Source: an uncultured Lachnospiraceae bacterium
GTDB taxonomy: Bacteria; Bacillota; Clostridia; Lachnospirales; Lachnospiraceae
Assembly (NCBI GenBank): GCA_946623875.1
Contig: CAMORO010000007.1
Location: 1-55,233, forward strand
Direction: 5' to 3'
DNA: 55,233 nt
The notes below the pieces were generated by a model. The model saw nothing but the letters and a program-made list of their open reading frames with translations. It did not search any database and had not been told where the DNA came from. Both the position numbers and the translations under genes were made by a program. Shown here piece by piece: positions 1 through 55,233 of the stretch (position 1 is the first letter of the stretch; every line of letters begins with the position of its first letter).

Positions 1-112
1 CAATCCCTTGCCATTACTGGGATTGAGCCAATTTTGCTTCCAAACTTGAGATATATACTATATCATGATTTTGATAAAAATGCAAACAGTTGTTCTGGTT
101 TTTGTTAATTTT
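1..112. other. non-coding left edge
   Basis: No gene is seen between the window edge and the stop codon of the exonuclease-like gene. Bases 1-7 (CAATCCC) can pair with 19-25 (GGGATTG), giving a hairpin downstream of that gene. It may be part of a terminator cut by the window edge; no clear T-run is visible on the minus strand inside the window. Confidence 0.4.
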
Positions 113-685
113 CTATATCATTTGTATATTAAGCTTTCTGCATACCCGATACAGAAGCATTGCATCCCCAAGGGCATCGTGCTTTTCATCTTTTACCTTC
201 ACGCCCAGCTCCTCTGCTATTTTCCTCAATCCCGGCGATCTTCTTTGTGATTTTCCTATAGCCTTCAGAATTGCTGGTCTTACATCTGTGATCTTCTTTA
301 GCATAGGGTATAGCTTAGAGGTTCTTTCGTTGGCTTTTCTATTCCATTTGGCTGTCACTTTTATTATCTCTTCATCAAAGTTTCCGAAAGCAAATACATA
401 ATCTATGGAATACTTGCCACAGAGTGCATTAATATCCCTGAACACATCATTGCTTTTCTTGGCATGATCCACATCCTCCTGCGAAATCCCTGTTAATTCC
501 TTGCAATAATCCGTCAGTATTGGTCTGTGGATTGGCTTTACATAGGATGTATACTTTTTCTTGATGTTATAGTTTTCATCTATTACTACAAATCCCACAG
601 AAATGATCTCCCTTTCAAACGGGTTCATCCTGCCGTCATCTATGTCGTATATCTGAAAAAACTCAATACTATGAGCATATAACAC
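113..685 (-). CDS. DEDDh-type 3'-5' exonuclease-like protein, motif I altered
   Basis: About 190 residues with the layout of a stand-alone DnaQ/KapD-like exonuclease. An EIISVG strand follows the N-terminal motif, then an Exo II-like segment (FAFGNFDEEI) and an Exo III-like segment near the C terminus with His and Asp in KHDALGDA. Family members bind two metal ions through DxE, D and HxxxxD residues and remove 3' nucleotides. Here the expected first Asp of motif I reads Ser (HSIEFF), so activity is doubtful. The only start in this frame is a GTG, and it lies 46 bases inside the upstream membrane-protein gene. A frameshift or deletion at the gene junction is possible. The overall family call is fairly safe; activity is not. 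Confidence 0.7.
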   Translation of the reverse strand: MLYAHSIEFFQIYDIDDGRMNPFEREIISVGFVVIDENYNIKKKYTSYVKPIHRPILTDYCKELTGISQEDVDHAKKSNDVFRDINALCGKYSIDYVFAFGNFDEEIIKVTAKWNRKANERTSKLYPMLKKITDVRPAILKAIGKSQRRSPGLRKIAEELGVKVKDEKHDALGDAMLLYRVCRKLNIQMI

Positions 686-1272
686 ACTGTCTTAGGCAGC
701 ATCAATATGCCAAGCATAGGGATGTATGACACAATCGTAGCGACCGGCATATAGAACAGGAATGACAGCAACACATATACCCAAATAAAGGATAGATGCT
801 GATTATATACCCTTTTTATATAATACAGCCAGATTATGATAGTACCTATGATTAAGAACGGTATATTCCTGATGATCCCCCATGCCATAGGGCTGTCATT
901 CTTCATCCAATTATTCTGAGGCATCATACACAGGATGACCCTGACTGCGGATAGTAAGTAAATTATCACGCCGAGTGTCCTGTTATCGCTTTCACCGTAG
1001 ACCATTATCCATATCCTGTACATAATGACATAGAATACTGTCATGGTGATTGACGTTATCAGCTTTCCAATCCCAAGAGCTGATGTAAAATCTGCATCTG
1101 AGAAATAATCTAACACCCGCGGAATAAGGTGAAAAGCATCTCCGCAGCCAAGCACGAGTGTGGCAATACCCATATATCTGCATGATTCATCAGTCCTCTT
1201 AACCATATAAATACCCGTAACGACTGTAAATAGCAGATATACTATATCAAATATGCTCTCACCGTATTTCAT
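640..1272 (-). CDS. polytopic membrane protein of unknown function
   Basis: About 210 residues with roughly six hydrophobic segments: the N-terminal IFDIVYLLFTVVTGIYM, then helices near residues 35-50, 70-95, 100-120, 130-150 and 160-200. No catalytic motif is recognised. It resembles a small integral membrane family that I remember from Lachnospiraceae only as hypothetical. Its ATG overlaps the stop of the zinc-ribbon gene upstream (ATGA), so the two are probably translated together. Its 3' end overlaps the exonuclease-like gene by 46 bases, which is unusually long. The last residues may therefore be a product of rearrangement. Confidence 0.7.
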   Translation of the reverse strand: MKYGESIFDIVYLLFTVVTGIYMVKRTDESCRYMGIATLVLGCGDAFHLIPRVLDYFSDADFTSALGIGKLITSITMTVFYVIMYRIWIMVYGESDNRTLGVIIYLLSAVRVILCMMPQNNWMKNDSPMAWGIIRNIPFLIIGTIIIWLYYIKRVYNQHLSFIWVYVLLSFLFYMPVATIVSYIPMLGILMLPKTVCYMLIVLSFFRYTT

Positions 1273-2612
1273 TCATAATCTCCGTTTGTTTTCTTAAGCT
1301 CCGTGAAATCAACTCCCGGTGTGAAATAATGTCCTACCTGTGCGGCACATATATCGGGATCCTGGTTGTGCTGATATACATGGTCATACATCGTAGAAGC
1401 TTCAACTACTCCGTCACTACCATAGTATGTATTAACCCCGCGGATCATTTCCGAATTAAGGTTTGCAACCCTGTTGTGGCTTGCAGCATTATCAGCCATC
1501 ATCTGATGCATGACATTGGAAGTGTAATTGTTCGTATCCTGTATGATCGCTCTTCTCCTGTCCCAGGATGCCGCACGGTCAGCTGCCATCTGCATCTGTG
1601 CATTATTCACCACGCCGGCTACTCTCATCTTTTCATTTTCAATAAAGGCATTCATCTCGGCGACTATCGCCTGGACTTCCGGCAGGTAATCCGTGGTTTC
1701 ATCAACCCTCTCAAACTCCTTAAGCATGTCCTCATAACAGGCTGCAGGTGTCACCATCACAAGCTCATACTGAACCTCCCATACCCGGAAGTCCATGCTG
1801 TTTGCCACAGCTCCGGCAACCCTGCCCATCAGATTTCCAAAGAACCCTCCTGATGAAGAAGCTGCTCTTTCCTTAAGTGAATCTCCCATCTGTCCCAGAG
1901 GGTTACGTGAATTAAGGACTATCCTTGTCTCTGTGACCACCTTCATGGTTTCACCGCTTGCTGTTATTCCGTTATATATCCTGCGGAGCCACTCCGGCCT
2001 TACATCTGCAAAGCCCGCCTGCCTGTTAGCTGCTGATATCTTCTGCTGTCGGTCAAGTTCAGCACCGTCAGCATGTTTCTCATCAGCAAGGCTTAATCCC
2101 GAAAGCCCGCTGTCGGTTGCTGCCATACGGTCACAGTATTCCTGAGCATTCATGTAAGTCTTAAGCCTGTAGCAGGAAAATGATATTGGGTTATGCGGTC
2201 CGAAATCCAGTTTATCCTGAAGCTGCTGAGTCATTATTCCCGGTTCGATATGCTTATACTTGCAGGCACCCCTGAACAGGATAAAGGTCTTCCTGTCAGG
2301 CGAATCAAGCCTGAAGCCCGGAACAAACGGAGTTCCCATCATATCGAAGCGCTCTATGGTACCCGTTGTTATCCTCCAGCCCGAAGGTACATATGCCTTC
2401 ATGAACATCCGGTCTCTTATCATCGGATCCCCGTATATGGTCATCGGTACAACAGTGCCGTCGCCGTATTCGGGCATTCCCTGCTGCATACCTCTCACGT
2501 TATCATGCGGATGCATTGAATACTCGGTTTCGCAGTACTCGCATTTGACTATTTTACTGTACCCGTCCCAGTGTACGGTTGCCCCGCATCGCGGGCATAA
2601 TATCTGATCCAT
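1269..2612 (-). CDS. zinc-ribbon hypothetical protein
   Basis: About 447 residues. The N terminus carries a two-knuckle zinc ribbon (CPRCG near residue 6 and CEYC near residue 25), as in many small cytoplasmic metal-binding modules. The rest is soluble, with no signal peptide, and I do not recognise a domain in it. The middle segment FFGNLMGRVAGAVANSM is Gly/Ala rich. I chose the ATG at 2612 over the GTG two codons upstream because a GAGGTGG sequence sits just before it. A TATACT -10-like box lies near 2640. It is the first gene of a two- or three-gene unit with the membrane protein and the exonuclease-like gene. Function unknown. Confidence 0.75.
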   Translation of the reverse strand: MDQILCPRCGATVHWDGYSKIVKCEYCETEYSMHPHDNVRGMQQGMPEYGDGTVVPMTIYGDPMIRDRMFMKAYVPSGWRITTGTIERFDMMGTPFVPGFRLDSPDRKTFILFRGACKYKHIEPGIMTQQLQDKLDFGPHNPISFSCYRLKTYMNAQEYCDRMAATDSGLSGLSLADEKHADGAELDRQQKISAANRQAGFADVRPEWLRRIYNGITASGETMKVVTETRIVLNSRNPLGQMGDSLKERAASSSGGFFGNLMGRVAGAVANSMDFRVWEVQYELVMVTPAACYEDMLKEFERVDETTDYLPEVQAIVAEMNAFIENEKMRVAGVVNNAQMQMAADRAASWDRRRAIIQDTNNYTSNVMHQMMADNAASHNRVANLNSEMIRGVNTYYGSDGVVEASTMYDHVYQHNQDPDICAAQVGHYFTPGVDFTELKKTNGDYE

Positions 2613-2639
2613 GGCCACCTCACTCTGATTTTTTTTACA

Positions 2640-2882
2640 GTATACTACAATTCATGTGTTATATCACTCTTCATAGCAAAACGAAGCAGGAGGGAGCATC
2701 AACTGCGCTTATTCAGTCTATGAAACCTATGCCATTCCTGCGGCTACAGCATCCTTATTCTTGTTATTCAGGGAGGACAGGGAGCAAATGGGTTCCCTGG
2801 CTTCTATTGGATTAATCCGCGTTTTTGTTCTTTACACTTGCAATGATAATACCGGTATCGCGCTTTGTCTAATCCCAAAGAA
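2640..2882. other. gap without a supported gene
   Basis: About 240 bases between two minus-strand transcription units. On the plus strand one frame stays open from a stop near 2674 to a stop near 2882 (about 68 codons, hydrophobic middle). It has no start codon with a ribosome site at its beginning. It may be chance or a gene remnant. The -10-like TATACT of the zinc-ribbon gene lies at the left edge. Confidence 0.3.
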
Positions 2883-3062
2883 TTAAAGATTGGATTTTTG
2901 GACATCTGCCAGTCTAGGATCATTTCTGCCATTCTCATCGTAGACCTTTTTATCCGTCGGTTTATTCATCATATCAGAAATAGCCCTTGCTATACCCATT
3001 GCCTGCTCTTCTGTCATATCTGCAAATTGTTCTTCCAGTTCTGTCAGTCTTTCTTTTCCCAT
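2883..3062 (-). CDS. small acidic hypothetical protein (59 aa)
   Basis: A 59-codon frame that starts with ATG six bases after the stop codon of the lipoprotein gene. It begins MGKERLTELEEQFADM and ends DVQKSNL. The N-terminal half is predicted helical and acidic, and the C-terminal half is polar. An AGGGAG sequence lies about 16 bases upstream and GAAGG lies directly before the ATG, so the ribosome site is not ideal. Position and composition suggest a real gene cotranscribed with the lipoprotein. No family recognised. Confidence 0.5.
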   Translation of the reverse strand: MGKERLTELEEQFADMTEEQAMGIARAISDMMNKPTDKKVYDENGRNDPRLADVQKSNL

Positions 3063-3068
3063 CCTTCA

Positions 3069-3554
3069 TCAATACTCCCTCTTATATATACGTTCACTGT
3101 AATCGTCACCAATGATATAAATCATGGCGATTTTGCCCTTGCTGTCAAACACAACGTGAGCCTCCGTTCCATCGTTCAGTTTCCAAACATAGTAAATAAT
3201 ACCAGAACCCTTAACACCATATGAACCTATATCTGCAACAATATCTTCCAATGAACTTTCTTTGTCAAGATCTTCAAAATACTTTCTAGTACGCCCCGTA
3301 TAGAAAACTAGTCCATTATCTGAAAATTCGACTTTTCCAACAGAATACTTATCCGGATATTCATTCGAATCTAAACGGATGCATACAGGGTGGCCTGCGC
3401 AGTACTCGTCCAACTCTTTTACAGCCTGCTCCATATCCGAGCCTGTTTCTATAACAGGGGCATCTAAACTCGCCTGTGACTTCTCACAAGCAGTTAAGGA
3501 TAATATAACGGTTGCTGTAATAAAGGCTGCCTTTATCTTTTGTATTTTATTCAT
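3069..3554 (-). CDS. small lipoprotein of unknown function
   Basis: About 161 residues. The N terminus has a lipoprotein signal: positively charged MNKIQKIK, a hydrophobic stretch, and the lipobox LTAC with Cys at about residue 23. After cleavage it would be anchored to the outer face of the membrane. The mature part is a compact alpha/beta-looking domain of about 135 residues, with GSGIIYYVWKLNDGTEAHVVF near the middle. It is reminiscent of small beta-rich lipoproteins, but I do not recognise a family. It is followed at once by the 59-residue gene. Confidence 0.7.
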   Translation of the reverse strand: MNKIQKIKAAFITATVILSLTACEKSQASLDAPVIETGSDMEQAVKELDEYCAGHPVCIRLDSNEYPDKYSVGKVEFSDNGLVFYTGRTRKYFEDLDKESSLEDIVADIGSYGVKGSGIIYYVWKLNDGTEAHVVFDSKGKIAMIYIIGDDYSERIYKREY

Positions 3555-3609
3555 GTTGTTATTATAGGCTAAATGACCGGGCGGATTGTAAACCCACCGT
3601 TCTATCTGA

Positions 3610-3930
3610 TCACTCGCCTTCTACAAGTTTTGCTGCATAAAACAGGTCCAGATCATCACGCTTACTGTCAAGAGCCGTTGCTAAGATCTTACAGAAAGCT
3701 TCCTCGTCATATTCTTTATCATGATAATACTTAACCGTACCGCCTGTGGTAAATGCCTTCTTCAACTGTTCGACGGTATATGCATTATGCAGGATGCAGA
3801 TATCTTCACCGTCTTTCATGATGTGCAGGCATGGTTCATAGGGATGAGAGCCCAAGTCATATACCATACCGCTGTATGTATATGTGGCCTTTCCGTCTCG
3901 GAAATCCAGCTTTCCAAAATCCTGTGTCAT
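3610..3930 (-). CDS. hypothetical protein overlapping a lipoprotein gene
   Basis: About 106 residues starting MTQDFGKLDF. I chose the ATG at 3930 because it forms an ATGA overlap with the stop of the upstream lipoprotein gene; a longer start seven codons upstream is possible. No signal peptide or membrane segment is visible. The protein is acidic, with a beta-rich first half (YTYSGMVYDLG) and a helical end. The overlap implies translational coupling and perhaps a joint role with the lipoprotein. Family not recognised. Confidence 0.6.
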   Translation of the reverse strand: MTQDFGKLDFRDGKATYTYSGMVYDLGSHPYEPCLHIMKDGEDICILHNAYTVEQLKKAFTTGGTVKYYHDKEYDEEAFCKILATALDSKRDDLDLFYAAKLVEGE

Positions 3931-4778
3931 TCCGGTTTCTCCAATCCACACTCACTGCAGTATTTTCTGTTATTCTTAGTACCACACTCAGGGCAGAACC
4001 AGGTTTCGGTATCTAATGCCGAATAGTATTGGCCCATTGCTGTTCTGAGTACCCCATTGATCGAGCTGAAAGCCTCCTGTCCATTCTTAGGCATATCATC
4101 AGAAGAAACTCTTTTTAATTCGCCATTATCCATGAATTTGACTACATACTGCTTTCCTCTAAGCCCCGATCCGTTTTTCCATTTCCGCAATTTGTATTTT
4201 TTCACCAGGTCCATACAGTCATCAAGCACCGATACCGGTACAGTGCAGAAGATCATGGTTTCCTCGGAGTCCTCCTCTTGACTGTACTGTGCAAGAACCA
4301 ATTGGGTATCGGTATATTTGTACAGACAGTATTCTTTGCTCTCATCTCCACCGACGGTTGCTACGGTTGCTTCATAGTAGTCAAAAATAAGATTCTCATT
4401 TGTAATATAGTCCTTAGGAGAACCCGTATTGGAGTTCTCAGGTGGATTCACATACGGATCTTTTTCCATACTGTTTCTTGATCTCACAGACATCTTCACA
4501 TCATGCGCCGGCATGATAAACGTAAAAACATAGCCATGATTATTATCAAATTCCTGATCAAGCTTTACGTCGTCACTGTCTGTAAAAAAGTTATAGTCGG
4601 TATCCGTCGCGACCATATCATAGGTGACAGTCACCTTTTCACCTTCTGCGTATGATGTTTTTGCGGACTTAAGACCGTATCCTTCAAATGTAAGCTTGTA
4701 TTTAGTCGTTCCGCATCCTGATAAGCTCATAATAAGCAATACCCCTATTGTAAAGAAAAGAATCTGTTTTTTTATCAT
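3927..4778 (-). CDS. lipoprotein with C-terminal zinc ribbon
   Basis: About 283 residues. The N terminus has a lipoprotein signal with lipobox LSGC (Cys near residue 22). Residues about 30-100 look like a small beta domain resembling an Ig-like repeat (YAEGEKVTVTYDM). The middle is mixed alpha/beta. The last 20 residues form a double-knuckle zinc ribbon (FCPECG ... YCSECG). Such ribbons are usual in cytoplasmic proteins, so one on an exported lipoprotein is odd. It is coupled by ATGA to the next gene and follows the small gene at 4783-5106 with a gap of four bases. Function unknown. Confidence 0.7.
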   Translation of the reverse strand: MIKKQILFFTIGVLLIMSLSGCGTTKYKLTFEGYGLKSAKTSYAEGEKVTVTYDMVATDTDYNFFTDSDDVKLDQEFDNNHGYVFTFIMPAHDVKMSVRSRNSMEKDPYVNPPENSNTGSPKDYITNENLIFDYYEATVATVGGDESKEYCLYKYTDTQLVLAQYSQEEDSEETMIFCTVPVSVLDDCMDLVKKYKLRKWKNGSGLRGKQYVVKFMDNGELKRVSSDDMPKNGQEAFSSINGVLRTAMGQYYSALDTETWFCPECGTKNNRKYCSECGLEKPE

Positions 4779-4782
4779 TTTA

Positions 4783-5106
4783 TTAATTAGGAATTTTTAA
4801 CTTTACTTGGTCTTTCCAAACCTCAAACTGATATTCATTGTTAAGCGACTCAATATCATCAGGAAATTCTGTATCAATAATATAGGTTTCTTCTTTTTCT
4901 TCGACAATATTGCATCTAATTGTTCCGGTACAGTCTTCTTTTAGGCATGGCGATTCAGAAGGATATCTTTCGCATTCACAGATCACAGGTACTTTGTCAA
5001 TAAAATAATGCTTAATACCCTTACAGTCTGTAAGTTCACATTTGATGAACATGGGATATCCCGTATCATCAATTATTTCCATCACTTTTATTTTAACTTC
5101 GACCAT
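4783..5106 (-). CDS. small hypothetical protein
   Basis: About 107 residues starting MVEVKIKVMEIIDDTG. This ATG is preferred over one 33 bases upstream because a weak AGGA sequence precedes it and the extra residues look unrelated. The protein is beta-rich and acidic with several Cys (CELTDC, CECERYPSESPC, CTGTIRC) but no clean CxxC ribbon. It has no signal peptide. It is first in the unit with the zinc-ribbon lipoprotein. Family not recognised. Confidence 0.55.
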   Translation of the reverse strand: MVEVKIKVMEIIDDTGYPMFIKCELTDCKGIKHYFIDKVPVICECERYPSESPCLKEDCTGTIRCNIVEEKEETYIIDTEFPDDIESLNNEYQFEVWKDQVKLKIPN

Positions 5107-5191
5107 TAATCCTATACCCCACCGGTCTCGCCTATACAACTCTTGTGATATTACAAGCCTGTATAATCCTCATTATTGGATATAACATAAA

Positions 5192-5216
5192 AGACGCTCT
5201 ATTGGAACAACCGTCT
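5192..5216 (-). terminator. weak terminator after the toxin-antitoxin pair
   Basis: On the minus strand AGACG pairs with CGTCT across a 15-base loop and is followed by TTTTAT. It sits directly behind the PIN toxin stop codon. The stem is short, so the call is tentative. Confidence 0.35.
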
Positions 5217-5217
5217 G

Positions 5218-5625
5218 TCACTGCCTTGCCAGAAACTCAGCAGCAGTAAATGCCATGACCTCGCTTTTCTTATAGTCCTTCACATTTCTTGTAATGATAT
5301 AATCAGCATGTATCCTCTTGGCTGTAGCCGCCTGTATGGCATCCTCAAAGTCATCCCACTGCATTTCGGCAGCCATGCTTATGTCTGATGCGTGCAGATC
5401 CTCGAATGTGAAGATCAATGAGAGTTTTTTCAGAACCTCATTTATCTTTTCAGCATCCAGTTCCTTTCGCATGACATAAACCAGATTGGCAAATGTCAGA
5501 GTTGAAACGTAACCTTCCACCAAATCCGTCTCACACATCTTCCATACCATAGCTGAATTCTCATAATGAGGCTCTCTTTTCTGAAGGACATCGAGAATGA
5601 TATTTCCGTCAATCAACAACTTCAT
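5218..5625 (-). CDS. PIN-domain toxin (PF13470-like)
   Basis: About 135 residues forming one PIN ribonuclease domain. It has the N-terminal acidic strand LLIDGNIILDVL, the LTFANLVYVMRK helix typical of the PIN_3 branch (ANxxYxxRK instead of a VapC-type Glu), the DFEDAIQAATA acidic helix, and the C-terminal ADYIITRNVKDY strand. Such proteins cleave RNA through a cluster of acidic residues binding Mg or Mn. The gene overlaps the antitoxin gene by 17 bases, the usual order for these modules. Regulation is probably by the antitoxin at the palindromes upstream. The target RNA cannot be told from sequence. Confidence 0.85.
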   Translation of the reverse strand: MKLLIDGNIILDVLQKREPHYENSAMVWKMCETDLVEGYVSTLTFANLVYVMRKELDAEKINEVLKKLSLIFTFEDLHASDISMAAEMQWDDFEDAIQAATAKRIHADYIITRNVKDYKKSEVMAFTAAEFLARQ

Positions 5626-5857
5626 ATTTCTCCCTCAGCCTTTCTTCCTTTGTCTGATCTATGTCCTTATCTCCCTTGAGGATCCCTGTAAGAGAATCCG
5701 TCAGATAAGATACCGCTGCGTCCCGTGGTATGAACCGTCCCACTTCCTTACCGTTTCTTGTGACTATAACCTCGCTGCCACCCTGTACCAGGGCGAGATA
5801 CCTGCCAAAGTTATTCTGCATCTCTGTCGCTGTAGCTGTCGCTGTATTTCCTATCAT
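5609..5857 (-). CDS. Phd/YefM-family antitoxin
   Basis: About 82 residues. The N-terminal half fits the Phd/YefM DNA-binding fold: a short strand, the helix EMQNNFGRYLALVQGGSEVIV, then TRNGKEVGRFIP. The C-terminal half is charged and probably disordered until it wraps the toxin. It should neutralise the PIN toxin and, with it, repress its own promoter. The ATG at 5857 lies 17 bases downstream of a TTAGCTAA palindrome, which fits autoregulation. The gene overlaps the toxin gene by 17 bases. Confidence 0.85.
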   Translation of the reverse strand: MIGNTATATATEMQNNFGRYLALVQGGSEVIVTRNGKEVGRFIPRDAAVSYLTDSLTGILKGDKDIDQTKEERLREKYEVVD

Positions 5858-5873
5858 AATATCACCCCGCTTT

Positions 5874-5910
5874 CATATTAGCTAATTTTATTATATATCA
5901 TATTAGCTAA
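5874..5910 (-). promoter_or_regulatory. antitoxin operator: two TTAGCTAA palindromes
   Basis: The 12-mer CATATTAGCTAA occurs at 5874-5885 and again at 5899-5910, start to start 25 bp, each with the palindrome TTAGCTAA. On the minus strand they overlap two possible promoters of the antitoxin gene: TTGCAA (5912-5917) with TATAAT (5890-5895), spacing 16; and a -10-like TATGAT (5897-5902) in register with the LytTR-type site upstream. This is what a self-repressing toxin-antitoxin operator looks like. Confidence 0.7.
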
Positions 5911-5935
5911 ATTGCAAGTTTTCCTCTTCAGATGT

Positions 5936-5965
5936 CTATTCGGTTGTTTTCAATGTTTATTCGGT
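5936..5965 (-). promoter_or_regulatory. LytTR-type site 1 (toward toxin-antitoxin)
   Basis: On the minus strand ACCGAATAA and ACCGAATAG are separated by exactly 12 bp. Ten bp further lies AGGAAA (5920-5925) and, after 17 bp, TATGAT (5897-5902). The same geometry is seen at the other four sites. It faces the antitoxin gene. Confidence 0.65.
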
Positions 5966-5996
5966 TGTTATCTCGTCTCCTGTTTCACCCCTCTTC

Positions 5997-6026
5997 ACCG
6001 AATAAGCACGAAAAACGACCGAATAG
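5997..6026 (+). promoter_or_regulatory. LytTR-type site 2 (toward the double-receiver regulator)
   Basis: On the plus strand ACCGAATAA and ACCGAATAG are separated by exactly 12 bp. It faces away from site 1, so the two sites form a divergent pair. The -35 position of the regulator promoter starts 10 bp after the second repeat. Confidence 0.75.
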
Positions 6027-6036
6027 ACAAAAACTC

Positions 6037-6065
6037 TGATTTCCTCAAATCCCATGATGTATAAT
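6037..6065 (+). promoter_or_regulatory. promoter of the double-receiver regulator
   Basis: A perfect -10 box TATAAT (6060-6065) follows a poor -35 TGATTT (6037-6042) at 17 bp. A weak -35 next to an upstream activator site is typical of an activator-dependent promoter. Confidence 0.6.
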
Positions 6066-6107
6066 AACTTGATATGCTTTATAACCGCAGACAGATTCGG
6101 AGGATTT

Positions 6108-6917
6108 ATGCAGCTTAAGGTAATGGTCACCGGAAAAAACACAAAGATAGCATCAGACATAAGCGAACGGCTGACAGATGATCGCGGATACATAGTCATT
6201 AAATGTCCCGCAAGCAAAGAGGCACTGTTTGACCGTGTTCCTGCTGAAATGCCGCATGTGATCATTGTATGTCTCGGAAACGAAACATGGGAAACAGTAA
6301 CGGTATATGACGTTCTCAAGGAATGTACAAGGATGGGTGGAATAACCATCATCGTTATCGCAAATGAAGAGGATCAGAAGGTCTTTATCAATAATACAAA
6401 GCTTGAGCGCATGTTCTTCATGCCACGCCCTGTCTCACTCTTCGCACTCTATCAGAAGTTAAATGACATCGAAAAGAACGTGGAAGACAAGCTGCAGAAC
6501 GGCTCTATGATGATCACGGAATATGTCAATCCCAATGCCGATGACACACCGCCCCGCAAGCACATTCTCGTAGTGGATGATGATTCCTCACAGCTTATGC
6601 AGATGAAGGATCACTTAAGGGAATTCTATGAGGTAACTCTCGTGCCTTCAGGTAAGGCTGCTCTTAAATATCTGTCGAAACACCGTGTCGACCTCATCTT
6701 TCTTGATTATCTGATGCCTCAGATGAACGGGCCCGATGTACTTGAGCAGCTTCGCAGATTCCCTGCGCTAAAGTTCATACCCGTTGTATTCCTCACAGGA
6801 GTCACCGAGAAGGATACCGTGATCAAAACGCTGCTCGAGCTCAAACCCCAGGGATATATAGTAAAGCCCGCAAAGAAGTCGGAGCTGGTAGCCAAGATCA
6901 TCGATATTCTCGGCTAA
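6108..6917 (+). CDS. response regulator: degenerate receiver plus receiver
   Basis: About 269 residues. Residues 1-125 look like a receiver fold without the phospho-acceptor (HVIIVCLGNE where an Asp would be expected). Residues about 145-269 form a full receiver: acidic pocket VVDDD, acceptor Asp near residue 199 in IFLDYLMPQMNG, Thr in FLTGV and Lys in VKPAKK. There is no output domain, so it probably acts by protein contact or as a relay step. I chose the ATG at 6108 because CGGAGG lies six bases upstream; the ATG at 6054 lies upstream of the -10 box. It carries LytTR-type site 2 in its promoter and is followed by the Hpt gene. Confidence 0.8.
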   Translation: MQLKVMVTGKNTKIASDISERLTDDRGYIVIKCPASKEALFDRVPAEMPHVIIVCLGNETWETVTVYDVLKECTRMGGITIIVIANEEDQKVFINNTKLERMFFMPRPVSLFALYQKLNDIEKNVEDKLQNGSMMITEYVNPNADDTPPRKHILVVDDDSSQLMQMKDHLREFYEVTLVPSGKAALKYLSKHRVDLIFLDYLMPQMNGPDVLEQLRRFPALKFIPVVFLTGVTEKDTVIKTLLELKPQGYIVKPAKKSELVAKIIDILG

Positions 6918-6948
6918 CAGCCGGAAACTCATTAAATTATCTATGAAA

Positions 6949-7063
6949 TATAATACGAGTAACTGTTCATAACAGGCTCAAAAATAGTGTAAAGCAAAGT
7001 ATGAAAGCAGAGAACCGTCATAAGGAATCCGTAGCCTTATGACAAAAGTGCGAAAGGACAAAA
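6949..7063 (+). promoter_or_regulatory. structured leader of the Hpt gene
   Basis: TATAAT at 6949-6954 could be a -10 box. Just downstream is the small hairpin CTGTTCATAACAG (6964-6976), which begins an 18-base stretch (6966-6983) shared, with one mismatch, with the AIM24 leader at 15811-15828. A perfect nine-pair hairpin follows: GTCATAAGG (7017-7025) with CCTTATGAC (7035-7043), loop of nine. GAAAGGA then serves as ribosome site. It matches no riboswitch consensus that I know. Confidence 0.45.
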
Positions 7064-7663
7064 ATGGAAAAAGACATATTCAAACTGGAAGAATGCGGCA
7101 TTAATGTAAATCTTGGCATAGAATATACCGGCAGCCGCGAGAAATACATCCGTGCGATACAGCACTATTTTGAAGCATATGACACCAACAGGACTCGCGT
7201 AACACAGGCTCTTAATGCGATGGATCTGGAAAATTATGTGATAACCGTGCATTCATTAAAGAGCAACTCCAGGATGATAGGTGCCACTGAACTCAGCAGC
7301 GGATTTGAAGTACTGGAAATGGCCGGACGTGACGGGGATATTGCAACAGTGAAAGCCGAAACCCCTACCATTCTTGATTACTATGATATTCTAATAGAAA
7401 ATCTTAAAAGGTTCTGCGATTATTCGGACGACCCTGCCGCCGAGGAAATATCGGCAGATGAAGCACGTGCGATAAAAGATGAACTTCTTGAAGCTCTTGA
7501 TGAATATGATGACGAATTGTCTGCCAGGCTGGTTGCGAAGCTGTTTGGCTATCCGTTTGATGATAAATATCGTACCAAACTAAGAAACGCCAAAGCACTT
7601 ATAGGCGACTTCATGTATGATGAAGCCGCAGATATCATACGGGAGATAGCAGCGGCTATATAA
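7064..7663 (+). CDS. Hpt-domain phosphotransfer protein
   Basis: About 199 residues. Residues about 10-110 form an Hpt four-helix bundle with the phospho-accepting His near residue 62 in VHSLKSNSRMIGA. A second, acidic helical part (about 115-199) has no recognised motif. Hpt proteins carry phosphate between the receiver of a hybrid kinase and a separate response regulator. Here the hybrid kinases in the window (8.9-11.3 kb in particular) and the double receiver just upstream are the natural partners; this is inference. The gap to the upstream gene is 146 bases and contains a possible promoter of its own. Confidence 0.85.
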   Translation: MEKDIFKLEECGINVNLGIEYTGSREKYIRAIQHYFEAYDTNRTRVTQALNAMDLENYVITVHSLKSNSRMIGATELSSGFEVLEMAGRDGDIATVKAETPTILDYYDILIENLKRFCDYSDDPAAEEISADEARAIKDELLEALDEYDDELSARLVAKLFGYPFDDKYRTKLRNAKALIGDFMYDEAADIIREIAAAI

Positions 7664-7695
7664 ACCGATCTTAAATAAAATGTATTTACGGGAGC

Positions 7696-8175
7696 TCATT
7701 CAGGAGATCTGCTGATCTTCTTCAGCATATCCCTGACATGCTTCATGCGGCTCCTGCTCACCCATGACTTGATACCGCAGTCAAATTCAACCCCTATTGT
7801 CCCGGAAGCATTGATGTCAAAACTTTTAACCTTGTACAGGTTGATTATCTCCGACTGGGATATCCTCAGGAAACGGCCGGGGTTGAGTGTTTCCTCCATT
7901 CCCGTCAATGAATGCTTGACTGTATACAGACCTTCCGCTGTCTGAAGATAAAGCCTGCGCCCCTCGATATATACCCTTAATATATCACGCTGGGAAATGA
8001 ACACCATCTTATCATACTCGTTAGCGACAATCTGAGGAAAGTCATTATCAGATGCATTCTCGATCGCATATATGATATTCTCGACCTGCTGAGTATTGGC
8101 ACGTGTTTTGATCGTAACCTTGGGGTCTATATATTTTTCATTTATGACTACCTCTATTTCGACCATGCTTTTCAT
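7696..8175 (-). CDS. LytTR-family DNA-binding regulator
   Basis: About 159 residues without a receiver domain. Residues about 50-155 form a LytTR domain: FISQRDILRVYIEGRRLYLQ, then TGMEETLNPGRFLRISQSEI, the conserved INLYKVKSF and a basic end. LytTR domains bind pairs of 9-bp direct repeats spaced 12-13 bp, and repeats of just this kind lie upstream of this gene and four others. I prefer the ATG at 8175 (GGGGACGG nine bases upstream) over a GTG at 8196. It probably activates its own promoter. LytTR proteins without a receiver are often controlled by a membrane protein encoded beside them, here the DUF3021 protein. Confidence 0.9.
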   Translation of the reverse strand: MKSMVEIEVVINEKYIDPKVTIKTRANTQQVENIIYAIENASDNDFPQIVANEYDKMVFISQRDILRVYIEGRRLYLQTAEGLYTVKHSLTGMEETLNPGRFLRISQSEIINLYKVKSFDINASGTIGVEFDCGIKSWVSRSRMKHVRDMLKKISRSPE

Positions 8176-8244
8176 AAAGCTACCGTCCCCGGGCACCGAT
8201 TATTCCAATGCCTTTTCATAAAAATGAACACAAAAATAATAGTT

Positions 8245-8273
8245 ATTATACTATAATGCAGGTTTTAATCCAA
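8245..8273 (-). promoter_or_regulatory. promoter of the LytTR gene
   Basis: On the minus strand TTGGAT (8268-8273) and TATAAT (8245-8250) are separated by 17 bp. The -35 box starts 10 bp after the near repeat of LytTR-type site 3, which suggests autoregulation. Confidence 0.7.
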
Positions 8274-8283
8274 TGACCTATGT

Positions 8284-8313
8284 CTATTCGGTTGTTTTTC
8301 GTGTTTATTCGGT
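8284..8313 (-). promoter_or_regulatory. LytTR-type site 3 (autoregulatory)
   Basis: On the minus strand ACCGAATAA and ACCGAATAG are separated by exactly 12 bp. The spacer ACACGAAAAACA differs from that of site 2 at only two positions. It sits directly upstream of the LytTR gene promoter, inside the gap between that gene and the DUF3021 gene. Confidence 0.8.
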
Positions 8314-8410
8314 AAATGATCAGTCCGGGGTTCGATGATCACAGTATCATAAACAGGAGGTTCTGAATGAAATATATTAAGAGATATGTATCTTACACGT
8401 TTTATCAGTG

Positions 8411-8833
8411 TCATTTTCTGCGAAGCATTTCCAGCTCCTTATTTATCTCACGTATCTGCCTCTTATACGTTGAATACTGGATAAGCCAGATAATAATATA
8501 TGCCACCGTCATACAGACAAATGTGATGATCAGCACTACCCCGGTTCCGAACCAGCCCAGTACATAGTTAGCCACAAGAAATGAACTCATCGTCAAAAGA
8601 TAATGCGATGATGTCGCTCTGACGATCCCCCAGCTCTCAATCTCATAAAAGACACTGCTGCCCATTGCAATGCCGCCGTATATCATTGAACCGACTATCT
8701 GCCTGAGCATTGCAAGACCGTGAGAATCGATATATTGCGGTCCTTCAGCGCACAGAACGATCACTACCGGAATATAAACCCCGATAAGACATCCCGAAAG
8801 CAGCTTGATCAGAAAACTCTTCTTAATATCCAT
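8411..8833 (-). CDS. DUF3021-family membrane protein
   Basis: About 140 residues with four hydrophobic segments (about residues 8-28, 42-60, 72-92 and 98-120) and a charged cytoplasmic tail YKRQIREINKELEMLRRK. This fits DUF3021, a family commonly encoded beside LytTR regulators and thought to hold or inhibit them at the membrane. In most loci known to me the LytTR gene comes first; here DUF3021 is upstream of the LytTR gene on the same strand, with a 235-base gap that holds the autoregulatory promoter. GGAGA precedes the ATG. No promoter is certain for this gene. Confidence 0.75.
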   Translation of the reverse strand: MDIKKSFLIKLLSGCLIGVYIPVVIVLCAEGPQYIDSHGLAMLRQIVGSMIYGGIAMGSSVFYEIESWGIVRATSSHYLLTMSSFLVANYVLGWFGTGVVLIITFVCMTVAYIIIWLIQYSTYKRQIREINKELEMLRRK

Positions 8834-8943
8834 TACATAATCTCCGAAACCAGTATACTATACATACAATTATATAAAGTCTGGAGGGCTTTTTCCACTT
8901 CTCATCCTCTTTCCCTTATTATTTTTCCTACCCTCTTTGTCTT

Positions 8944-11343
8944 TTATGACCGGTTTTCGCCATCAGACGTTTCATGAATAATATACTTCACTTCATGCTT
9001 TGAAAGATACTTCTGCGCCTTTTCTTCATCCTTAACAAATACACCCTTATATTTATCTCCGAGAAGTACCTTGATCTCATTGAGCTTTTCTGTAGATTCA
9101 CTCACAACCAGAACCACCGGACGTTCCTTGGCAGCTTCTTCTGTTTCCTTCAGAAGACTCTTGTCAATATACTTTATAAGGGCTTCCTCAAGGTCCCTGT
9201 ACATGATTGGCTTGCTAAGGTAATCCGTGAAGCCTTCCTCTATATATATGTCCCTCGCTCCCACAATTGCATCCGCCGTAAGAGCTATCACCGGAGTATC
9301 ATCCGCAAGATGACGCTTTCGTATCTCCTCAAGCGTCTGTGTTCCGGACATTACAGGCATCATCTGATCAAGAAGCACCACATCATACTTATCCTCCGAA
9401 AGACAGGTCAGGCATTCCGCTCCGGACAATGCCGTGGTTATCTGTATCTTGGTGTCAGACAGCAGATTGGAAATGACCTCCAGATTCATTGCGTTATCAT
9501 CAACTATAAGTATCTTCGCACCCGGAGCCACAAGAGCCGGTCTGTACTCCTCCTTTGCTTCCTGTGCTCTTTCAAGATTAAGAACAAAATCACCCACCGG
9601 TGTATCATCTTCGACCTCCTGAACCATTTCTGCGGTAAAGGTGGTTCCTTCGCCGTACTTGGAGCTTACCGAGATACTTCCGTCCATCATCTTGACGAGC
9701 CGCATGGTAATGTTAAGACCAAGACCGGTGCCTTCGATATTTCTGTTCTTGTCCTCCTCCAGTCTCTGGAATGCATTGAACAGCTTGCCCAGATCCTCAT
9801 TTTTGATGCCGATACCGGTATCGGCAACCACGAAACGCAGCCTGCTCTCTTCCCTGTCAAAGGAAACATCAATGCTCACACTGCCTTCCTTCGTATACTT
9901 TATAGCATTGTTGATAAGATTAAGCATTATCTGCCTTATCCTTATTTCATCACCCCTCAGCACGGACGGTATATCCTCAGCAACCTTAAGGTTATACTGA
10001 AGTCCCTTCTCATATGCCTTGTTACGGGTCATATTAACAACATCGTTCATCACCGACGAGAAACCGTAGCTGACAGGAATAAGTTCCATCTTGCCCGACT
10101 CTATCTTGCTGAGATCAAGGATATCATTGATTATGGAAAGGAGTGTCCTGCCCGCGCTCTGAATATCAAGAGCATATTTCCTTATATTATCATCGCCCGA
10201 AGACCTCAGTATCATTTCATCCATACCAACGATCGCATTCATCGGGGTTCTTATCTCATGGGACATATTGGCGAGGAAATCACTCTTCGCCTTATTTGAA
10301 GCATCCGCGGTATCCTTCTCAAGCTCCAGAACCTTTCTTTCATACGATGCCTTCTGCTCCTCAAGCTTCATCTCCTCCATGCGTTTTGTATAATTCTGTT
10401 CATTCTTATGGCCGGTATAATAGAAAACGGTTATCATGATAAAGATCAGAGTACAGATTATTATGTTAACCGCCAACTGACTTTTCACTTCTTCATACAG
10501 CTCGTGATCACCGACCACCATTACCACATACCAGTCGTTCATTATCCCGTTAACAAACACTGTGCTCTTCTCACCATCGCACATATATGAGAAGCTGCCC
10601 GACCCGGTTGCTTTAATGGCATTCAGGTATTCCACGCCTCCCTGCATATCGCTTATATTCGTTCCCTTCAGGGACTCATTGCCGTGTGCTATGAACAGTC
10701 CCGTGCTGTCAACAACAAAGCCGTAACCCTTACCGTTAATGACAAGTTCGGGCATCATCGACTGGATTCCCTTAAGCTGTACATCCAGTGATATTACATT
10801 CTGCCTGTCCGGAAGCATCCTGCTGACCGATACGATCATATTTCCTGTCTGAGCATCTATATACGGAGGTACGAACACAACCTCACTGTCATTCTGCCTG
10901 GCTATCGTATACCAGTCGCGGTTCTTCGGATCATACCCTTCCGGAGGCTCCCAGTTAAGCCCGTCCATATATCTGCTCATAATAAATCCGTATAACCCGC
11001 TGTAATTCTCATCGAACTGCTCTGCCACATTGTTAGTCTCCTCCACGAGAAATTCGTGAATCCTGGCCGGTGTGGATCCGCTTATCAGCATATGGTGTAC
11101 CGAGTCAGCCGTAACGTGAAGCACATTTTCCGCAGTATTCAGATGGTTCTCGATCATGGAGGATATATTCAATATCCTGTCCTCTATAACAGCATTGGAA
11201 TTAGACACCGCAACAGAGTAGATCAGCCTCGATGTGTAGACAACCATGACTACCATAAATACAAACAGCAGTATTAACGGTATCAGCATGCTGTGTTTTC
11301 TGTGAACATATTCATTGTGATTTCTTTCGTCCGTCGAAATCAT
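8944..11343 (-). CDS. hybrid sensor histidine kinase with dCache-like sensor
   Basis: About 799 residues. A first membrane helix lies at residues 17-40 and an extracellular region at about 40-290 fits a dCache sensor (LNWEPPEGYDPKNRDWY, then DAQTGNMIVSVSRML). A second helix is at about 290-310. The HisKA phospho-His is near residue 361 (MSHEIRTPMNAIVGM). The ATPase domain has intact N, G1 (DTGIGI) and G2 (GTGLGL) boxes. A receiver follows with its Asp near 658 (VLLDQMMPVMSG), and a short, degenerate receiver-like tail ends the protein. It follows the DUF3798 lipoprotein gene by 11 bases, so the two likely form one sensory unit, with phosphate leaving through the Hpt protein at 7.1 kb. AAGAGG precedes the ATG. 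Confidence 0.9.
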   Translation of the reverse strand: MISTDERNHNEYVHRKHSMLIPLILLFVFMVVMVVYTSRLIYSVAVSNSNAVIEDRILNISSMIENHLNTAENVLHVTADSVHHMLISGSTPARIHEFLVEETNNVAEQFDENYSGLYGFIMSRYMDGLNWEPPEGYDPKNRDWYTIARQNDSEVVFVPPYIDAQTGNMIVSVSRMLPDRQNVISLDVQLKGIQSMMPELVINGKGYGFVVDSTGLFIAHGNESLKGTNISDMQGGVEYLNAIKATGSGSFSYMCDGEKSTVFVNGIMNDWYVVMVVGDHELYEEVKSQLAVNIIICTLIFIMITVFYYTGHKNEQNYTKRMEEMKLEEQKASYERKVLELEKDTADASNKAKSDFLANMSHEIRTPMNAIVGMDEMILRSSGDDNIRKYALDIQSAGRTLLSIINDILDLSKIESGKMELIPVSYGFSSVMNDVVNMTRNKAYEKGLQYNLKVAEDIPSVLRGDEIRIRQIMLNLINNAIKYTKEGSVSIDVSFDREESRLRFVVADTGIGIKNEDLGKLFNAFQRLEEDKNRNIEGTGLGLNITMRLVKMMDGSISVSSKYGEGTTFTAEMVQEVEDDTPVGDFVLNLERAQEAKEEYRPALVAPGAKILIVDDNAMNLEVISNLLSDTKIQITTALSGAECLTCLSEDKYDVVLLDQMMPVMSGTQTLEEIRKRHLADDTPVIALTADAIVGARDIYIEEGFTDYLSKPIMYRDLEEALIKYIDKSLLKETEEAAKERPVVLVVSESTEKLNEIKVLLGDKYKGVFVKDEEKAQKYLSKHEVKYIIHETSDGENRS

Positions 11344-11354
11344 TTAATCCTCTT

Positions 11355-12704
11355 TTAGTGTAAAATCTGTTCCGGAACTTCTATCTTGGTAGCACCCATA
11401 TAATATCCCGGAGCACCGAATATGTAGGTATCCTGATATATAAGGATGGTTTTATCGGATTTCTCACCTGACTCCTCATAAGTATAGCCGGATCCGTTCC
11501 ATTCCGCTCCGGGTGAGAACACTCCGTATGCTTTGGTAAGATCATTGATATCCGTAAGAGAACTCTCTCCCACGATCACATTCCTTGCATGCTCGGCCAG
11601 TCCTGCGGAAACTGTATATCCATATGAGTAAGTCCATGTCCCAAACCTGCCGGCACCGCCCTTCTTCACCACTGCATCCTCAACCTTCTTAAGGATCCTG
11701 TCAAAATCTCCCGCTTCCCCTGTAAGATCCAGGTCAAGCGCTCCGGGATAACCCATCATCGGAGAAGGCAGATCTGCTTCGATAAAATAACCGCCATATT
11801 CAAGAAGCTGCCTTATAAGCGGTTCGGTATGAGCATCATTGGTGCAGAAATACACCGATTTCTGCCCGTATTTTTCCACCCATTCCGGAACCTTTTCCAT
11901 AATGTAAGCCTGTGCTCCCGGAACTCCTACATCGGTAGTTGGATCCGGTGCTTCCACCATCTCAAATTTCATACCGAACTCTTCACACGCCGCTTTCATA
12001 ATGTTGACTTCTCTGTATACAGATTCATATGCCAGATGGCGCGGAAACGATATATGCACAAACGTATCACAACCAAGCTCATGCGCCGACCGTATGATAA
12101 GATATCCCCGGCTAAGGAAATCATAATTGACAACAAGATCTGCCGTCTCCTCAATGTCGGCGAAATCCTCATATGCTTCACCTGCTATACAGAGGATGTC
12201 CGGCCGTTTTTCATGGATCTGCCGAAACGCCTCTGTCGTTCCGTCCACCGCCTGATTAACAATAACAGCTTTCATATCCGGATCATCTGCCAGGTTAACA
12301 ATGGTCTGTATTGTTGTATCGAGTTCCTCCGTGAAGTTATCCGGATAAATTGCCAGTGTTACAACATCCGCTCCATACTTTTTCTGGAATGCTTCAGCTC
12401 CCCGTCTGTCATCCTCCGACTGAGCGAATGAGCCCGTGACTATACCAATGTGGAATGAATCTTCTTTCCCGGCTGTGTTCTCCTGACTGTCAGTATCCTT
12501 CGGGCCTCCCTTTCCGGCATCGGATGCTTCACTTTTGCTTTCTTTCGAACCCTCTCCCGCTCCTTCTTCTGTTCCTTCTTCAACCGCAGCATTATCTGTA
12601 CTGTACACACTTCCTGCGGCAGGCACCTTATCAGCCCCGCCACAGGCTGACATAACCGCAGCCATTACACAGGCCAATAAAGCACTCACCAGTCTCTTAC
12701 TCAT
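11355..12704 (-). CDS. DUF3798-family substrate-binding lipoprotein
   Basis: About 449 residues. The signal peptide ends in lipobox MSAC (Cys near residue 21), followed by a low-complexity acidic linker to about residue 85. The remaining part has the two-lobe fold of periplasmic sugar-binding proteins: FHIGIVTGSFAQSEDDRRGAE, AVIVNQAVDGTTEAF and SVYFCTNDAHTEPLIRQLLEYGG. Family DUF3798 (PF12683) fits best. No permease or ATPase gene is nearby. The gene lies directly ahead of the hybrid kinase, so I infer it presents a ligand to that kinase rather than feeding a transporter. LytTR-type site 4 lies upstream. Confidence 0.8.
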   Translation of the reverse strand: MSKRLVSALLACVMAAVMSACGGADKVPAAGSVYSTDNAAVEEGTEEGAGEGSKESKSEASDAGKGGPKDTDSQENTAGKEDSFHIGIVTGSFAQSEDDRRGAEAFQKKYGADVVTLAIYPDNFTEELDTTIQTIVNLADDPDMKAVIVNQAVDGTTEAFRQIHEKRPDILCIAGEAYEDFADIEETADLVVNYDFLSRGYLIIRSAHELGCDTFVHISFPRHLAYESVYREVNIMKAACEEFGMKFEMVEAPDPTTDVGVPGAQAYIMEKVPEWVEKYGQKSVYFCTNDAHTEPLIRQLLEYGGYFIEADLPSPMMGYPGALDLDLTGEAGDFDRILKKVEDAVVKKGGAGRFGTWTYSYGYTVSAGLAEHARNVIVGESSLTDINDLTKAYGVFSPGAEWNGSGYTYEESGEKSDKTILIYQDTYIFGAPGYYMGATKIEVPEQILH

Positions 12705-12787
12705 ATTCTTTCTCCATACTTCTTCTGATATGCATATGCTCCCGCTTATATTTTACAGATTTATAAATGTCTTCATATGATTTTTGT

Positions 12788-12817
12788 CTATTCCGTCGTT
12801 TTCCGTGTCTATTCGGT
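12788..12817 (-). promoter_or_regulatory. LytTR-type site 4 (toward DUF3798-kinase operon)
   Basis: On the minus strand ACCGAATAG and ACGGAATAG are separated by exactly 12 bp. A further degenerate copy may lie one 21-bp step upstream. The -35 position expected from the other sites reads TATGAA (12772-12777), and TGTAAAATA gives an extended -10-like box (12749-12754) at 17 bp. It is the most divergent of the five sites. Confidence 0.6.
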
Positions 12818-12860
12818 CGCTTTACGTGTTCATCAGGAAAAATGATTATTTCTTTTTCAC

Positions 12861-12890
12861 TTGTCACTGAGTTACATATCATGTTAAAAT
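12861..12890 (+). promoter_or_regulatory. promoter of citrate synthase gene
   Basis: TTGTCA (12861-12866) and TAAAAT (12885-12890) are separated by 18 bp, with TGT in front of the -10 box giving an extended -10. The transcript would carry a leader of about 130 bases before the gene. Confidence 0.55.
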
Positions 12891-12981
12891 GGATAATGTT
12901 GATATGTAAACCAAGAATATTACAGGCAGATATTAACTTAGAGTACCCACATGACATAAGATAATTGCAAGACATATATAA

Positions 12982-12994
12982 CTGTTCTGAACAG
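12982..12994. repeat. CTGTTCTGAACAG palindrome in the citrate synthase leader
   Basis: A 13-base palindrome CTGTT-CTG-AACAG lying 12 bases before the GGGAGGGGG ribosome site. Related sequences occur at 15809-15820, 15930-15941, 15949-15958 and 35481-35492, always in 5' leaders. Confidence 0.45.
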
Positions 12995-13029
12995 CGAATT
13001 GTCATATGGGAGGGGGAAAGGTACGACGA

Positions 13030-14400
13030 ATGATCAAGAACGAATACTACGAGGTTACACCTGAGATCATAGAGCTTGCTTCCATGGCTGAAAAAAGCAA
13101 CATGATCGATCCTGAACTTTATACCAAATACGAGGTAAAACGGGGGCTGCGTGACCTTAACGGCAAGGGTGTGCTTGCCGGCCTTACCAACATTTCCGAT
13201 GTCAGGGCCAACAAAATAGTAGACGGGCAGCAGATTCCCATTGCAGGCGAACTGTTCTACCGCGGATACAATGTACGTGATCTTGTACGCGGTTTTACCA
13301 GTGAGGAACGCTTCGGTTTCGAGGAGGTAACTTATCTTCTTCTGTTCGGAAAGCTTCCTGATCCTGACGAGCTTGATAAGTTCTGCAAGCTTCTTGCGGA
13401 ATACAGGACACTGCCGACAAGCTTCGTAAGAGATATCATCATGAAAGCTCCGAGCCGCGATATGATGAATACATTGGCAAGAAGTGTACTCACGCTGTAT
13501 TCATACGATGACCACGCCAATGATATCACACCACCCAACGTATTAAGACAGTGCTTACAGCTTATCAGCCTGTTTCCTCTTTTGTCAGTGTACGGATATC
13601 AGGCATACAGGCACTACCATGATGGTAAGAGCCTCTATATACATTCGCCGAAGGAGAAGCTGTCAACTGCCGAGAACATATTAAGGATACTGCGTGCCAA
13701 CAAAACATACACACCTCTTGAAGCAAGGATACTTGATGTGGCTCTTGTGCTTCATATGGAGCATGGCGGCGGTAATAACTCTACTTTTACGACTCATGTT
13801 GTAAGTTCATCGGGAACCGACACCTATTCGGTAATAGCTGCAGCGATCGGTTCACTAAAGGGTCCAAGGCACGGCGGTGCCAACCTCAAGGTCGTCGATA
13901 TGTTTGAAGATATGAAGCAGGTCGTAAAGGACTGGTCGGACGAGGATGAAATATCCGATTACTTAAAGAAGCTCCTCCACAAGGAAGCTTTCGATAAACA
14001 GGGACTGATATACGGTATGGGACATGCCGTGTACTCGCTCTCCGATCCGCGTGAACAGATATTCAGAAGCTATGTAGGTAAGCTGGCCGCCGAAAAGGGA
14101 CTGGAAAAGGAATTCGATCTTTATTCCCGCGTTGCAAAGCTCGGACCTCAGATCATAGCGGATGAACGCAAGATATATAAAGGAGTCTGCTGTAATGTGG
14201 ACTTCTACTCCGGTCTTGTTTATGACATGCTCGGTCTTCCCAAGGAACTCTATACGCCGATATTTGCAATAGCAAGGATAGTCGGCTGGAGCGCCCACAG
14301 GCTCGAAGAGCTTAACAACAACGGCAAGATAATCCGACCGGCATACAAGCCTGTCTGCGAAGATAAAGAATACATCCCGATCAACAGTCGTAAGGGATGA
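13030..14400 (+). CDS. gltA: citrate synthase
   Basis: About 456 residues. It condenses acetyl-CoA with oxaloacetate to citrate. Family features are present: GELFYRGYNVRDLV, the long helical body, LHMEHGGGNNSTFTTHVV with an active-site His, GPRHGGANLKV with the second His, and GMGHAVYSLSDPR. The length fits the longer clostridial form (about 450 residues). I chose the ATG at 13030; the ATG at 13006 is inside the ribosome site GGGAGGGGG. It stands alone between its own promoter and a strong terminator. In an anaerobe of this kind it would feed 2-oxoglutarate and glutamate synthesis rather than a full cycle. Confidence 0.93.
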   Translation: MIKNEYYEVTPEIIELASMAEKSNMIDPELYTKYEVKRGLRDLNGKGVLAGLTNISDVRANKIVDGQQIPIAGELFYRGYNVRDLVRGFTSEERFGFEEVTYLLLFGKLPDPDELDKFCKLLAEYRTLPTSFVRDIIMKAPSRDMMNTLARSVLTLYSYDDHANDITPPNVLRQCLQLISLFPLLSVYGYQAYRHYHDGKSLYIHSPKEKLSTAENILRILRANKTYTPLEARILDVALVLHMEHGGGNNSTFTTHVVSSSGTDTYSVIAAAIGSLKGPRHGGANLKVVDMFEDMKQVVKDWSDEDEISDYLKKLLHKEAFDKQGLIYGMGHAVYSLSDPREQIFRSYVGKLAAEKGLEKEFDLYSRVAKLGPQIIADERKIYKGVCCNVDFYSGLVYDMLGLPKELYTPIFAIARIVGWSAHRLEELNNNGKIIRPAYKPVCEDKEYIPINSRKG

Positions 14401-14407
14401 GATTTTA

Positions 14408-14437
14408 CCCCGCTGCATGAAGCGGGGTTTTATTTTT
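14408..14437 (+). terminator. terminator after citrate synthase
   Basis: CCCCGCT pairs with AGCGGGG across GCATGA and is followed by TTTTATTTTT. It begins eight bases after the stop codon. Confidence 0.9.
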
Positions 14438-14536
14438 CCGTTCACAGTTTATGATTGAATATTATATCATAATGTATTAAAATTATAATGATAGCGTTAC
14501 ATCTTTTGTGATATGTGATTGTATAGGGAGGTTTTT

Positions 14537-14902
14537 ATGGCTGATATCAAATTGCTCATTTGTGATGACTCCATTTTAGCCCGAAAGAGCATGACAGGTA
14601 TGCTTAATTCATTCGGTTATGAGGATGTTATCGAAGTATCAAACGGTGAGGATGCCGTCAATAAATACAAAGAGGAACATCCTGATATTGTTTTTCTTGA
14701 TATAGTAATGCCTGTCAAAGATGGCATTACGGCCACAAAGGAGATCATTGAGTTCGACCCCGGCGCAACCATAATAGTTGTCTCATCTGTCGGTACTCAG
14801 ACCCATCTGCGCGAAGTCATCAAGGCAGGGGCAAAAGACTTTATACAGAAACCTGTTGACGCACAGCTTCTTAAGCAGGTTCTCGAACATAACATTAAAT
14901 AG
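14537..14902 (+). CDS. CheY-like single-receiver response regulator
   Basis: About 121 residues: one receiver domain and nothing else. The acidic pocket is CDDS, the phospho-acceptor Asp lies near residue 55 (IVFLDIVMPVKDG), Ser in VVSSVG and Lys in IQKPVD complete the active site. GGGAGG lies before the ATG at 14537. Upstream TTGAAT and TAAAAT at 17 bp could be its promoter. It is followed after ten bases by the CheX-like gene, so the pair probably makes a phospho-switch and its phosphatase. No chemotaxis kinase or flagellar gene is in the window. Confidence 0.9.
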   Translation: MADIKLLICDDSILARKSMTGMLNSFGYEDVIEVSNGEDAVNKYKEEHPDIVFLDIVMPVKDGITATKEIIEFDPGATIIVVSSVGTQTHLREVIKAGAKDFIQKPVDAQLLKQVLEHNIK

Positions 14903-14912
14903 GAGGACGGAT

Positions 14913-15443
14913 ATGGCAAATGATGAATTGGCTGTAAGTATACTTAGCAATTCCAATTACAATGATATTAAGCCTTCTCTCACTGCTTTTGTCCAAACCT
15001 ATATAGAGAAGCTTATTGAAGATATTTCACTGTATGTTGATTCCTCCATTATAATTGACAGTATCGAAACGGTAGACAACTACAGGATCAAATATGAACT
15101 GTCTCAGGATATCACCGGAATTCCTTCGGCATACAGTGCGATAGACGGTACCCCGGATATCCTTGTGAAATTTGCGGAACAGTATGCGAAGCTCGGCATT
15201 GACAGCTTCGATGATCTGTGCAAGGAGGCGATCCTTGACTTCCTCAATCTTCACAACGGACTGTTCATCGTAATGCTCAGCAAGTTAAATCTGTGCGAAC
15301 TGAGTCTTAATGCGCCTAAGCAGACCGAGGATGTCGACTTAACAACCCGGGTTGACGGTAAGATAACCATAATATCCGTCAAGTTCTCATTCGGAATCGT
15401 TAAGTTCCTGCTCTACGAACTCCCCGGAGGAGCTACACTCTAA
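14913..15443 (+). CDS. CheX/CheC-like phosphatase-domain protein
   Basis: About 176 residues starting MANDELAVSI, with AGGAGG ahead of the ATG. The length and alternating alpha/beta pattern fit a CheX-like fold. The segment LDFLNLHNGLF resembles the E-x-x-N-x-x-x-G signature of CheC/CheX/FliY phosphatases, with Asp in place of Glu. Such proteins remove phosphate from CheY-like receivers. The close pairing with a single-receiver gene supports the call. The Asp-for-Glu change makes activity uncertain; it might only bind the receiver. Confidence 0.6.
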   Translation: MANDELAVSILSNSNYNDIKPSLTAFVQTYIEKLIEDISLYVDSSIIIDSIETVDNYRIKYELSQDITGIPSAYSAIDGTPDILVKFAEQYAKLGIDSFDDLCKEAILDFLNLHNGLFIVMLSKLNLCELSLNAPKQTEDVDLTTRVDGKITIISVKFSFGIVKFLLYELPGGATL

Positions 15444-15446
15444 AGA

Positions 15447-15487
15447 AGAAGTGAAACAGGGTATCATCCCCTGTTTCACTTCTTTTC
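15447..15487. terminator. bidirectional terminator
   Basis: A perfect 15-pair stem: AGAAGTGAAACAGGG (15447-15461) with its complement at 15469-15483, loop TATCATC, then TTTTC. It lies between the convergent CheX-like gene and the small membrane-protein gene. The last codons of the latter lie inside it. Confidence 0.9.
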
Positions 15488-15649
15488 ATCCATGTCACCC
15501 TTGCCCAATGCCTTTATAATAAGCATTCCGAGCGGCACACCAAAAAATATGATCCAACTGTGTGCAAAAGTGCCCTCTATCCATCCCCAAATGAAAAATA
15601 TGATTACTGCTGCTATACAGATGATCGGATACAATTTCTTTTTGTCCAT
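15476..15649 (-). CDS. small membrane protein (57 aa)
   Basis: About 57 residues starting MDKKKLYPII. Two hydrophobic segments (about residues 6-25 and 30-47) and a charged tail GKGDMDEKK suggest a two-helix membrane protein. I chose the ATG at 15649 because AAAGGAG lies in front of it; an ATG seven codons upstream is less likely. The gene has LytTR-type site 5 and a good -35 box upstream, so it appears to belong to the same regulon as the LytTR gene. Function unknown. Confidence 0.7.
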   Translation of the reverse strand: MDKKKLYPIICIAAVIIFFIWGWIEGTFAHSWIIFFGVPLGMLIIKALGKGDMDEKK

Positions 15650-15685
15650 TTTTTCTCCTTTCTCGCTCATCTCTTTTGTAAAATG

Positions 15686-15715
15686 ACTTTATCACCCAGA
15701 GTAAGCACTTTTCAA
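15686..15715 (-). promoter_or_regulatory. promoter of the small membrane protein gene
   Basis: On the minus strand TTGAAA (15710-15715) is followed by an extended -10, TGA-TAAAGT (-10 at 15686-15691), spacing 18. The -35 box starts 10 bp after LytTR-type site 5. Confidence 0.6.
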
Positions 15716-15725
15716 TACTTTCTGT

Positions 15726-15755
15726 CTATTCGGTAGATTTTAGCGTTTATTCGGT
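15726..15755 (-). promoter_or_regulatory. LytTR-type site 5
   Basis: On the minus strand ACCGAATAA and ACCGAATAG are separated by exactly 12 bp (spacer ACGCTAAAATCT). The near repeat continues GACA as in sites 1 to 4. It faces the small membrane-protein gene. Confidence 0.75.
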
Positions 15756-15789
15756 TAATTTTGTTCTTTTTATGCAAATGCAAACGTGT

Positions 15790-15795
15790 TATAAT
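15790..15795 (+). promoter_or_regulatory. -10 box of the AIM24-family gene
   Basis: TGT-TATAAT gives an extended -10 box. No good -35 is seen at 17 bp. A start about seven bases on would place the nested inverted repeat at the very 5' end of the transcript. Confidence 0.45.
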
Positions 15796-15808
15796 TATAT
15801 TTAGTAAG

Positions 15809-15941
15809 TATTCAGAACAGGCTCAAAATACTTCGTATTTTTCGCTGTTTTGGATTCATCCAATACATATATTTGTAAAACATGTCCCTTACATGCGAGC
15901 ATGACGTGCCATGTTTTAAAATATATGTGCTGTTCTGAATA
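15809..15941. repeat. 133-bp nested inverted repeat in a 5' leader
   Basis: Outer arms TATTCAGAACAG (15809-15820) and CTGTTCTGAATA (15930-15941) are perfect complements. Inside, arms at 15865-15884 and 15910-15928 pair over about 19 bases with one bulge, closing a 25-base loop. A third hairpin, AAAATAC-TTC-GTATTTT, lies near 15825-15841. The element could be a structured RNA leader or a small mobile element. No flanking target duplication is evident. Confidence 0.6.
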
Positions 15942-15980
15942 GTTACATATTCAGAACGAATATCATTAAGGAGGTTTACC

Positions 15981-16655
15981 ATGCGTTACACTATCGAAGG
16001 CGGAAATCTGCCGGCACTTTTTATCACACTTGATGCGGGTGAAAAACTCGTAAGCGAAGCAGGCGGAAGGATATGGACAAGAGGTGATATCGTTACCGAT
16101 ACAACCTCAGGCGGCGGCATCGGTAAAGCATTCGGACGTATGCTTACAGGCGAAAGCATCATGCTCTCAACATACACCGCCCAGAGTGCAGGCGAAATTG
16201 CATTTGCCTCATCATTCCCGGGCAGTATTGTAGCACGTGAACTCGGAACAGGCGAAATCCTGATCGCACAGAAATCCGCTTTTCTCTGTGCAACTGCAGG
16301 TGTGGAAATGTCAACCGAGGTTAACCAGAAGGTATCATCCGGTTTACTTGGCGGAGAAGGCTTCATTATGCAGAAGTTCACCGGCCCCGGCGTTGTGTTC
16401 CTTGAGATAGACGGTTACTGCAAGGAATATGATCTTGCACCGGGCGAAAAAATTGTATGTGATACGGGACTCCTTGCGGCAATGGACAGCTCCGTTACGA
16501 TGACAGCGGAACAGGTTAAGGGTCTTAAGAACAAGCTGCTCGGAGGCGAAGGATTGTTTGACACGGTACTCACCGGTCCCGGCAAGGTATATCTGCAGAC
16601 AATGACTGTACCCAGGCTTGCACAGCTCATTATCCCTTATCTTCCCAAGAAATAA
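15981..16655 (+). CDS. AIM24-family protein (TIGR00266)
   Basis: About 224 residues. It has the family's repeated beta-strand pattern rich in Gly: LVSEAGGRIWTRGDI, GIGKAFGRMLTGES, AREL-type and SSGLLGGEGFIMQKFTGPG, followed by a second GGEGLFDTVLTGPG. The family is found in many bacteria and in mitochondria; its biochemical role is not settled. No signal peptide is visible, so it is probably cytoplasmic. AAGGAGG precedes the ATG. It stands alone between a structured leader and a shared terminator. Confidence 0.85.
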   Translation: MRYTIEGGNLPALFITLDAGEKLVSEAGGRIWTRGDIVTDTTSGGGIGKAFGRMLTGESIMLSTYTAQSAGEIAFASSFPGSIVARELGTGEILIAQKSAFLCATAGVEMSTEVNQKVSSGLLGGEGFIMQKFTGPGVVFLEIDGYCKEYDLAPGEKIVCDTGLLAAMDSSVTMTAEQVKGLKNKLLGGEGLFDTVLTGPGKVYLQTMTVPRLAQLIIPYLPKK

Positions 16656-16663
16656 TATCAATA

Positions 16664-16692
16664 AAAGAGCAGCCTACAACAGGCTGCTCTTT
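16664..16692. terminator. bidirectional terminator
   Basis: AAAGAGCAGCCT (16664-16675) pairs with AGGCTGCTCTTT (16681-16692). It separates the convergent AIM24-family and threonine synthase genes; the stop codon of the latter lies in the left arm. Confidence 0.85.
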
Positions 16693-18179
16693 ACTGTTTC
16701 TTTCATTTCATTAACTTCACATACCGTATCATGAAGTATCTTTGCATTCCTTATCTCTTCCACCGCAGGCGGAACCTTTACTCCAGACAGGCCGCTCAGC
16801 TCATCAACCAGTACAAAGTCATCCGTTCCTTCCATCTCCTTTAATGCCGAAGGCTCATTTGACTTTATCGCCTTCATGACATTCCTTGTGAACTTATACG
16901 GACTTGCGGTGGATACTATGACGCTCTTATTACCATCATCAGTATCTGCTTTATACTTATTGTCAGCACACGCCGCAACTGCAGTATGTGTATCTATAAC
17001 ATATCCCGTCTTTTCATATATAGACCTGATGGTCTCAAACACTTCCTCTTCGCTTGCATAAGCACCGTAGAAATCCTTAAGGCCTGCTGCCATCTTATCA
17101 TCGATCTCGTATTTACCGTCAGATGACAGGCTTCTCATGAGCGAAGCATTCTTCGTTGAATCGCATCCGCCGATCAGATAAATAAGCCTCTCCAGATTAC
17201 TTGAAATAAGGATATCCATCGACGGTGATGTCGTCAGTATGAATTCCCTGTTCTTATCATAGGTTCCTGTCCTGAAAAAGTCATACAGAACCTTGTTTTC
17301 ATTCGACGCACATATGAGCTTTCCTATGGGAAGTCCCATCTGCTTAGCGTAATATCCGGCCAGGATATTTCCGAAGTTACCTGTAGGTACTACAAAGTTA
17401 AGCGGCTCACCCGCCTTAACGGCAGCGTTCTTCACCATCCTGCCATACGCAAAAACATAGTAGGCGACCTGCGGTACCAGACGTCCGATATTGATGGAAT
17501 TGGCCGAGGAAAAACGGAAGCCCGCTTTATCCAGTTCGTCCTTTAATTCCTCATCATTGAATATAGCCTTGACGCCGCTCTGACAGTCATCGAAGTTACC
17601 TCTTACACCCACTACCTTCGTATTCCTGCCCTTTTCGGTCACCATCTGAAGCTCCTGTATCCTGCTCACACCGCCCTTGGGGTAGAATACTATTATCCTC
17701 GTGCCCGGCACATCGGCAAATCCCGCAAGCGCGGCCTTACCGGTATCTCCGGAAGTAGCGGTAAGGATGACCACTTCCCTGTCTACCTTATTCTTCTTCA
17801 TTGCTGTTGTCAGAAGATGCGGAAGGATAGATAATGCCATATCCTTGAAGGCTATGGTCTTTCCATGGAACAGTTCGAGGAAATACTGTTCTCCCTTCTT
17901 AACGAGAGGTGCTATCTCATCATTATCGAACTTCCCGTCATAAGCCTTGTTTATACAGTCAAGAAGCTCCTCCTTTGTATAATCCGTGAGGAACTCCTTC
18001 ATTACTTCATATGCCGTTTCCCTGTAACTTAATCCCGGAAGCTTTTCAAGTTCCACCGAAAGCTTCGGGAACCTGTCAGGCACAAACAGTCCTCCGTCAT
18101 CACACAGTCCCTTCACAACAGCCTGTGAAGCCGTGTACTCCGTTTTATCTCCGCGTGTACTTCTGTATATAATATCCAT
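16674..18179 (-). CDS. thrC: threonine synthase
   Basis: About 501 residues. A PLP enzyme converting O-phosphohomoserine to threonine. Visible features are the N-terminal YRSTRGD, the PLP-lysine region ELFHGKTIAFKDM near residue 110, the phosphate-binding TATSGDTGKAALAGF, and VPTGNFGNILAGYYAKQMG. The length fits the long bacterial form. I chose the ATG at 18179 (GGAGA upstream) over one ten codons earlier. It is the last gene of the long minus-strand run and follows a small membrane-protein gene. Confidence 0.93.
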   Translation of the reverse strand: MDIIYRSTRGDKTEYTASQAVVKGLCDDGGLFVPDRFPKLSVELEKLPGLSYRETAYEVMKEFLTDYTKEELLDCINKAYDGKFDNDEIAPLVKKGEQYFLELFHGKTIAFKDMALSILPHLLTTAMKKNKVDREVVILTATSGDTGKAALAGFADVPGTRIIVFYPKGGVSRIQELQMVTEKGRNTKVVGVRGNFDDCQSGVKAIFNDEELKDELDKAGFRFSSANSINIGRLVPQVAYYVFAYGRMVKNAAVKAGEPLNFVVPTGNFGNILAGYYAKQMGLPIGKLICASNENKVLYDFFRTGTYDKNREFILTTSPSMDILISSNLERLIYLIGGCDSTKNASLMRSLSSDGKYEIDDKMAAGLKDFYGAYASEEEVFETIRSIYEKTGYVIDTHTAVAACADNKYKADTDDGNKSVIVSTASPYKFTRNVMKAIKSNEPSALKEMEGTDDFVLVDELSGLSGVKVPPAVEEIRNAKILHDTVCEVNEMKETVKSSLL

Positions 18180-18233
18180 TTCATTCTCCGTTATATTCAA
18201 AAACTGCATATCCTGTCGCCTAAGTTCAAAAGA

Positions 18234-18401
18234 TCACTTGCCTTCTTCTGCGGCATCCGTAACAGGCGCTCCCTCTGAAGCTGCCTTTGCATTCTTCTTA
18301 TCCCTAAGCTTCTTTCCGGTAAAAACACCGCATACGGCAATTGCAGCCATTATAATCACAAGTAAAAGATATGAAAGAAACTCATTTATAAAAGCGATCA
18401 T
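18234..18401 (-). CDS. small membrane protein upstream of thrC (55 aa)
   Basis: A 55-codon gene with a good ribosome site (GGAAGGTGG). It begins MIAFINEFLSYLLLVI, has one membrane helix at about residues 8-27, then a basic stretch GKKLRDKKNAK and an Ala/Glu-rich tail. Small proteins of this type are common upstream of metabolic genes in Lachnospiraceae and are usually called hypothetical. It lies between rnhA and thrC on the same strand. Function unknown. Confidence 0.75.
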   Translation of the reverse strand: MIAFINEFLSYLLLVIIMAAIAVCGVFTGKKLRDKKNAKAASEGAPVTDAAEEGK

Positions 18402-18459
18402 TTTATCCACCTTCCTTTATACATAAAACTAACGATTACTATACCATTTATGCATCCTT

Positions 18460-18939
18460 TTAGTCAACAATATCATCCAAAAGCTCATCACCGTCAGCAG
18501 CCGTTGTTGCCAGCTCATCGCACCGTTCGTTCTCGGGATGTCCCGCATGCCCCTTCACCCATGTAAAGGTAACATCATGCATCTCCTTGGCCTTAAGGAG
18601 GCGCTGCCACAGATCGATATTGAGAACCGGCTTCTTCTGTGATGTCCTCCAGTTGTTCTTTATCCAGCTGTCAACCCAATGGCTGTTAAAAGCATCTGTA
18701 ACATACTTGGAATCAGACACCACTTCAACCGTACAGGGTCTGTTGAGAGCTTCAAGACCTACTATGACAGCCATCAGCTCCATGCGGTTATTCGTCGTCT
18801 TCTTATATCCCGCGCTGTATTCCCTTACATGCAGTTTCCCATGCGGATCCACATAATGTATCACCGTTCCGTATCCTCCCGGTCCTTCGGGATTACTCCG
18901 CGCCGAACCGTCGGTGTATATTGTAACTTTCAATGCCAT
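18460..18939 (-). CDS. rnhA: ribonuclease HI
   Basis: About 159 residues. It cleaves the RNA strand of RNA-DNA hybrids. The four acidic catalytic residues are present: Asp in [15 protein letters not shown], Glu in [10 protein letters not shown], Asp in [10 protein letters not shown] and Asp in [10 protein letters not shown], with the His-rich GHAGHPENE loop. The length is that of the E. coli type enzyme. Its start overlaps the end of the MutS-like gene by ten bases, implying coupled translation. Confidence 0.95.
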
Positions 18940-20615
18940 TCTCCACTATTCATATATTCTTCAACCATCCTCTCAGCCTCCGATATCATTGTCCTGTCGT
19001 AATCCATAACCGAAAGAAGCTTAATTGCATTCCGTGTCTTCGCACTTCCGCTCATAAGCTGATAATTGAACTTAACATCATTGCCCGACACCTCTTCCTC
19101 GAAATGATAGTTCCTGTAACAATCCTCAAGAAGTCTTGTAAGCTCTATATCATGAGTCGCCGCAAACGGAAGGCTTAAGGGCTTTATAAGGCTCTTCAGT
19201 ATCTGCGTTGATGCCGCTATCCTCTCAACCGTATTGGTACCTCGCAGAACCTCGTCTATACAGCACAGAACAGGAGTATCATCAGGGGCATCCATTATAC
19301 GTTTTATCGATTTGATCTCGACAACAAAGTAACTCTCCCCGTTTCTTATACTGTCATTGAGAGCCATTGAAGTATATATCTTAAACTTTGACGCCCTGTA
19401 TTCCTTACATGGTGCATATCCTACCGTCTGAGCCAACAGAGCGGATATTGCAACCGTCTTGAGAAATGTGGACTTACCTGATGCGTTCGAGCCGGTAAGA
19501 AGTATCGGAGATGATACATCTATGCTGTTGGGCACAGGTTCACTTACCAGAGGATGAATACATTCGTCAAGTGACAGAACTGCTTTATCCGTTCCTGTAA
19601 ATTCCGGAGTGCACGCTCTCACCAGACTCCTTCTGTATGATGCACAAGCTATCGAAGCATCTATTCCGCCAAGTACTCTTCTTATGCCGTCAATATCCGA
19701 TATGTGCTTCTTAAGAAGGTCCACCAGCCTGTTTATGATGATCAGGTCAACGTGGAAGATCATCTTAATATACTCCAAAAGGAGCATTACAGGATTGTCC
19801 ATCGATACGGTCGATGATGATATCCAGACAGATTTCGACAATATCCCCTTAAGCGGTTCTTTATACTCAGCAAGCTGTTCAAGATCTTCTTTGAGCACAG
19901 AAGGACCGAACCCTGCCAGACTCTCACATGCCCTCACCATTCTCGCTGTATAATTGAAAGTCACTATGAGCGGTTCTATCTCCTTCTTGGTCTTAAGATA
20001 TGAACCGATCGATATAAACATAAACAGCAGGAAGAGAATGACTCCGATACCGGGTACAACAAAGATCATTCCTATAGAGATCAGTACAAGAGCGATCATA
20101 AGATAATGACGTCCGTTGCTCTCACTCTTCAATACGCTTACGTAATCATACACTCTGGTTATAGAGGTCTTTCTGTTAATGCCGATATCGTTAAGTATCT
20201 CCTGTACCCTGATGCGCTCTTCTTCGTTCCCATCAAAGTACCCACTCATCCTGCAGAAATGACTGTAATCGTCATCCTCTTTAAGCACCGGGCTGTGTAG
20301 CCTGTGGTAGAGCTCTTCCTCTCCGACAGAAGACATACATCTGTCCATCCGTCCGAAGATATCGTCCATCGCAAGGTCATTCCATGTTATATCATCAATA
20401 TAGAAACGCCCGGGATCAGCTTCGGCCATACTCCTGTGATACATGCCTATACGCGAAATATCATCACCGCTCAACTCCTTATCACTGATCTTTCCGTAAT
20501 CTTCCTTAAGCTGGACCCTGAAGGCTTCCTTAAGCCGCCTGTCACGTATGCTGCCCTCAGCAAATATCAGAACTATGACAGCAATTATTATGAAAAGGAT
20601 CACATTTGCCCCCAT
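18930..20615 (-). CDS. membrane-anchored MutS-like ATPase
   Basis: About 561 residues. The N terminus has a membrane helix ([14 protein letters not shown]), and two more hydrophobic segments lie near residues 170-205. The C-terminal 200 residues are the MutS ATPase: Walker [14 protein letters not shown] near residue 375, Walker [14 protein letters not shown], and the His of AATHDIELT. The mismatch-binding N-terminal domain of true MutS is missing. This matches a group of membrane MutS relatives whose role is unknown. The ATG at 20615 shares a base with the stop of the deaminase gene (TGATG). It overlaps rnhA at its end. Confidence 0.8.
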
Positions 20616-21901
20616 CAAAACAACCTCTTTTGAATGGAAGCTGCACATTCGTATATTTCAGCGGGAGTCATTCCTATATCGAATTTACCGTCTTCATACA
20701 GTATCCTGCCATGGATCATTGTCATCTTAACATTCTGCTTGCTTCCGCTGTATACTATATTACTGGGAATATCATTTATGGGCTGCATATTAGGCTGTTT
20801 AAGGTCGATAAGTATAATATCCGCCTCCTTATCCTGCGCGAGGACATCGCAGTCATTAAGACCCATTGCCTTTGCACCGTTCACTGTAGCCATCCTAAGA
20901 ACATCCATACCGCTGACCACTGATGCATCCTTTTCACGAAGCTTGGCAAGTCCCGTTACAAGGAACATCTCCCTGAACATGTCAAGACAGTTGTTTGAGG
21001 AAGGTCCGTCGGTTCCGATAGCAACATTGATCCCGGCATCCAGGAACTGCTTTATCGGAGCGATACCGCTTGCAAGCTTTGTATTGGAACCCGGGTTTGT
21101 TACTGCGGACATTCCTCTCTTTTTAAAGATCTCAATATCCTCATCAGTCATATGGCAGCAGTGATATCCGCCTCCGCCGTAATCAAACATCCCAAGCGAA
21201 TCAAGGAAAACGGTAGGTGTCATTCCGTAGCGTTCCTTACACTCCTCAACCTCACGCACGGTTTCCGAATTGTGAGTGTACATGGGAGCCTCATATTTAT
21301 GTGCAAGTTCCGAAAGCTTCTCAAGGAGCTCCCTGTCGCATGTATATTCAGCATGGAAGCCCATCATGTAACTGCTGAGAGGATGCTTTCCGTTCAGTTC
21401 ATTGTACCTTTCTTCAAAAACCTCGAGAGACGGTCCGAACTTGTTGATCCCACTCACCTGTACCACTCTCATTCCGGTTTCCTCACATGCCTTTGCAATA
21501 GCTTCGGGAGCAAGATACATATCCATGATCGATGTGATACCGGATGTCAGATACTCAAGGACCGCAAGCTTGGTAAGCATGGCACAGTCCTCATCCGTCA
21601 TCCTTGCTTCAAGCGGGAATATCTTAGTCTCCAGCCACTCCTGAAGCGGAAGCCCGTCTGCATAGGAACGCATGAGAGTCATGCCCGAATGTGTATGTGC
21701 GTCCTTGAAGCCGGGCATAAGAAGATTACCTTCACAGTCTATGCTTCTTTCAAAAAGCACACCACAAGAGGCGATCTCCTCATCGCTCCTGCTCTCTCCG
21801 ATATAGGAAATCCTGCTTCCTTCAACCCACAGTTCTCCTTCAAATAAATCCTGTCCTTCCACCATGGAAAGAATTTTCGCGTTGTACAGTCTGATATTCA
21901 T
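20615..21901 (-). CDS. amidohydrolase, MTA/SAH deaminase-like
   Basis: About 428 residues. The fold is a metal-dependent amidohydrolase. Metal-ligand motifs are DAHTHSGMTL near residue 67, MGFHAEYT, the YTHNSET segment and IGTDGPSSNN. LPLQEWLETKIFPLEARM is typical of the 5-methylthioadenosine / S-adenosylhomocysteine deaminase group, which turns adenosine-type nucleosides into inosine-type ones. The neighbours (cytidine deaminase, purine nucleoside phosphorylase) support nucleoside salvage. The exact substrate cannot be read from sequence. Confidence 0.85.
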   Translation of the reverse strand: MNIRLYNAKILSMVEGQDLFEGELWVEGSRISYIGESRSDEEIASCGVLFERSIDCEGNLLMPGFKDAHTHSGMTLMRSYADGLPLQEWLETKIFPLEARMTDEDCAMLTKLAVLEYLTSGITSIMDMYLAPEAIAKACEETGMRVVQVSGINKFGPSLEVFEERYNELNGKHPLSSYMMGFHAEYTCDRELLEKLSELAHKYEAPMYTHNSETVREVEECKERYGMTPTVFLDSLGMFDYGGGGYHCCHMTDEDIEIFKKRGMSAVTNPGSNTKLASGIAPIKQFLDAGINVAIGTDGPSSNNCLDMFREMFLVTGLAKLREKDASVVSGMDVLRMATVNGAKAMGLNDCDVLAQDKEADIILIDLKQPNMQPINDIPSNIVYSGSKQNVKMTMIHGRILYEDGKFDIGMTPAEIYECAASIQKRLF

Positions 21902-21980
21902 TTTTTTCTCCTTTGTTAATCCATTTATTACTGCTCCTGACAGGCGTAAAAACCCCCGCGGATGTTTTGTTCATATACAT

Positions 21981-21992
21981 ATATCCGGCCGG
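21981..21992. other. ATCCGGCCGGAT palindrome
   Basis: A perfect 12-bp palindrome in the 107-base gap between the cytidine deaminase and amidohydrolase genes. It might be a weak hairpin or an operator. No T-run follows it. Confidence 0.25.
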
Positions 21993-22008
21993 ATCTGATA
22001 CATAAGGT

Positions 22009-22425
22009 CTATACGAGCGAATCCGGCCCGAAGCTCTCGGGCAGCAGCTCCTCCAGTGTATATTCCCTATAGTCATCCTCGCTTCTTGCAACTATCACTG
22101 TAAATTCCTTCGGATTACAGAACTCTCGCAGCACCTGCCTGCATGCACCGCAGGGATATGCGTAATCATTCAGCTCCTCTCTATCCCTTAAGCCTCCTGC
22201 GATGGCAATAGCCTTAAAGACGTGCCTGCCCTCTGATACAGCCTTGAAAATGGCAGTTCTTTCGGCGCAGTTGCACAGCCCATAGGATGCATTTTCCACA
22301 TTGCATCCGCATATTACATTTTCGCAGTCATCATAAAGTGCAGCACCAACCAGATACCCGGAATATGGCGCATATGCCGTCTTCCTTGCCTTAAGCGCTT
22401 CACGTATCAGTTCCTGTTTGTTCAT
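22009..22425 (-). CDS. cdd: cytidine deaminase
   Basis: About 138 residues. It deaminates cytidine and deoxycytidine to the uridine forms. The zinc site is complete: CNVENASYGLCNCAERTAI supplies Cys and the catalytic Glu of CAE, and YPCGACRQVL gives the two further Cys. The length fits the small tetrameric form. The ATG overlaps the stop of the BMP-type lipoprotein gene (ATGA), tying salvage to uptake or sensing of nucleosides. Confidence 0.95.
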   Translation of the reverse strand: MNKQELIREALKARKTAYAPYSGYLVGAALYDDCENVICGCNVENASYGLCNCAERTAIFKAVSEGRHVFKAIAIAGGLRDREELNDYAYPCGACRQVLREFCNPKEFTVIVARSEDDYREYTLEELLPESFGPDSLV

Positions 22426-23498
22426 TGATTCAGCTCCAGATAAAATACTTCTGTATTTACAAGTTCCAGATCGGATGTATTACCGTAATCGGTGGCACTG
22501 TAAGGAACTATCCTTCCGCTCCTCAGCTGTTCATATATTGCATCGTACTGCTCCTGAGTGAAGTTCTCAAACCTTGAATTCTCCATCTCAAGCGCTATCC
22601 CGTTATTGGATGCATCCATCTTATACACGCTTCCACCCTTGAATGAGTTGTTGTAGTAATCGTTCAGACCTTCATATACCGCATTGCCAAGCTGCTTTTT
22701 TGCCGATGTGATCACCGTTTCAGAAACGGCGCTCTGATCTATATCAACACCTATAACCTTGCCGCCATTGGCTTCCGCAGCCGCAAAAACAGATCTTCCC
22801 ATAGCTCCGCCGCAAGCGAAGATCACCTGCGTTCCGCCTTTATACCATGCCGAAACCATATTTCCGACGTCCTCGCTCTCGATAAAGGTATTGGCGTAAC
22901 AGTACCTGATCTTGATCTGCTTACCTGTTTCTATGGCAGCATAATCCGCTCCCTGTACAAAACCGTAACCGAATTTGATTATCTGTGTATTAGATGCTCC
23001 GCCCACAAAGCCAAGCTCCGTATTTCCGTCCCTTACGGCACTGTATCCGGCAAGAAAGCCTGCCTGTTCCTCCGAGAACTGTACAGCCATGGTATTATCC
23101 TTAAGTTCAAAATCTCTGCCTTCGGGATCATGCGGTTCGCCATCGATCAGAATGAACTTTGTCCTCGGATGTTTTTTCTGAGCATTGTATATGGCTTCTT
23201 CAAACAATTCGCCGGGACAGATTATTATATCCGCTCCGTCCCTGACTGCCTCGTTTATTTTCTTTGTATACTCGGATGTTGATGCACTCTCGGGCTCATA
23301 TAACTTACATTTCTTATCATGACTCTGCGTATAACGCTCCACGCCCTCGTAGCTGCCCTGATTAAAGGCTCCGTCCTGAACCGTACCCATATCTGTTATA
23401 AAGCCTATATCCACATCGCCGCATCCGGCAAGTCCCGATACACTGACACTTAAAGCTGCCGCAACGATCAGCCGCTTTAAAATATTTCTCTTTAACAT
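22422..23498 (-). CDS. BMP-family substrate-binding lipoprotein
   Basis: About 358 residues. The lipoprotein signal ends in lipobox LAGC (Cys near residue 26). The mature protein is of the BMP/PnrA type: DIGFITDMGTVQDGAFNQGSYEGV at the start, GADIIICPGELFEEAI, AGFLAGYSAVRDGNTELGFVGG and GVDIDQSAVSETVITSAKK. BMP proteins usually bind nucleosides for an ABC transporter, but no permease or ATPase gene is in the window. It lies between purine nucleoside phosphorylase and cytidine deaminase, and I infer a nucleoside ligand. Confidence 0.87.
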   Translation of the reverse strand: MLKRNILKRLIVAAALSVSVSGLAGCGDVDIGFITDMGTVQDGAFNQGSYEGVERYTQSHDKKCKLYEPESASTSEYTKKINEAVRDGADIIICPGELFEEAIYNAQKKHPRTKFILIDGEPHDPEGRDFELKDNTMAVQFSEEQAGFLAGYSAVRDGNTELGFVGGASNTQIIKFGYGFVQGADYAAIETGKQIKIRYCYANTFIESEDVGNMVSAWYKGGTQVIFACGGAMGRSVFAAAEANGGKVIGVDIDQSAVSETVITSAKKQLGNAVYEGLNDYYNNSFKGGSVYKMDASNNGIALEMENSRFENFTQEQYDAIYEQLRSGRIVPYSATDYGNTSDLELVNTEVFYLELNQ

Positions 23499-23522
23499 TG
23501 TCCGTATTTACCTTCCTGATAC

Positions 23523-23556
23523 GCCGGCGGGCAACGAAACCCTGCTCCGGCTTTTT
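23523..23556 (+). terminator. terminator-like hairpin on the plus strand
   Basis: GCCGG (23523-23527) pairs with CCGGC (23547-23551), with inner GGG/CCC pairing, followed by TTTTT. It reads as a terminator only on the plus strand, where there is no gene upstream. It lies between two minus-strand genes, so it may act on antisense transcription or as a processing stem. Confidence 0.35.
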
Positions 23557-23594
23557 ATAGTGTACGAATTAATCTCGTTTACTATGTCTTACGG

Positions 23595-24425
23595 TCACAT
23601 CCGACCGAAGGAAATGATCGATTCCGTAACAAGTTTCTTGAACTTGGGAGCCGCTGCATTGGCCGCTGCCTGAACCTCTTCATGCGTTAAGGGATTAAGC
23701 GACAGTCCTGCTGCCAGATTACATACACAGGATATCCCGCAAACCTTCATTCCACAGTGATTACCTGCAATTGCTTCAACTACCGTACTCATTCCCACTG
23801 CATCCGCCCCGAGTGTCTTAAGCATCCTTATCTCTGCAGGCGTTTCGAAGGACGGACCCGTTAACTGAACGTAAACACCTTCTTTAATGAGTATATCATT
23901 TTCAGCAGCAGCCTCTCTGATCTTATCACACAATTCATTATCGTATACATTACTCATATCGGGGAATCTTGTTCCCAGATCTTCAATATTCTCTCCTATA
24001 AGCGGATTGGGTGCAAAACAGGATATATGATCCCTTATAAGCATGAAATCTCCTGCCGAAAAGTCAAGATTAATGCCTCCGGAAGCATTGGTCAGAAACA
24101 GTATATCAGCCCCCATCAGTCGCATAAGCCTTGTAGGAAGCACAACATCGCTTATCGGATACCCTTCATAGTAATGTACCCGCCCCTGCATACATACGAC
24201 AGGCACCTCACCGACATATCCGAAGATAAACCGTCCCGCGTGTCCGGGTACCGTGGAAACGGGAAACCCGGTAATCTCACTGTACGGAATGGTATCTGTA
24301 ACTTCAATATCGTTTCCGTAGTCTCCGAGCCCTGATCCAAGAACCAGCGCTACCTTTGGTTTAAAAGATATCCTTGCATTTACGCTCTCGTAACAACGCA
24401 TAAGCTTCTCATGTATTTCGTTCAT
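23595..24425 (-). CDS. punA: purine nucleoside phosphorylase
   Basis: About 276 residues. It splits inosine and guanosine with phosphate into base and ribose 1-phosphate. Trimeric-type motifs are present: ALVLGSGLGDYG for phosphate, STVPGHAGRFIFG with the His, MQGRVHYYEGY, LFLTNASGGIN, TGPSFETPAEIRML and GADAVGMSTVVEAI. The length fits the family. It lies only 17 bases behind the hybrid kinase gene, so the signalling genes and the salvage genes are probably one transcript. Confidence 0.95.
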   Translation of the reverse strand: MNEIHEKLMRCYESVNARISFKPKVALVLGSGLGDYGNDIEVTDTIPYSEITGFPVSTVPGHAGRFIFGYVGEVPVVCMQGRVHYYEGYPISDVVLPTRLMRLMGADILFLTNASGGINLDFSAGDFMLIRDHISCFAPNPLIGENIEDLGTRFPDMSNVYDNELCDKIREAAAENDILIKEGVYVQLTGPSFETPAEIRMLKTLGADAVGMSTVVEAIAGNHCGMKVCGISCVCNLAAGLSLNPLTHEEVQAAANAAAPKFKKLVTESIISFGRM

Positions 24426-24442
24426 TTCACTCTCCTTAATGT

Positions 24443-27232
24443 TTATTCTATGATCTTTAATACCTTTGCCACAATATCCTTAACGGTATGATAATCAAAC
24501 ATATCATACGCGTCCCTGATCTGACCGATAAGTGAATTCAGTTCGCTGCCGTAATTAAAGCCGGTAATCTCTGCCAGTATTTCCTCACACCGTTTCAGGT
24601 TAACCTTATTCAGGCTTTCCTGAAGCTCTGTCATTGTCTCCCTTGAAAGGCTCGACTCCTCAAGTCCGTCAAGTTCATTACCGCCGTTCTCCTCATCCTC
24701 GTACGCTCCGCGCTCAGTCAGCATTTCCTTAATCTTCTCAAGAAGCTCCATAAAATCATCAAGACAACTGTCGAGCTGACTCTCTATATATGCAATGTTA
24801 TTCTCCTTACCGGCCATTTCAAGCTTCTTAAACCTCTCTGACATGACCAGAGCTCCAATGCTGGCCGAGCTGCTCTTAAGAGCATGAACATTTGTGGTAA
24901 ACAGTGATATATCACCTGTGAGAAACTGTCCGGGGATTGCCTTCCATTTATCGAGTCCCTCGTGATAATACGTGTTGAGTACTACGTAATAAATATCCTC
25001 CAGTCCTCCGACATTCTCAATACCCTTTTCTATATTTATCTCAAGAGGATCGGGGATTTCCTCTTCCTGTACCGTTGCCACGGTATCTTCTTCCTTATCC
25101 TGCTTCACAGGCTCATCCTGAACTATAACGGCAAGCTCATCCGGCAGATACTTCCTGAGCAGCCTTGCAAGATGATAATCCTTGACAGGCTTGGCGATAT
25201 AATCATCAAAGCCCATCTCCCGGAGACGTTCACCGACATCCCTTCCCAGCTCGGCCGTAACACACAGCACGGGAATATCCGCATTTGCTCCCGGGATCTG
25301 CTGGATCCTGTGGAGTGTTTCTATACCGTCCATTTCGGGCATGAGATGGTCGAGCAGGATGAGGTCGAACTCTTCTTCCTTGAGGATCTCCAGACATTCC
25401 TTACCGCTTGATGCACATCTGGCCACAATATCAAAGTTCTCAAGTATGCTGCTTATAACCTGCTGGTTAACAACACTGTCATCAACTACCATTACTCTTG
25501 CATCAGGGTAGATGTAACGTTCGGCAGATCTTGTCCGCATGTAATCATCGGCCGACCACTGTCCGTTCAATACCTCGATGATATTAAGAGATGACAAAGG
25601 CTTTCTGATTATCCTGCATTCGCCGAAATCCCTGTACACATGGCTGTAATCGGTAATTACATATGTAATTTCCTCACACATGCTCTGTTTAAGGATGTCT
25701 CCGAGAGCTTCGTAATCCCTCTCCCATACAAAGATATGGGTATATCTGTGATCTGCTATCTCATTCATCAGGGCAACGGGACCCGCTGCATAAACCGGAC
25801 TGATCCTGATATCCTCCATCAGCTTCTTCCAGATAACATCCTCATCCTTATCATGCAGATATACAAGCACATGTCTCTCCATGGTTTCGTCAACAGAAAG
25901 CATCGGTGTATCGTCAATAATATAATTGGAAAATTCAAATACTATGGCGGTACCGACATCCACGACACTCTCAATCTTAAGAAAACCATCCATCATTGAC
26001 AAAAGCTCGTTACATATGGATATCTCGAGTCCGAGACCCTTGAGTGTGGCATTCCTTCTGGAATCATATTTATTGAAAGCACCCAGGAGTGAATCCACAT
26101 CCGCTTCGGGCATTCCCGAACCGGTCTCGGCGATCCTGCACTTGAACCTCAGCATATGCTCCTCAAGTATCTTCTCGGATTTCACTTCCAGTGACATGCT
26201 TCTCCTGACGGTCTGCTGTATGGAATTGTACAGAAGGTACAAAAATATCTGCTTGACACCCTGGCTGTCTCCGAACAGATATGACGGTATGTTTCTGTCA
26301 ATGAAGACATAGAAATCCGCACCCTGCTCCTGCATCCCCCGTGATACATTGTCTATGACCTCTTTCATCAGCTCCTTAAAGCTGTACTTCACGGGAACGG
26401 CTTCCCACTTGTTGGAGTCAAGCTTACTATAGATAAGGATATTGTTAACTATCCTCAGAAGCTGTGATGAAGCATCCTTTATAACCATTGCCTGTTCTCT
26501 GGCTCCGGGGGTAAGATCCTCTTTAAGAATAAGTTCATTCATTCCCACTATGGCATTCATGGGGTTGCGGATCTCATGCGTCATATTTGCAAGAAAACGG
26601 ATCTTGCTGAGTTCCGAGTTCCTTATAGATATATTTGACTGCTCCTTACGGAGCTTCAGCTTCTCGAAAAGCACAGTCTGGAAATACACAATAAACAGCG
26701 GAACAAGACAGGCGATCAGGAAATTCAGGATCTTCTCCGGGAAGGTACACCCGGATTCAAGATAGTAGTTAAGCATATCCCTGTGTTTGTAGCAGAAGAC
26801 AAACATGACCGCGTAATAGATCAGTTCGAGAGGAACCATGATCCACACTCCCCTGTCTTCAATAACAAAGAAGGTGAGAATGACCGCAACCGCCAGCATC
26901 AGCGGTGTTCCGTTATATATGTATCCGGTAATGAAAAACAGAAGCGGAAAAATAACAAAACACACGATACAGCACAGAAGGTACGACGCCAGCCGGTATT
27001 CTTCATATCTCCAGACAAGATATGTCAGTCCCGCAAGTATGATAAAATAGGACATCTCTATCGTAACGACAATAAGACCGTATTTCGCAAAAGGTCCGGT
27101 CAGCATGACAAGCAGAAGCATTGGCATGACATAGCTTACGATAAGATAAAAGCTCTTCTTCTTCATCGGAACTGTGTCGTCGTTAAAGTATTCAATTATT
27201 TTTCTTATTCCGAAAATATCAGTTGTTTTCAT
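24443..27232 (-). CDS. hybrid sensor kinase with receiver and Hpt domains
   Basis: About 929 residues. About six membrane helices fill residues 25-190. The HisKA phospho-His is near 218 (MTHEIRNPMNAIVGM). The ATPase domain keeps an N-box Asn (YLLYNSI), but its G1 box reads ETGSGM instead of DTGxGI and the G2 box LKGLGLEI, so kinase activity may be weak. A receiver-like insert is followed by a full receiver (Asp near 629, LILLDHLMPEMDG). An Hpt domain ends the protein (His near 781, NVHALKSSSASIGA). It starts eight bases after the second hybrid kinase. The two may form a heterodimer or serve one relay. Confidence 0.88.
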   Translation of the reverse strand: MKTTDIFGIRKIIEYFNDDTVPMKKKSFYLIVSYVMPMLLLVMLTGPFAKYGLIVVTIEMSYFIILAGLTYLVWRYEEYRLASYLLCCIVCFVIFPLLFFITGYIYNGTPLMLAVAVILTFFVIEDRGVWIMVPLELIYYAVMFVFCYKHRDMLNYYLESGCTFPEKILNFLIACLVPLFIVYFQTVLFEKLKLRKEQSNISIRNSELSKIRFLANMTHEIRNPMNAIVGMNELILKEDLTPGAREQAMVIKDASSQLLRIVNNILIYSKLDSNKWEAVPVKYSFKELMKEVIDNVSRGMQEQGADFYVFIDRNIPSYLFGDSQGVKQIFLYLLYNSIQQTVRRSMSLEVKSEKILEEHMLRFKCRIAETGSGMPEADVDSLLGAFNKYDSRRNATLKGLGLEISICNELLSMMDGFLKIESVVDVGTAIVFEFSNYIIDDTPMLSVDETMERHVLVYLHDKDEDVIWKKLMEDIRISPVYAAGPVALMNEIADHRYTHIFVWERDYEALGDILKQSMCEEITYVITDYSHVYRDFGECRIIRKPLSSLNIIEVLNGQWSADDYMRTRSAERYIYPDARVMVVDDSVVNQQVISSILENFDIVARCASSGKECLEILKEEEFDLILLDHLMPEMDGIETLHRIQQIPGANADIPVLCVTAELGRDVGERLREMGFDDYIAKPVKDYHLARLLRKYLPDELAVIVQDEPVKQDKEEDTVATVQEEEIPDPLEINIEKGIENVGGLEDIYYVVLNTYYHEGLDKWKAIPGQFLTGDISLFTTNVHALKSSSASIGALVMSERFKKLEMAGKENNIAYIESQLDSCLDDFMELLEKIKEMLTERGAYEDEENGGNELDGLEESSLSRETMTELQESLNKVNLKRCEEILAEITGFNYGSELNSLIGQIRDAYDMFDYHTVKDIVAKVLKIIE

Positions 27233-27240
27233 CGTATGAC

Positions 27241-29355
27241 CTATTCACCGGTATAATGTATCATTTGCGCAGGTAAAAGCGTCTTAAGTGTTTTCTCCAT
27301 CTTTTCTATATCGATCGGCTTACTTATGAAATCGGAAAATCCCGCATCAAGAAACATCTCCCTGGCTCCGTTCACCACATTTGCGGTCAGTGAAACCACG
27401 GGAAGGATCCTGAACTGCTCACCGTTTAATTTCCGTATGCACTCCAGTGTATCTATACCGTTCATCTCCGGCATCATATAATCAAGGAATACCAGATCAA
27501 TATGCTCCTTTAAGAGAATGTCCAGACATTCCTTACCGCTCAGAGCCGTATGAACCGTTGCACCATACCGTCTCAATATGCCGCTCGCCACATTAAGGTT
27601 CGTGAGATTGTCATCAACGACCAGTATTCTGGCATCCGGACATTTGAACTCTCCCTTCTTCACCACTTCTCGCGAATAACTCGAATCCCTGTTGGCCAGA
27701 ACATCCGTAACATTAAGGATATGAACCGGTCTTGTCATTACAAAGCCCATCTTGCTTACCGATATCGACTCACTGAGGCCGGCGATGATGACAAGATGTT
27801 CATCATTCAGCTCATGCTCTAGGAAACGCATATCAGCGTTATATTCCTGGGAAGAAATAAAGATATGCGTATACTTATTGTTGATGACGCAGGTTTCAAA
27901 GCTTCTCTTGTCAGAGACCACCTCGGAATATACATGAAGCTCGTTGAATATCCTCTTAAGAGCCATGCTCTCATCATTGTCACCAACATAAACAAGCACA
28001 CTGTAGGTATCCGGTGACTTGATATCCGCTATTCTTTCATTGGAATCCTCCTGTATGGGAACCCTGAAGCCAAAGGTACTTCCGACATGATAACTGCTGT
28101 TCACGGTAATCTCGCCATCCATCTTCTCTATTATCTCCTTGCAGATGGCAAGTCCGAGCCCGGTTCCCTCAACAGCGTTCAGCCCGTCCTCGGTAAGGTC
28201 TATCCTCTTATACAGTTCGAACAGATGCGGAATATTCTCCGACTTGATCCCTATACCCGTATCTTCCACTTCAGCCTTCAGTATGATCTCGTTATCATCC
28301 TTGGGTTCGGAAGTTACTCTTAACGTTATCCGGCCTTCCTTTGTATATTTGACCGCATTGTTAAGGATATTGATAAATACCTGTCTAAGCCTTGGTCCGT
28401 CACCGAAGGCATACTGAGGTAATCTGCTGTCGATCTCCACGAAAAACCTGACTCTTGAATCCATAAGACGCACCGATGTCATGTTTATTATTTCCATAAA
28501 CATCTTGGCAAGGTCAAACCTTGCGTTATAGATCTCAACCTCCTGGGAGCCCGACTTGGACAGATCCATAACCTCATCGGTCAGTGAAAGAAGCGCGTTT
28601 GACGAATTCAGTATGTTGTATACACACTCCTTGACATGATCGTTGACATCCTGATCAAGAAGCAGCCCGATCGTTCCTATTATCGCATTCATGGGTGTCC
28701 TTATCTCGTGTGACATATTAACCAGAAATATGTCCATGCTCACATAGGCATCCACGGCTTCATCATGAAGCTTCTCAAGATTCCTCTCCTCCTTGTTGTT
28801 TAAGTACATCCGAAATCTTATCGCCAGTCCGGTGCACAGGGATGTCAGTGTTATTGCGACAAAAACAGCGATATAATCCTTGACGGTCTCAACCGCTATG
28901 TTCTCCTCCATCGTACGTGTCAGTTCGCCCGCATAAAGAACCATAATATAAGCAACAAAATCAATCGTCGTCATGATAAGTGCATTTCTTTTTGACATCA
29001 GAAAAATATTGTAGAGAAGACCGAAAATGAAATATACCTGAATACAGAAATACAGCTTATTAAATTCAAAATAAAGCATCGGGAAAAAAATGAGATTGAT
29101 GAAACACGACATGATTATCGCATGGAACTCGAACCTTTTAGTCTCATTGCCTATGTAGAAAGTATATAAAGCCGCTGCTGAGGTTGCGGTAGCTATCATA
29201 TATGCTCTCGGAGTGGGAAAGAAAAAATGAATAAGTAAAGCAGACAGCAGAAAAGCAACTACCGCTATCATATGTATCCCGTTATATATCTTAACTTCCA
29301 TGGACAGCTCTTCGCCAAAGTATCTGTCCTTAAATGAAACCAGATAATCTATCAT
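27241..29355 (-). CDS. hybrid sensor histidine kinase
   Basis: About 704 residues. Six or so membrane helices (about residues 25-190) have only short loops, so the sensor is in the membrane. The HisKA phospho-His lies near 214 (NMSHEIRTPMNAIIG). The ATPase boxes are intact (DTGIGI, GTGLGL). A degenerate receiver-like region at about 470-560 is followed by a full receiver (Asp near 623, LVFLDYMMPEMNG). It has no Hpt of its own; the Hpt of the next kinase could serve it. The gene starts nine bases after the HD-GYP regulator gene. Confidence 0.9.
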   Translation of the reverse strand: MIDYLVSFKDRYFGEELSMEVKIYNGIHMIAVVAFLLSALLIHFFFPTPRAYMIATATSAAALYTFYIGNETKRFEFHAIIMSCFINLIFFPMLYFEFNKLYFCIQVYFIFGLLYNIFLMSKRNALIMTTIDFVAYIMVLYAGELTRTMEENIAVETVKDYIAVFVAITLTSLCTGLAIRFRMYLNNKEERNLEKLHDEAVDAYVSMDIFLVNMSHEIRTPMNAIIGTIGLLLDQDVNDHVKECVYNILNSSNALLSLTDEVMDLSKSGSQEVEIYNARFDLAKMFMEIINMTSVRLMDSRVRFFVEIDSRLPQYAFGDGPRLRQVFINILNNAVKYTKEGRITLRVTSEPKDDNEIILKAEVEDTGIGIKSENIPHLFELYKRIDLTEDGLNAVEGTGLGLAICKEIIEKMDGEITVNSSYHVGSTFGFRVPIQEDSNERIADIKSPDTYSVLVYVGDNDESMALKRIFNELHVYSEVVSDKRSFETCVINNKYTHIFISSQEYNADMRFLEHELNDEHLVIIAGLSESISVSKMGFVMTRPVHILNVTDVLANRDSSYSREVVKKGEFKCPDARILVVDDNLTNLNVASGILRRYGATVHTALSGKECLDILLKEHIDLVFLDYMMPEMNGIDTLECIRKLNGEQFRILPVVSLTANVVNGAREMFLDAGFSDFISKPIDIEKMEKTLKTLLPAQMIHYTGE

Positions 29356-29364
29356 AAAAATTCA

Positions 29365-30426
29365 TCAATCCTTGTCAGCAGCATGTTCAAACAGATCGGC
29401 ACAGGTAAGGAACAGCTCAACAAATTCCGGATCATAATGTGTTCCGCTCCACAGAGCGATCCTCTTAACTGCCTCCCTGTGTGTAAGAGGCTCCCCTCCG
29501 TCGTTGTTGAACCTGAAGTTGTCGTAACTGTTTACAATCGTAAGAATACGGGCTTCCATGGGGATGTCCGTAGTCATGATATGATCAGGGTATCCCTTGC
29601 CGTCCCACCTCTCATGATGATAACGGCAGAGGTTGTATACATACAGCAGGAACTTGCTGTTGGTAATTGCATTGGTAACCTTCTTACATGCTTCCGCACC
29701 CATGATCGTATGAGCGTGATTGAATTCCTTCTCCTGAAGGCTGAGATCGACCATATCGGCTATACATCTGTCGGTCATGCATATCTTGCCCATATCATGA
29801 AGCTTGCTCGCAAACACAAGAAGCTCCTTGTCCTCTTCGGTTATATTAAACCTTCCTGTCTTGATTATCTGAGTGAGGAACAGCTCCATATACTTCTGAA
29901 CTCTCTCACTGTGTTCGGCTATCATATGCGAACGGCTGCCCATAAGTGATGAAAACATTTCAACCATCGCATATTCAAGCTCCACGATATTGTGAACCTT
30001 TTCCTTAAGGGTATTTGACAGGTTCTCATTCACCTTCTTAAGCTTACGCTCCGTCTCTATGCTCTGAACATGAACCTCGAGACGCTTACGCAGAAGCGCG
30101 GTTGTGTAAGGCTTGTGTATATAATCAACAGCCCCAAGAAAATACCCTTCCACCTCGGTCGTAGGGTCATCCTGCGCCGTAAGGAATATAACCCGGACAT
30201 CTATAAGCCTCGGATCGTTCTTCATCTCGCTCAGCACATAGAAGCCGTTTACATCCGGCATATCCACATCGAGCAGAATGATATCCGGCGGATCCGGCAT
30301 GTCATGAAGGAATTCCAGAGCCGTCTTGCCGGCAGAAACCGGAACAACCTCATATATTTCCTCCAGTATCTTCTTTGCCATGATAAGGTTGGTCATATTA
30401 TCATCAACAATCATTACCTTATACAT
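29365..30426 (-). CDS. response regulator with HD-GYP domain
   Basis: About 353 residues. Residues 1-120 are a receiver (MIVDDN, acceptor Asp in IILLDVDMPDVNG, FLTAQDD, HKPYT). A helical linker follows, then an HD-GYP domain at about 150-345: LHDMGKI, NHAHTIMGAEA, YHHERWDGKGYPDH and ILTIVNSYDNF. All metal-binding His/Asp motifs and the GYP segment are present, so it should hydrolyse cyclic di-GMP when phosphorylated. I chose the ATG at 30426, which has better spacing from GAGGG than the one six bases upstream. It is likely phosphorylated by the two hybrid kinases encoded next. Confidence 0.9.
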   Translation of the reverse strand: MYKVMIVDDNMTNLIMAKKILEEIYEVVPVSAGKTALEFLHDMPDPPDIILLDVDMPDVNGFYVLSEMKNDPRLIDVRVIFLTAQDDPTTEVEGYFLGAVDYIHKPYTTALLRKRLEVHVQSIETERKLKKVNENLSNTLKEKVHNIVELEYAMVEMFSSLMGSRSHMIAEHSERVQKYMELFLTQIIKTGRFNITEEDKELLVFASKLHDMGKICMTDRCIADMVDLSLQEKEFNHAHTIMGAEACKKVTNAITNSKFLLYVYNLCRYHHERWDGKGYPDHIMTTDIPMEARILTIVNSYDNFRFNNDGGEPLTHREAVKRIALWSGTHYDPEFVELFLTCADLFEHAADKD

Positions 30427-30449
30427 ATGCATCCCTCACTCTCTGCATC

Positions 30450-31661
30450 TTATTTAGTCTGCATAAGATACTTCATTCCGTCCTTTAGGCCATCGACAGT
30501 AAGCCTGTTCATCTTAAACAATCCCTTAACCGCCGTCTCCGCTTCACGCCAAGGCGCATTACCGGGAGCCATCTTGGGATTGAGCCACAGTATACGCTTG
30601 AAGTTCTTCTTCATCAGCTTAAGCCATTCATATCCGGACAGGCCGTCATTCGGTCCTCTGTAATTGCCCGTATCGGAATACAGCTCCTCCGGTGCCATCG
30701 CCGCATCTCCGACTATGATCACCTTATAGTCGCTGTCAAGATTCTTAAATATCCATTCAGTCTCTATCCAGTCACCGAACTCACACTCCGGTGTATTGTA
30801 CAGCCTTGCATAAATACAATTGTGGAAGTAGTAGGTCTTAACATCCTTAAAATGATTTGATTTGTTAACGGACTGGAACAGTTCGTTCAACAGTGTGCTG
30901 TACGGGATCATTGTTCCGCCGGAATCCATAAGAAGAAGCAGCTTGACCGTATTCTTTCTCGGCCGCTCAAATACAAGCTGCAGACATCCGCCGTTATTGC
31001 AGGTCTTATCTATAGTTCCGTTTATATCAAGCTCGGTCTTTGGAACATCAAGCCTGGTGGAGAACTGTCTTAACTTCCTCAGTGCCACCTGGAACTGTCT
31101 GTTGTCGAGTACCCTGTCATTCCTGAAATCCCTGAACTTACGCTCCCCGATGACCTGGAACGCCGACTGGTATCCCGTCGTCCCGCCTATCCTGACGCCT
31201 CCCATGTGTCCTCCGAGATTTCCGAAGGACGAATTACCCATTGTACCTATCCACTGGTTACCGCCGTTGTGCTCCGACTCCTGATCCTTCTGCCGTTCCC
31301 TGAACTTCTCAAGGACTTCCTCCTTTGTTTCTTCGATACGGTTGACCTCACCGTCGATAAGCTTCTTCATCATCTCCTGCTCAGCGGACTGCGCAAAATC
31401 ACTCTTGTCAAGCCACCGCTTCATCTGTTCGGAAACATCCTCCGGTTCCATATGGATACCCTTGAAGTAATCGTTGAACAGCATGTCATATTTGTCAAAT
31501 TCATTCTCGGATTTACAAAGTATCATCCTCGAAATATAGTAAAATTCCGTAAGTGAAGCATGAGTCAGGCCCTTATCCACCGCATCTATGAGCGTAAGCC
31601 ACTCGGACAGCGATACATCCATCTCATGATCCCTTAAGAAAAAGAAATACTCAGTAAACAT
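30450..31661 (-). CDS. VWA-domain CoxE-like protein
   Basis: About 403 residues. The N-terminal half is helical and acidic, with the glycine-rich stretch NSSFGNLGGHMGGVRIGG near residue 145. The C-terminal half is a CoxE-like von Willebrand A domain. Its metal site is of a weak type (LLLLMDSGGTM near residue 244 in place of DxSxS), with Asp in VIIVGDAAMAPEELY. Such proteins act with a MoxR ATPase, whose gene lies 28 bases upstream, to remodel or activate other proteins or complexes. The client here is unknown; the HD-GYP and kinase genes downstream are candidates only by position. Confidence 0.8.
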   Translation of the reverse strand: MFTEYFFFLRDHEMDVSLSEWLTLIDAVDKGLTHASLTEFYYISRMILCKSENEFDKYDMLFNDYFKGIHMEPEDVSEQMKRWLDKSDFAQSAEQEMMKKLIDGEVNRIEETKEEVLEKFRERQKDQESEHNGGNQWIGTMGNSSFGNLGGHMGGVRIGGTTGYQSAFQVIGERKFRDFRNDRVLDNRQFQVALRKLRQFSTRLDVPKTELDINGTIDKTCNNGGCLQLVFERPRKNTVKLLLLMDSGGTMIPYSTLLNELFQSVNKSNHFKDVKTYYFHNCIYARLYNTPECEFGDWIETEWIFKNLDSDYKVIIVGDAAMAPEELYSDTGNYRGPNDGLSGYEWLKLMKKNFKRILWLNPKMAPGNAPWREAETAVKGLFKMNRLTVDGLKDGMKYLMQTK

Positions 31662-31689
31662 CGGGTTACCTCAATATTTTCTCTCACGG

Positions 31690-32511
31690 TCAGACCCTGC
31701 CGTGTACTACAGCATTCAGATCCTCATCCTTTTTGACGACCGTACCGATGAACGGAAGCTCGGAACATATCTTCTCGGCAGGTATCCCTCCAAGCTGCAA
31801 TGCCCTTATCCAGTCGATAAGCTCGGATGTCGACGGTTTCTTCTTGACATCTCTTAAATCCCTTATCTCGTAGAAAGCCTTGAGCGCCTCGTTTAACAGA
31901 TTGTCATCCAGTGAATCAAAGTGTGTCCTGACTATCTCGCTCATAAGCTCCTTATCCGGGAAAGCTATATAGTGGAAAATGCATCTTCTTAAAAATGCGT
32001 CGGGAAGCTCCTTCTCCGCATTGGAAGTGATTATGACTATCGGCCGGTGTTTCGCCTTTATCGTCTCCTTTGTCTCATGAATGTAGAACTCCATCTGGTC
32101 AAGCTCCCACAGAAGATCGTTGGGGAACTCAAGATCTGCCTTGTCTATCTCATCTATCAGAAGTACTACCTGTTCATCGGACTCAAATGCCTCACCCAGC
32201 TTACCCAGCTTAATGTATCTGCTGATATCATCAACGCCTTCCTCACCGAACTGGCCGTCATAGAGCCTTTGAATGGTATCGTATACATACAGCCCGTCCT
32301 GAGCCTTGGTCGTTGATTTGATATTCCATATGATAAGCTTCTTCCCAAGGGACTCCGCGATCGCATTGGCAAGCATGGTCTTTCCGGTACCGGGCTCACC
32401 CTTTATCAGCAGCGGCTTCTCAAGCATCCTCGCAACATTAACCGCCGACATAAGCTCTGCCGAAGCAACATACGTGGCGGTACTCTTAAATCCTCCTGCA
32501 TTTATATCCAT
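31690..32511 (-). CDS. MoxR-type AAA+ ATPase
   Basis: About 273 residues. Walker A GEPGTGKTML lies near residue 40, Walker B VVLLIDEIDKAD near 120, sensor 1 in IVITSNAEK and the arginine region DAFLRRCIFHYI near 165. The size is that of a minimal MoxR protein. MoxR ATPases work with VWA partners, as the next gene is. It is the first gene of the minus-strand run; a -35-like TTGGCA is seen upstream, but no clear -10. Confidence 0.9.
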   Translation of the reverse strand: MDINAGGFKSTATYVASAELMSAVNVARMLEKPLLIKGEPGTGKTMLANAIAESLGKKLIIWNIKSTTKAQDGLYVYDTIQRLYDGQFGEEGVDDISRYIKLGKLGEAFESDEQVVLLIDEIDKADLEFPNDLLWELDQMEFYIHETKETIKAKHRPIVIITSNAEKELPDAFLRRCIFHYIAFPDKELMSEIVRTHFDSLDDNLLNEALKAFYEIRDLRDVKKKPSTSELIDWIRALQLGGIPAEKICSELPFIGTVVKKDEDLNAVVHGRV

Positions 32512-32663
32512 TTCATATACTCCGTTTCTGGTTTTTTAATGATGGCGATCCGGTATTTAACAAGTTAAAGTGATAAATCGTATTATTGCCAATCATCCTC
32601 TTATATGATAAGATATCTTAGTTGTAAAATCAACCAAAAAGTCTTACGGCAAAGGAGCTGCAC

Positions 32664-33524
32664 ATGATAAAGGATATATTCAAAAACAAATCCTCCGTCC
32701 TCTCCTTCGAGGTATTTCCTCCCAAAAAGGATGACGGATTAACAAATGTACTCAGTACAATAGATGCTCTTACAGAGCTTAAGCCGGATTTCATAAGCGT
32801 AACCTACGGTGCGGGCGGCAGCAATTCCAAGAAGACACTTGATGTTGCCTCATATATACAAAACAACAGGGGGATTGATGCACTGTGCCATATGACCTGC
32901 GTAGGCTATACCAAGTCAGATCTTGACAGTGCCCTTGAAGAATTTGACAGAAGTTCTCTTTCCAACCTTCTGGCACTGCGCGGAGACAGGCCTCTTACAA
33001 TGTCGGACGAACAGTTCAACAGCAGGGAGTTCATGTATGCAAATGAAATGGTTGAATATATAAGGAAAAAAAAGGGAGATTCCGTCACAATAGGCGGTGC
33101 CTGCTATCCCGAGAAACATCCCGAATCGGCGTCGCTTGAAGAGGATATCATCAACTTAAAACGCAAGGCAGAGGCCGGTCTTGATTTCATGACCACACAG
33201 ATGTGCTTTGACAACGAGCTGTTCTACCGCTACTTTGACCTTCTTGACAGAAACGGGATCACAATACCGGTAACCTGCGGCATCATGCCTATTACAAAAG
33301 CCGGCCAGCTCGGACGCTCCGTAACCCTCTCCGGCTCTTCCGTACCGAAGAAATTAAGCGATCTTATCGCACTTCACGGTGAGGATGACGCTGAAATGTT
33401 CGAATACGGAACGAAATACGCCGCCGACCAGATAAGGGATCTTAAGTCGCACGGCGTACGCGGTATTCACATATATGCAATGAACAATGCCAAAACAGTA
33501 AAGGCAATACTTGAGCAGCTATGA
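32664..33524 (+). CDS. metF: methylenetetrahydrofolate reductase
   Basis: About 286 residues. It reduces 5,10-methylenetetrahydrofolate to the 5-methyl form for methionine synthesis, using FAD. Family motifs are present: SFEVFPPKKDDG at the start, SVTYGAGGSN, LCHMTCVGYTKSDL, LALRGDRP and a Tyr-rich FYRYFDLLDRNGI. AAAGGAG precedes the ATG. TTGCCA with TAAGAT at 17 bp is a likely promoter. No SAM riboswitch or T-box is seen in the short leader. Its stop codon touches that of argJ, which runs the other way. Confidence 0.93.
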   Translation: MIKDIFKNKSSVLSFEVFPPKKDDGLTNVLSTIDALTELKPDFISVTYGAGGSNSKKTLDVASYIQNNRGIDALCHMTCVGYTKSDLDSALEEFDRSSLSNLLALRGDRPLTMSDEQFNSREFMYANEMVEYIRKKKGDSVTIGGACYPEKHPESASLEEDIINLKRKAEAGLDFMTTQMCFDNELFYRYFDLLDRNGITIPVTCGIMPITKAGQLGRSVTLSGSSVPKKLSDLIALHGEDDAEMFEYGTKYAADQIRDLKSHGVRGIHIYAMNNAKTVKAILEQL

Positions 33525-34748
33525 TCAGCTCCTGTAATCCGCATTTATCTTAACATAATCATAGGTCAGGTCACAGCCCCATGCTGTGGCCTCTTCTTTG
33601 CCCTCATGCATGTCGATGAGAACCGTTACCTCATCCTCCTTAAGGATTTTCAGTGCAGCATCCTCGTCGAAATCAAGCGGTACACCCATTTTAAACACCT
33701 GAAGCTTTCCCGCTTTACTCTCGAAGAACAGCTCAACACTGTTCTGGTCAAACTCAACCCCCGAATATCCCATCGCACACAGGAAACGTCCGAAGTTCGC
33801 ATCACATCCGAATATAGCTGCCTTACTGAGGCTTGAGCTTATCACTGAACGGGCAAGTGTCCTTGCTTCTTCCTTATCCGACGCATTTACAACATGTGCG
33901 GTAAAAAGCTTCGACGCGCCTTCACCGTCCTTTGCCATTTTGACGGCCAGCGATTTACATACATAGAAAAGTGCCTCTTTGAACGCTGTATATTCCTCTC
34001 CATCCGATACTATCTTCTCATTACAGGCTTCTCCGTTTGCCATCAGAAGCAGCGTATCGTTTGTAGATGTATCACCGTCAACCGATATCATATTGAAAGT
34101 ATCCTTAACCACCTCTCTCAATGCCTTCTGCATAAGCGCTTTATCTATCGAAGCATCTGTTGTAAGGAAGGCAAGCATCGTGCACATGTTGGGATGTATC
34201 ATACCCGATCCCTTACTCATGCCACCCAGAGTTACCGTCTTTGTTCCAATCTCAAATGTGACTGCAATTTCCTTGTTAACAGTATCCGTTGTCATTATCG
34301 CACGGCTCGCATCGGTTCCGGCTTCGGAGGTCTCGCTGAGTGCGGGCACCATTTTCCGTACTCCTGCCGTAAGCTTTTTAACAGGGAGCTGCATACCTAT
34401 AACGCCGGTAGATGCAACCGCTACCGTATCATAAGGAACTCCCGTCTCTTCTTCAACTGCCCTGGCAGTGGCTATACATGCATCATATCCCTCTTTACCC
34501 GTACATGCATTTGCAATTCCGGAATTGATGACAACCGCCTGCATCGGCCTGCCCGATTCGGTTATCTCCTTATCCCACATGACACAGGCCGCCTTCACAA
34601 CATTACTTGTGAAAGTACCGGCGCACTCACACGGAGTATCCGAATACACCATGGCCATGTCGGTCCTTCCCTCATATTTAATATTTGCCGCGCAGCCTGC
34701 TGCCTTAAATCCTTTCGCTGCAGTAACGCCACCGTTTATAACCTTCAT
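33525..34748 (-). CDS. argJ: glutamate N-acetyltransferase / amino-acid acetyltransferase
   Basis: About 407 residues. It moves the acetyl group between N-acetylornithine and glutamate in the cyclic arginine pathway. Motifs: GGVTAAKGFKAAG at the start, VVINSGIANACTG, the self-cleavage site ASTGVIGMQLP with the nucleophilic Thr, GGMSKGSGMIHPNMCTML, and DGDTSTNDT. GGAGGTGG lies before the ATG. It ends exactly where metF ends on the other strand. Its fellow arginine gene argG is 1.8 kb away. Confidence 0.95.
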   Translation of the reverse strand: MKVINGGVTAAKGFKAAGCAANIKYEGRTDMAMVYSDTPCECAGTFTSNVVKAACVMWDKEITESGRPMQAVVINSGIANACTGKEGYDACIATARAVEEETGVPYDTVAVASTGVIGMQLPVKKLTAGVRKMVPALSETSEAGTDASRAIMTTDTVNKEIAVTFEIGTKTVTLGGMSKGSGMIHPNMCTMLAFLTTDASIDKALMQKALREVVKDTFNMISVDGDTSTNDTLLLMANGEACNEKIVSDGEEYTAFKEALFYVCKSLAVKMAKDGEGASKLFTAHVVNASDKEEARTLARSVISSSLSKAAIFGCDANFGRFLCAMGYSGVEFDQNSVELFFESKAGKLQVFKMGVPLDFDEDAALKILKEDEVTVLIDMHEGKEEATAWGCDLTYDYVKINADYRS

Positions 34749-34819
34749 TATCCACCTCCGGTTGTCTGTATATTTTCACTTACTTTATGCGCCCTGTTTT
34801 ATGATCTGTTTCACTTCGG

Positions 34820-35263
34820 TCATTCATTGAATTTAACAATATTTTCTTCATTCAGTGTAAAATCATAATAATTCAGGTCTTCCCTTTTTGTCCAGCCTAT
34901 TGTCTTCCAGAATGCATTACCAATGTCGTTCTTTGTAAATGCGATCAGACTTACCTTATTAATATGTTCGTCCTTAAGAGCGTTCATCGCAAATACAACC
35001 ATCTGCTTGCCGATCCCGTGCCTTCGATGGTCAGGATGCACGCAGACATGGTAAAAGCACCCCCTCCTTCCGTCATGTCCGCACAGAATACTTCCTATTA
35101 TATTACCGTCCTCTTCACACACTACTGATGTTGATGGATTCCTCATAAGGAATCGCTCAACACCCTCTCTCGAATCATCTATACTGCGGATGGCAAATCC
35201 TTTAATGGTCATCCACAGATCCCTTACTCCGTCATAATCTTCGATCGTCATGGTACGTATCAT
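34820..35263 (-). CDS. GNAT-family N-acetyltransferase
   Basis: About 147 residues starting MIRTMTIEDYDGV. It has the GNAT fold, with the acetyl-CoA loop HPDHRRHGIGKQMV near residue 80 and the C-terminal LIAFTKNDIGNAFWKTIGW. I chose the ATG at 35263 with GAGGAAG upstream; the longer start would add seven unlikely residues. It lies between argJ and argG, which invites a link with N-acetylglutamate formation, but the sequence does not prove a substrate. Confidence 0.8.
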   Translation of the reverse strand: MIRTMTIEDYDGVRDLWMTIKGFAIRSIDDSREGVERFLMRNPSTSVVCEEDGNIIGSILCGHDGRRGCFYHVCVHPDHRRHGIGKQMVVFAMNALKDEHINKVSLIAFTKNDIGNAFWKTIGWTKREDLNYYDFTLNEENIVKFNE

Positions 35264-35339
35264 ATCTTCCTCTTCCCAATTCAATTTATCCTTATAAACA
35301 TGAATTTATTCCTGCTGCTGTATGATTATACACACTATA

Positions 35340-35432
35340 TGCATATTATGCAACGTATTTTTAACATTTTTGAATAGATCACGTTTTTTTATGCATTTTA
35401 CTATTGCATTTACAAATTAAATGTAGTATTCT
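35340..35432 (+). promoter_or_regulatory. argG promoter region with possible ArgR boxes
   Basis: TTGCAT (35404-35409) and TATTCT (35427-35432) at 17 bp form a likely promoter. The palindrome TGCATATTATGCA (35340-35352) and two TGCATTT half sites (35392 and 35405, the latter over the -35 box) resemble arginine-repressor boxes, which are A/T-rich palindromes near TGCAT or TGAAT. The match is partial. Confidence 0.4.
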
Positions 35433-35503
35433 TTGATTTGCAGTGAAAAAGGAACAGATCAGGTAAACATAAATGTGATCATTCAGAACAGGAGGAATTC
35501 ACA

Positions 35504-36727
35504 ATGAAGGAAAAGGTAGTACTTGCATATTCGGGCGGTCTTGATACAAGCGCTCTTATACCATGGCTTAAGGAGAACTTCGATTACGAAGTAATATGCG
35601 TATGCGGCAACTGCGGGCAGGCGGATGAGCTTGAGGGTCTTGAAGAAAGAGCACTCTCATCAGGCGCTTCCAAATTATATATAGAAGATCTGACCGACGA
35701 GTTCTGCAATGATTTTATCGTACCGTGTGTACAGGCACATGCAGTATACGAGAATAAATATCTCCTCGGAACATCAATGGCAAGACCGGTAATTGCAAAG
35801 AAACTTGTTGAAATAGCACGTAAGGAAGGTGCAACCGCCATCTGCCACGGCGCTACGGGAAAGGGTAATGACCAGATAAGGTTCGAGCTGGGCATCAAGG
35901 CACTGGCTCCCGATCTTAAGATAATCGCTGCATGGCGTAATGACAAGTGGACAATGAGCTCACGTGAGGAAGAGATCGAATACTGCCGCGCACACGGCAT
36001 CAATCTTCCCTTCTCGGCAGATTCAAGCTATTCACGTGACCGCAATCTCTGGCACATAAGCCATGAGGGTCTCGAACTTGAGGATCCCGCCAACGAGCCG
36101 GATTACGATCATCTGCTTGTTCTCGGAACCACTCCCGAGAAGGCTCCCGATGAAGGGGAATATGTAACAATGACCTTCGAGGCCGGCGTTCCCAAATCAA
36201 TAAACGGCAAGGAAATGAAAGTTTCCGAGATAATCACCGAGCTCAACCGTCTTGGCGGAAAGCACGGAATAGGTATCATCGACATAGTGGAGAACCGCGT
36301 TGTGGGTATGAAGAGCCGCGGCGTTTATGAGACCCCCGGCGGTACCATTCTCTATGAAGCGCATCAGCAGCTCGAGGAGCTTATCCTCGACCGTGACACC
36401 TATGCACTCAAGGCCGAAATGGGCAACAAATTTGCTCAGATCGTGTATGAAGGGAAATGGTTCACACCTCTTCGCGAAGCAATACAGGCATTTATACAGT
36501 CTACACAGAAGTACGTTACCGGTGAGGTTAAGTTCAAGCTCTATAAGGGCAATATAATCAAGGCAGGAACCACATCACCCTATTCACTGTACAACGAAAG
36601 CATCGCAAGCTTCACGACAGGTGATATGTATGACCATCATGATGCAGAGGGCTTCATCAATCTGTTTGGTCTTTCATGCAAGGTACGTGCACTCAAGATG
36701 CAGGAGGTCGAAAAGGCAGCCAAATAA
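35504..36727 (+). CDS. argG: argininosuccinate synthase
   Basis: About 407 residues. It joins citrulline and aspartate with ATP use. The PP-loop [15 protein letters not shown] is near the N terminus; [15 protein letters not shown] binds aspartate and citrulline; [15 protein letters not shown] is typical further on. AGGAGG precedes the ATG, and the leader contains ATTCAGAACAGG (35481-35492), related to the motif seen in three other leaders. The DUF1294 gene follows after 11 bases. Confidence 0.96.
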
Positions 36728-36738
36728 GGAGCATCTTA

Positions 36739-37047
36739 ATGATTGATCTAACAAACGTAAGGATGATCATAGGTTTATATTTAATATGTGTTAATCTGCT
36801 TGGGATCATTTATTTCTTTGTTGACAAGCAGAAGGCCAAGCGGCAGTCGTGGCGAACACCCGAAGCAACCCTGTTTACGATAGCGTTCTTCGGAGGCAGC
36901 ATCGGCTGCCTTCTTGGTATGTATATGTTTCATCACAAAACTCAGAAACCGAAATTCTATATCGGAATGCCGGTAATACTGGCGGTCCAGATCCTTCTGG
37001 TACTTACTGCACTGTTTATAATACCTGTTGATTTCAAGATACTGTAG
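36739..37047 (+). CDS. DUF1294-family membrane protein
   Basis: About 102 residues. Three hydrophobic segments lie at about residues 8-27, 42-63 and 78-98. KAKRQSWRTPEATLF between the first two and GMYMFHHKTQKPKF after the second are typical of DUF1294. The role of this family is unknown. I chose the ATG at 36739 because AAGGAG lies upstream of it. It lies close behind argG and is probably cotranscribed. Confidence 0.85.
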   Translation: MIDLTNVRMIIGLYLICVNLLGIIYFFVDKQKAKRQSWRTPEATLFTIAFFGGSIGCLLGMYMFHHKTQKPKFYIGMPVILAVQILLVLTALFIIPVDFKIL

Positions 37048-37094
37048 TAACCCCATACAAGGCATGTATCATCACACATCATTTAGGAGGAAGC

Positions 37095-37622
37095 ATGCGC
37101 CTGTTTACGATCAATAATACCTCTCTTTTTATGACCGCACTTTTATCGGATAAAGAAACCGTCTTCGATCAGTTCCTTCTTGTAGATGCTGTAATAATGA
37201 CAGGAACAACCTTCACTATCGATGGTCATATAAATAAATCCTTTTATAATGATGAGGAGCTTGAAGAGCTTCGAAGGACAGCATCCGGAAACGGAAGGAT
37301 CTACAGTGAAGACTTTATACGATGGGAGGTCGTGAAGGAGCACTGTTTCAACTGCATAAAGGGAAAAAAGACCCCTTTATCACTCAGGATAAACTTCTGT
37401 CTGGCACCCGAAAATATCATCCGATTTCTTAAGACCGCCGAAACCGGTCTGAATGCATGTGATGTTCGTTCATTAAATGCAAACATTAAATACGACGGAA
37501 GCACACTGACCTGTACTACCGCCGTATCACTTTCAATATTCACAATGGACAAGACTCTGGAAAATGCATGGGATGACATGTTTGCCCGTTTTCTCTCACA
37601 GCACGGCTTCGATCATGATTAG
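37095..37622 (+). CDS. DUF5721-family protein
   Basis: About 175 residues, soluble, with alternating strands and helices and no catalytic motif that I can name. The start MRLFTINNTSLFMTALL and the end SLSIFTMDKTLENAWDDMFARFL fit DUF5721, which I know mainly from Lachnospiraceae. AGGAGG precedes the ATG. It is the last of the plus-strand genes before the type VII locus. A hairpin CCTCTGCT-GAA-AGCAGGGG lies downstream near 37650 without a T-run. Confidence 0.75.
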   Translation: MRLFTINNTSLFMTALLSDKETVFDQFLLVDAVIMTGTTFTIDGHINKSFYNDEELEELRRTASGNGRIYSEDFIRWEVVKEHCFNCIKGKKTPLSLRINFCLAPENIIRFLKTAETGLNACDVRSLNANIKYDGSTLTCTTAVSLSIFTMDKTLENAWDDMFARFLSQHGFDHD

Positions 37623-37672
37623 ATCTCTTTATATTTGTTAATCGACCGGCCTCTGCTGAAAGCAGGGGCGTG

Positions 37673-38995
37673 TCATGCAAATGATGCGGAAGCTATCATT
37701 TCCGTAAGCTCAGCTTCACATCCCGTGTACAGTCTGTTTATATGTTCCAGCGAATCCGCATACCGTATCAGCGCTTCCCCTGCCTTAAGTACCTCATTCT
37801 CCTGTTTCCTAAGCCTTATATCAACAGCCAGCCTGCTTGCTGCCTTGTAATTGATCGATGCTCTCAGTTCAGAAAGAGCCGATGCAACAGACGACAGCTC
37901 TTTGATCATTTCGCGCATCTGTATCACCACCGACGTAAGACCCCCATGATCGAAATACATGCTGTCAGTAACCGTCGCAACATCCTCATATTCATAATCG
38001 CACGTAAATCCGAACAAACCGGCAGTATACTGTTTTACGTTATTCCATGCCTCATTCAGCCTTTCTTTTTTATACGCATCATCTCTGTCATTACTCATTA
38101 CGCCGGCCACGCAGGCAGCAAGCAGTTCACTGACATTTCTGTTACCGCCATCCGGGAGCGAATCCAATCCGGCTACAACCCTTTTTAACAGCCCGGCCCC
38201 GCAGGCAACCACCGGGTTCTGTCTTCCGAGGTTAACTATATTTCCATCCTCATCAAACTCACAGGATTTGTACAGTACATACGGACTGTGATAATCTGCA
38301 AGACTCTCTCCGCCCGAAACCACATACACCATCTCATGCGCAAGCGGCGTCAGCAGTATATTCACGTAATCCTTATCGCCTGAAACAGATTTGGTCCTGT
38401 AGGAAGCCTCATCCATCTGATATCTGTATTCTTCCGATGCGCTCTTTCCAAAGCCCTGACCGTCAAACGATATACATCTGTTCACCCTGTCCCTGTTTGC
38501 CGTGATCGCGAACTGAGCCAGATTACCGCCCTTGGAATGTCCCGAAACCGTCAGATCGTCATACACCCCGCAGTCATATCTGACGAAATCATCGGCCAGC
38601 TTCTGCATATCGGTCTCACTCATATATTCACCGCGTAGATTATCCGCCCAGGCTTCATATCCGCCACCCGTTCCGCGAAATACCACTGTGGCCTTCGCTT
38701 CTTCCCCGGGACTTGCAAAACAAACCGCCCGTATCCCTCCGTCATCTATTGTCCTGACAGCCTCAAGCGCCTTAAAGTCACCGGATTGCGCATCCATTTC
38801 ACGGATGATGTCGTAGCACTCCTCTGCTTTCATGCCTCCGCCCGCTCCGATATTTGCCATCTGATTGAGCGAAACAGCTCCGTCTTCATCCCTGCAGCTA
38901 TCAAGCATCTCATTTATCGACCCATATTTTGTACTACAGTCCATGTACAGATAATTGGACAGTAACAGCAATTCCTTTTCACTTAATTCTCTCAT
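37673..38995 (-). CDS. alpha/beta hydrolase, Mbeg1-like (DUF2974)
   Basis: About 440 residues. Residues about 60-240 form an alpha/beta-hydrolase core with VVFRGTGGGYEAWADNL and the nucleophile motif SGHSKGGNLAQF (Ser near residue 153), as in the Mbeg1-like lipase family. The C-terminal 120 residues are helical, starting near SMYFDHGGLTSVVIQMREMI, and resemble the helical hairpins of type VII substrates. There is no signal peptide. The gene overlaps the VWA-FHA gene (ATGA) and ends the type VII operon. I infer a substrate or accessory enzyme of the secretion system, perhaps acting on lipids or cell-wall material. Confidence 0.75.
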   Translation of the reverse strand: MRELSEKELLLLSNYLYMDCSTKYGSINEMLDSCRDEDGAVSLNQMANIGAGGGMKAEECYDIIREMDAQSGDFKALEAVRTIDDGGIRAVCFASPGEEAKATVVFRGTGGGYEAWADNLRGEYMSETDMQKLADDFVRYDCGVYDDLTVSGHSKGGNLAQFAITANRDRVNRCISFDGQGFGKSASEEYRYQMDEASYRTKSVSGDKDYVNILLTPLAHEMVYVVSGGESLADYHSPYVLYKSCEFDEDGNIVNLGRQNPVVACGAGLLKRVVAGLDSLPDGGNRNVSELLAACVAGVMSNDRDDAYKKERLNEAWNNVKQYTAGLFGFTCDYEYEDVATVTDSMYFDHGGLTSVVIQMREMIKELSSVASALSELRASINYKAASRLAVDIRLRKQENEVLKAGEALIRYADSLEHINRLYTGCEAELTEMIASASFA

Positions 38996-40347
38996 ATCCT
39001 CACCAGTAAAGATGACTGTCCGAGCTGCAGAATATCACCGTTTTTCAACAGCAGCTCCTGGAAAACCTTCTGTCTGTTAACCCGTGTTCCGTTAGACGAT
39101 TCAAGATCCCTGACATACCATGAGTCCCCTTTTACGGACAGTTCACAATGTCGTCCCGAAATCGAATCATCATTGTCGATTACAAGATCACACAGATTTC
39201 TCGATCTGCCGACCACAAGGATGTCATCACATATTGCCCTGTAGAGGCGTGTAGGGTCAAGGCAGTCCTCAAGAACAATATCATGTCCTTGCACACCCTG
39301 ATCAAGCAGACGTGTTGCACCCTCATCCGAAGCATCAAGCTTATATGTCATACAGTCGTAATCTTCCGCATTCTCGGCTATCGAAGCTTCATTGAATATC
39401 TCCTCGTTCACCTGTGACAGTATTGTCTTTTTCTCTTCACGGTGCTTACAGTTTTTCCTGCGTAAAGCCGCAAGCAGTGTTATGGCGAACACAAGGGCAA
39501 CCGTAAGTCCCAATGTGGGAAGCAGAACATTCAAGCTGATGGCAGGACCCGCTCCCGCACTGCCTCTTCTTATGATAGGCGTTGTATCATTTGACATATA
39601 GGAAATCGTATTCATATGTTCCTCCACAAGGCCGTCCGCATCCTTATCGCTTGCAATATACAAAGCAGTATCAGCAAAAGCCGCTTCCCCTGATGCGCTG
39701 ACCCCTGCCTCCTGCGCTACTGTCTCCTGCGGGTGATCTTCATCCAAACCGGTTTCCTGTGCCATAGTCTGATCGCTCATACTGCTTCTGACTGCCTCTA
39801 TATTGTTCAATATTCTGTCTCCGATTATCCTTTCGCTGCCTCCCTCCGAGTTTTCGAACTCGGTAAGAAGCAGTTCACCTCCGCTTATGGTTGCTATCGC
39901 CGAAAGATTCTTGGCAGCGGGAATACTCTTCTTTTCCACGCTTTGAACCACATAGACCGGATAACCGGCTTCCTTCAGCATATAATACAGTTCTTCATTG
40001 GCATGCAGTACCGGTTCTTTTTCCTCCCCGTCGGTAAACAGAATGATATTACGGCATGCTACATCCTGATGCATCCATTCATTCAGTACAGCCGCCAGAT
40101 TGTCGGTTATATAAGTATCCTTGTCTGTCATTTCGATCTTATCTATACTGTCCGACAGCATCTGTCTGTCATTACTGTAATCCGTTAAATATTCAATATC
40201 CTCGCCAAATACGGCAATCCTGCATTCATCATTCTCATTCAGGTGCTCACAGATATATTTGGCCGTTTCCCTGCTCAGAATAAAATTAGCCTTCCCGACA
40301 GACATTGAATTGTCTATCATTATCAGAGTCTTATACCCAATAGCCAT
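38992..40347 (-). CDS. VWA-FHA membrane protein of the type VII locus
   Basis: About 451 residues. Residues 1-170 form a von Willebrand A domain with an intact metal site (MIDNSMSVGK). A linker follows, then one membrane helix at about 270-296. The last 95 residues form an FHA domain (VVGRSRNLCDLVI, SISGRHCELSV, DLESSNGTRVN), which binds phospho-threonine peptides. I chose the second ATG (40347), better spaced from AAGGAG. It follows the first WXG100-type gene. FHA modules are typical of type VII membrane components, and this protein may stand in for EssB-like parts that are missing here. Confidence 0.8.
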   Translation of the reverse strand: MAIGYKTLIMIDNSMSVGKANFILSRETAKYICEHLNENDECRIAVFGEDIEYLTDYSNDRQMLSDSIDKIEMTDKDTYITDNLAAVLNEWMHQDVACRNIILFTDGEEKEPVLHANEELYYMLKEAGYPVYVVQSVEKKSIPAAKNLSAIATISGGELLLTEFENSEGGSERIIGDRILNNIEAVRSSMSDQTMAQETGLDEDHPQETVAQEAGVSASGEAAFADTALYIASDKDADGLVEEHMNTISYMSNDTTPIIRRGSAGAGPAISLNVLLPTLGLTVALVFAITLLAALRRKNCKHREEKKTILSQVNEEIFNEASIAENAEDYDCMTYKLDASDEGATRLLDQGVQGHDIVLEDCLDPTRLYRAICDDILVVGRSRNLCDLVIDNDDSISGRHCELSVKGDSWYVRDLESSNGTRVNRQKVFQELLLKNGDILQLGQSSLLVRI

Positions 40348-40358
40348 TTCCATGCTCC

Positions 40359-40676
40359 TTATGAAACAACCTCTGTCATCAGTCCGGCACTCTGTTCGAT
40401 ATTCGCATCTTCTGCAGCCTGATACTCCCGTGCCATTTCCATCAGATCCGTCACATGTTCCTGTATCATCCTGTTGATCCTTTCAATATCATCTGACAGC
40501 TCCGCAAATCTGGCTCCGTATCCCGAAGCTGCCTCTCCCATCCATACGGATTTGAGGCTGTTTACTATTTCATTCATTTCCTGTGTGAGAGCCCCTATTG
40601 TTTTACCCGTTGAGCTGAATTCGTTTGAAGCATCAATAAGCTTCTGTGGTGTGACTTTCAAAATCCCTGTTGCCAT
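40359..40676 (-). CDS. WXG100-family protein A
   Basis: About 105 residues, two helices with the central WMG turn (SVWMGEAASGYGARF). The C-terminal tail ends near EYQAAEDANIEQSAG. WXG100 proteins are small helical-hairpin substrates of type VII secretion and often form dimers. AAGGAG lies ahead of the ATG. It is the gene nearest the VWA-FHA gene. Confidence 0.85.
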   Translation of the reverse strand: MATGILKVTPQKLIDASNEFSSTGKTIGALTQEMNEIVNSLKSVWMGEAASGYGARFAELSDDIERINRMIQEHVTDLMEMAREYQAAEDANIEQSAGLMTEVVS

Positions 40677-40710
40677 TTTTTCTCCTTTCACGTCTCATTG
40701 TTTCACAATT

Positions 40711-41010
40711 CTAATATGTTCTCGTTGAAGCAGTTGTCATGTTCCTGTTCTCTGCTTCCTCATACTTGGCAGCTATAATGAACAAAGCCTCAATATAGCG
40801 TTCGATAGCCGAATGGAACTGATCCATCTGCCCCTTGTCTCTGGTAAAAGCTCCGTGAAATGCCTCGTTCGCTTCGCCTTCCCACATAGACTTAAGTGCC
40901 TGTTCCACAGTCTGCAGGGTCTCCGTCCCTGTCTTGAACCGACTGTTAAGTCCCTTAAGCTGCTCCGCCTTTTTTCTGAGCTCGGCAGCAGTTACCTGAA
41001 AAAATGCCAT
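40711..41010 (-). CDS. WXG100-family protein B
   Basis: About 99 residues with the WEG turn (SMWEGEANEAFHGAF) and the C-terminal YxxxD/E-like signal YEEAENR (IIAAKYEEAENR). This is the most typical EsxA-like protein of the locus. AGGAGG-like sequence precedes the ATG. It is probably secreted, alone or paired with protein A. Confidence 0.9.
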   Translation of the reverse strand: MAFFQVTAAELRKKAEQLKGLNSRFKTGTETLQTVEQALKSMWEGEANEAFHGAFTRDKGQMDQFHSAIERYIEALFIIAAKYEEAENRNMTTASTRTY

Positions 41011-41064
41011 TCTTTTTCCTCCTTTTACTCTTTGACTTGATATGTATATAAAACGTTCTTCGTT

Positions 41065-41376
41065 TTATAACCTGTTTTCAATAACAAGCAATGCAGCCAT
41101 CTCGGCAGAGTATATGCGCTGCGCTGTCTTTCTGATCATCTCTGCCGTATCCTTAAGTATCTCCGCCGAACCGTACAGTCTGTTCTTAAGGTTACGGGTA
41201 TTACTTATATATGACCCGGCATTCTGTCCCTTCCATGAATTAGTGAGAAGCGCAAGCGCCTGATCGAATTTAACGTTACTTATATTACAGAGTTTACAGG
41301 AAAGTTCTTCCAGTTCCTCTGCCTGATCGATTGCCCTTTTAAACTCTATATCTATCTCTGCTTTAGTGATGCTCAT
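41065..41376 (-). CDS. WXG100-like protein C
   Basis: About 103 residues, mostly helical, with a WKG turn (NSWKGQNAGSYI). The second helix is longer and the tail lacks the YxxxD/E signal. It may be a chaperone-like partner of the other proteins rather than a secreted effector. GGAGGC lies before the ATG, which overlaps the stop of protein D's gene (ATGA). Confidence 0.75.
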   Translation of the reverse strand: MSITKAEIDIEFKRAIDQAEELEELSCKLCNISNVKFDQALALLTNSWKGQNAGSYISNTRNLKNRLYGSAEILKDTAEMIRKTAQRIYSAEMAALLVIENRL

Positions 41377-41672
41377 CTGCCCATGCCTCCTATAATGTCA
41401 TAAACCTTCATTTCTGTTTCCTGGTATCTTGTAAGCGATCTGTTAAGAAGTCTGTACATAACCTGAATACTGTATACAGTCATCTCCATTACCATGATAT
41501 CCTCCGAAAGCACACGCATATACTCATCATAAGCTGCGCCTTCCCACGATATTCCCAGATACTTAAGCCTGTCCTTTAGCGAAGCCAGTTCATCACACAT
41601 CCGTTTTGATACCGTACCCAGCTCGGTAAGCAGACTGCTCATTCTTACATATACCGCATCAACCGGCCTCAC
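41373..41672 (-). CDS. WXG100-like protein D
   Basis: About 99 residues, helical, with a WEG turn (ISWEGAAYDEYMRVL). It is translated in overlap with protein C (ATGA) and overlaps the end of the YukD-like gene by 14 bases. C and D look like a matched pair. Confidence 0.78.
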   Translation of the reverse strand: MRPVDAVYVRMSSLLTELGTVSKRMCDELASLKDRLKYLGISWEGAAYDEYMRVLSEDIMVMEMTVYSIQVMYRLLNRSLTRYQETEMKVYDIIGGMGR

Positions 41673-41943
41673 CTGTACCCACCTCCTTTATCGAAACATT
41701 GCTTTCAAGTATATAAATCAAGACAGATCCGTTCACTATACCGCATTCACAGAGCCCGGTTCCACACGGAACTATCCCTTTGGGATCGCAGCTTATCAGC
41801 ACATCATTAAGGTTTGCATCCGTATTCAGTTCACCAAGAACAGTCTTAATATAGTAACGCAGCTCGTCCGAGCATATGTTTTTATCAACTTCAAGCTCAA
41901 ATCTTCTTGCATGCTGGACCGCATAAATCTCTATCCTTATCAC
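41659..41943 (-). CDS. YukD/EsaB-like ubiquitin-fold protein
   Basis: About 94 residues starting with a GTG read as Met (MIRIEIYAVQHARRF), with AGGAGAGG seven bases upstream. The beta-grasp pattern, the helix SDELRYYIKTVLGEL and the end IVNGSVLIYIL fit YukD/EsaB, a small cytoplasmic regulator of type VII secretion. It lies directly behind the EssC gene, the order seen in other loci of the Firmicute type. The longer TTG start at 41979 would overlap EssC and adds unlike residues. Confidence 0.75.
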   Translation of the reverse strand: MIRIEIYAVQHARRFELEVDKNICSDELRYYIKTVLGELNTDANLNDVLISCDPKGIVPCGTGLCECGIVNGSVLIYILESNVSIKEVGTGEAG

Positions 41944-41975
41944 AGCTTCACCTCTCCTCGTATAATGGTTCCTCC

Positions 41976-44900
41976 TCAACGATCAAACAGCGGAATGATA
42001 ATGTCAGACGAATATCTGATCCCTCTCCGTTTAATAACCGTACCTGTTCCAACAGGTTTTGACGCACACTGCTCCGTATATGAAAGATAAGCACAATCAA
42101 ATATATTCTGTCTGTCGAGCCCTCCGCCAAGATACACCGCTGCGCAGTTCTCTCTGATCATTTCATATAATCTTCGTCCCACAAGCCTCGTATGATCTTC
42201 ACTCCCAAGTGCCGCAAAAAGACTGTATCCTTTATTAGTCCTCAGGAAATGAAGGATCTCCTCTTCAACATCCCTGTCATAATCAGACTCATAGAAAACG
42301 GCAAGCTTTCCCGAAAGGTCGTCACATATCAAGAACCTTCGGTCATTTCCACTTTCTGAGCCATGGTCTTCATTGACGCACAAGGACAATTCCCTTATTT
42401 CAGAAAGCAGTTCTTCAACAGATGCGATCTCCCTGACGATCCGTCCGGTCCTTTCGGCAAAGTATCTGACAGTCAGACAAGCGTTTGTCATGCCGCTTCC
42501 CTTTCTCCCGGCAACTGCGATAATACACACTTCTTCAAGCGGAAGAACCCAAGGCTTACCGCTTTCCGTTTCATATCCAAGCGGGATCCCATCTTTCCAA
42601 TCCGCCCTGTCAACAGTACATATACCAAGATCCGCTATTCCCGGATCTTCCGGTATATAAGGTACCCTGACAGCACACATTCCGTTGTATCGGACGTTTA
42701 ACTTTTCAATCTTTGCCTGTATCCAGCCGCTCCTTTCATAATCACTTCCCATATGGCACAGGCCGGCCTGAAATTCCAGTATCTCACCGTTTATCCTTGC
42801 AAGACCCCTGCCTTTTATGCCGTCCGCAGGAAAGATCGGTATCCTTATTTCCCTCAAACAGTCTGAATACTGGTATTTGTCGTTCAGTCTTAAGCATATC
42901 CCGGTACGGCAGTTTTCAAACAGACGTGACGGAATATCCGAATTTCCTATCGCTGTTCCGCTTAATACGATAAAAATCCCATAGGTTTCTCCGAACTTGA
43001 TAAGCTCAAGCATTTCACGGTCAAACTTCTGATCTGTCTTCTCCCTGAAATTTCCGTAATTATCTATTACCAGTACCACCGCCGGCTCCGTCGGAGCATT
43101 CAAAGAAAGACGTTGGGCAAATCCTATCCCGGACCATGCGGTCCTTCTTTCGTTCATCAGTTCCATCAGCATATGAAACAGATTCTTAAGCCTGTCCTGT
43201 GTATCCTCCGTTATATAACAGCCAACCAGCATACTGTCCAAAAAGCAGGACAGAATACCATTGCTGTAGTCTACAATATAGAAGCTAATTTCAGCCGGTG
43301 TCCTGTTAACCATCTGACTGTATATCCATGTCTGGAGGAATGTACTTTTCCCGCTTCCGGAGCTTCCGCATATTATAAGATTGCCGTCTTTCACAAGGTT
43401 CAGCCTGTAATCTCCCTGTATCTGCTCTCCGGGAGAATCATATCTCCCGATCGTAACTTCATATATTTCCTGCCCCTCACACCCGCTCCTTTTCATATCC
43501 GGCAAAGTCGGGCTGCAGTTATCGTATTCAATTTCGATCTTTTCCGGCAGAAGAGGCAGCCACAGCTTTGAGATCACCGGATATTCCTCCGTTCCGTAAC
43601 ACCTTATCAACGTATCCAGTATCATCGAAAAATGTGTCGGGTATGACTCATCTTCCCAATTATCATTGCCGTATTTTTTCTCTTCTTTTTCCGGAAGCTC
43701 AATCTCATGTCTCCTTCCGTATCTGTCAACGAGAGAGGCCTTCGTCAGATTACCTTCCTCAACATAAGGTTCCATCGTATAGGCAGCCTGAAATGCCTCG
43801 AACATTTCATCATTGCCGACCTGCAAAAACGCACGTCCCGGATTGGATATATAAGCGGCATCCGGTCTTAGCAGCATATCATTGCTGTCCTGTTTATCCT
43901 GTACTCTTAAGCATATTCTGAATCTCGAATTGCAGAATATATTGTCATCCACGGTACCGGAAGGCTTCTGTGTTGCCAGTATCAGATGAACTCCCAGGCT
44001 CCTGCCAACCTGTGCCACACTTATCAGCTCCTTCATAAACTCCGGCTCCTCGCGCTTCAATTCAGCAAATTCATCTATAATGATCAGTATATGAGGCAAA
44101 GGTTCATCAACCCTGCCAAGACCGAACAGCCTCCCGTAATCCTTTATTGAATTAACACCTGCCTTCAGGAACAGTCTCTGGCGTCTTTCATTCTCGCTTC
44201 TTATCGAAACCATTGCCCTGTGTATCATATTTCCCGAGAGATTGGATATGCTTCCAACCATGTGAGGCAGCTTTTCAAAAAGATTAGCCATACCTCCTCC
44301 CTTGTAATCAATAAGGAAAAATCCTATTTCCGAAGGCGGATACCTGACAGCAAGAGAAAGGATGAGAGTCTGAAGCATTTCACTCTTTCCGCTTCCTGTC
44401 ATCCCGGCTATCAGCCCATGCGGTCCATGTGTTTTCTCATGCAGATCAAGATATATCACCCTACAGTCTTCCGCCATGCCAATAGGTGCCCTGATACTGT
44501 AACCCGTATTGTTCTTTTTCCAGTTTTCAATTATAAATTCGTCGGTTATAAGCTTTACTCCAAAGAGCTGCAAAAGTGTAACCTTGGATGGTATCTCTCT
44601 GTGACCCCCTTCCTTTATGTACCTGACTCCCGCAAGCCTTCGTACAAATCCCATCGCATCCTTCAGAGGTACATTATCGAACCTGATCTCCTTTCTTATA
44701 TTGCCCTCTCCTGTACTTACCATCCCTCTGAACGAGATATCATTTCTCACAACCTTACCGCAGGAAGCAGGTAACGAGTGATACTCCCCTGCGAACAGGC
44801 ATATGCTTACGGCAGCCTCACGCCTGAGCGCAGGTGTTACATGCCGATAATCATCGGTGAGAATTATATATTTAACATCCTCGCAGTTTATTCCCCTGAT

Positions 44901-46511
44901 CTTCTGTTCAATCAGACATACCGCATCAGAGCATCTGTCCTTATCAAGGCACACAAAGTGTTCATCAGCATCCTGCACGTGCGGAAGCCAGTGCATGATC
45001 TCAACTGCCTCATCCTTTATTAAATTCCCGGAAAACAGAAAAATCATTTTGACAAGATACGGATCGGATAAGGCTGCGATCTGGAGCGATATGTTTAGAA
45101 ACATCTGCATCAGTTCGCCCGGTGCAGACGATACAAATCCTATCAAAGGATCTGTGCCAAGATCTATACAGACAGGTACATCATGCATATAAGCATATTT
45201 ATTCCTGAGCATCGACGGAAGTTCAGACAGCTCATCCGGAACCATTTGAAATCTTTCCTTCGGAACTTTTATCTGTGCCTCAAAGGCCATGGAACCGGTC
45301 CCCAACCTGTATTTTAGGAAATCCCCGTCACTTATTTCTCTGCTCCACAGGAAGGACATATAATTGCTTCCCGCCAATTCACTTACAGAGGGGTAATTCC
45401 TAAGCAGAATGTTCGAATTATACCTGTATTTTTCCAGTATTTTCCTGTTACTTTTCCTGATGTACTCAGCGTATGCACGGTTTCTCAGTTCCTCTTCCTC
45501 ACACAGGATCTTTTTTTGACTGCGTATATTGATCACAGCCCACATAACTCCAAGCAGCGCAGATGTAATTGCAGTTACCAGACCTGTATACATATAGGCG
45601 GCAGAGCCGGCGAAACCGGATCCCGATGCCGAGTAGATATACAATCCGCAGCCTATACTCATGGGAACAGCCATTGTAAACGCGGGACCAATACTGAGTA
45701 CAGCAGGCTGTTTTCTCATTTCCTTTCTTGGCGGCGGCGGATCAAGCTCTATTTCGGAATTATCAGTTACCCCCATGCTTCTAGGTGCGGGGACAAACTC
45801 CTCTACCCGATCACGTCCCGGTTTCAGAAGCATATCATTGTACTTTTTTAACTTTTCAAGTCTGACTATACAAAGTCTGTTGCCGCCGGTCTTTGTTCCG
45901 GGACCTGTAAGCTTTTCTATCCCTATACAATCATCCAGCCAAAGTATACGGATATCTCCTGCCGTTATAACATCACCATAACCGACAGCAGCCGACTCCA
46001 TATGACCAACAAATCGGGTGTTTAAATAACATCCCTCCCTTCCTTTCACATTAAGCCTGCCTCCGTCATTGACAGCGCTTAACATTAAATGTATATCAGC
46101 TAAAAATGCATCTTCAATGCAACTGATAGTTTGATTAATACTCCTACCCAGGGATACGGCACGGCCTCTTTCCATCCTGTAAAAACTCATTTCGGATCCT
46201 GTTTCAAAAAACACGAACATCCTGATCTCCTCTTTATCCATAGTGATCAATCTCAGCTCTGTGTCCTCCGTAATTACGTTTTCACCGGTATCCGATCTGC
46301 CTAACTTAATAAAACAAGCATTGGAGAGATCCTCATTAATTATCACGCTGTGCAATGATATGAACATAGAAATGACCTGGTCTGACGTCAGACTGAACCT
46401 TTCCCTGCGAAGCCGTATATCCCTGAACTCTTCCTGTCCTTCTGTCTGCAAGCCGGTATAGACGAACTCCTCCAATGCATACGAATTGCAAAATCTTATA
46501 ATTGTACGCAT
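41976..46511 (-). CDS. essC: EssC-type FtsK/SpoIIIE ATPase
   Basis: About 1511 residues, the length of a Firmicute EssC/YukBA. The first 230 residues contain FHA-like modules (SLGRSINQTISCIEDAFL, GYGDVITAGDIRILWL). Two membrane helices lie at about 270-325. Three ATPase modules follow: D1 with GMTGSGKSEML near 705, D2 with CGSSGSGKSTFL near 1052, and D3 with a degenerate loop AGRKGSGMT near 1335. EssC drives and selects substrates of type VII secretion; D3 often serves only for substrate binding. AGGAAG precedes the ATG. It heads the operon that ends with the hydrolase gene at 37.7 kb. Confidence 0.92.
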   Translation of the reverse strand: MRTIIRFCNSYALEEFVYTGLQTEGQEEFRDIRLRRERFSLTSDQVISMFISLHSVIINEDLSNACFIKLGRSDTGENVITEDTELRLITMDKEEIRMFVFFETGSEMSFYRMERGRAVSLGRSINQTISCIEDAFLADIHLMLSAVNDGGRLNVKGREGCYLNTRFVGHMESAAVGYGDVITAGDIRILWLDDCIGIEKLTGPGTKTGGNRLCIVRLEKLKKYNDMLLKPGRDRVEEFVPAPRSMGVTDNSEIELDPPPPRKEMRKQPAVLSIGPAFTMAVPMSIGCGLYIYSASGSGFAGSAAYMYTGLVTAITSALLGVMWAVINIRSQKKILCEEEELRNRAYAEYIRKSNRKILEKYRYNSNILLRNYPSVSELAGSNYMSFLWSREISDGDFLKYRLGTGSMAFEAQIKVPKERFQMVPDELSELPSMLRNKYAYMHDVPVCIDLGTDPLIGFVSSAPGELMQMFLNISLQIAALSDPYLVKMIFLFSGNLIKDEAVEIMHWLPHVQDADEHFVCLDKDRCSDAVCLIEQKIRGINCEDVKYIILTDDYRHVTPALRREAAVSICLFAGEYHSLPASCGKVVRNDISFRGMVSTGEGNIRKEIRFDNVPLKDAMGFVRRLAGVRYIKEGGHREIPSKVTLLQLFGVKLITDEFIIENWKKNNTGYSIRAPIGMAEDCRVIYLDLHEKTHGPHGLIAGMTGSGKSEMLQTLILSLAVRYPPSEIGFFLIDYKGGGMANLFEKLPHMVGSISNLSGNMIHRAMVSIRSENERRQRLFLKAGVNSIKDYGRLFGLGRVDEPLPHILIIIDEFAELKREEPEFMKELISVAQVGRSLGVHLILATQKPSGTVDDNIFCNSRFRICLRVQDKQDSNDMLLRPDAAYISNPGRAFLQVGNDEMFEAFQAAYTMEPYVEEGNLTKASLVDRYGRRHEIELPEKEEKKYGNDNWEDESYPTHFSMILDTLIRCYGTEEYPVISKLWLPLLPEKIEIEYDNCSPTLPDMKRSGCEGQEIYEVTIGRYDSPGEQIQGDYRLNLVKDGNLIICGSSGSGKSTFLQTWIYSQMVNRTPAEISFYIVDYSNGILSCFLDSMLVGCYITEDTQDRLKNLFHMLMELMNERRTAWSGIGFAQRLSLNAPTEPAVVLVIDNYGNFREKTDQKFDREMLELIKFGETYGIFIVLSGTAIGNSDIPSRLFENCRTGICLRLNDKYQYSDCLREIRIPIFPADGIKGRGLARINGEILEFQAGLCHMGSDYERSGWIQAKIEKLNVRYNGMCAVRVPYIPEDPGIADLGICTVDRADWKDGIPLGYETESGKPWVLPLEEVCIIAVAGRKGSGMTNACLTVRYFAERTGRIVREIASVEELLSEIRELSLCVNEDHGSESGNDRRFLICDDLSGKLAVFYESDYDRDVEEEILHFLRTNKGYSLFAALGSEDHTRLVGRRLYEMIRENCAAVYLGGGLDRQNIFDCAYLSYTEQCASKPVGTGTVIKRRGIRYSSDIIIPLFDR

Positions 46512-46850
46512 ACCTACTTCCTATTCTTTTTCATCCTGTATCTTTGATTTATGTTATTGAGTATAGATTATTCGGCGAATGCCATGAATTGAATTAAACT
46601 GAATACGAACTGACTCGCAATTATCAGCAATCAATTTGCAAAACGTATATTAGCACAAAACATTTAACAGTTGCAAGTACCAAAATCAACTTTGTTACTA
46701 TATCACAAAATTCAAATACAAATCTTTGTGAAAATGTTATAAAGTAACTTCTGTTCCCGTTTGATCAAAATTGGTATAACAATTATCCGGTCAAAAACTC
46801 TCTGTTTGGTAACAGATCAGAAAAATCCACCCACTTAAATCAAAAAACAG
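46512..46850. promoter_or_regulatory. AT-rich gap ahead of the type VII operon
   Basis: No gene is seen. On the minus strand TTGCAA (46671-46676) and TAATAT (46647-46652) at 18 bp could be the EssC promoter, which would give a leader of about 140 bases. A TATACT -10-like box lies nearer the gene. The rest is AT-rich without a clear repeat. Confidence 0.4.
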
Positions 46851-46879
46851 TTGACTATACAACGAAATAACGATATACT
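46851..46879 (+). promoter_or_regulatory. promoter of tRNA-Thr
   Basis: TTGACT (46851-46856) and TATACT (46874-46879) with 17 bp between, 20 bases ahead of the tRNA. Confidence 0.75.
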
Positions 46880-46898
46880 AATCAAGTGTCAATTCCAA

Positions 46899-46971
<73 letters not shown>

Positions 46972-46972
46972 T

Positions 46973-47014
46973 AAAACCCCTGAAGTATGTTCAACATACA
47001 TTCAGGGGTTTTTT
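46973..47014. terminator. bidirectional terminator
   Basis: AAAACCCCTGAA (46973-46984) pairs with TTCAGGGGTTTT (47001-47012), with GTATGT/ACATAC continuing the stem, then TT. It serves tRNA-Thr on the plus strand and sigH on the minus strand. Confidence 0.9.
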
Positions 47015-47017
47015 ATA

Positions 47018-47644
47018 TCACTCATCTTTCTTCAGTATTTTTCTGATCTTCATTTTAACTCTCTGCAGTGCATTGTCTGTGGATTTCTCATCTTTTCCGA
47101 GAACTTTTGCTATCTGAACATATGACATTCCGGTAACATAAAGATCAAGCACCTGCTTTTCAAACGGGCTCAGGCTCTCATCTATACGCTGCTCCAGAAT
47201 ATCAACATTTTCCCTGTCGATCACCAGTTCCTCAGGACTTCTGTTACCCGAAAGCTGCAACGAATCTATCAGATACTTGTCATCATCCGCATCATCGGAT
47301 GCATTCCTGTACAGTGAAATGTAGTTATTGAGCGGTATATGTTTCTGCCTTCTCGAAGCCTGTACCGCAGTATATATCTGACGGGAGACACACAGCTCTG
47401 CAAAGGTATAGAAGCTTGCATCCCTACCGGCATCGAAATCACGTATTGCCTTGAAAAGACCTATCATCCCCTCCTGTATCAGGTCATCATTATCAGCTCC
47501 CAGAATAAACATGGATCTGGCCTTGCTCTTTACCAGATCCTTATACTTTTCCATAATATAATCCGTTATATCGCTCTGCCCGTCCCTGAGCCTTATAATG
47601 AGCTCCGAATCGGATATTCCTTCATATTTATCAATATTAACCAT
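47018..47644 (-). CDS. sigH: RNA polymerase sigma-H factor
   Basis: About 208 residues. Region 2 has LIQEGMIGLFKAIRDFD and FYTFAELCVSRQI; region 4 ends in the helix-turn-helix YVTGMSYVQIAKVLGKDEKSTDNALQRVK. Length and order fit the sporulation sigma-H family, which in Firmicutes controls entry into sporulation or, in non-sporulating species, stationary-phase genes. It sits directly behind rlmB, as in many Clostridia. Whether this organism sporulates is not shown. Confidence 0.9.
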   Translation of the reverse strand: MVNIDKYEGISDSELIIRLRDGQSDITDYIMEKYKDLVKSKARSMFILGADNDDLIQEGMIGLFKAIRDFDAGRDASFYTFAELCVSRQIYTAVQASRRQKHIPLNNYISLYRNASDDADDDKYLIDSLQLSGNRSPEELVIDRENVDILEQRIDESLSPFEKQVLDLYVTGMSYVQIAKVLGKDEKSTDNALQRVKMKIRKILKKDE

Positions 47645-47666
47645 ATCTGTTTCCCAAGGATCGTGT

Positions 47667-48410
47667 TCATCCGTTCATTCTCTGTCTGACGATTTCGTAA
47701 GCAAGCACTCCGGCAGCAACCGATGCATTGAGTGAATCAATATCTCCCTTCATGGGAATGGATGCAATGTAATCACACTTTTCCTTTACAAGTCTGCTGA
47801 CACCTTCACCCTCTGCTCCCACAACCATACCTATAGGGCCTGTCAGATCATGCTTATACATCAGTTCTCCAGACATATCCGCACATACGAACCAAAGACC
47901 TTCCTTTTTCAGCTCCTCTATGGTCTTACCGATATTGGTAACCTTGGCAACGGGTGTGTAATTGATCGCGCCCGCCGAAGTCCTTGCAACTGTCGCTGTA
48001 AGTCCCACTGCCCTGTTCTTGGGTATTATCACTCCGTGCGCTCCGCAAAGATTGGCAGTTCTTATGATCGCTCCGAGATTATGAGGATCAACTATATTGT
48101 CCAGTATAAAAACAAACGGGTCCTCACCTTTGTTTCTTGCATTATCCAGAATATCGCTCACGTCCGCATAATCGTATGCAGCCGCACAGGCAACCACGCC
48201 CTGATGATGCCCCGTGGAGCTCATCTGGTCGAGCCTGTCCTTATCAACGTATTTAAGTATTATATCCCTCTTGGCAGCTTCACGCCTGATCGTCATGACC
48301 GGACCGTCGTGACACCCGTCCAGAATAAACAGCTTGTCTATCGTTCTGCCCGAACGCAATGCTTCCAGGACAGCATTTCTTCCCTCTATGTATGATTCCC
48401 GATATGCCAT
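47667..48410 (-). CDS. rlmB: 23S rRNA 2'-O-ribose methyltransferase RlmB
   Basis: About 247 residues. An N-terminal RNA-binding part (YIEGRNAVLEALRSG) is followed by the SpoU domain with its three motifs: LDNIVDPHNLGAIIRTANLCG, VVGAEGEGVSRLV and IPMKGDIDSLNASVAAGVLAYE. These form the knotted SAM site. The length is standard. It lies between mrnC and sigH in the usual clostridial order. Confidence 0.93.
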   Translation of the reverse strand: MAYRESYIEGRNAVLEALRSGRTIDKLFILDGCHDGPVMTIRREAAKRDIILKYVDKDRLDQMSSTGHHQGVVACAAAYDYADVSDILDNARNKGEDPFVFILDNIVDPHNLGAIIRTANLCGAHGVIIPKNRAVGLTATVARTSAGAINYTPVAKVTNIGKTIEELKKEGLWFVCADMSGELMYKHDLTGPIGMVVGAEGEGVSRLVKEKCDYIASIPMKGDIDSLNASVAAGVLAYEIVRQRMNG

Positions 48411-48443
48411 ATTTCTCCCTTTGCAGTCATGCCAAACCCCTGA

Positions 48444-48893
48444 TCAGGGATTGGCAGAACCTTTTTCCACGGCTTCCATTCCAAGCTTTATTAATTCCAC
48501 AAGTCTTTCCGTATTACCCGACAGATAATGATATCCTATAAGAGCCTCAACTCCGGTAGCCCTTCTGTAGTCCCCAACTGAAGCATTCTTGGCAGTGGTT
48601 GCCGATTTGGTGTTTCTCCCCCGCCTGTATACTGTGATCTCATTCTCCGTCAATATATTGTTATCTGTAAACCATTTCGCCATTACGGATTGCGACTCGG
48701 CCTTCACCAGTGCGCTTGTCTTCCTGTGCAGCTTGTTAGCCGGACAATTAGCCCGCTCAACCATAACCGTCTTAACGACCAGATCAAACACACAGTCTCC
48801 GATAAATGCCAGCGTCAGCGGTGAATATGATGATACATCAACTTCTCCCAGTCCAAACCGGAGCTTTATACTATCAAGAATGCCGCCGTCCAT
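48444..48893 (-). CDS. mrnC: mini-ribonuclease III
   Basis: About 149 residues. It has the RNase III catalytic domain but no double-stranded RNA-binding domain: LAFIGDCVFDLVVKTVM carries the Asp, RGRNTKSATTAKNASVGDYRRATGVEALIGYHYL the acidic end. Mini-III trims 23S rRNA ends. The gene starts one base before the cysS stop region ends, so translation is likely coupled. Confidence 0.92.
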   Translation of the reverse strand: MDGGILDSIKLRFGLGEVDVSSYSPLTLAFIGDCVFDLVVKTVMVERANCPANKLHRKTSALVKAESQSVMAKWFTDNNILTENEITVYRRGRNTKSATTAKNASVGDYRRATGVEALIGYHYLSGNTERLVELIKLGMEAVEKGSANP

Positions 48894-48894
48894 T

Positions 48895-50292
48895 CTATTC
48901 CCTGCTCCACTCTACTCCCTCACGGGTATCCTTAATGATTATACCCCTGGCCTTAAGTTCATCCCTGATCGCATCCGCCTTTGCGAAATCTCTGGCTTTT
49001 TTGGCTTCACTTCTCTCTGCGATCTTCTCCTCGACAAAACGAACGAGTTCATCATCTAACTCATCCTCTTTCGGAGCTTTAAACAGATCAAGGGATAAAA
49101 CAGTATCATAATCCGCAATTATGGCTCTTTTGGTAGCACCGTTAAGATCACTTTTGATCACATCATACAGAAGAGTAAGTCCCATGGCTGTATTACAGTC
49201 ATTCCCTACGGCCTCCGCAAACTTGTCATGCCATTCCTTAACAGAAGCATTATCAGCTTCACCGTCTTCAGGTATCGATGCTATCCTGCTCTTAAGCTTC
49301 TTATAAGTTGTTACCGTCTGATCAAGAGTCTCAAACGAAAACGTAAGAGGCTTACGATAATGCGACTGAAGCGCGAACAGTCTGTACACAAGGGGATCAT
49401 ATCCCTTCTCCTCAAGAAGGCTCACCGTGAGGAATTCACCTTTGCTCTTGCTCATCTTCCCGGTTTCATCATTGAGATGATGTACATGGAACCAGTAATT
49501 GCACCACTTATGACCGATAAAGGATTCGCTCTGCGCAACCTCATTCGTATGATGCGGGAACATATTGTCCACTCCGCCGCAATGTATATCCATCTTTTCC
49601 CCAAGATGTTTCATACTTATGCAGGAACATTCAATATGCCAGCCGGGATATCCCACACCCCACGGGCTCTCCCATTTAAGAGCCTGGTCTTCGAATTTGG
49701 ATTTGGTAAACCATAAGACAAAATCATTCTTATTACGTTTATTGGTATCCTCGGTCACATCATCGCGGACACCGACTCTGAGTTCATCTTCGTTCTGATT
49801 ACCGAACACATAGTAATTCGCAAGCTTTGATGTATCAAAATATACATTCTCTCCGGCCTTATATGCATAACCCTTTTCAAGCAGACCCTCTATCATATTG
49901 ATGAATTCCGGAATACAGTTTGTAGCCGGCTCAACAACATCGGGCGTCTTAATATTCAGCTTGGCGCAGTCGGCAAAAAAAGCTTCGGTATAGAACTGCG
50001 CTATCTCCATAACGCTCTTATGCTCTCTCCTTGCGCCCTTCAGCATCTTGTCTTCACCGGTATCCGCATCAGATGCAAGATGTCCCACGTCTGTTATATT
50101 CATGACTCTTTTCACATCATAACCTGAAAAACGCAGTATCTTTTCAAGGATGTCCTCACAGATATAGCTTCTCAGGTTCCCGATATGAGCGTAATGATAT
50201 ACTGTGGGACCGCAGGTATACATTGATACCTTTCCGGGTTCATTGGTAACAAATTCTTCTACATTCCTGGTAAGTGAGTTAAATAATTTCAT
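48895..50292 (-). CDS. cysS: cysteinyl-tRNA synthetase
   Basis: About 465 residues. Class I signatures are clear: CGPTVYHYAHIGNLRSY with HIGN, GWHIECSCISMKHLG with zinc ligands, HTNEVAQSES and the GKMSKSKGEFLT loop. The length is normal. I chose the ATG at 50292 because GGAGAATATT lies in front of it; the upstream one falls inside the ribosome site. No T-box is seen in the short gap upstream, so it is probably transcribed from further upstream with cysE and ispF. Confidence 0.95.
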   Translation of the reverse strand: MKLFNSLTRNVEEFVTNEPGKVSMYTCGPTVYHYAHIGNLRSYICEDILEKILRFSGYDVKRVMNITDVGHLASDADTGEDKMLKGARREHKSVMEIAQFYTEAFFADCAKLNIKTPDVVEPATNCIPEFINMIEGLLEKGYAYKAGENVYFDTSKLANYYVFGNQNEDELRVGVRDDVTEDTNKRNKNDFVLWFTKSKFEDQALKWESPWGVGYPGWHIECSCISMKHLGEKMDIHCGGVDNMFPHHTNEVAQSESFIGHKWCNYWFHVHHLNDETGKMSKSKGEFLTVSLLEEKGYDPLVYRLFALQSHYRKPLTFSFETLDQTVTTYKKLKSRIASIPEDGEADNASVKEWHDKFAEAVGNDCNTAMGLTLLYDVIKSDLNGATKRAIIADYDTVLSLDLFKAPKEDELDDELVRFVEEKIAERSEAKKARDFAKADAIRDELKARGIIIKDTREGVEWSRE

Positions 50293-50330
50293 AATATTCT
50301 CCAATTGAATTATATATTCCGGTCACTCTG

Positions 50331-51008
50331 TCACGTGGTACCGGATGACTTCTTAAGGTTTTTCAGTTCGCGTTCAAGATCAAGCAGCCGATTGGTGATC
50401 TCCGAGTTGGCATGTTGGAGATTTTGAATATCCTCCTTGATGGGATCGGGAAGATGTACCTGATCCAGACTTTCTCTCGGGATAACTTCGTTCTCCCGTT
50501 TTACGATCCGGCCCGGAACGCCTACAACCGTACAGTTGGGCGGAACCTCCTCAAGGACCACAGAACCTGCGCCTATCTTGCTGCCCGCTCCTATAGTGAA
50601 AGAGCCAAGAACCTTGGCTCCGGCCGAAACCATAACATTGTCTTCCAGTGTAGGATGCCGCTTCCCTGTTTCTTTACCCGTTCCTCCGAGTGTGACACCC
50701 TGATACAGAGTTACATTGTTTCCTATTATCGTTGTTTCACCAATGATCACACCGCTGCCATGATCGATAAAAAATCCGGAACCTATCTGCGCACCCGGGT
50801 GGATCTCAATACCCGTTTTTCTTACCGCCCTCTGTGAAATATACCTCGCAAGAAAATAATGCTTGTTAAGATATAACCTGTGGGCAATCCTGTAATGAAG
50901 CATAACCCTGAAACTCGGATACAGAAAAACCTCCATCCAGGAATGGATGGCGGGATCACGTTCTCTTATCAGTTGTATTTCTTCTTTTATATACCGTATA
51001 AAACCCAT
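50331..51008 (-). CDS. cysE: serine O-acetyltransferase
   Basis: About 225 residues. The N-terminal helical part (DPAIHSWMEVFLYPSFRVMLHYRIAH) precedes a left-handed beta-helix of hexapeptide repeats (IHPGAQIGSGFFIDHGSGVIIGETTIIG), with GTGKETGKRHPTLEDNVMV typical of the acetyl-CoA site. It makes O-acetylserine for cysteine synthesis. The C-terminal 50 residues form a charged helix. It lies between ispF and cysS, so cysteine supply and cysteine charging share a transcript. Confidence 0.94.
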   Translation of the reverse strand: MGFIRYIKEEIQLIRERDPAIHSWMEVFLYPSFRVMLHYRIAHRLYLNKHYFLARYISQRAVRKTGIEIHPGAQIGSGFFIDHGSGVIIGETTIIGNNVTLYQGVTLGGTGKETGKRHPTLEDNVMVSAGAKVLGSFTIGAGSKIGAGSVVLEEVPPNCTVVGVPGRIVKRENEVIPRESLDQVHLPDPIKEDIQNLQHANSEITNRLLDLERELKNLKKSSGTT

Positions 51009-51057
51009 TAATATTTCCCTGCATCATATTCATAAGCAACCAAGGTCTTTCAAACAG

Positions 51058-51609
51058 TTACCGTTCATTCATCGGACAACCGCTGCAACCACTGCACCTG
51101 CCAAAGCTGCTGCCCACGGGCACACTTTCCAGTTCCCTTACGGAACTTACCATACATATAGCCTGAGAGGATATTCCATCACCATTGCCCGTAAATCCCA
51201 GTCCTTCCTCAGTTGTTGCTTTAACATTAACCTGCGACAGATCGATCAGCAGGGCATTCGCGATATTATTCCTCATCTCATCTATATAAGGACGCATCTT
51301 GGGTTTCTGTGCGATTATGGTAGCATCAATGTTGTCTATTACATAATGATTGTCAGACAGCATCTCTCCTACCAGCTTAAGAAGCTCGATACTGTCAGCT
51401 CCTTTGTATCTCTCGTCAGTATCGGGAAAATGACTTCCTATATCTCCCAATGCTGCTGCTCCCAGTAGCGCATCCATTATAGCATGCAATAGGACATCCG
51501 CATCCGAATGTCCTAAAAGTCCTTTTTCATAGGGAATCTTTACTCCCCCGATTATTAGATCACGTTCTTCTGTAAGGCGGTGAACATCATAACCCATACC
51601 CACACGCAT
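51058..51609 (-). CDS. ispF: 2-C-methyl-D-erythritol 2,4-cyclodiphosphate synthase
   Basis: About 183 residues, somewhat longer than the usual 155-160. The zinc site is present (GYDVHRL with Asp and His, [23 protein letters not shown]), as are [18 protein letters not shown] and [19 protein letters not shown]. It acts in the non-mevalonate isoprenoid pathway. The extra C-terminal tail ends [12 protein letters not shown], a Cys-rich stretch not needed for the known fold. The start is the ATG at 51609. It follows a lipoprotein gene by 19 bases. Confidence 0.95.
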
Positions 51610-51628
51610 CTTTATTTCCGCCTTTCAC

Positions 51629-52990
51629 TTATTCAGTGTCATCTCCGTTCAGCATTTCATCTGCGAGAACCATTGACATTTCCTCTACTTCTCCGGCCTT
51701 ATTAAGAAGGAAAAGCATGCTGTATTTACCCTTCTCATAGATGACCTGCTTCTTCCCCTCAATATATCCGGCATCTATTCCCTTACCGTATGCTTCCTGG
51801 ATATCCTCAATTGTAGAACCGAGTCCAATTCCTTCCGCAGTCTTGAAATCACCTGAAGTTACATCTATCTGTGAGATCACAAAATCGGCTGCCGAGGATG
51901 GATCAATATTGCTGAAGTACACCTGATATCCGTCAAACTCCTCCATATATGTCTTTGTTTTATCCTTTGCCTTAGAAACAAGCTGAGCGGCATCCGCAAT
52001 GTTTTCACCCGATATACCGAATGCGGACAGATCACTCATAACCTCGCCCAATGATATATCTCCGTCAACTCCCGGTATTGATATAACATTTCTAAGATCC
52101 GTGTACTGCATCATATCGTACAGGTCATACAGGAACGATCCATCCCACTCTACCGCCGACATATCATCGCTCCAGTAATTCATGCTGATCTTTATGCTAC
52201 CGTCATCCTCCCTGGTTAATGCAGTAAGCGAAAACGGTGTATCTCCTTTTGCATCACGCATCATAACAACATAAATATTATTGTAGTAAAAGCCTCCGTT
52301 ACAAACAAGCTCCCTGCATTCAAGCTTATTATCAAGATAAAGGTATTTCTTATCGCTTCCGGAGCGTTCAGACAAAGCAACAGGTGTATTAAGATCATCA
52401 TTTGTTATACCGAGATATTCGGTCAGCAAAGCATTTATATCCTTTTCGGATATCTTGCCGGCGATATTCTCGGCACCCTTCTTCTCCCTTTCTTCCACTC
52501 CGAGCTTCCTGATGATATTACTGTCTCTTTTCAGCACTTCGTAAGCATCACAGGCTTCGGGTTTTTCATAAGTACAGAGGAGAAATCCGTTAACTTCTTC
52601 ATCATTAAACAGCTTGTTGAAATAATCAATATCCTCATTGCTGAGAATACCATATACTGCATTCTCGCCAATGTATGAATTGATCTCTTTCTGACCAACC
52701 TCTATAAGATCCTCAACCTGATCTTCCGTAATAGGTGTGCTGATCCAGGGATTGTCCTCCCATGCTTCAGTCTTATACCATTCCATAACTGCATTGGTAT
52801 TGTCTATTCCGGCCTGAACCGACTTCTGAATATCTCCTATATAAGTCTGCATATCATCTAATGTTGAAGTGACCTCATCAACCGTACGTGTCATATTCTC
52901 TATCGCACTCGGATCAAACTCAGTCCCTTCACAAGCCGATAAACTTAAACATCCGACCATAGCAATTAGTAGTACACTCAGTTTCTTCAT
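51629..52990 (-). CDS. large lipoprotein of unknown function
   Basis: About 453 residues. The signal peptide ends in lipobox LSAC (Cys near residue 20). Residues about 28-70 look like a short coiled coil (MTRTVDEVTSTLDDMQTYIG). The rest is acidic and mixed alpha/beta, with EGIGLGSTIEDIQEAYGKGI near residue 388, a segment that recalls small repeat domains of exported proteins. No enzyme motif was found. It stands upstream of ispF and may share its transcript, with no clear functional link. Confidence 0.75.
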   Translation of the reverse strand: MKKLSVLLIAMVGCLSLSACEGTEFDPSAIENMTRTVDEVTSTLDDMQTYIGDIQKSVQAGIDNTNAVMEWYKTEAWEDNPWISTPITEDQVEDLIEVGQKEINSYIGENAVYGILSNEDIDYFNKLFNDEEVNGFLLCTYEKPEACDAYEVLKRDSNIIRKLGVEEREKKGAENIAGKISEKDINALLTEYLGITNDDLNTPVALSERSGSDKKYLYLDNKLECRELVCNGGFYYNNIYVVMMRDAKGDTPFSLTALTREDDGSIKISMNYWSDDMSAVEWDGSFLYDLYDMMQYTDLRNVISIPGVDGDISLGEVMSDLSAFGISGENIADAAQLVSKAKDKTKTYMEEFDGYQVYFSNIDPSSAADFVISQIDVTSGDFKTAEGIGLGSTIEDIQEAYGKGIDAGYIEGKKQVIYEKGKYSMLFLLNKAGEVEEMSMVLADEMLNGDDTE

Positions 52991-53070
52991 AACGGACCCT
53001 CCAATTTTTTCTGTTCTTATATTATATACTCTAAGTGCAATAAATAAAAGTTAATTTTGAAATATTTTCC

Positions 53071-53100
53071 TTGACAATATATATATAAGGTTAGTATAAT
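53071..53100 (+). promoter_or_regulatory. promoter of tRNA-Met
   Basis: A perfect TTGACA (53071-53076) and a perfect TATAAT (53095-53100), 18 bp apart and 26 bases ahead of the tRNA. Confidence 0.85.
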
Positions 53101-53126
53101 AGCAATCGGGCTGAAAAAGCTCATCC

Positions 53127-53200
53127 GGCGAGGTGGCTCAACTGGCTAGAGCGTCCGGTTCATACCCGGGAGGTTAAGAGTTCAAGTCTCTTCCTCGCTA
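53127..53200 (+). tRNA. tRNA with CAT anticodon (elongator Met likely)
   Basis: A 74-base cloverleaf. The acceptor stem GGCGAGG pairs with CCTCGCT (one G-T pair), discriminator A. The anticodon loop reads TTCATAC with CAT, and the T loop TTCAAGT is regular. The initiator form is unlikely because the first pair is not the C1-A72 mismatch of initiators. It could also be tRNA-Ile with a modified CAT anticodon. Confidence 0.88.
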
Positions 53201-53206
53201 CTGTTA

Positions 53207-53241
53207 AAAAACCCGATAAACGTAGTGTTTATCGGGTTTTT
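53207..53241 (+). terminator. terminator after tRNA-Met
   Basis: AAAAACCCGATAAAC (53207-53221) pairs perfectly with the complement at 53227-53241 across GTAGT, and the right arm ends in a T-run. Confidence 0.92.
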
Positions 53242-53289
53242 GTGTGTGAAATTACTATTATCATAGTGTATCATAGTGCAAAAGCACTC

Positions 53290-53440
53290 GAAGATGCTTT
53301 GCATCTTCTTCGTGTCGTTTGTCGTTTTATACTGCGCATAAAACGACAATCTCATCAATAAAATAGAAGCAGTCCATTTCGAGTGAACTCGATGGACTGC
53401 TTCTATTTCATTGACTTTTGCACTTTTGATGCGTGCAAAA
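53290..53440. repeat. cluster of four perfect hairpins behind rny
   Basis: Four inverted repeats in 151 bases. GAAGATGC (53290) with GCATCTTC (to 53308), loop 3. GTCGTTTTAT (53321) with ATAAAACGAC (to 53347), loop 7. A 17-pair stem 53361-53377 with 53392-53408, whose loop pairs again as CGAG/CTCG. TTTTGCAC (53416) with GTGCAAAA (to 53440), loop 9. The last lies four bases behind the rny stop. One or more are probably rny terminators; four in a row is unusual. Confidence 0.8.
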
Positions 53441-53444
53441 CTCG

Positions 53445-54998
53445 TTATTTCGCATAGTCTGTGACGCGGCTCTCACGAATCACGTTCACCTTGATCTGAC
53501 CCGGATACTCCATTTCCTCTTCGATCTTCTTGGAAATATCTCTTGCAAGCAAGATCATATCCGCATCATTTACCTGCTCAGGAACTACCATAATACGAAC
53601 TTCACGGCCCGCCTGAATAGCAAAAGATTTATCAACTCCCTTAAAGGAATTAGTGATATCTTCAAGTTGTTTTAATCTGTTGGTATATGTCTCAAGTGTC
53701 TCTCTTCTTGCACCCGGCCTTGCTGCCGATATCGTATCGGCTGCCTGTACGAGAACAGCGACCAATGACTGCGGCTCCACATCTCCATGATGCGCTTCCA
53801 CCGCGTTAATAACTGTTGCTGATTCCTTATATTTTCTACAAAGATCCACACCAAGCTGTATGTGTGAACCCTCCATCTCATGATCTACAGCCTTACCGAT
53901 ATCATGAAGCAATCCGGCTCTCTTCGCCAACCTTACATCAGCACCGATTTCCGATGCGAGCAATCCGCACAGAAGAGATACTTCTATAGAATGCTTAAGT
54001 ACGTTCTGACCGTAGCTGGTTCTGAATTTAAGACGGCCAAGCAGCTTGATCAGCTCGGGATGAATTCCGTGTACCCCCACTTCCAGAGTGGCAGCTTCAC
54101 CTTCCTCCCTTATCATGGTCTCCACTTCCTTCTGGGCTTTCTCAACCATTTCCTCTATACGTGCCGGATGGATACGTCCATCTACGATAAGCTTCTCCAG
54201 CGCGATACGGGCGACTTCACGTCTTATGGGATCGAACCCGGAAAGGACAACAGCTTCCGGCGTATCATCTATGATCAGATCGACACCGGTCATCGTTTCG
54301 AGTGTACGTATATTACGTCCTTCCCGTCCGATGATCCTTCCTTTCATTTCATCATTGGGCAACTGCACAACCGAAATAGTGGTTTCAGCTACATGATCGG
54401 CAGCACATCTCTGTATTGCACCGACCACAAACTCCTTTGCTTTTTTGTCTGCCTCTTCCTTGGCTCTGGTCTCAAGTTCCTTAACCAGAACGGCAGTCTC
54501 ATGTTTTACATCATCCTCAACAGTTTTTAACAGATACTCTTTTGCTTGTTCAGAGGTTAATCCGGAAATTCTTTCCAGTTCCTGTACACGTTGCTCATTC
54601 AGCTTGGAAACTTGTTCCTTTTGCTTTGCAAGTGCTTCCTCCTTCTGTGCGAAGCTGACTTCACGCTTTTCGATTGCATCAGTTTTCTTATCAAGATTCT
54701 CTTCCTTCTGCTGCACTCGGCGCTCCAAACGCTGTAATTCTGCCCGTCTTTCCTTGGTCTCCTTCTCAATCTCGTTTTTTGCTCTGATCGATTCTTCCTT
54801 AACCTCGAGCAGCCCTTCACGTTTCTTGGCTTCTGCCGTCTTAAGTGCTTCGTCGATAATTTCACGAGCCTTCTGTTCAGCATTGCCTATCTTCTCTTCG
54901 TCAGTCTTTCGTTTGTTCTCGTATCCTGCTTTATAAGACACGAAACAACCTACCGCAAGAAGAATTACCGCAATCACAATAATGATTACATATTGCAC
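53445..54998 (-). CDS. rny: ribonuclease Y
   Basis: About 517 residues. One membrane helix ([17 protein letters not shown]) is followed by a long coiled coil to about residue 200. A KH domain contains [15 protein letters not shown] near 230. The HD domain near 360 has [19 protein letters not shown], and [11 protein letters not shown] gives the metal site. It is the membrane-bound endonuclease that starts mRNA decay in many Firmicutes. AGGAGG-like sequence lies before the ATG. In related genomes recA and recX precede it, which fits the fragment to its right. Confidence 0.96.
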
Positions 54999-55087
54999 AG
55001 GGCACCTCCTTATAAAGTTTTCATTGTACGTATATAGAATAGTAAATTCTAATTTAACAAAAATACAACATATAAATTTTATACTTT

Positions 55088-55213
55088 TTACATAGTTATG
55101 TCAAGTAATACTTCATCAAGGATTTGCCTTACCCTGTCCGGCGCAAAGCCTTTGTTGAACATATATGCAAATATCTTCCCGGAAGTTTGACAGTCCAACC
55201 TCAAACAACTGAA
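55088..55213 (-). pseudogene. recX: probable C-terminal part of recX
   Basis: About 41 codons on the minus strand ending in TAA. The segment GKIFAYMFNKGFAPDRVRQIL resembles the C-terminal three-helix repeat of RecX, the regulator of RecA, and recX commonly precedes rny. An in-frame TGA at 55214-55216 closes the frame on the left in translation terms, and no good start codon follows it. It is either a broken recX, a sequencing error or a frameshift near the window edge; the remaining upstream part is outside the window. Confidence 0.4.
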
Positions 55214-55233
55214 TCATAAACAACCCTCAAACC

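What the first reader, a model, noticed from the sequence alone, without database searches (positions are those of the whole stretch)
5936..15755. Local LytTR regulon: five copies of a 30-bp site at fixed distance from promoters
Seen: five sites (5936-5965, 5997-6026, 8284-8313, 12788-12817, 15726-15755), each with two 9-bp direct repeats near ACCGAATAR separated by exactly 12 bp and an A-rich spacer. The near repeat reads ACCGAATAG (ACGGAATAG in site 4) and runs on into GACA. The promoter -35 position starts 10 bp after the near repeat in every case. Known: LytTR domains bind 9-bp direct repeats 12-13 bp apart. Inferred: the LytTR protein at 7.7-8.2 kb activates its own gene, the double-receiver regulator, the DUF3798-kinase operon, a small membrane protein and perhaps the toxin-antitoxin pair. 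The repeat differs from the classical xCGTTx LytTR core, so the specificity may be new.
Basis: partly seen in the sequence, partly recalled or inferred. Interest (0 to 1): 0.88.

Follow-up and report, generated by a model that had tools for sequence, protein, structure and literature searches.

The report
LytTR switch with its local regulon
Five near-identical DNA sites in a bacterium whose nearest relatives live in the rumen look like docking sites for one small switch protein, probably held in check by a membrane protein, that turns on its own gene, a neighbouring signalling relay and secreted products; the kind of switch is known, but its pairing with a whole phosphate-signalling relay, and the way relatives keep a site on gene blocks that have split apart, are new details.

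Summary
The five sites are real. A sixth perfect copy lies elsewhere in the genome; the next model match is at noise level. The repeat is better read as 12 bp (ACCGAATARRCA) with period 21 and a 9-bp A-rich linker. A -10 box usually follows at a fixed distance.
With it, the LytTR gene forms a LytTR Regulatory System (LRS). The geometry (9-bp repeats, 12-bp gap, 10 bp to -35) is that of published LRS promoters, and the motif drifts towards the published ACCRCTTAY type in more distant LytTR relatives.
Comparison supports regulator and regulon. In 12 same-genus genomes a site precedes LytTR-DUF3021-receiver-Hpt in a row; in 10, including this one, these genes are split up and the receiver-Hpt unit has its own site in 10 of 10. 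In some relatives sites also head NHLM peptide exporters, double-glycine peptides and secreted proteins.
The toxin-antitoxin pair is probably not a member: it adjoins site 1 only through a genome-specific junction.
Verdict: new variant of a known kind. DNA binding, inhibition by DUF3021 and any phosphorelay input are untested.

The parts
5933..5965 (-). Site 1 (12-bp repeat x2). Synteny with the nearest relative breaks here; there the matching site faces a secreted protein. In the window it faces the Phd/PIN toxin-antitoxin pair.
5997..6029 (+). Site 2; promoter TGATTT-17-TATAAT (6037-6065) for the double-receiver and Hpt genes
6108..6917 (+). Pseudo-receiver plus receiver protein without a recognised output domain (ATG 6108 after GGAGG; Pfam Response_reg on the C-terminal half only)
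7064..7663 (+). Hpt phosphotransfer protein
7696..8175 (-). LytTR-only transcription regulator (likely ATG 8175; the listed ORF starts at GTG 8196)
8281..8313 (-). Site 3; promoter TTGGAT-17-TATAAT (8273-8245) for the LytTR gene (autoregulation)
8411..8833 (-). DUF3021 membrane protein, presumed inhibitor of the LytTR regulator; third gene after DUF3798 and kinase
8944..11343 (-). Hybrid histidine kinase with Cache sensor domain and receiver
11355..12704 (-). DUF3798 protein; N-terminus looks like a lipoprotein signal by eye
12785..12817 (-). Site 4 (one mismatch, ACGGAATAG); TATGAA-16-TAAAAT (12777-12750); heads the DUF3798-kinase-DUF3021 gene series
15476..15670 (-). 64-aa small membrane protein; relatives lie beside double-glycine peptide genes in G007
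15723..15755 (-). Site 5; TTGAAA at 15715-15710, weak -10; upstream of the small membrane protein; conserved in the nearest relative (G005:C10)

Best explanation
The sites are operators of a LytTR Regulatory System (LRS). Supported by comparison: the LytTR-only protein at 7696-8175 is the partner of these sites, and the sites head its own gene, the pseudo-receiver/receiver-Hpt unit, the DUF3798-hybrid kinase-DUF3021 series, the 64-aa membrane protein and a secreted repeat-rich protein on another contig. Inferred from S. mutans LRS: the DUF3021 membrane protein holds the regulator inactive; a signal relieves this; two LytTR domains bind the two repeats on one helix face, bend the DNA at the A-tract and help RNA polymerase from just upstream of a poor -35, giving positive feedback. 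Because the inhibitor gene here follows the site-4 genes, activation may also raise the inhibitor and the sensor kinase, a built-in brake. Inferred and weaker: the co-regulated phosphorelay supplies or tunes the input.
For: Gene pair LytTR + DUF3021. Geometry as published for LRS: 9-bp repeats, mostly 12 bp apart, mostly 10 bp from -35 (PMC6193735 Table 3). Genome-wide specificity: 6 sites, then noise. Fetched genus loci: 81 weight-matrix rows at >=27 (80 distinct places), while one shuffled strand gave 0 even at >8; best -10 at offset 29 or 30 in 68 of 81 rows. In 48 further sites not in that set, offset 29-30 in 33 (random positions 15%) and 29-31 in 41. LytTR relatives in named genomes: site within 750 bp upstream in 34 of 38 (>=60% identity), 17 of 33 (50-60%), 3 of 6 (<50%), 3 of the 80 untestable; 107 sites against 2 in the reversed control. 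Split blocks: the dREC-Hpt unit has its own site in 10 of 10 split genomes, while 12 compact genomes carry a site ahead of LytTR-DUF3021-dREC-Hpt. dREC and close LytTR orthologue: both in 24, neither in 12, discordant in 1 of 37 genomes. Motif changes with LytTR distance. The LytTR model matches 3d6w, ComE and AgrA structures.
Against: No binding or transcription data. G003 and G023 have a good site but no LytTR orthologue found; G013 (98% complete) only a 36% relative. Of LytTR heads in the genus 5 of 25 lack a site within 400 bp: L078 (only about 220 bp of contig upstream), L100, two of 35-46% identity, and a 40% relative inside an exporter operon. Half of the LytTR relatives at 50-60% identity (16 of 33) have no site by the matrix. 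In 397 family genomes only 7 of the 12 with a site have a full-length LytTR match of >=41% identity, and 7 of the 14 with such a match have no site by the model (strict filters). In the window the inhibitor is upstream of the regulator, whereas Zou et al. report the regulator first in all S. mutans-type LRS. Whether DUF3021 is transcribed from site 4 is unproven (110-bp gap after the kinase).
Confidence: 0.85

Rival explanations
1. The sites are bound by another regulator (for example the second LytTR protein on contig C109, or one outside the LytTR family), and the window's LytTR gene is merely one of its targets.
For: The genome encodes a second LytTR protein. G003 and G023 have sites without a detected orthologue of the window's LytTR; so do 5 of 12 family genomes.
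Against: Contig C109 holds no such site (best matrix score -13.4; no model hit). Sites go with the window-type LytTR across genomes, motif and LytTR sequence change together, and 30-38%-identical LytTR relatives carry repeats of the published LRS type in the same place.
Confidence: 0.07
2. A LytTR repressor or anti-activator logic: the protein occupies the site and blocks rather than helps polymerase, as BlpS competes with BlpR in S. gallolyticus.
For: BlpS is a LytTR-only repressor on a 30-bp operator (abstract and passages of PMC8545106).
Against: BlpS has no membrane inhibitor and works against a LytTR response regulator on the same operator; no LytTR domain was found in the receiver proteins tested here. 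The site lies upstream of poor -35 hexamers, an activator position.
Confidence: 0.07
3. The toxin-antitoxin pair (5218-5857) is a true regulon member driven from site 1.
For: A TATGAT hexamer lies at the expected distance from site 1.
Against: In the nearest relative the same site faces a secreted protein; synteny ends at window 5932, and 51 bp including site 1 are duplicated on C85 beside that secreted gene. No match of either TA protein at E<=1e-8 in 50 loci, 48 of them from relatives. The TA promoter region carries two TCATATTAGCTAA repeats (5873-5885, 5898-5910, read by eye), as in self-regulated pairs.
Confidence: 0.12

Closest known systems
LytTR Regulatory Systems (HdrRM, BrsRM, SMU_433/434 and others; Zou et al. 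2018, PMC6193735; sections 8 and 9 and passages read)
   Same: Receiver-less LytTR regulator; DUF3021 membrane partner; two 9-bp repeats 12 bp apart, 10 bp before -35 of its own promoter; in some relatives a regulon reaching peptide export, as S. mutans LRS control bacteriocins.
   Different: Repeat core GAATA instead of RCTTA; repeat extends to 12 bp; inhibitor gene upstream of the regulator and following DUF3798 and kinase in this genome; several scattered operators; linked to a hybrid kinase, Hpt and pseudo-receiver/receiver protein, where Zou et al. describe LRS as distinct from two-component systems and two LRS types as linked to ABC transporters.
LytTR response regulators AgrA and ComE
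   Same: LytTR fold and direct-repeat operators.
   Different: No receiver domain on the regulator; a membrane partner instead of a cognate kinase; different repeat. The residue equivalent to AgrA N201 in the FhRhHRS motif (placed by motif; AgrA numbering from PMC4227749, passages) is Q106 in 31 of 31 GAATA-type proteins and N in 10 of 11 of the other type.
BlpS/BlpRH of Streptococcus gallolyticus (PMC8545106, abstract and passages)
   Same: LytTR-only protein acting on a 30-bp operator beside a two-component system and bacteriocin genes.
   Different: BlpS has no membrane partner and represses; here no LytTR domain was found in the receiver proteins.
NHLM peptide export systems (TIGR03794/03796/03797)
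   Same: Exporter genes stand behind sites in some relatives.
   Different: In this genome the exporter homologues are elsewhere (C3, C20) without a detected site.

Membership tests
LytTR Regulatory System (LRS) | LytTR-family regulator without receiver domain | tested here: met
   Only PF04397 found in 166 aa; model matches LytTR structures
LytTR Regulatory System (LRS) | Membrane protein partner (DUF3021 or DUF2154) encoded next to it | tested here: met
   PF11457 DUF3021, E 3e-24, 8411-8833
LytTR Regulatory System (LRS) | Direct repeats 11-13 bp apart just upstream of the regulator's own -35 | tested here: met
   Site 3, 12 bp apart, 10 bp before TTGGAT; 34 of 38 testable relatives at >=60% identity have a site within 750 bp upstream
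LytTR Regulatory System (LRS) | Regulator gene upstream of inhibitor gene in one operon (seen in all S. mutans-type cases; not part of the paper's minimal definition of two proteins) | tested here: not met
   Inhibitor is upstream in the window; 12 genus relatives have the published order; both orders occur in named genomes
LytTR Regulatory System (LRS) | Membrane protein inhibits regulator; positive feedback on release | not testable with these tools
   Needs deletion and reporter work
LytTR response regulator of a two-component system (AgrA/ComE type) | Receiver domain fused to LytTR | tested here: not met
   No Response_reg match in the LytTR protein
Regulon membership of the toxin-antitoxin pair | Site-gene arrangement conserved in relatives | tested here: not met

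The most novel reading that the evidence does not exclude
A phosphorelay-gated LRS: the DUF3798 protein and Cache hybrid kinase sense a ligand, phosphate passes through Hpt to the receiver half of the pseudo-receiver/receiver protein, and that protein relieves or restores DUF3021's hold on the LytTR regulator. This would be a hybrid of two signalling classes that have been described as separate, and would give an LRS a defined input.
Probability: 0.3. Interest if true: 0.75.

Novelty: new variant of a known kind. Interest (0 to 1): 0.55.

Why it matters
LRS are widespread, but Zou et al. 2018 call those of S. mutans the only characterised examples and leave their signals largely open (purines are named for BrsRM). 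Here an LRS is tied, by shared operators and by presence/absence across genomes, to a sensor relay, which gives concrete candidates for its input. Split gene blocks that carry their own sites offer a case of regulon rewiring, and the GAATA/RCTTA drift together with residue 106 gives a testable specificity hypothesis. Strains whose records are not labelled MAG, so probably cultured, carry close relatives (XBB2008, AB2028, AD3010).

Tried and rejected
One search used a mistyped window pattern (an extra G) and found 2 of 5; replaced. A sequence-profile search of solved structures gave one weak hit (3d6w) and no AgrA, so residue 106 was placed by the FhRhHRS motif only; phylogeny confounds its link to the motif, and one of the 11 other-type proteins also has Q. 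The transcription-unit test is crude: its DUF3021 (3 of 11), DUF3798 (2 of 7) and HK (0 of 9) 'heads' are largely internal genes preceded by genes outside the query set; dREC 11 of 13, LytTR 20 of 25; other ORFs 17 of 279. 'First gene' is the longest ORF starting within 420 bp, a mechanical choice (79 of 80 sites had one). NCBIfam named none of the three small peptides scanned; 'double-glycine' and 'secreted' are my labels by eye. DUF3798 has two papers in the library (listing only). Searches for LytTR with Butyrivibrio (4 papers), for two of LytTR/NHLM/bacteriocin (20 of 73 listed) and for 'LytTR regulatory system' (17 papers) (listings) showed no title on LRS operators or a linked phosphorelay in Lachnospiraceae; no search used the word phosphorelay. 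Only PMC6193735, PMC8545106 and PMC4227749 were opened, in parts. A fold of the double-receiver protein was not run. The weight matrix was run on fetched loci, not on whole genomes; whole genomes were scanned by pattern or model.
Full report
OBSERVATION. The five sites are present as described. Pairs of ACCGAATA-like octamers occur in the window only at a spacing of 21 (9-39 tested) and only at these five places. In the whole assembly (2.82 Mb, 155 contigs, 83% complete) the pattern with up to 3 mismatches gives eight places: the five, a perfect sixth on C85, and two poor ones; the reversed control gives none. A sequence model built from 60 genus sites gives the same six at E<=3.3e-6, then E=0.17.

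ANATOMY. In 44 distinct genus sites picked by the seed pattern alone, the far copy, unconstrained there, has C at position 11 in 43; in the 58 distinct rows of the model alignment, partly picked by matrix, in 58. The -10 box is the stronger anchor: 68 of 81 genus rows (one place counted twice) have their best -10 at offset 29 or 30 after the 33-mer, and of 48 further sites 33 are at 29-30 and 41 at 29-31 (random positions 15% at 29-30). The -35 hexamers in the window are mostly poor, as expected for an activated promoter.

WHAT IT IS. The LytTR protein has no receiver domain, and next to it lies a DUF3021 gene. LytTR plus a membrane inhibitor, often DUF3021 or DUF2154, is the LytTR Regulatory System of Zou et al. 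2018 (PMC6193735; sections 8 and 9 and passages read). Their Tables 2 and 3 list 9-bp repeats, mostly ACCRCTTAY-like, usually 12 bp apart and usually 10 bp before -35. The window's sites have the same geometry with a GAATA core.

WHO BINDS. Among 37 same-genus genomes the pattern with <=3 mismatches is in 27 and a LytTR match in 26; 24 of the latter are at least 57% identical. By matrix on fetched loci and inspection, convincing sites are in 27 genomes: the 24, plus G003, G013 and G023 (G035's pattern hit was set aside as poor, and G016's site was found only by the matrix). The other 9 genomes had no pattern match. Among 80 named relatives (Lachnospiraceae and a few other Clostridia, largely rumen MAGs) a site lies within 750 bp upstream of LytTR in 34 of 38 at >=60% identity, 17 of 33 at 50-60%, 3 of 6 below 50%; 3 could not be tested. 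Upstream repeats (several loci gave no clear repeat): LytTR proteins of 57% identity or more mostly have ACCGAATAR; those of about 39-50% range from ACCGAATAG through ACCGATCAG and ACCGATTAG to ACCGCTTAT; those of 30-38% show ACCACTTAT, ACCGACTAT and the like. In the family-wide sample (397 genomes) the model finds sites in 12; 14 genomes have a full-length LytTR match of at least 41% identity, and 7 have both.

REGULON. First genes behind 80 genus sites: LytTR 23, the double-receiver protein 11, small peptides with a double-glycine leader by eye 10, STAS 4, DUF3798 3, DUF3021 alone 3, and about a dozen large proteins with secretion signals by eye. In G007 and G028 a site heads HlyD-like and NHLM ABC1 and ABC2 genes (family match of the HlyD-like protein is partial and below cut-off). 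In 12 genomes a site precedes LytTR-DUF3021-dREC-Hpt in a row; in 10, including the window's, these are split, the dREC-Hpt unit has its own site in 10 of 10 and the LytTR unit in 8 of 10 (misses: G008, with a short contig, and G025). G007, G013 and G028 fit neither group: dREC has its own site in G007 but not in G013 or G028. dREC and the close LytTR orthologue are both present in 24 and both absent in 12 of 37 genomes; G013 alone has dREC only. The order DUF3798-kinase-DUF3021 recurs in G005 (pieced from two contigs), and site-DUF3021-DUF3798 in G010, G022 and G025, so the inhibitor gene often travels with the sensor genes in split genomes. DUF3798 itself is in 27 of 37 genomes, also in some without this LytTR.

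THE TOXIN-ANTITOXIN PAIR. The nearest relative, G005, is collinear with the window from Hpt to site 1 and then carries a secreted protein gene; collinearity stops at window 5932. A 51-bp stretch with site 1 (window 5932-5982) recurs identically at C85:160-210, followed by a relative of that secreted gene. The TA pair was found beside site 1 only in this genome.

MECHANISM. Supported by comparison: partner, operators, promoter geometry, regulon. Inferred from S. mutans: DUF3021 inhibition, release and positive feedback. Inferred from position: DUF3021 and the kinase are raised with site 4. Speculative: the receiver/Hpt/kinase/DUF3798 relay acts on DUF3021 or LytTR. The N-terminal half of the double-receiver protein lacks the acidic residues of a receiver while the C-terminal half keeps them (alignment, read by eye).

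NOVELTY. A new variant of a known kind. New as far as the listings show: the GAATA core, the link to a phosphorelay and NHLM export, and separate operators on pieces of a split block.

Noticed in passing
window 5932-5982 and G000:C85:160-210 (L070): A 51-bp stretch containing site 1 is duplicated at 100% identity; the two copies have different neighbours, as after a rearrangement through the site, or a large insertion with a long duplication.
   Followed up: partly
window 5873-5885 and 5898-5910: Two TCATATTAGCTAA repeats in the promoter of the Phd/PIN pair, likely its own operator; the second overlaps the -10 that would serve site 1.
   Followed up: no
L075:11426-12059 and L076:12249-12763: Relatives of the window's 64-aa membrane protein lie right after double-glycine peptide genes in G007 (the L076 copy looks broken), which suggests an immunity-type role.
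   Followed up: partly
L084:1595-19084 (G009:C36): Behind a site stand two giant ORFs (3384 and 2444 aa, mechanical calls); the second looks like a nonribosomal peptide synthetase by eye, followed by another site with a small double-glycine peptide.
   Followed up: no
L233, L251, L266: Two overlapping site matches 21 bp apart, that is three repeats in a row, upstream of LytTR or the double-receiver gene.
   Followed up: no
G000:C109:6539-6823 (L001): Second LytTR gene of the genome, followed at the contig end by the start of a membrane-protein-like ORF; possibly another LRS.
   Followed up: no
L072:1072-2565, L083:2597-5212, L085:659-2146, L107:3720-5180: Relatives have an extra kinase-like gene on the opposite strand upstream of the LytTR unit (between DUF3021 and LytTR in G005, G009 and G031) that is absent at this place in the window.
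   Followed up: no
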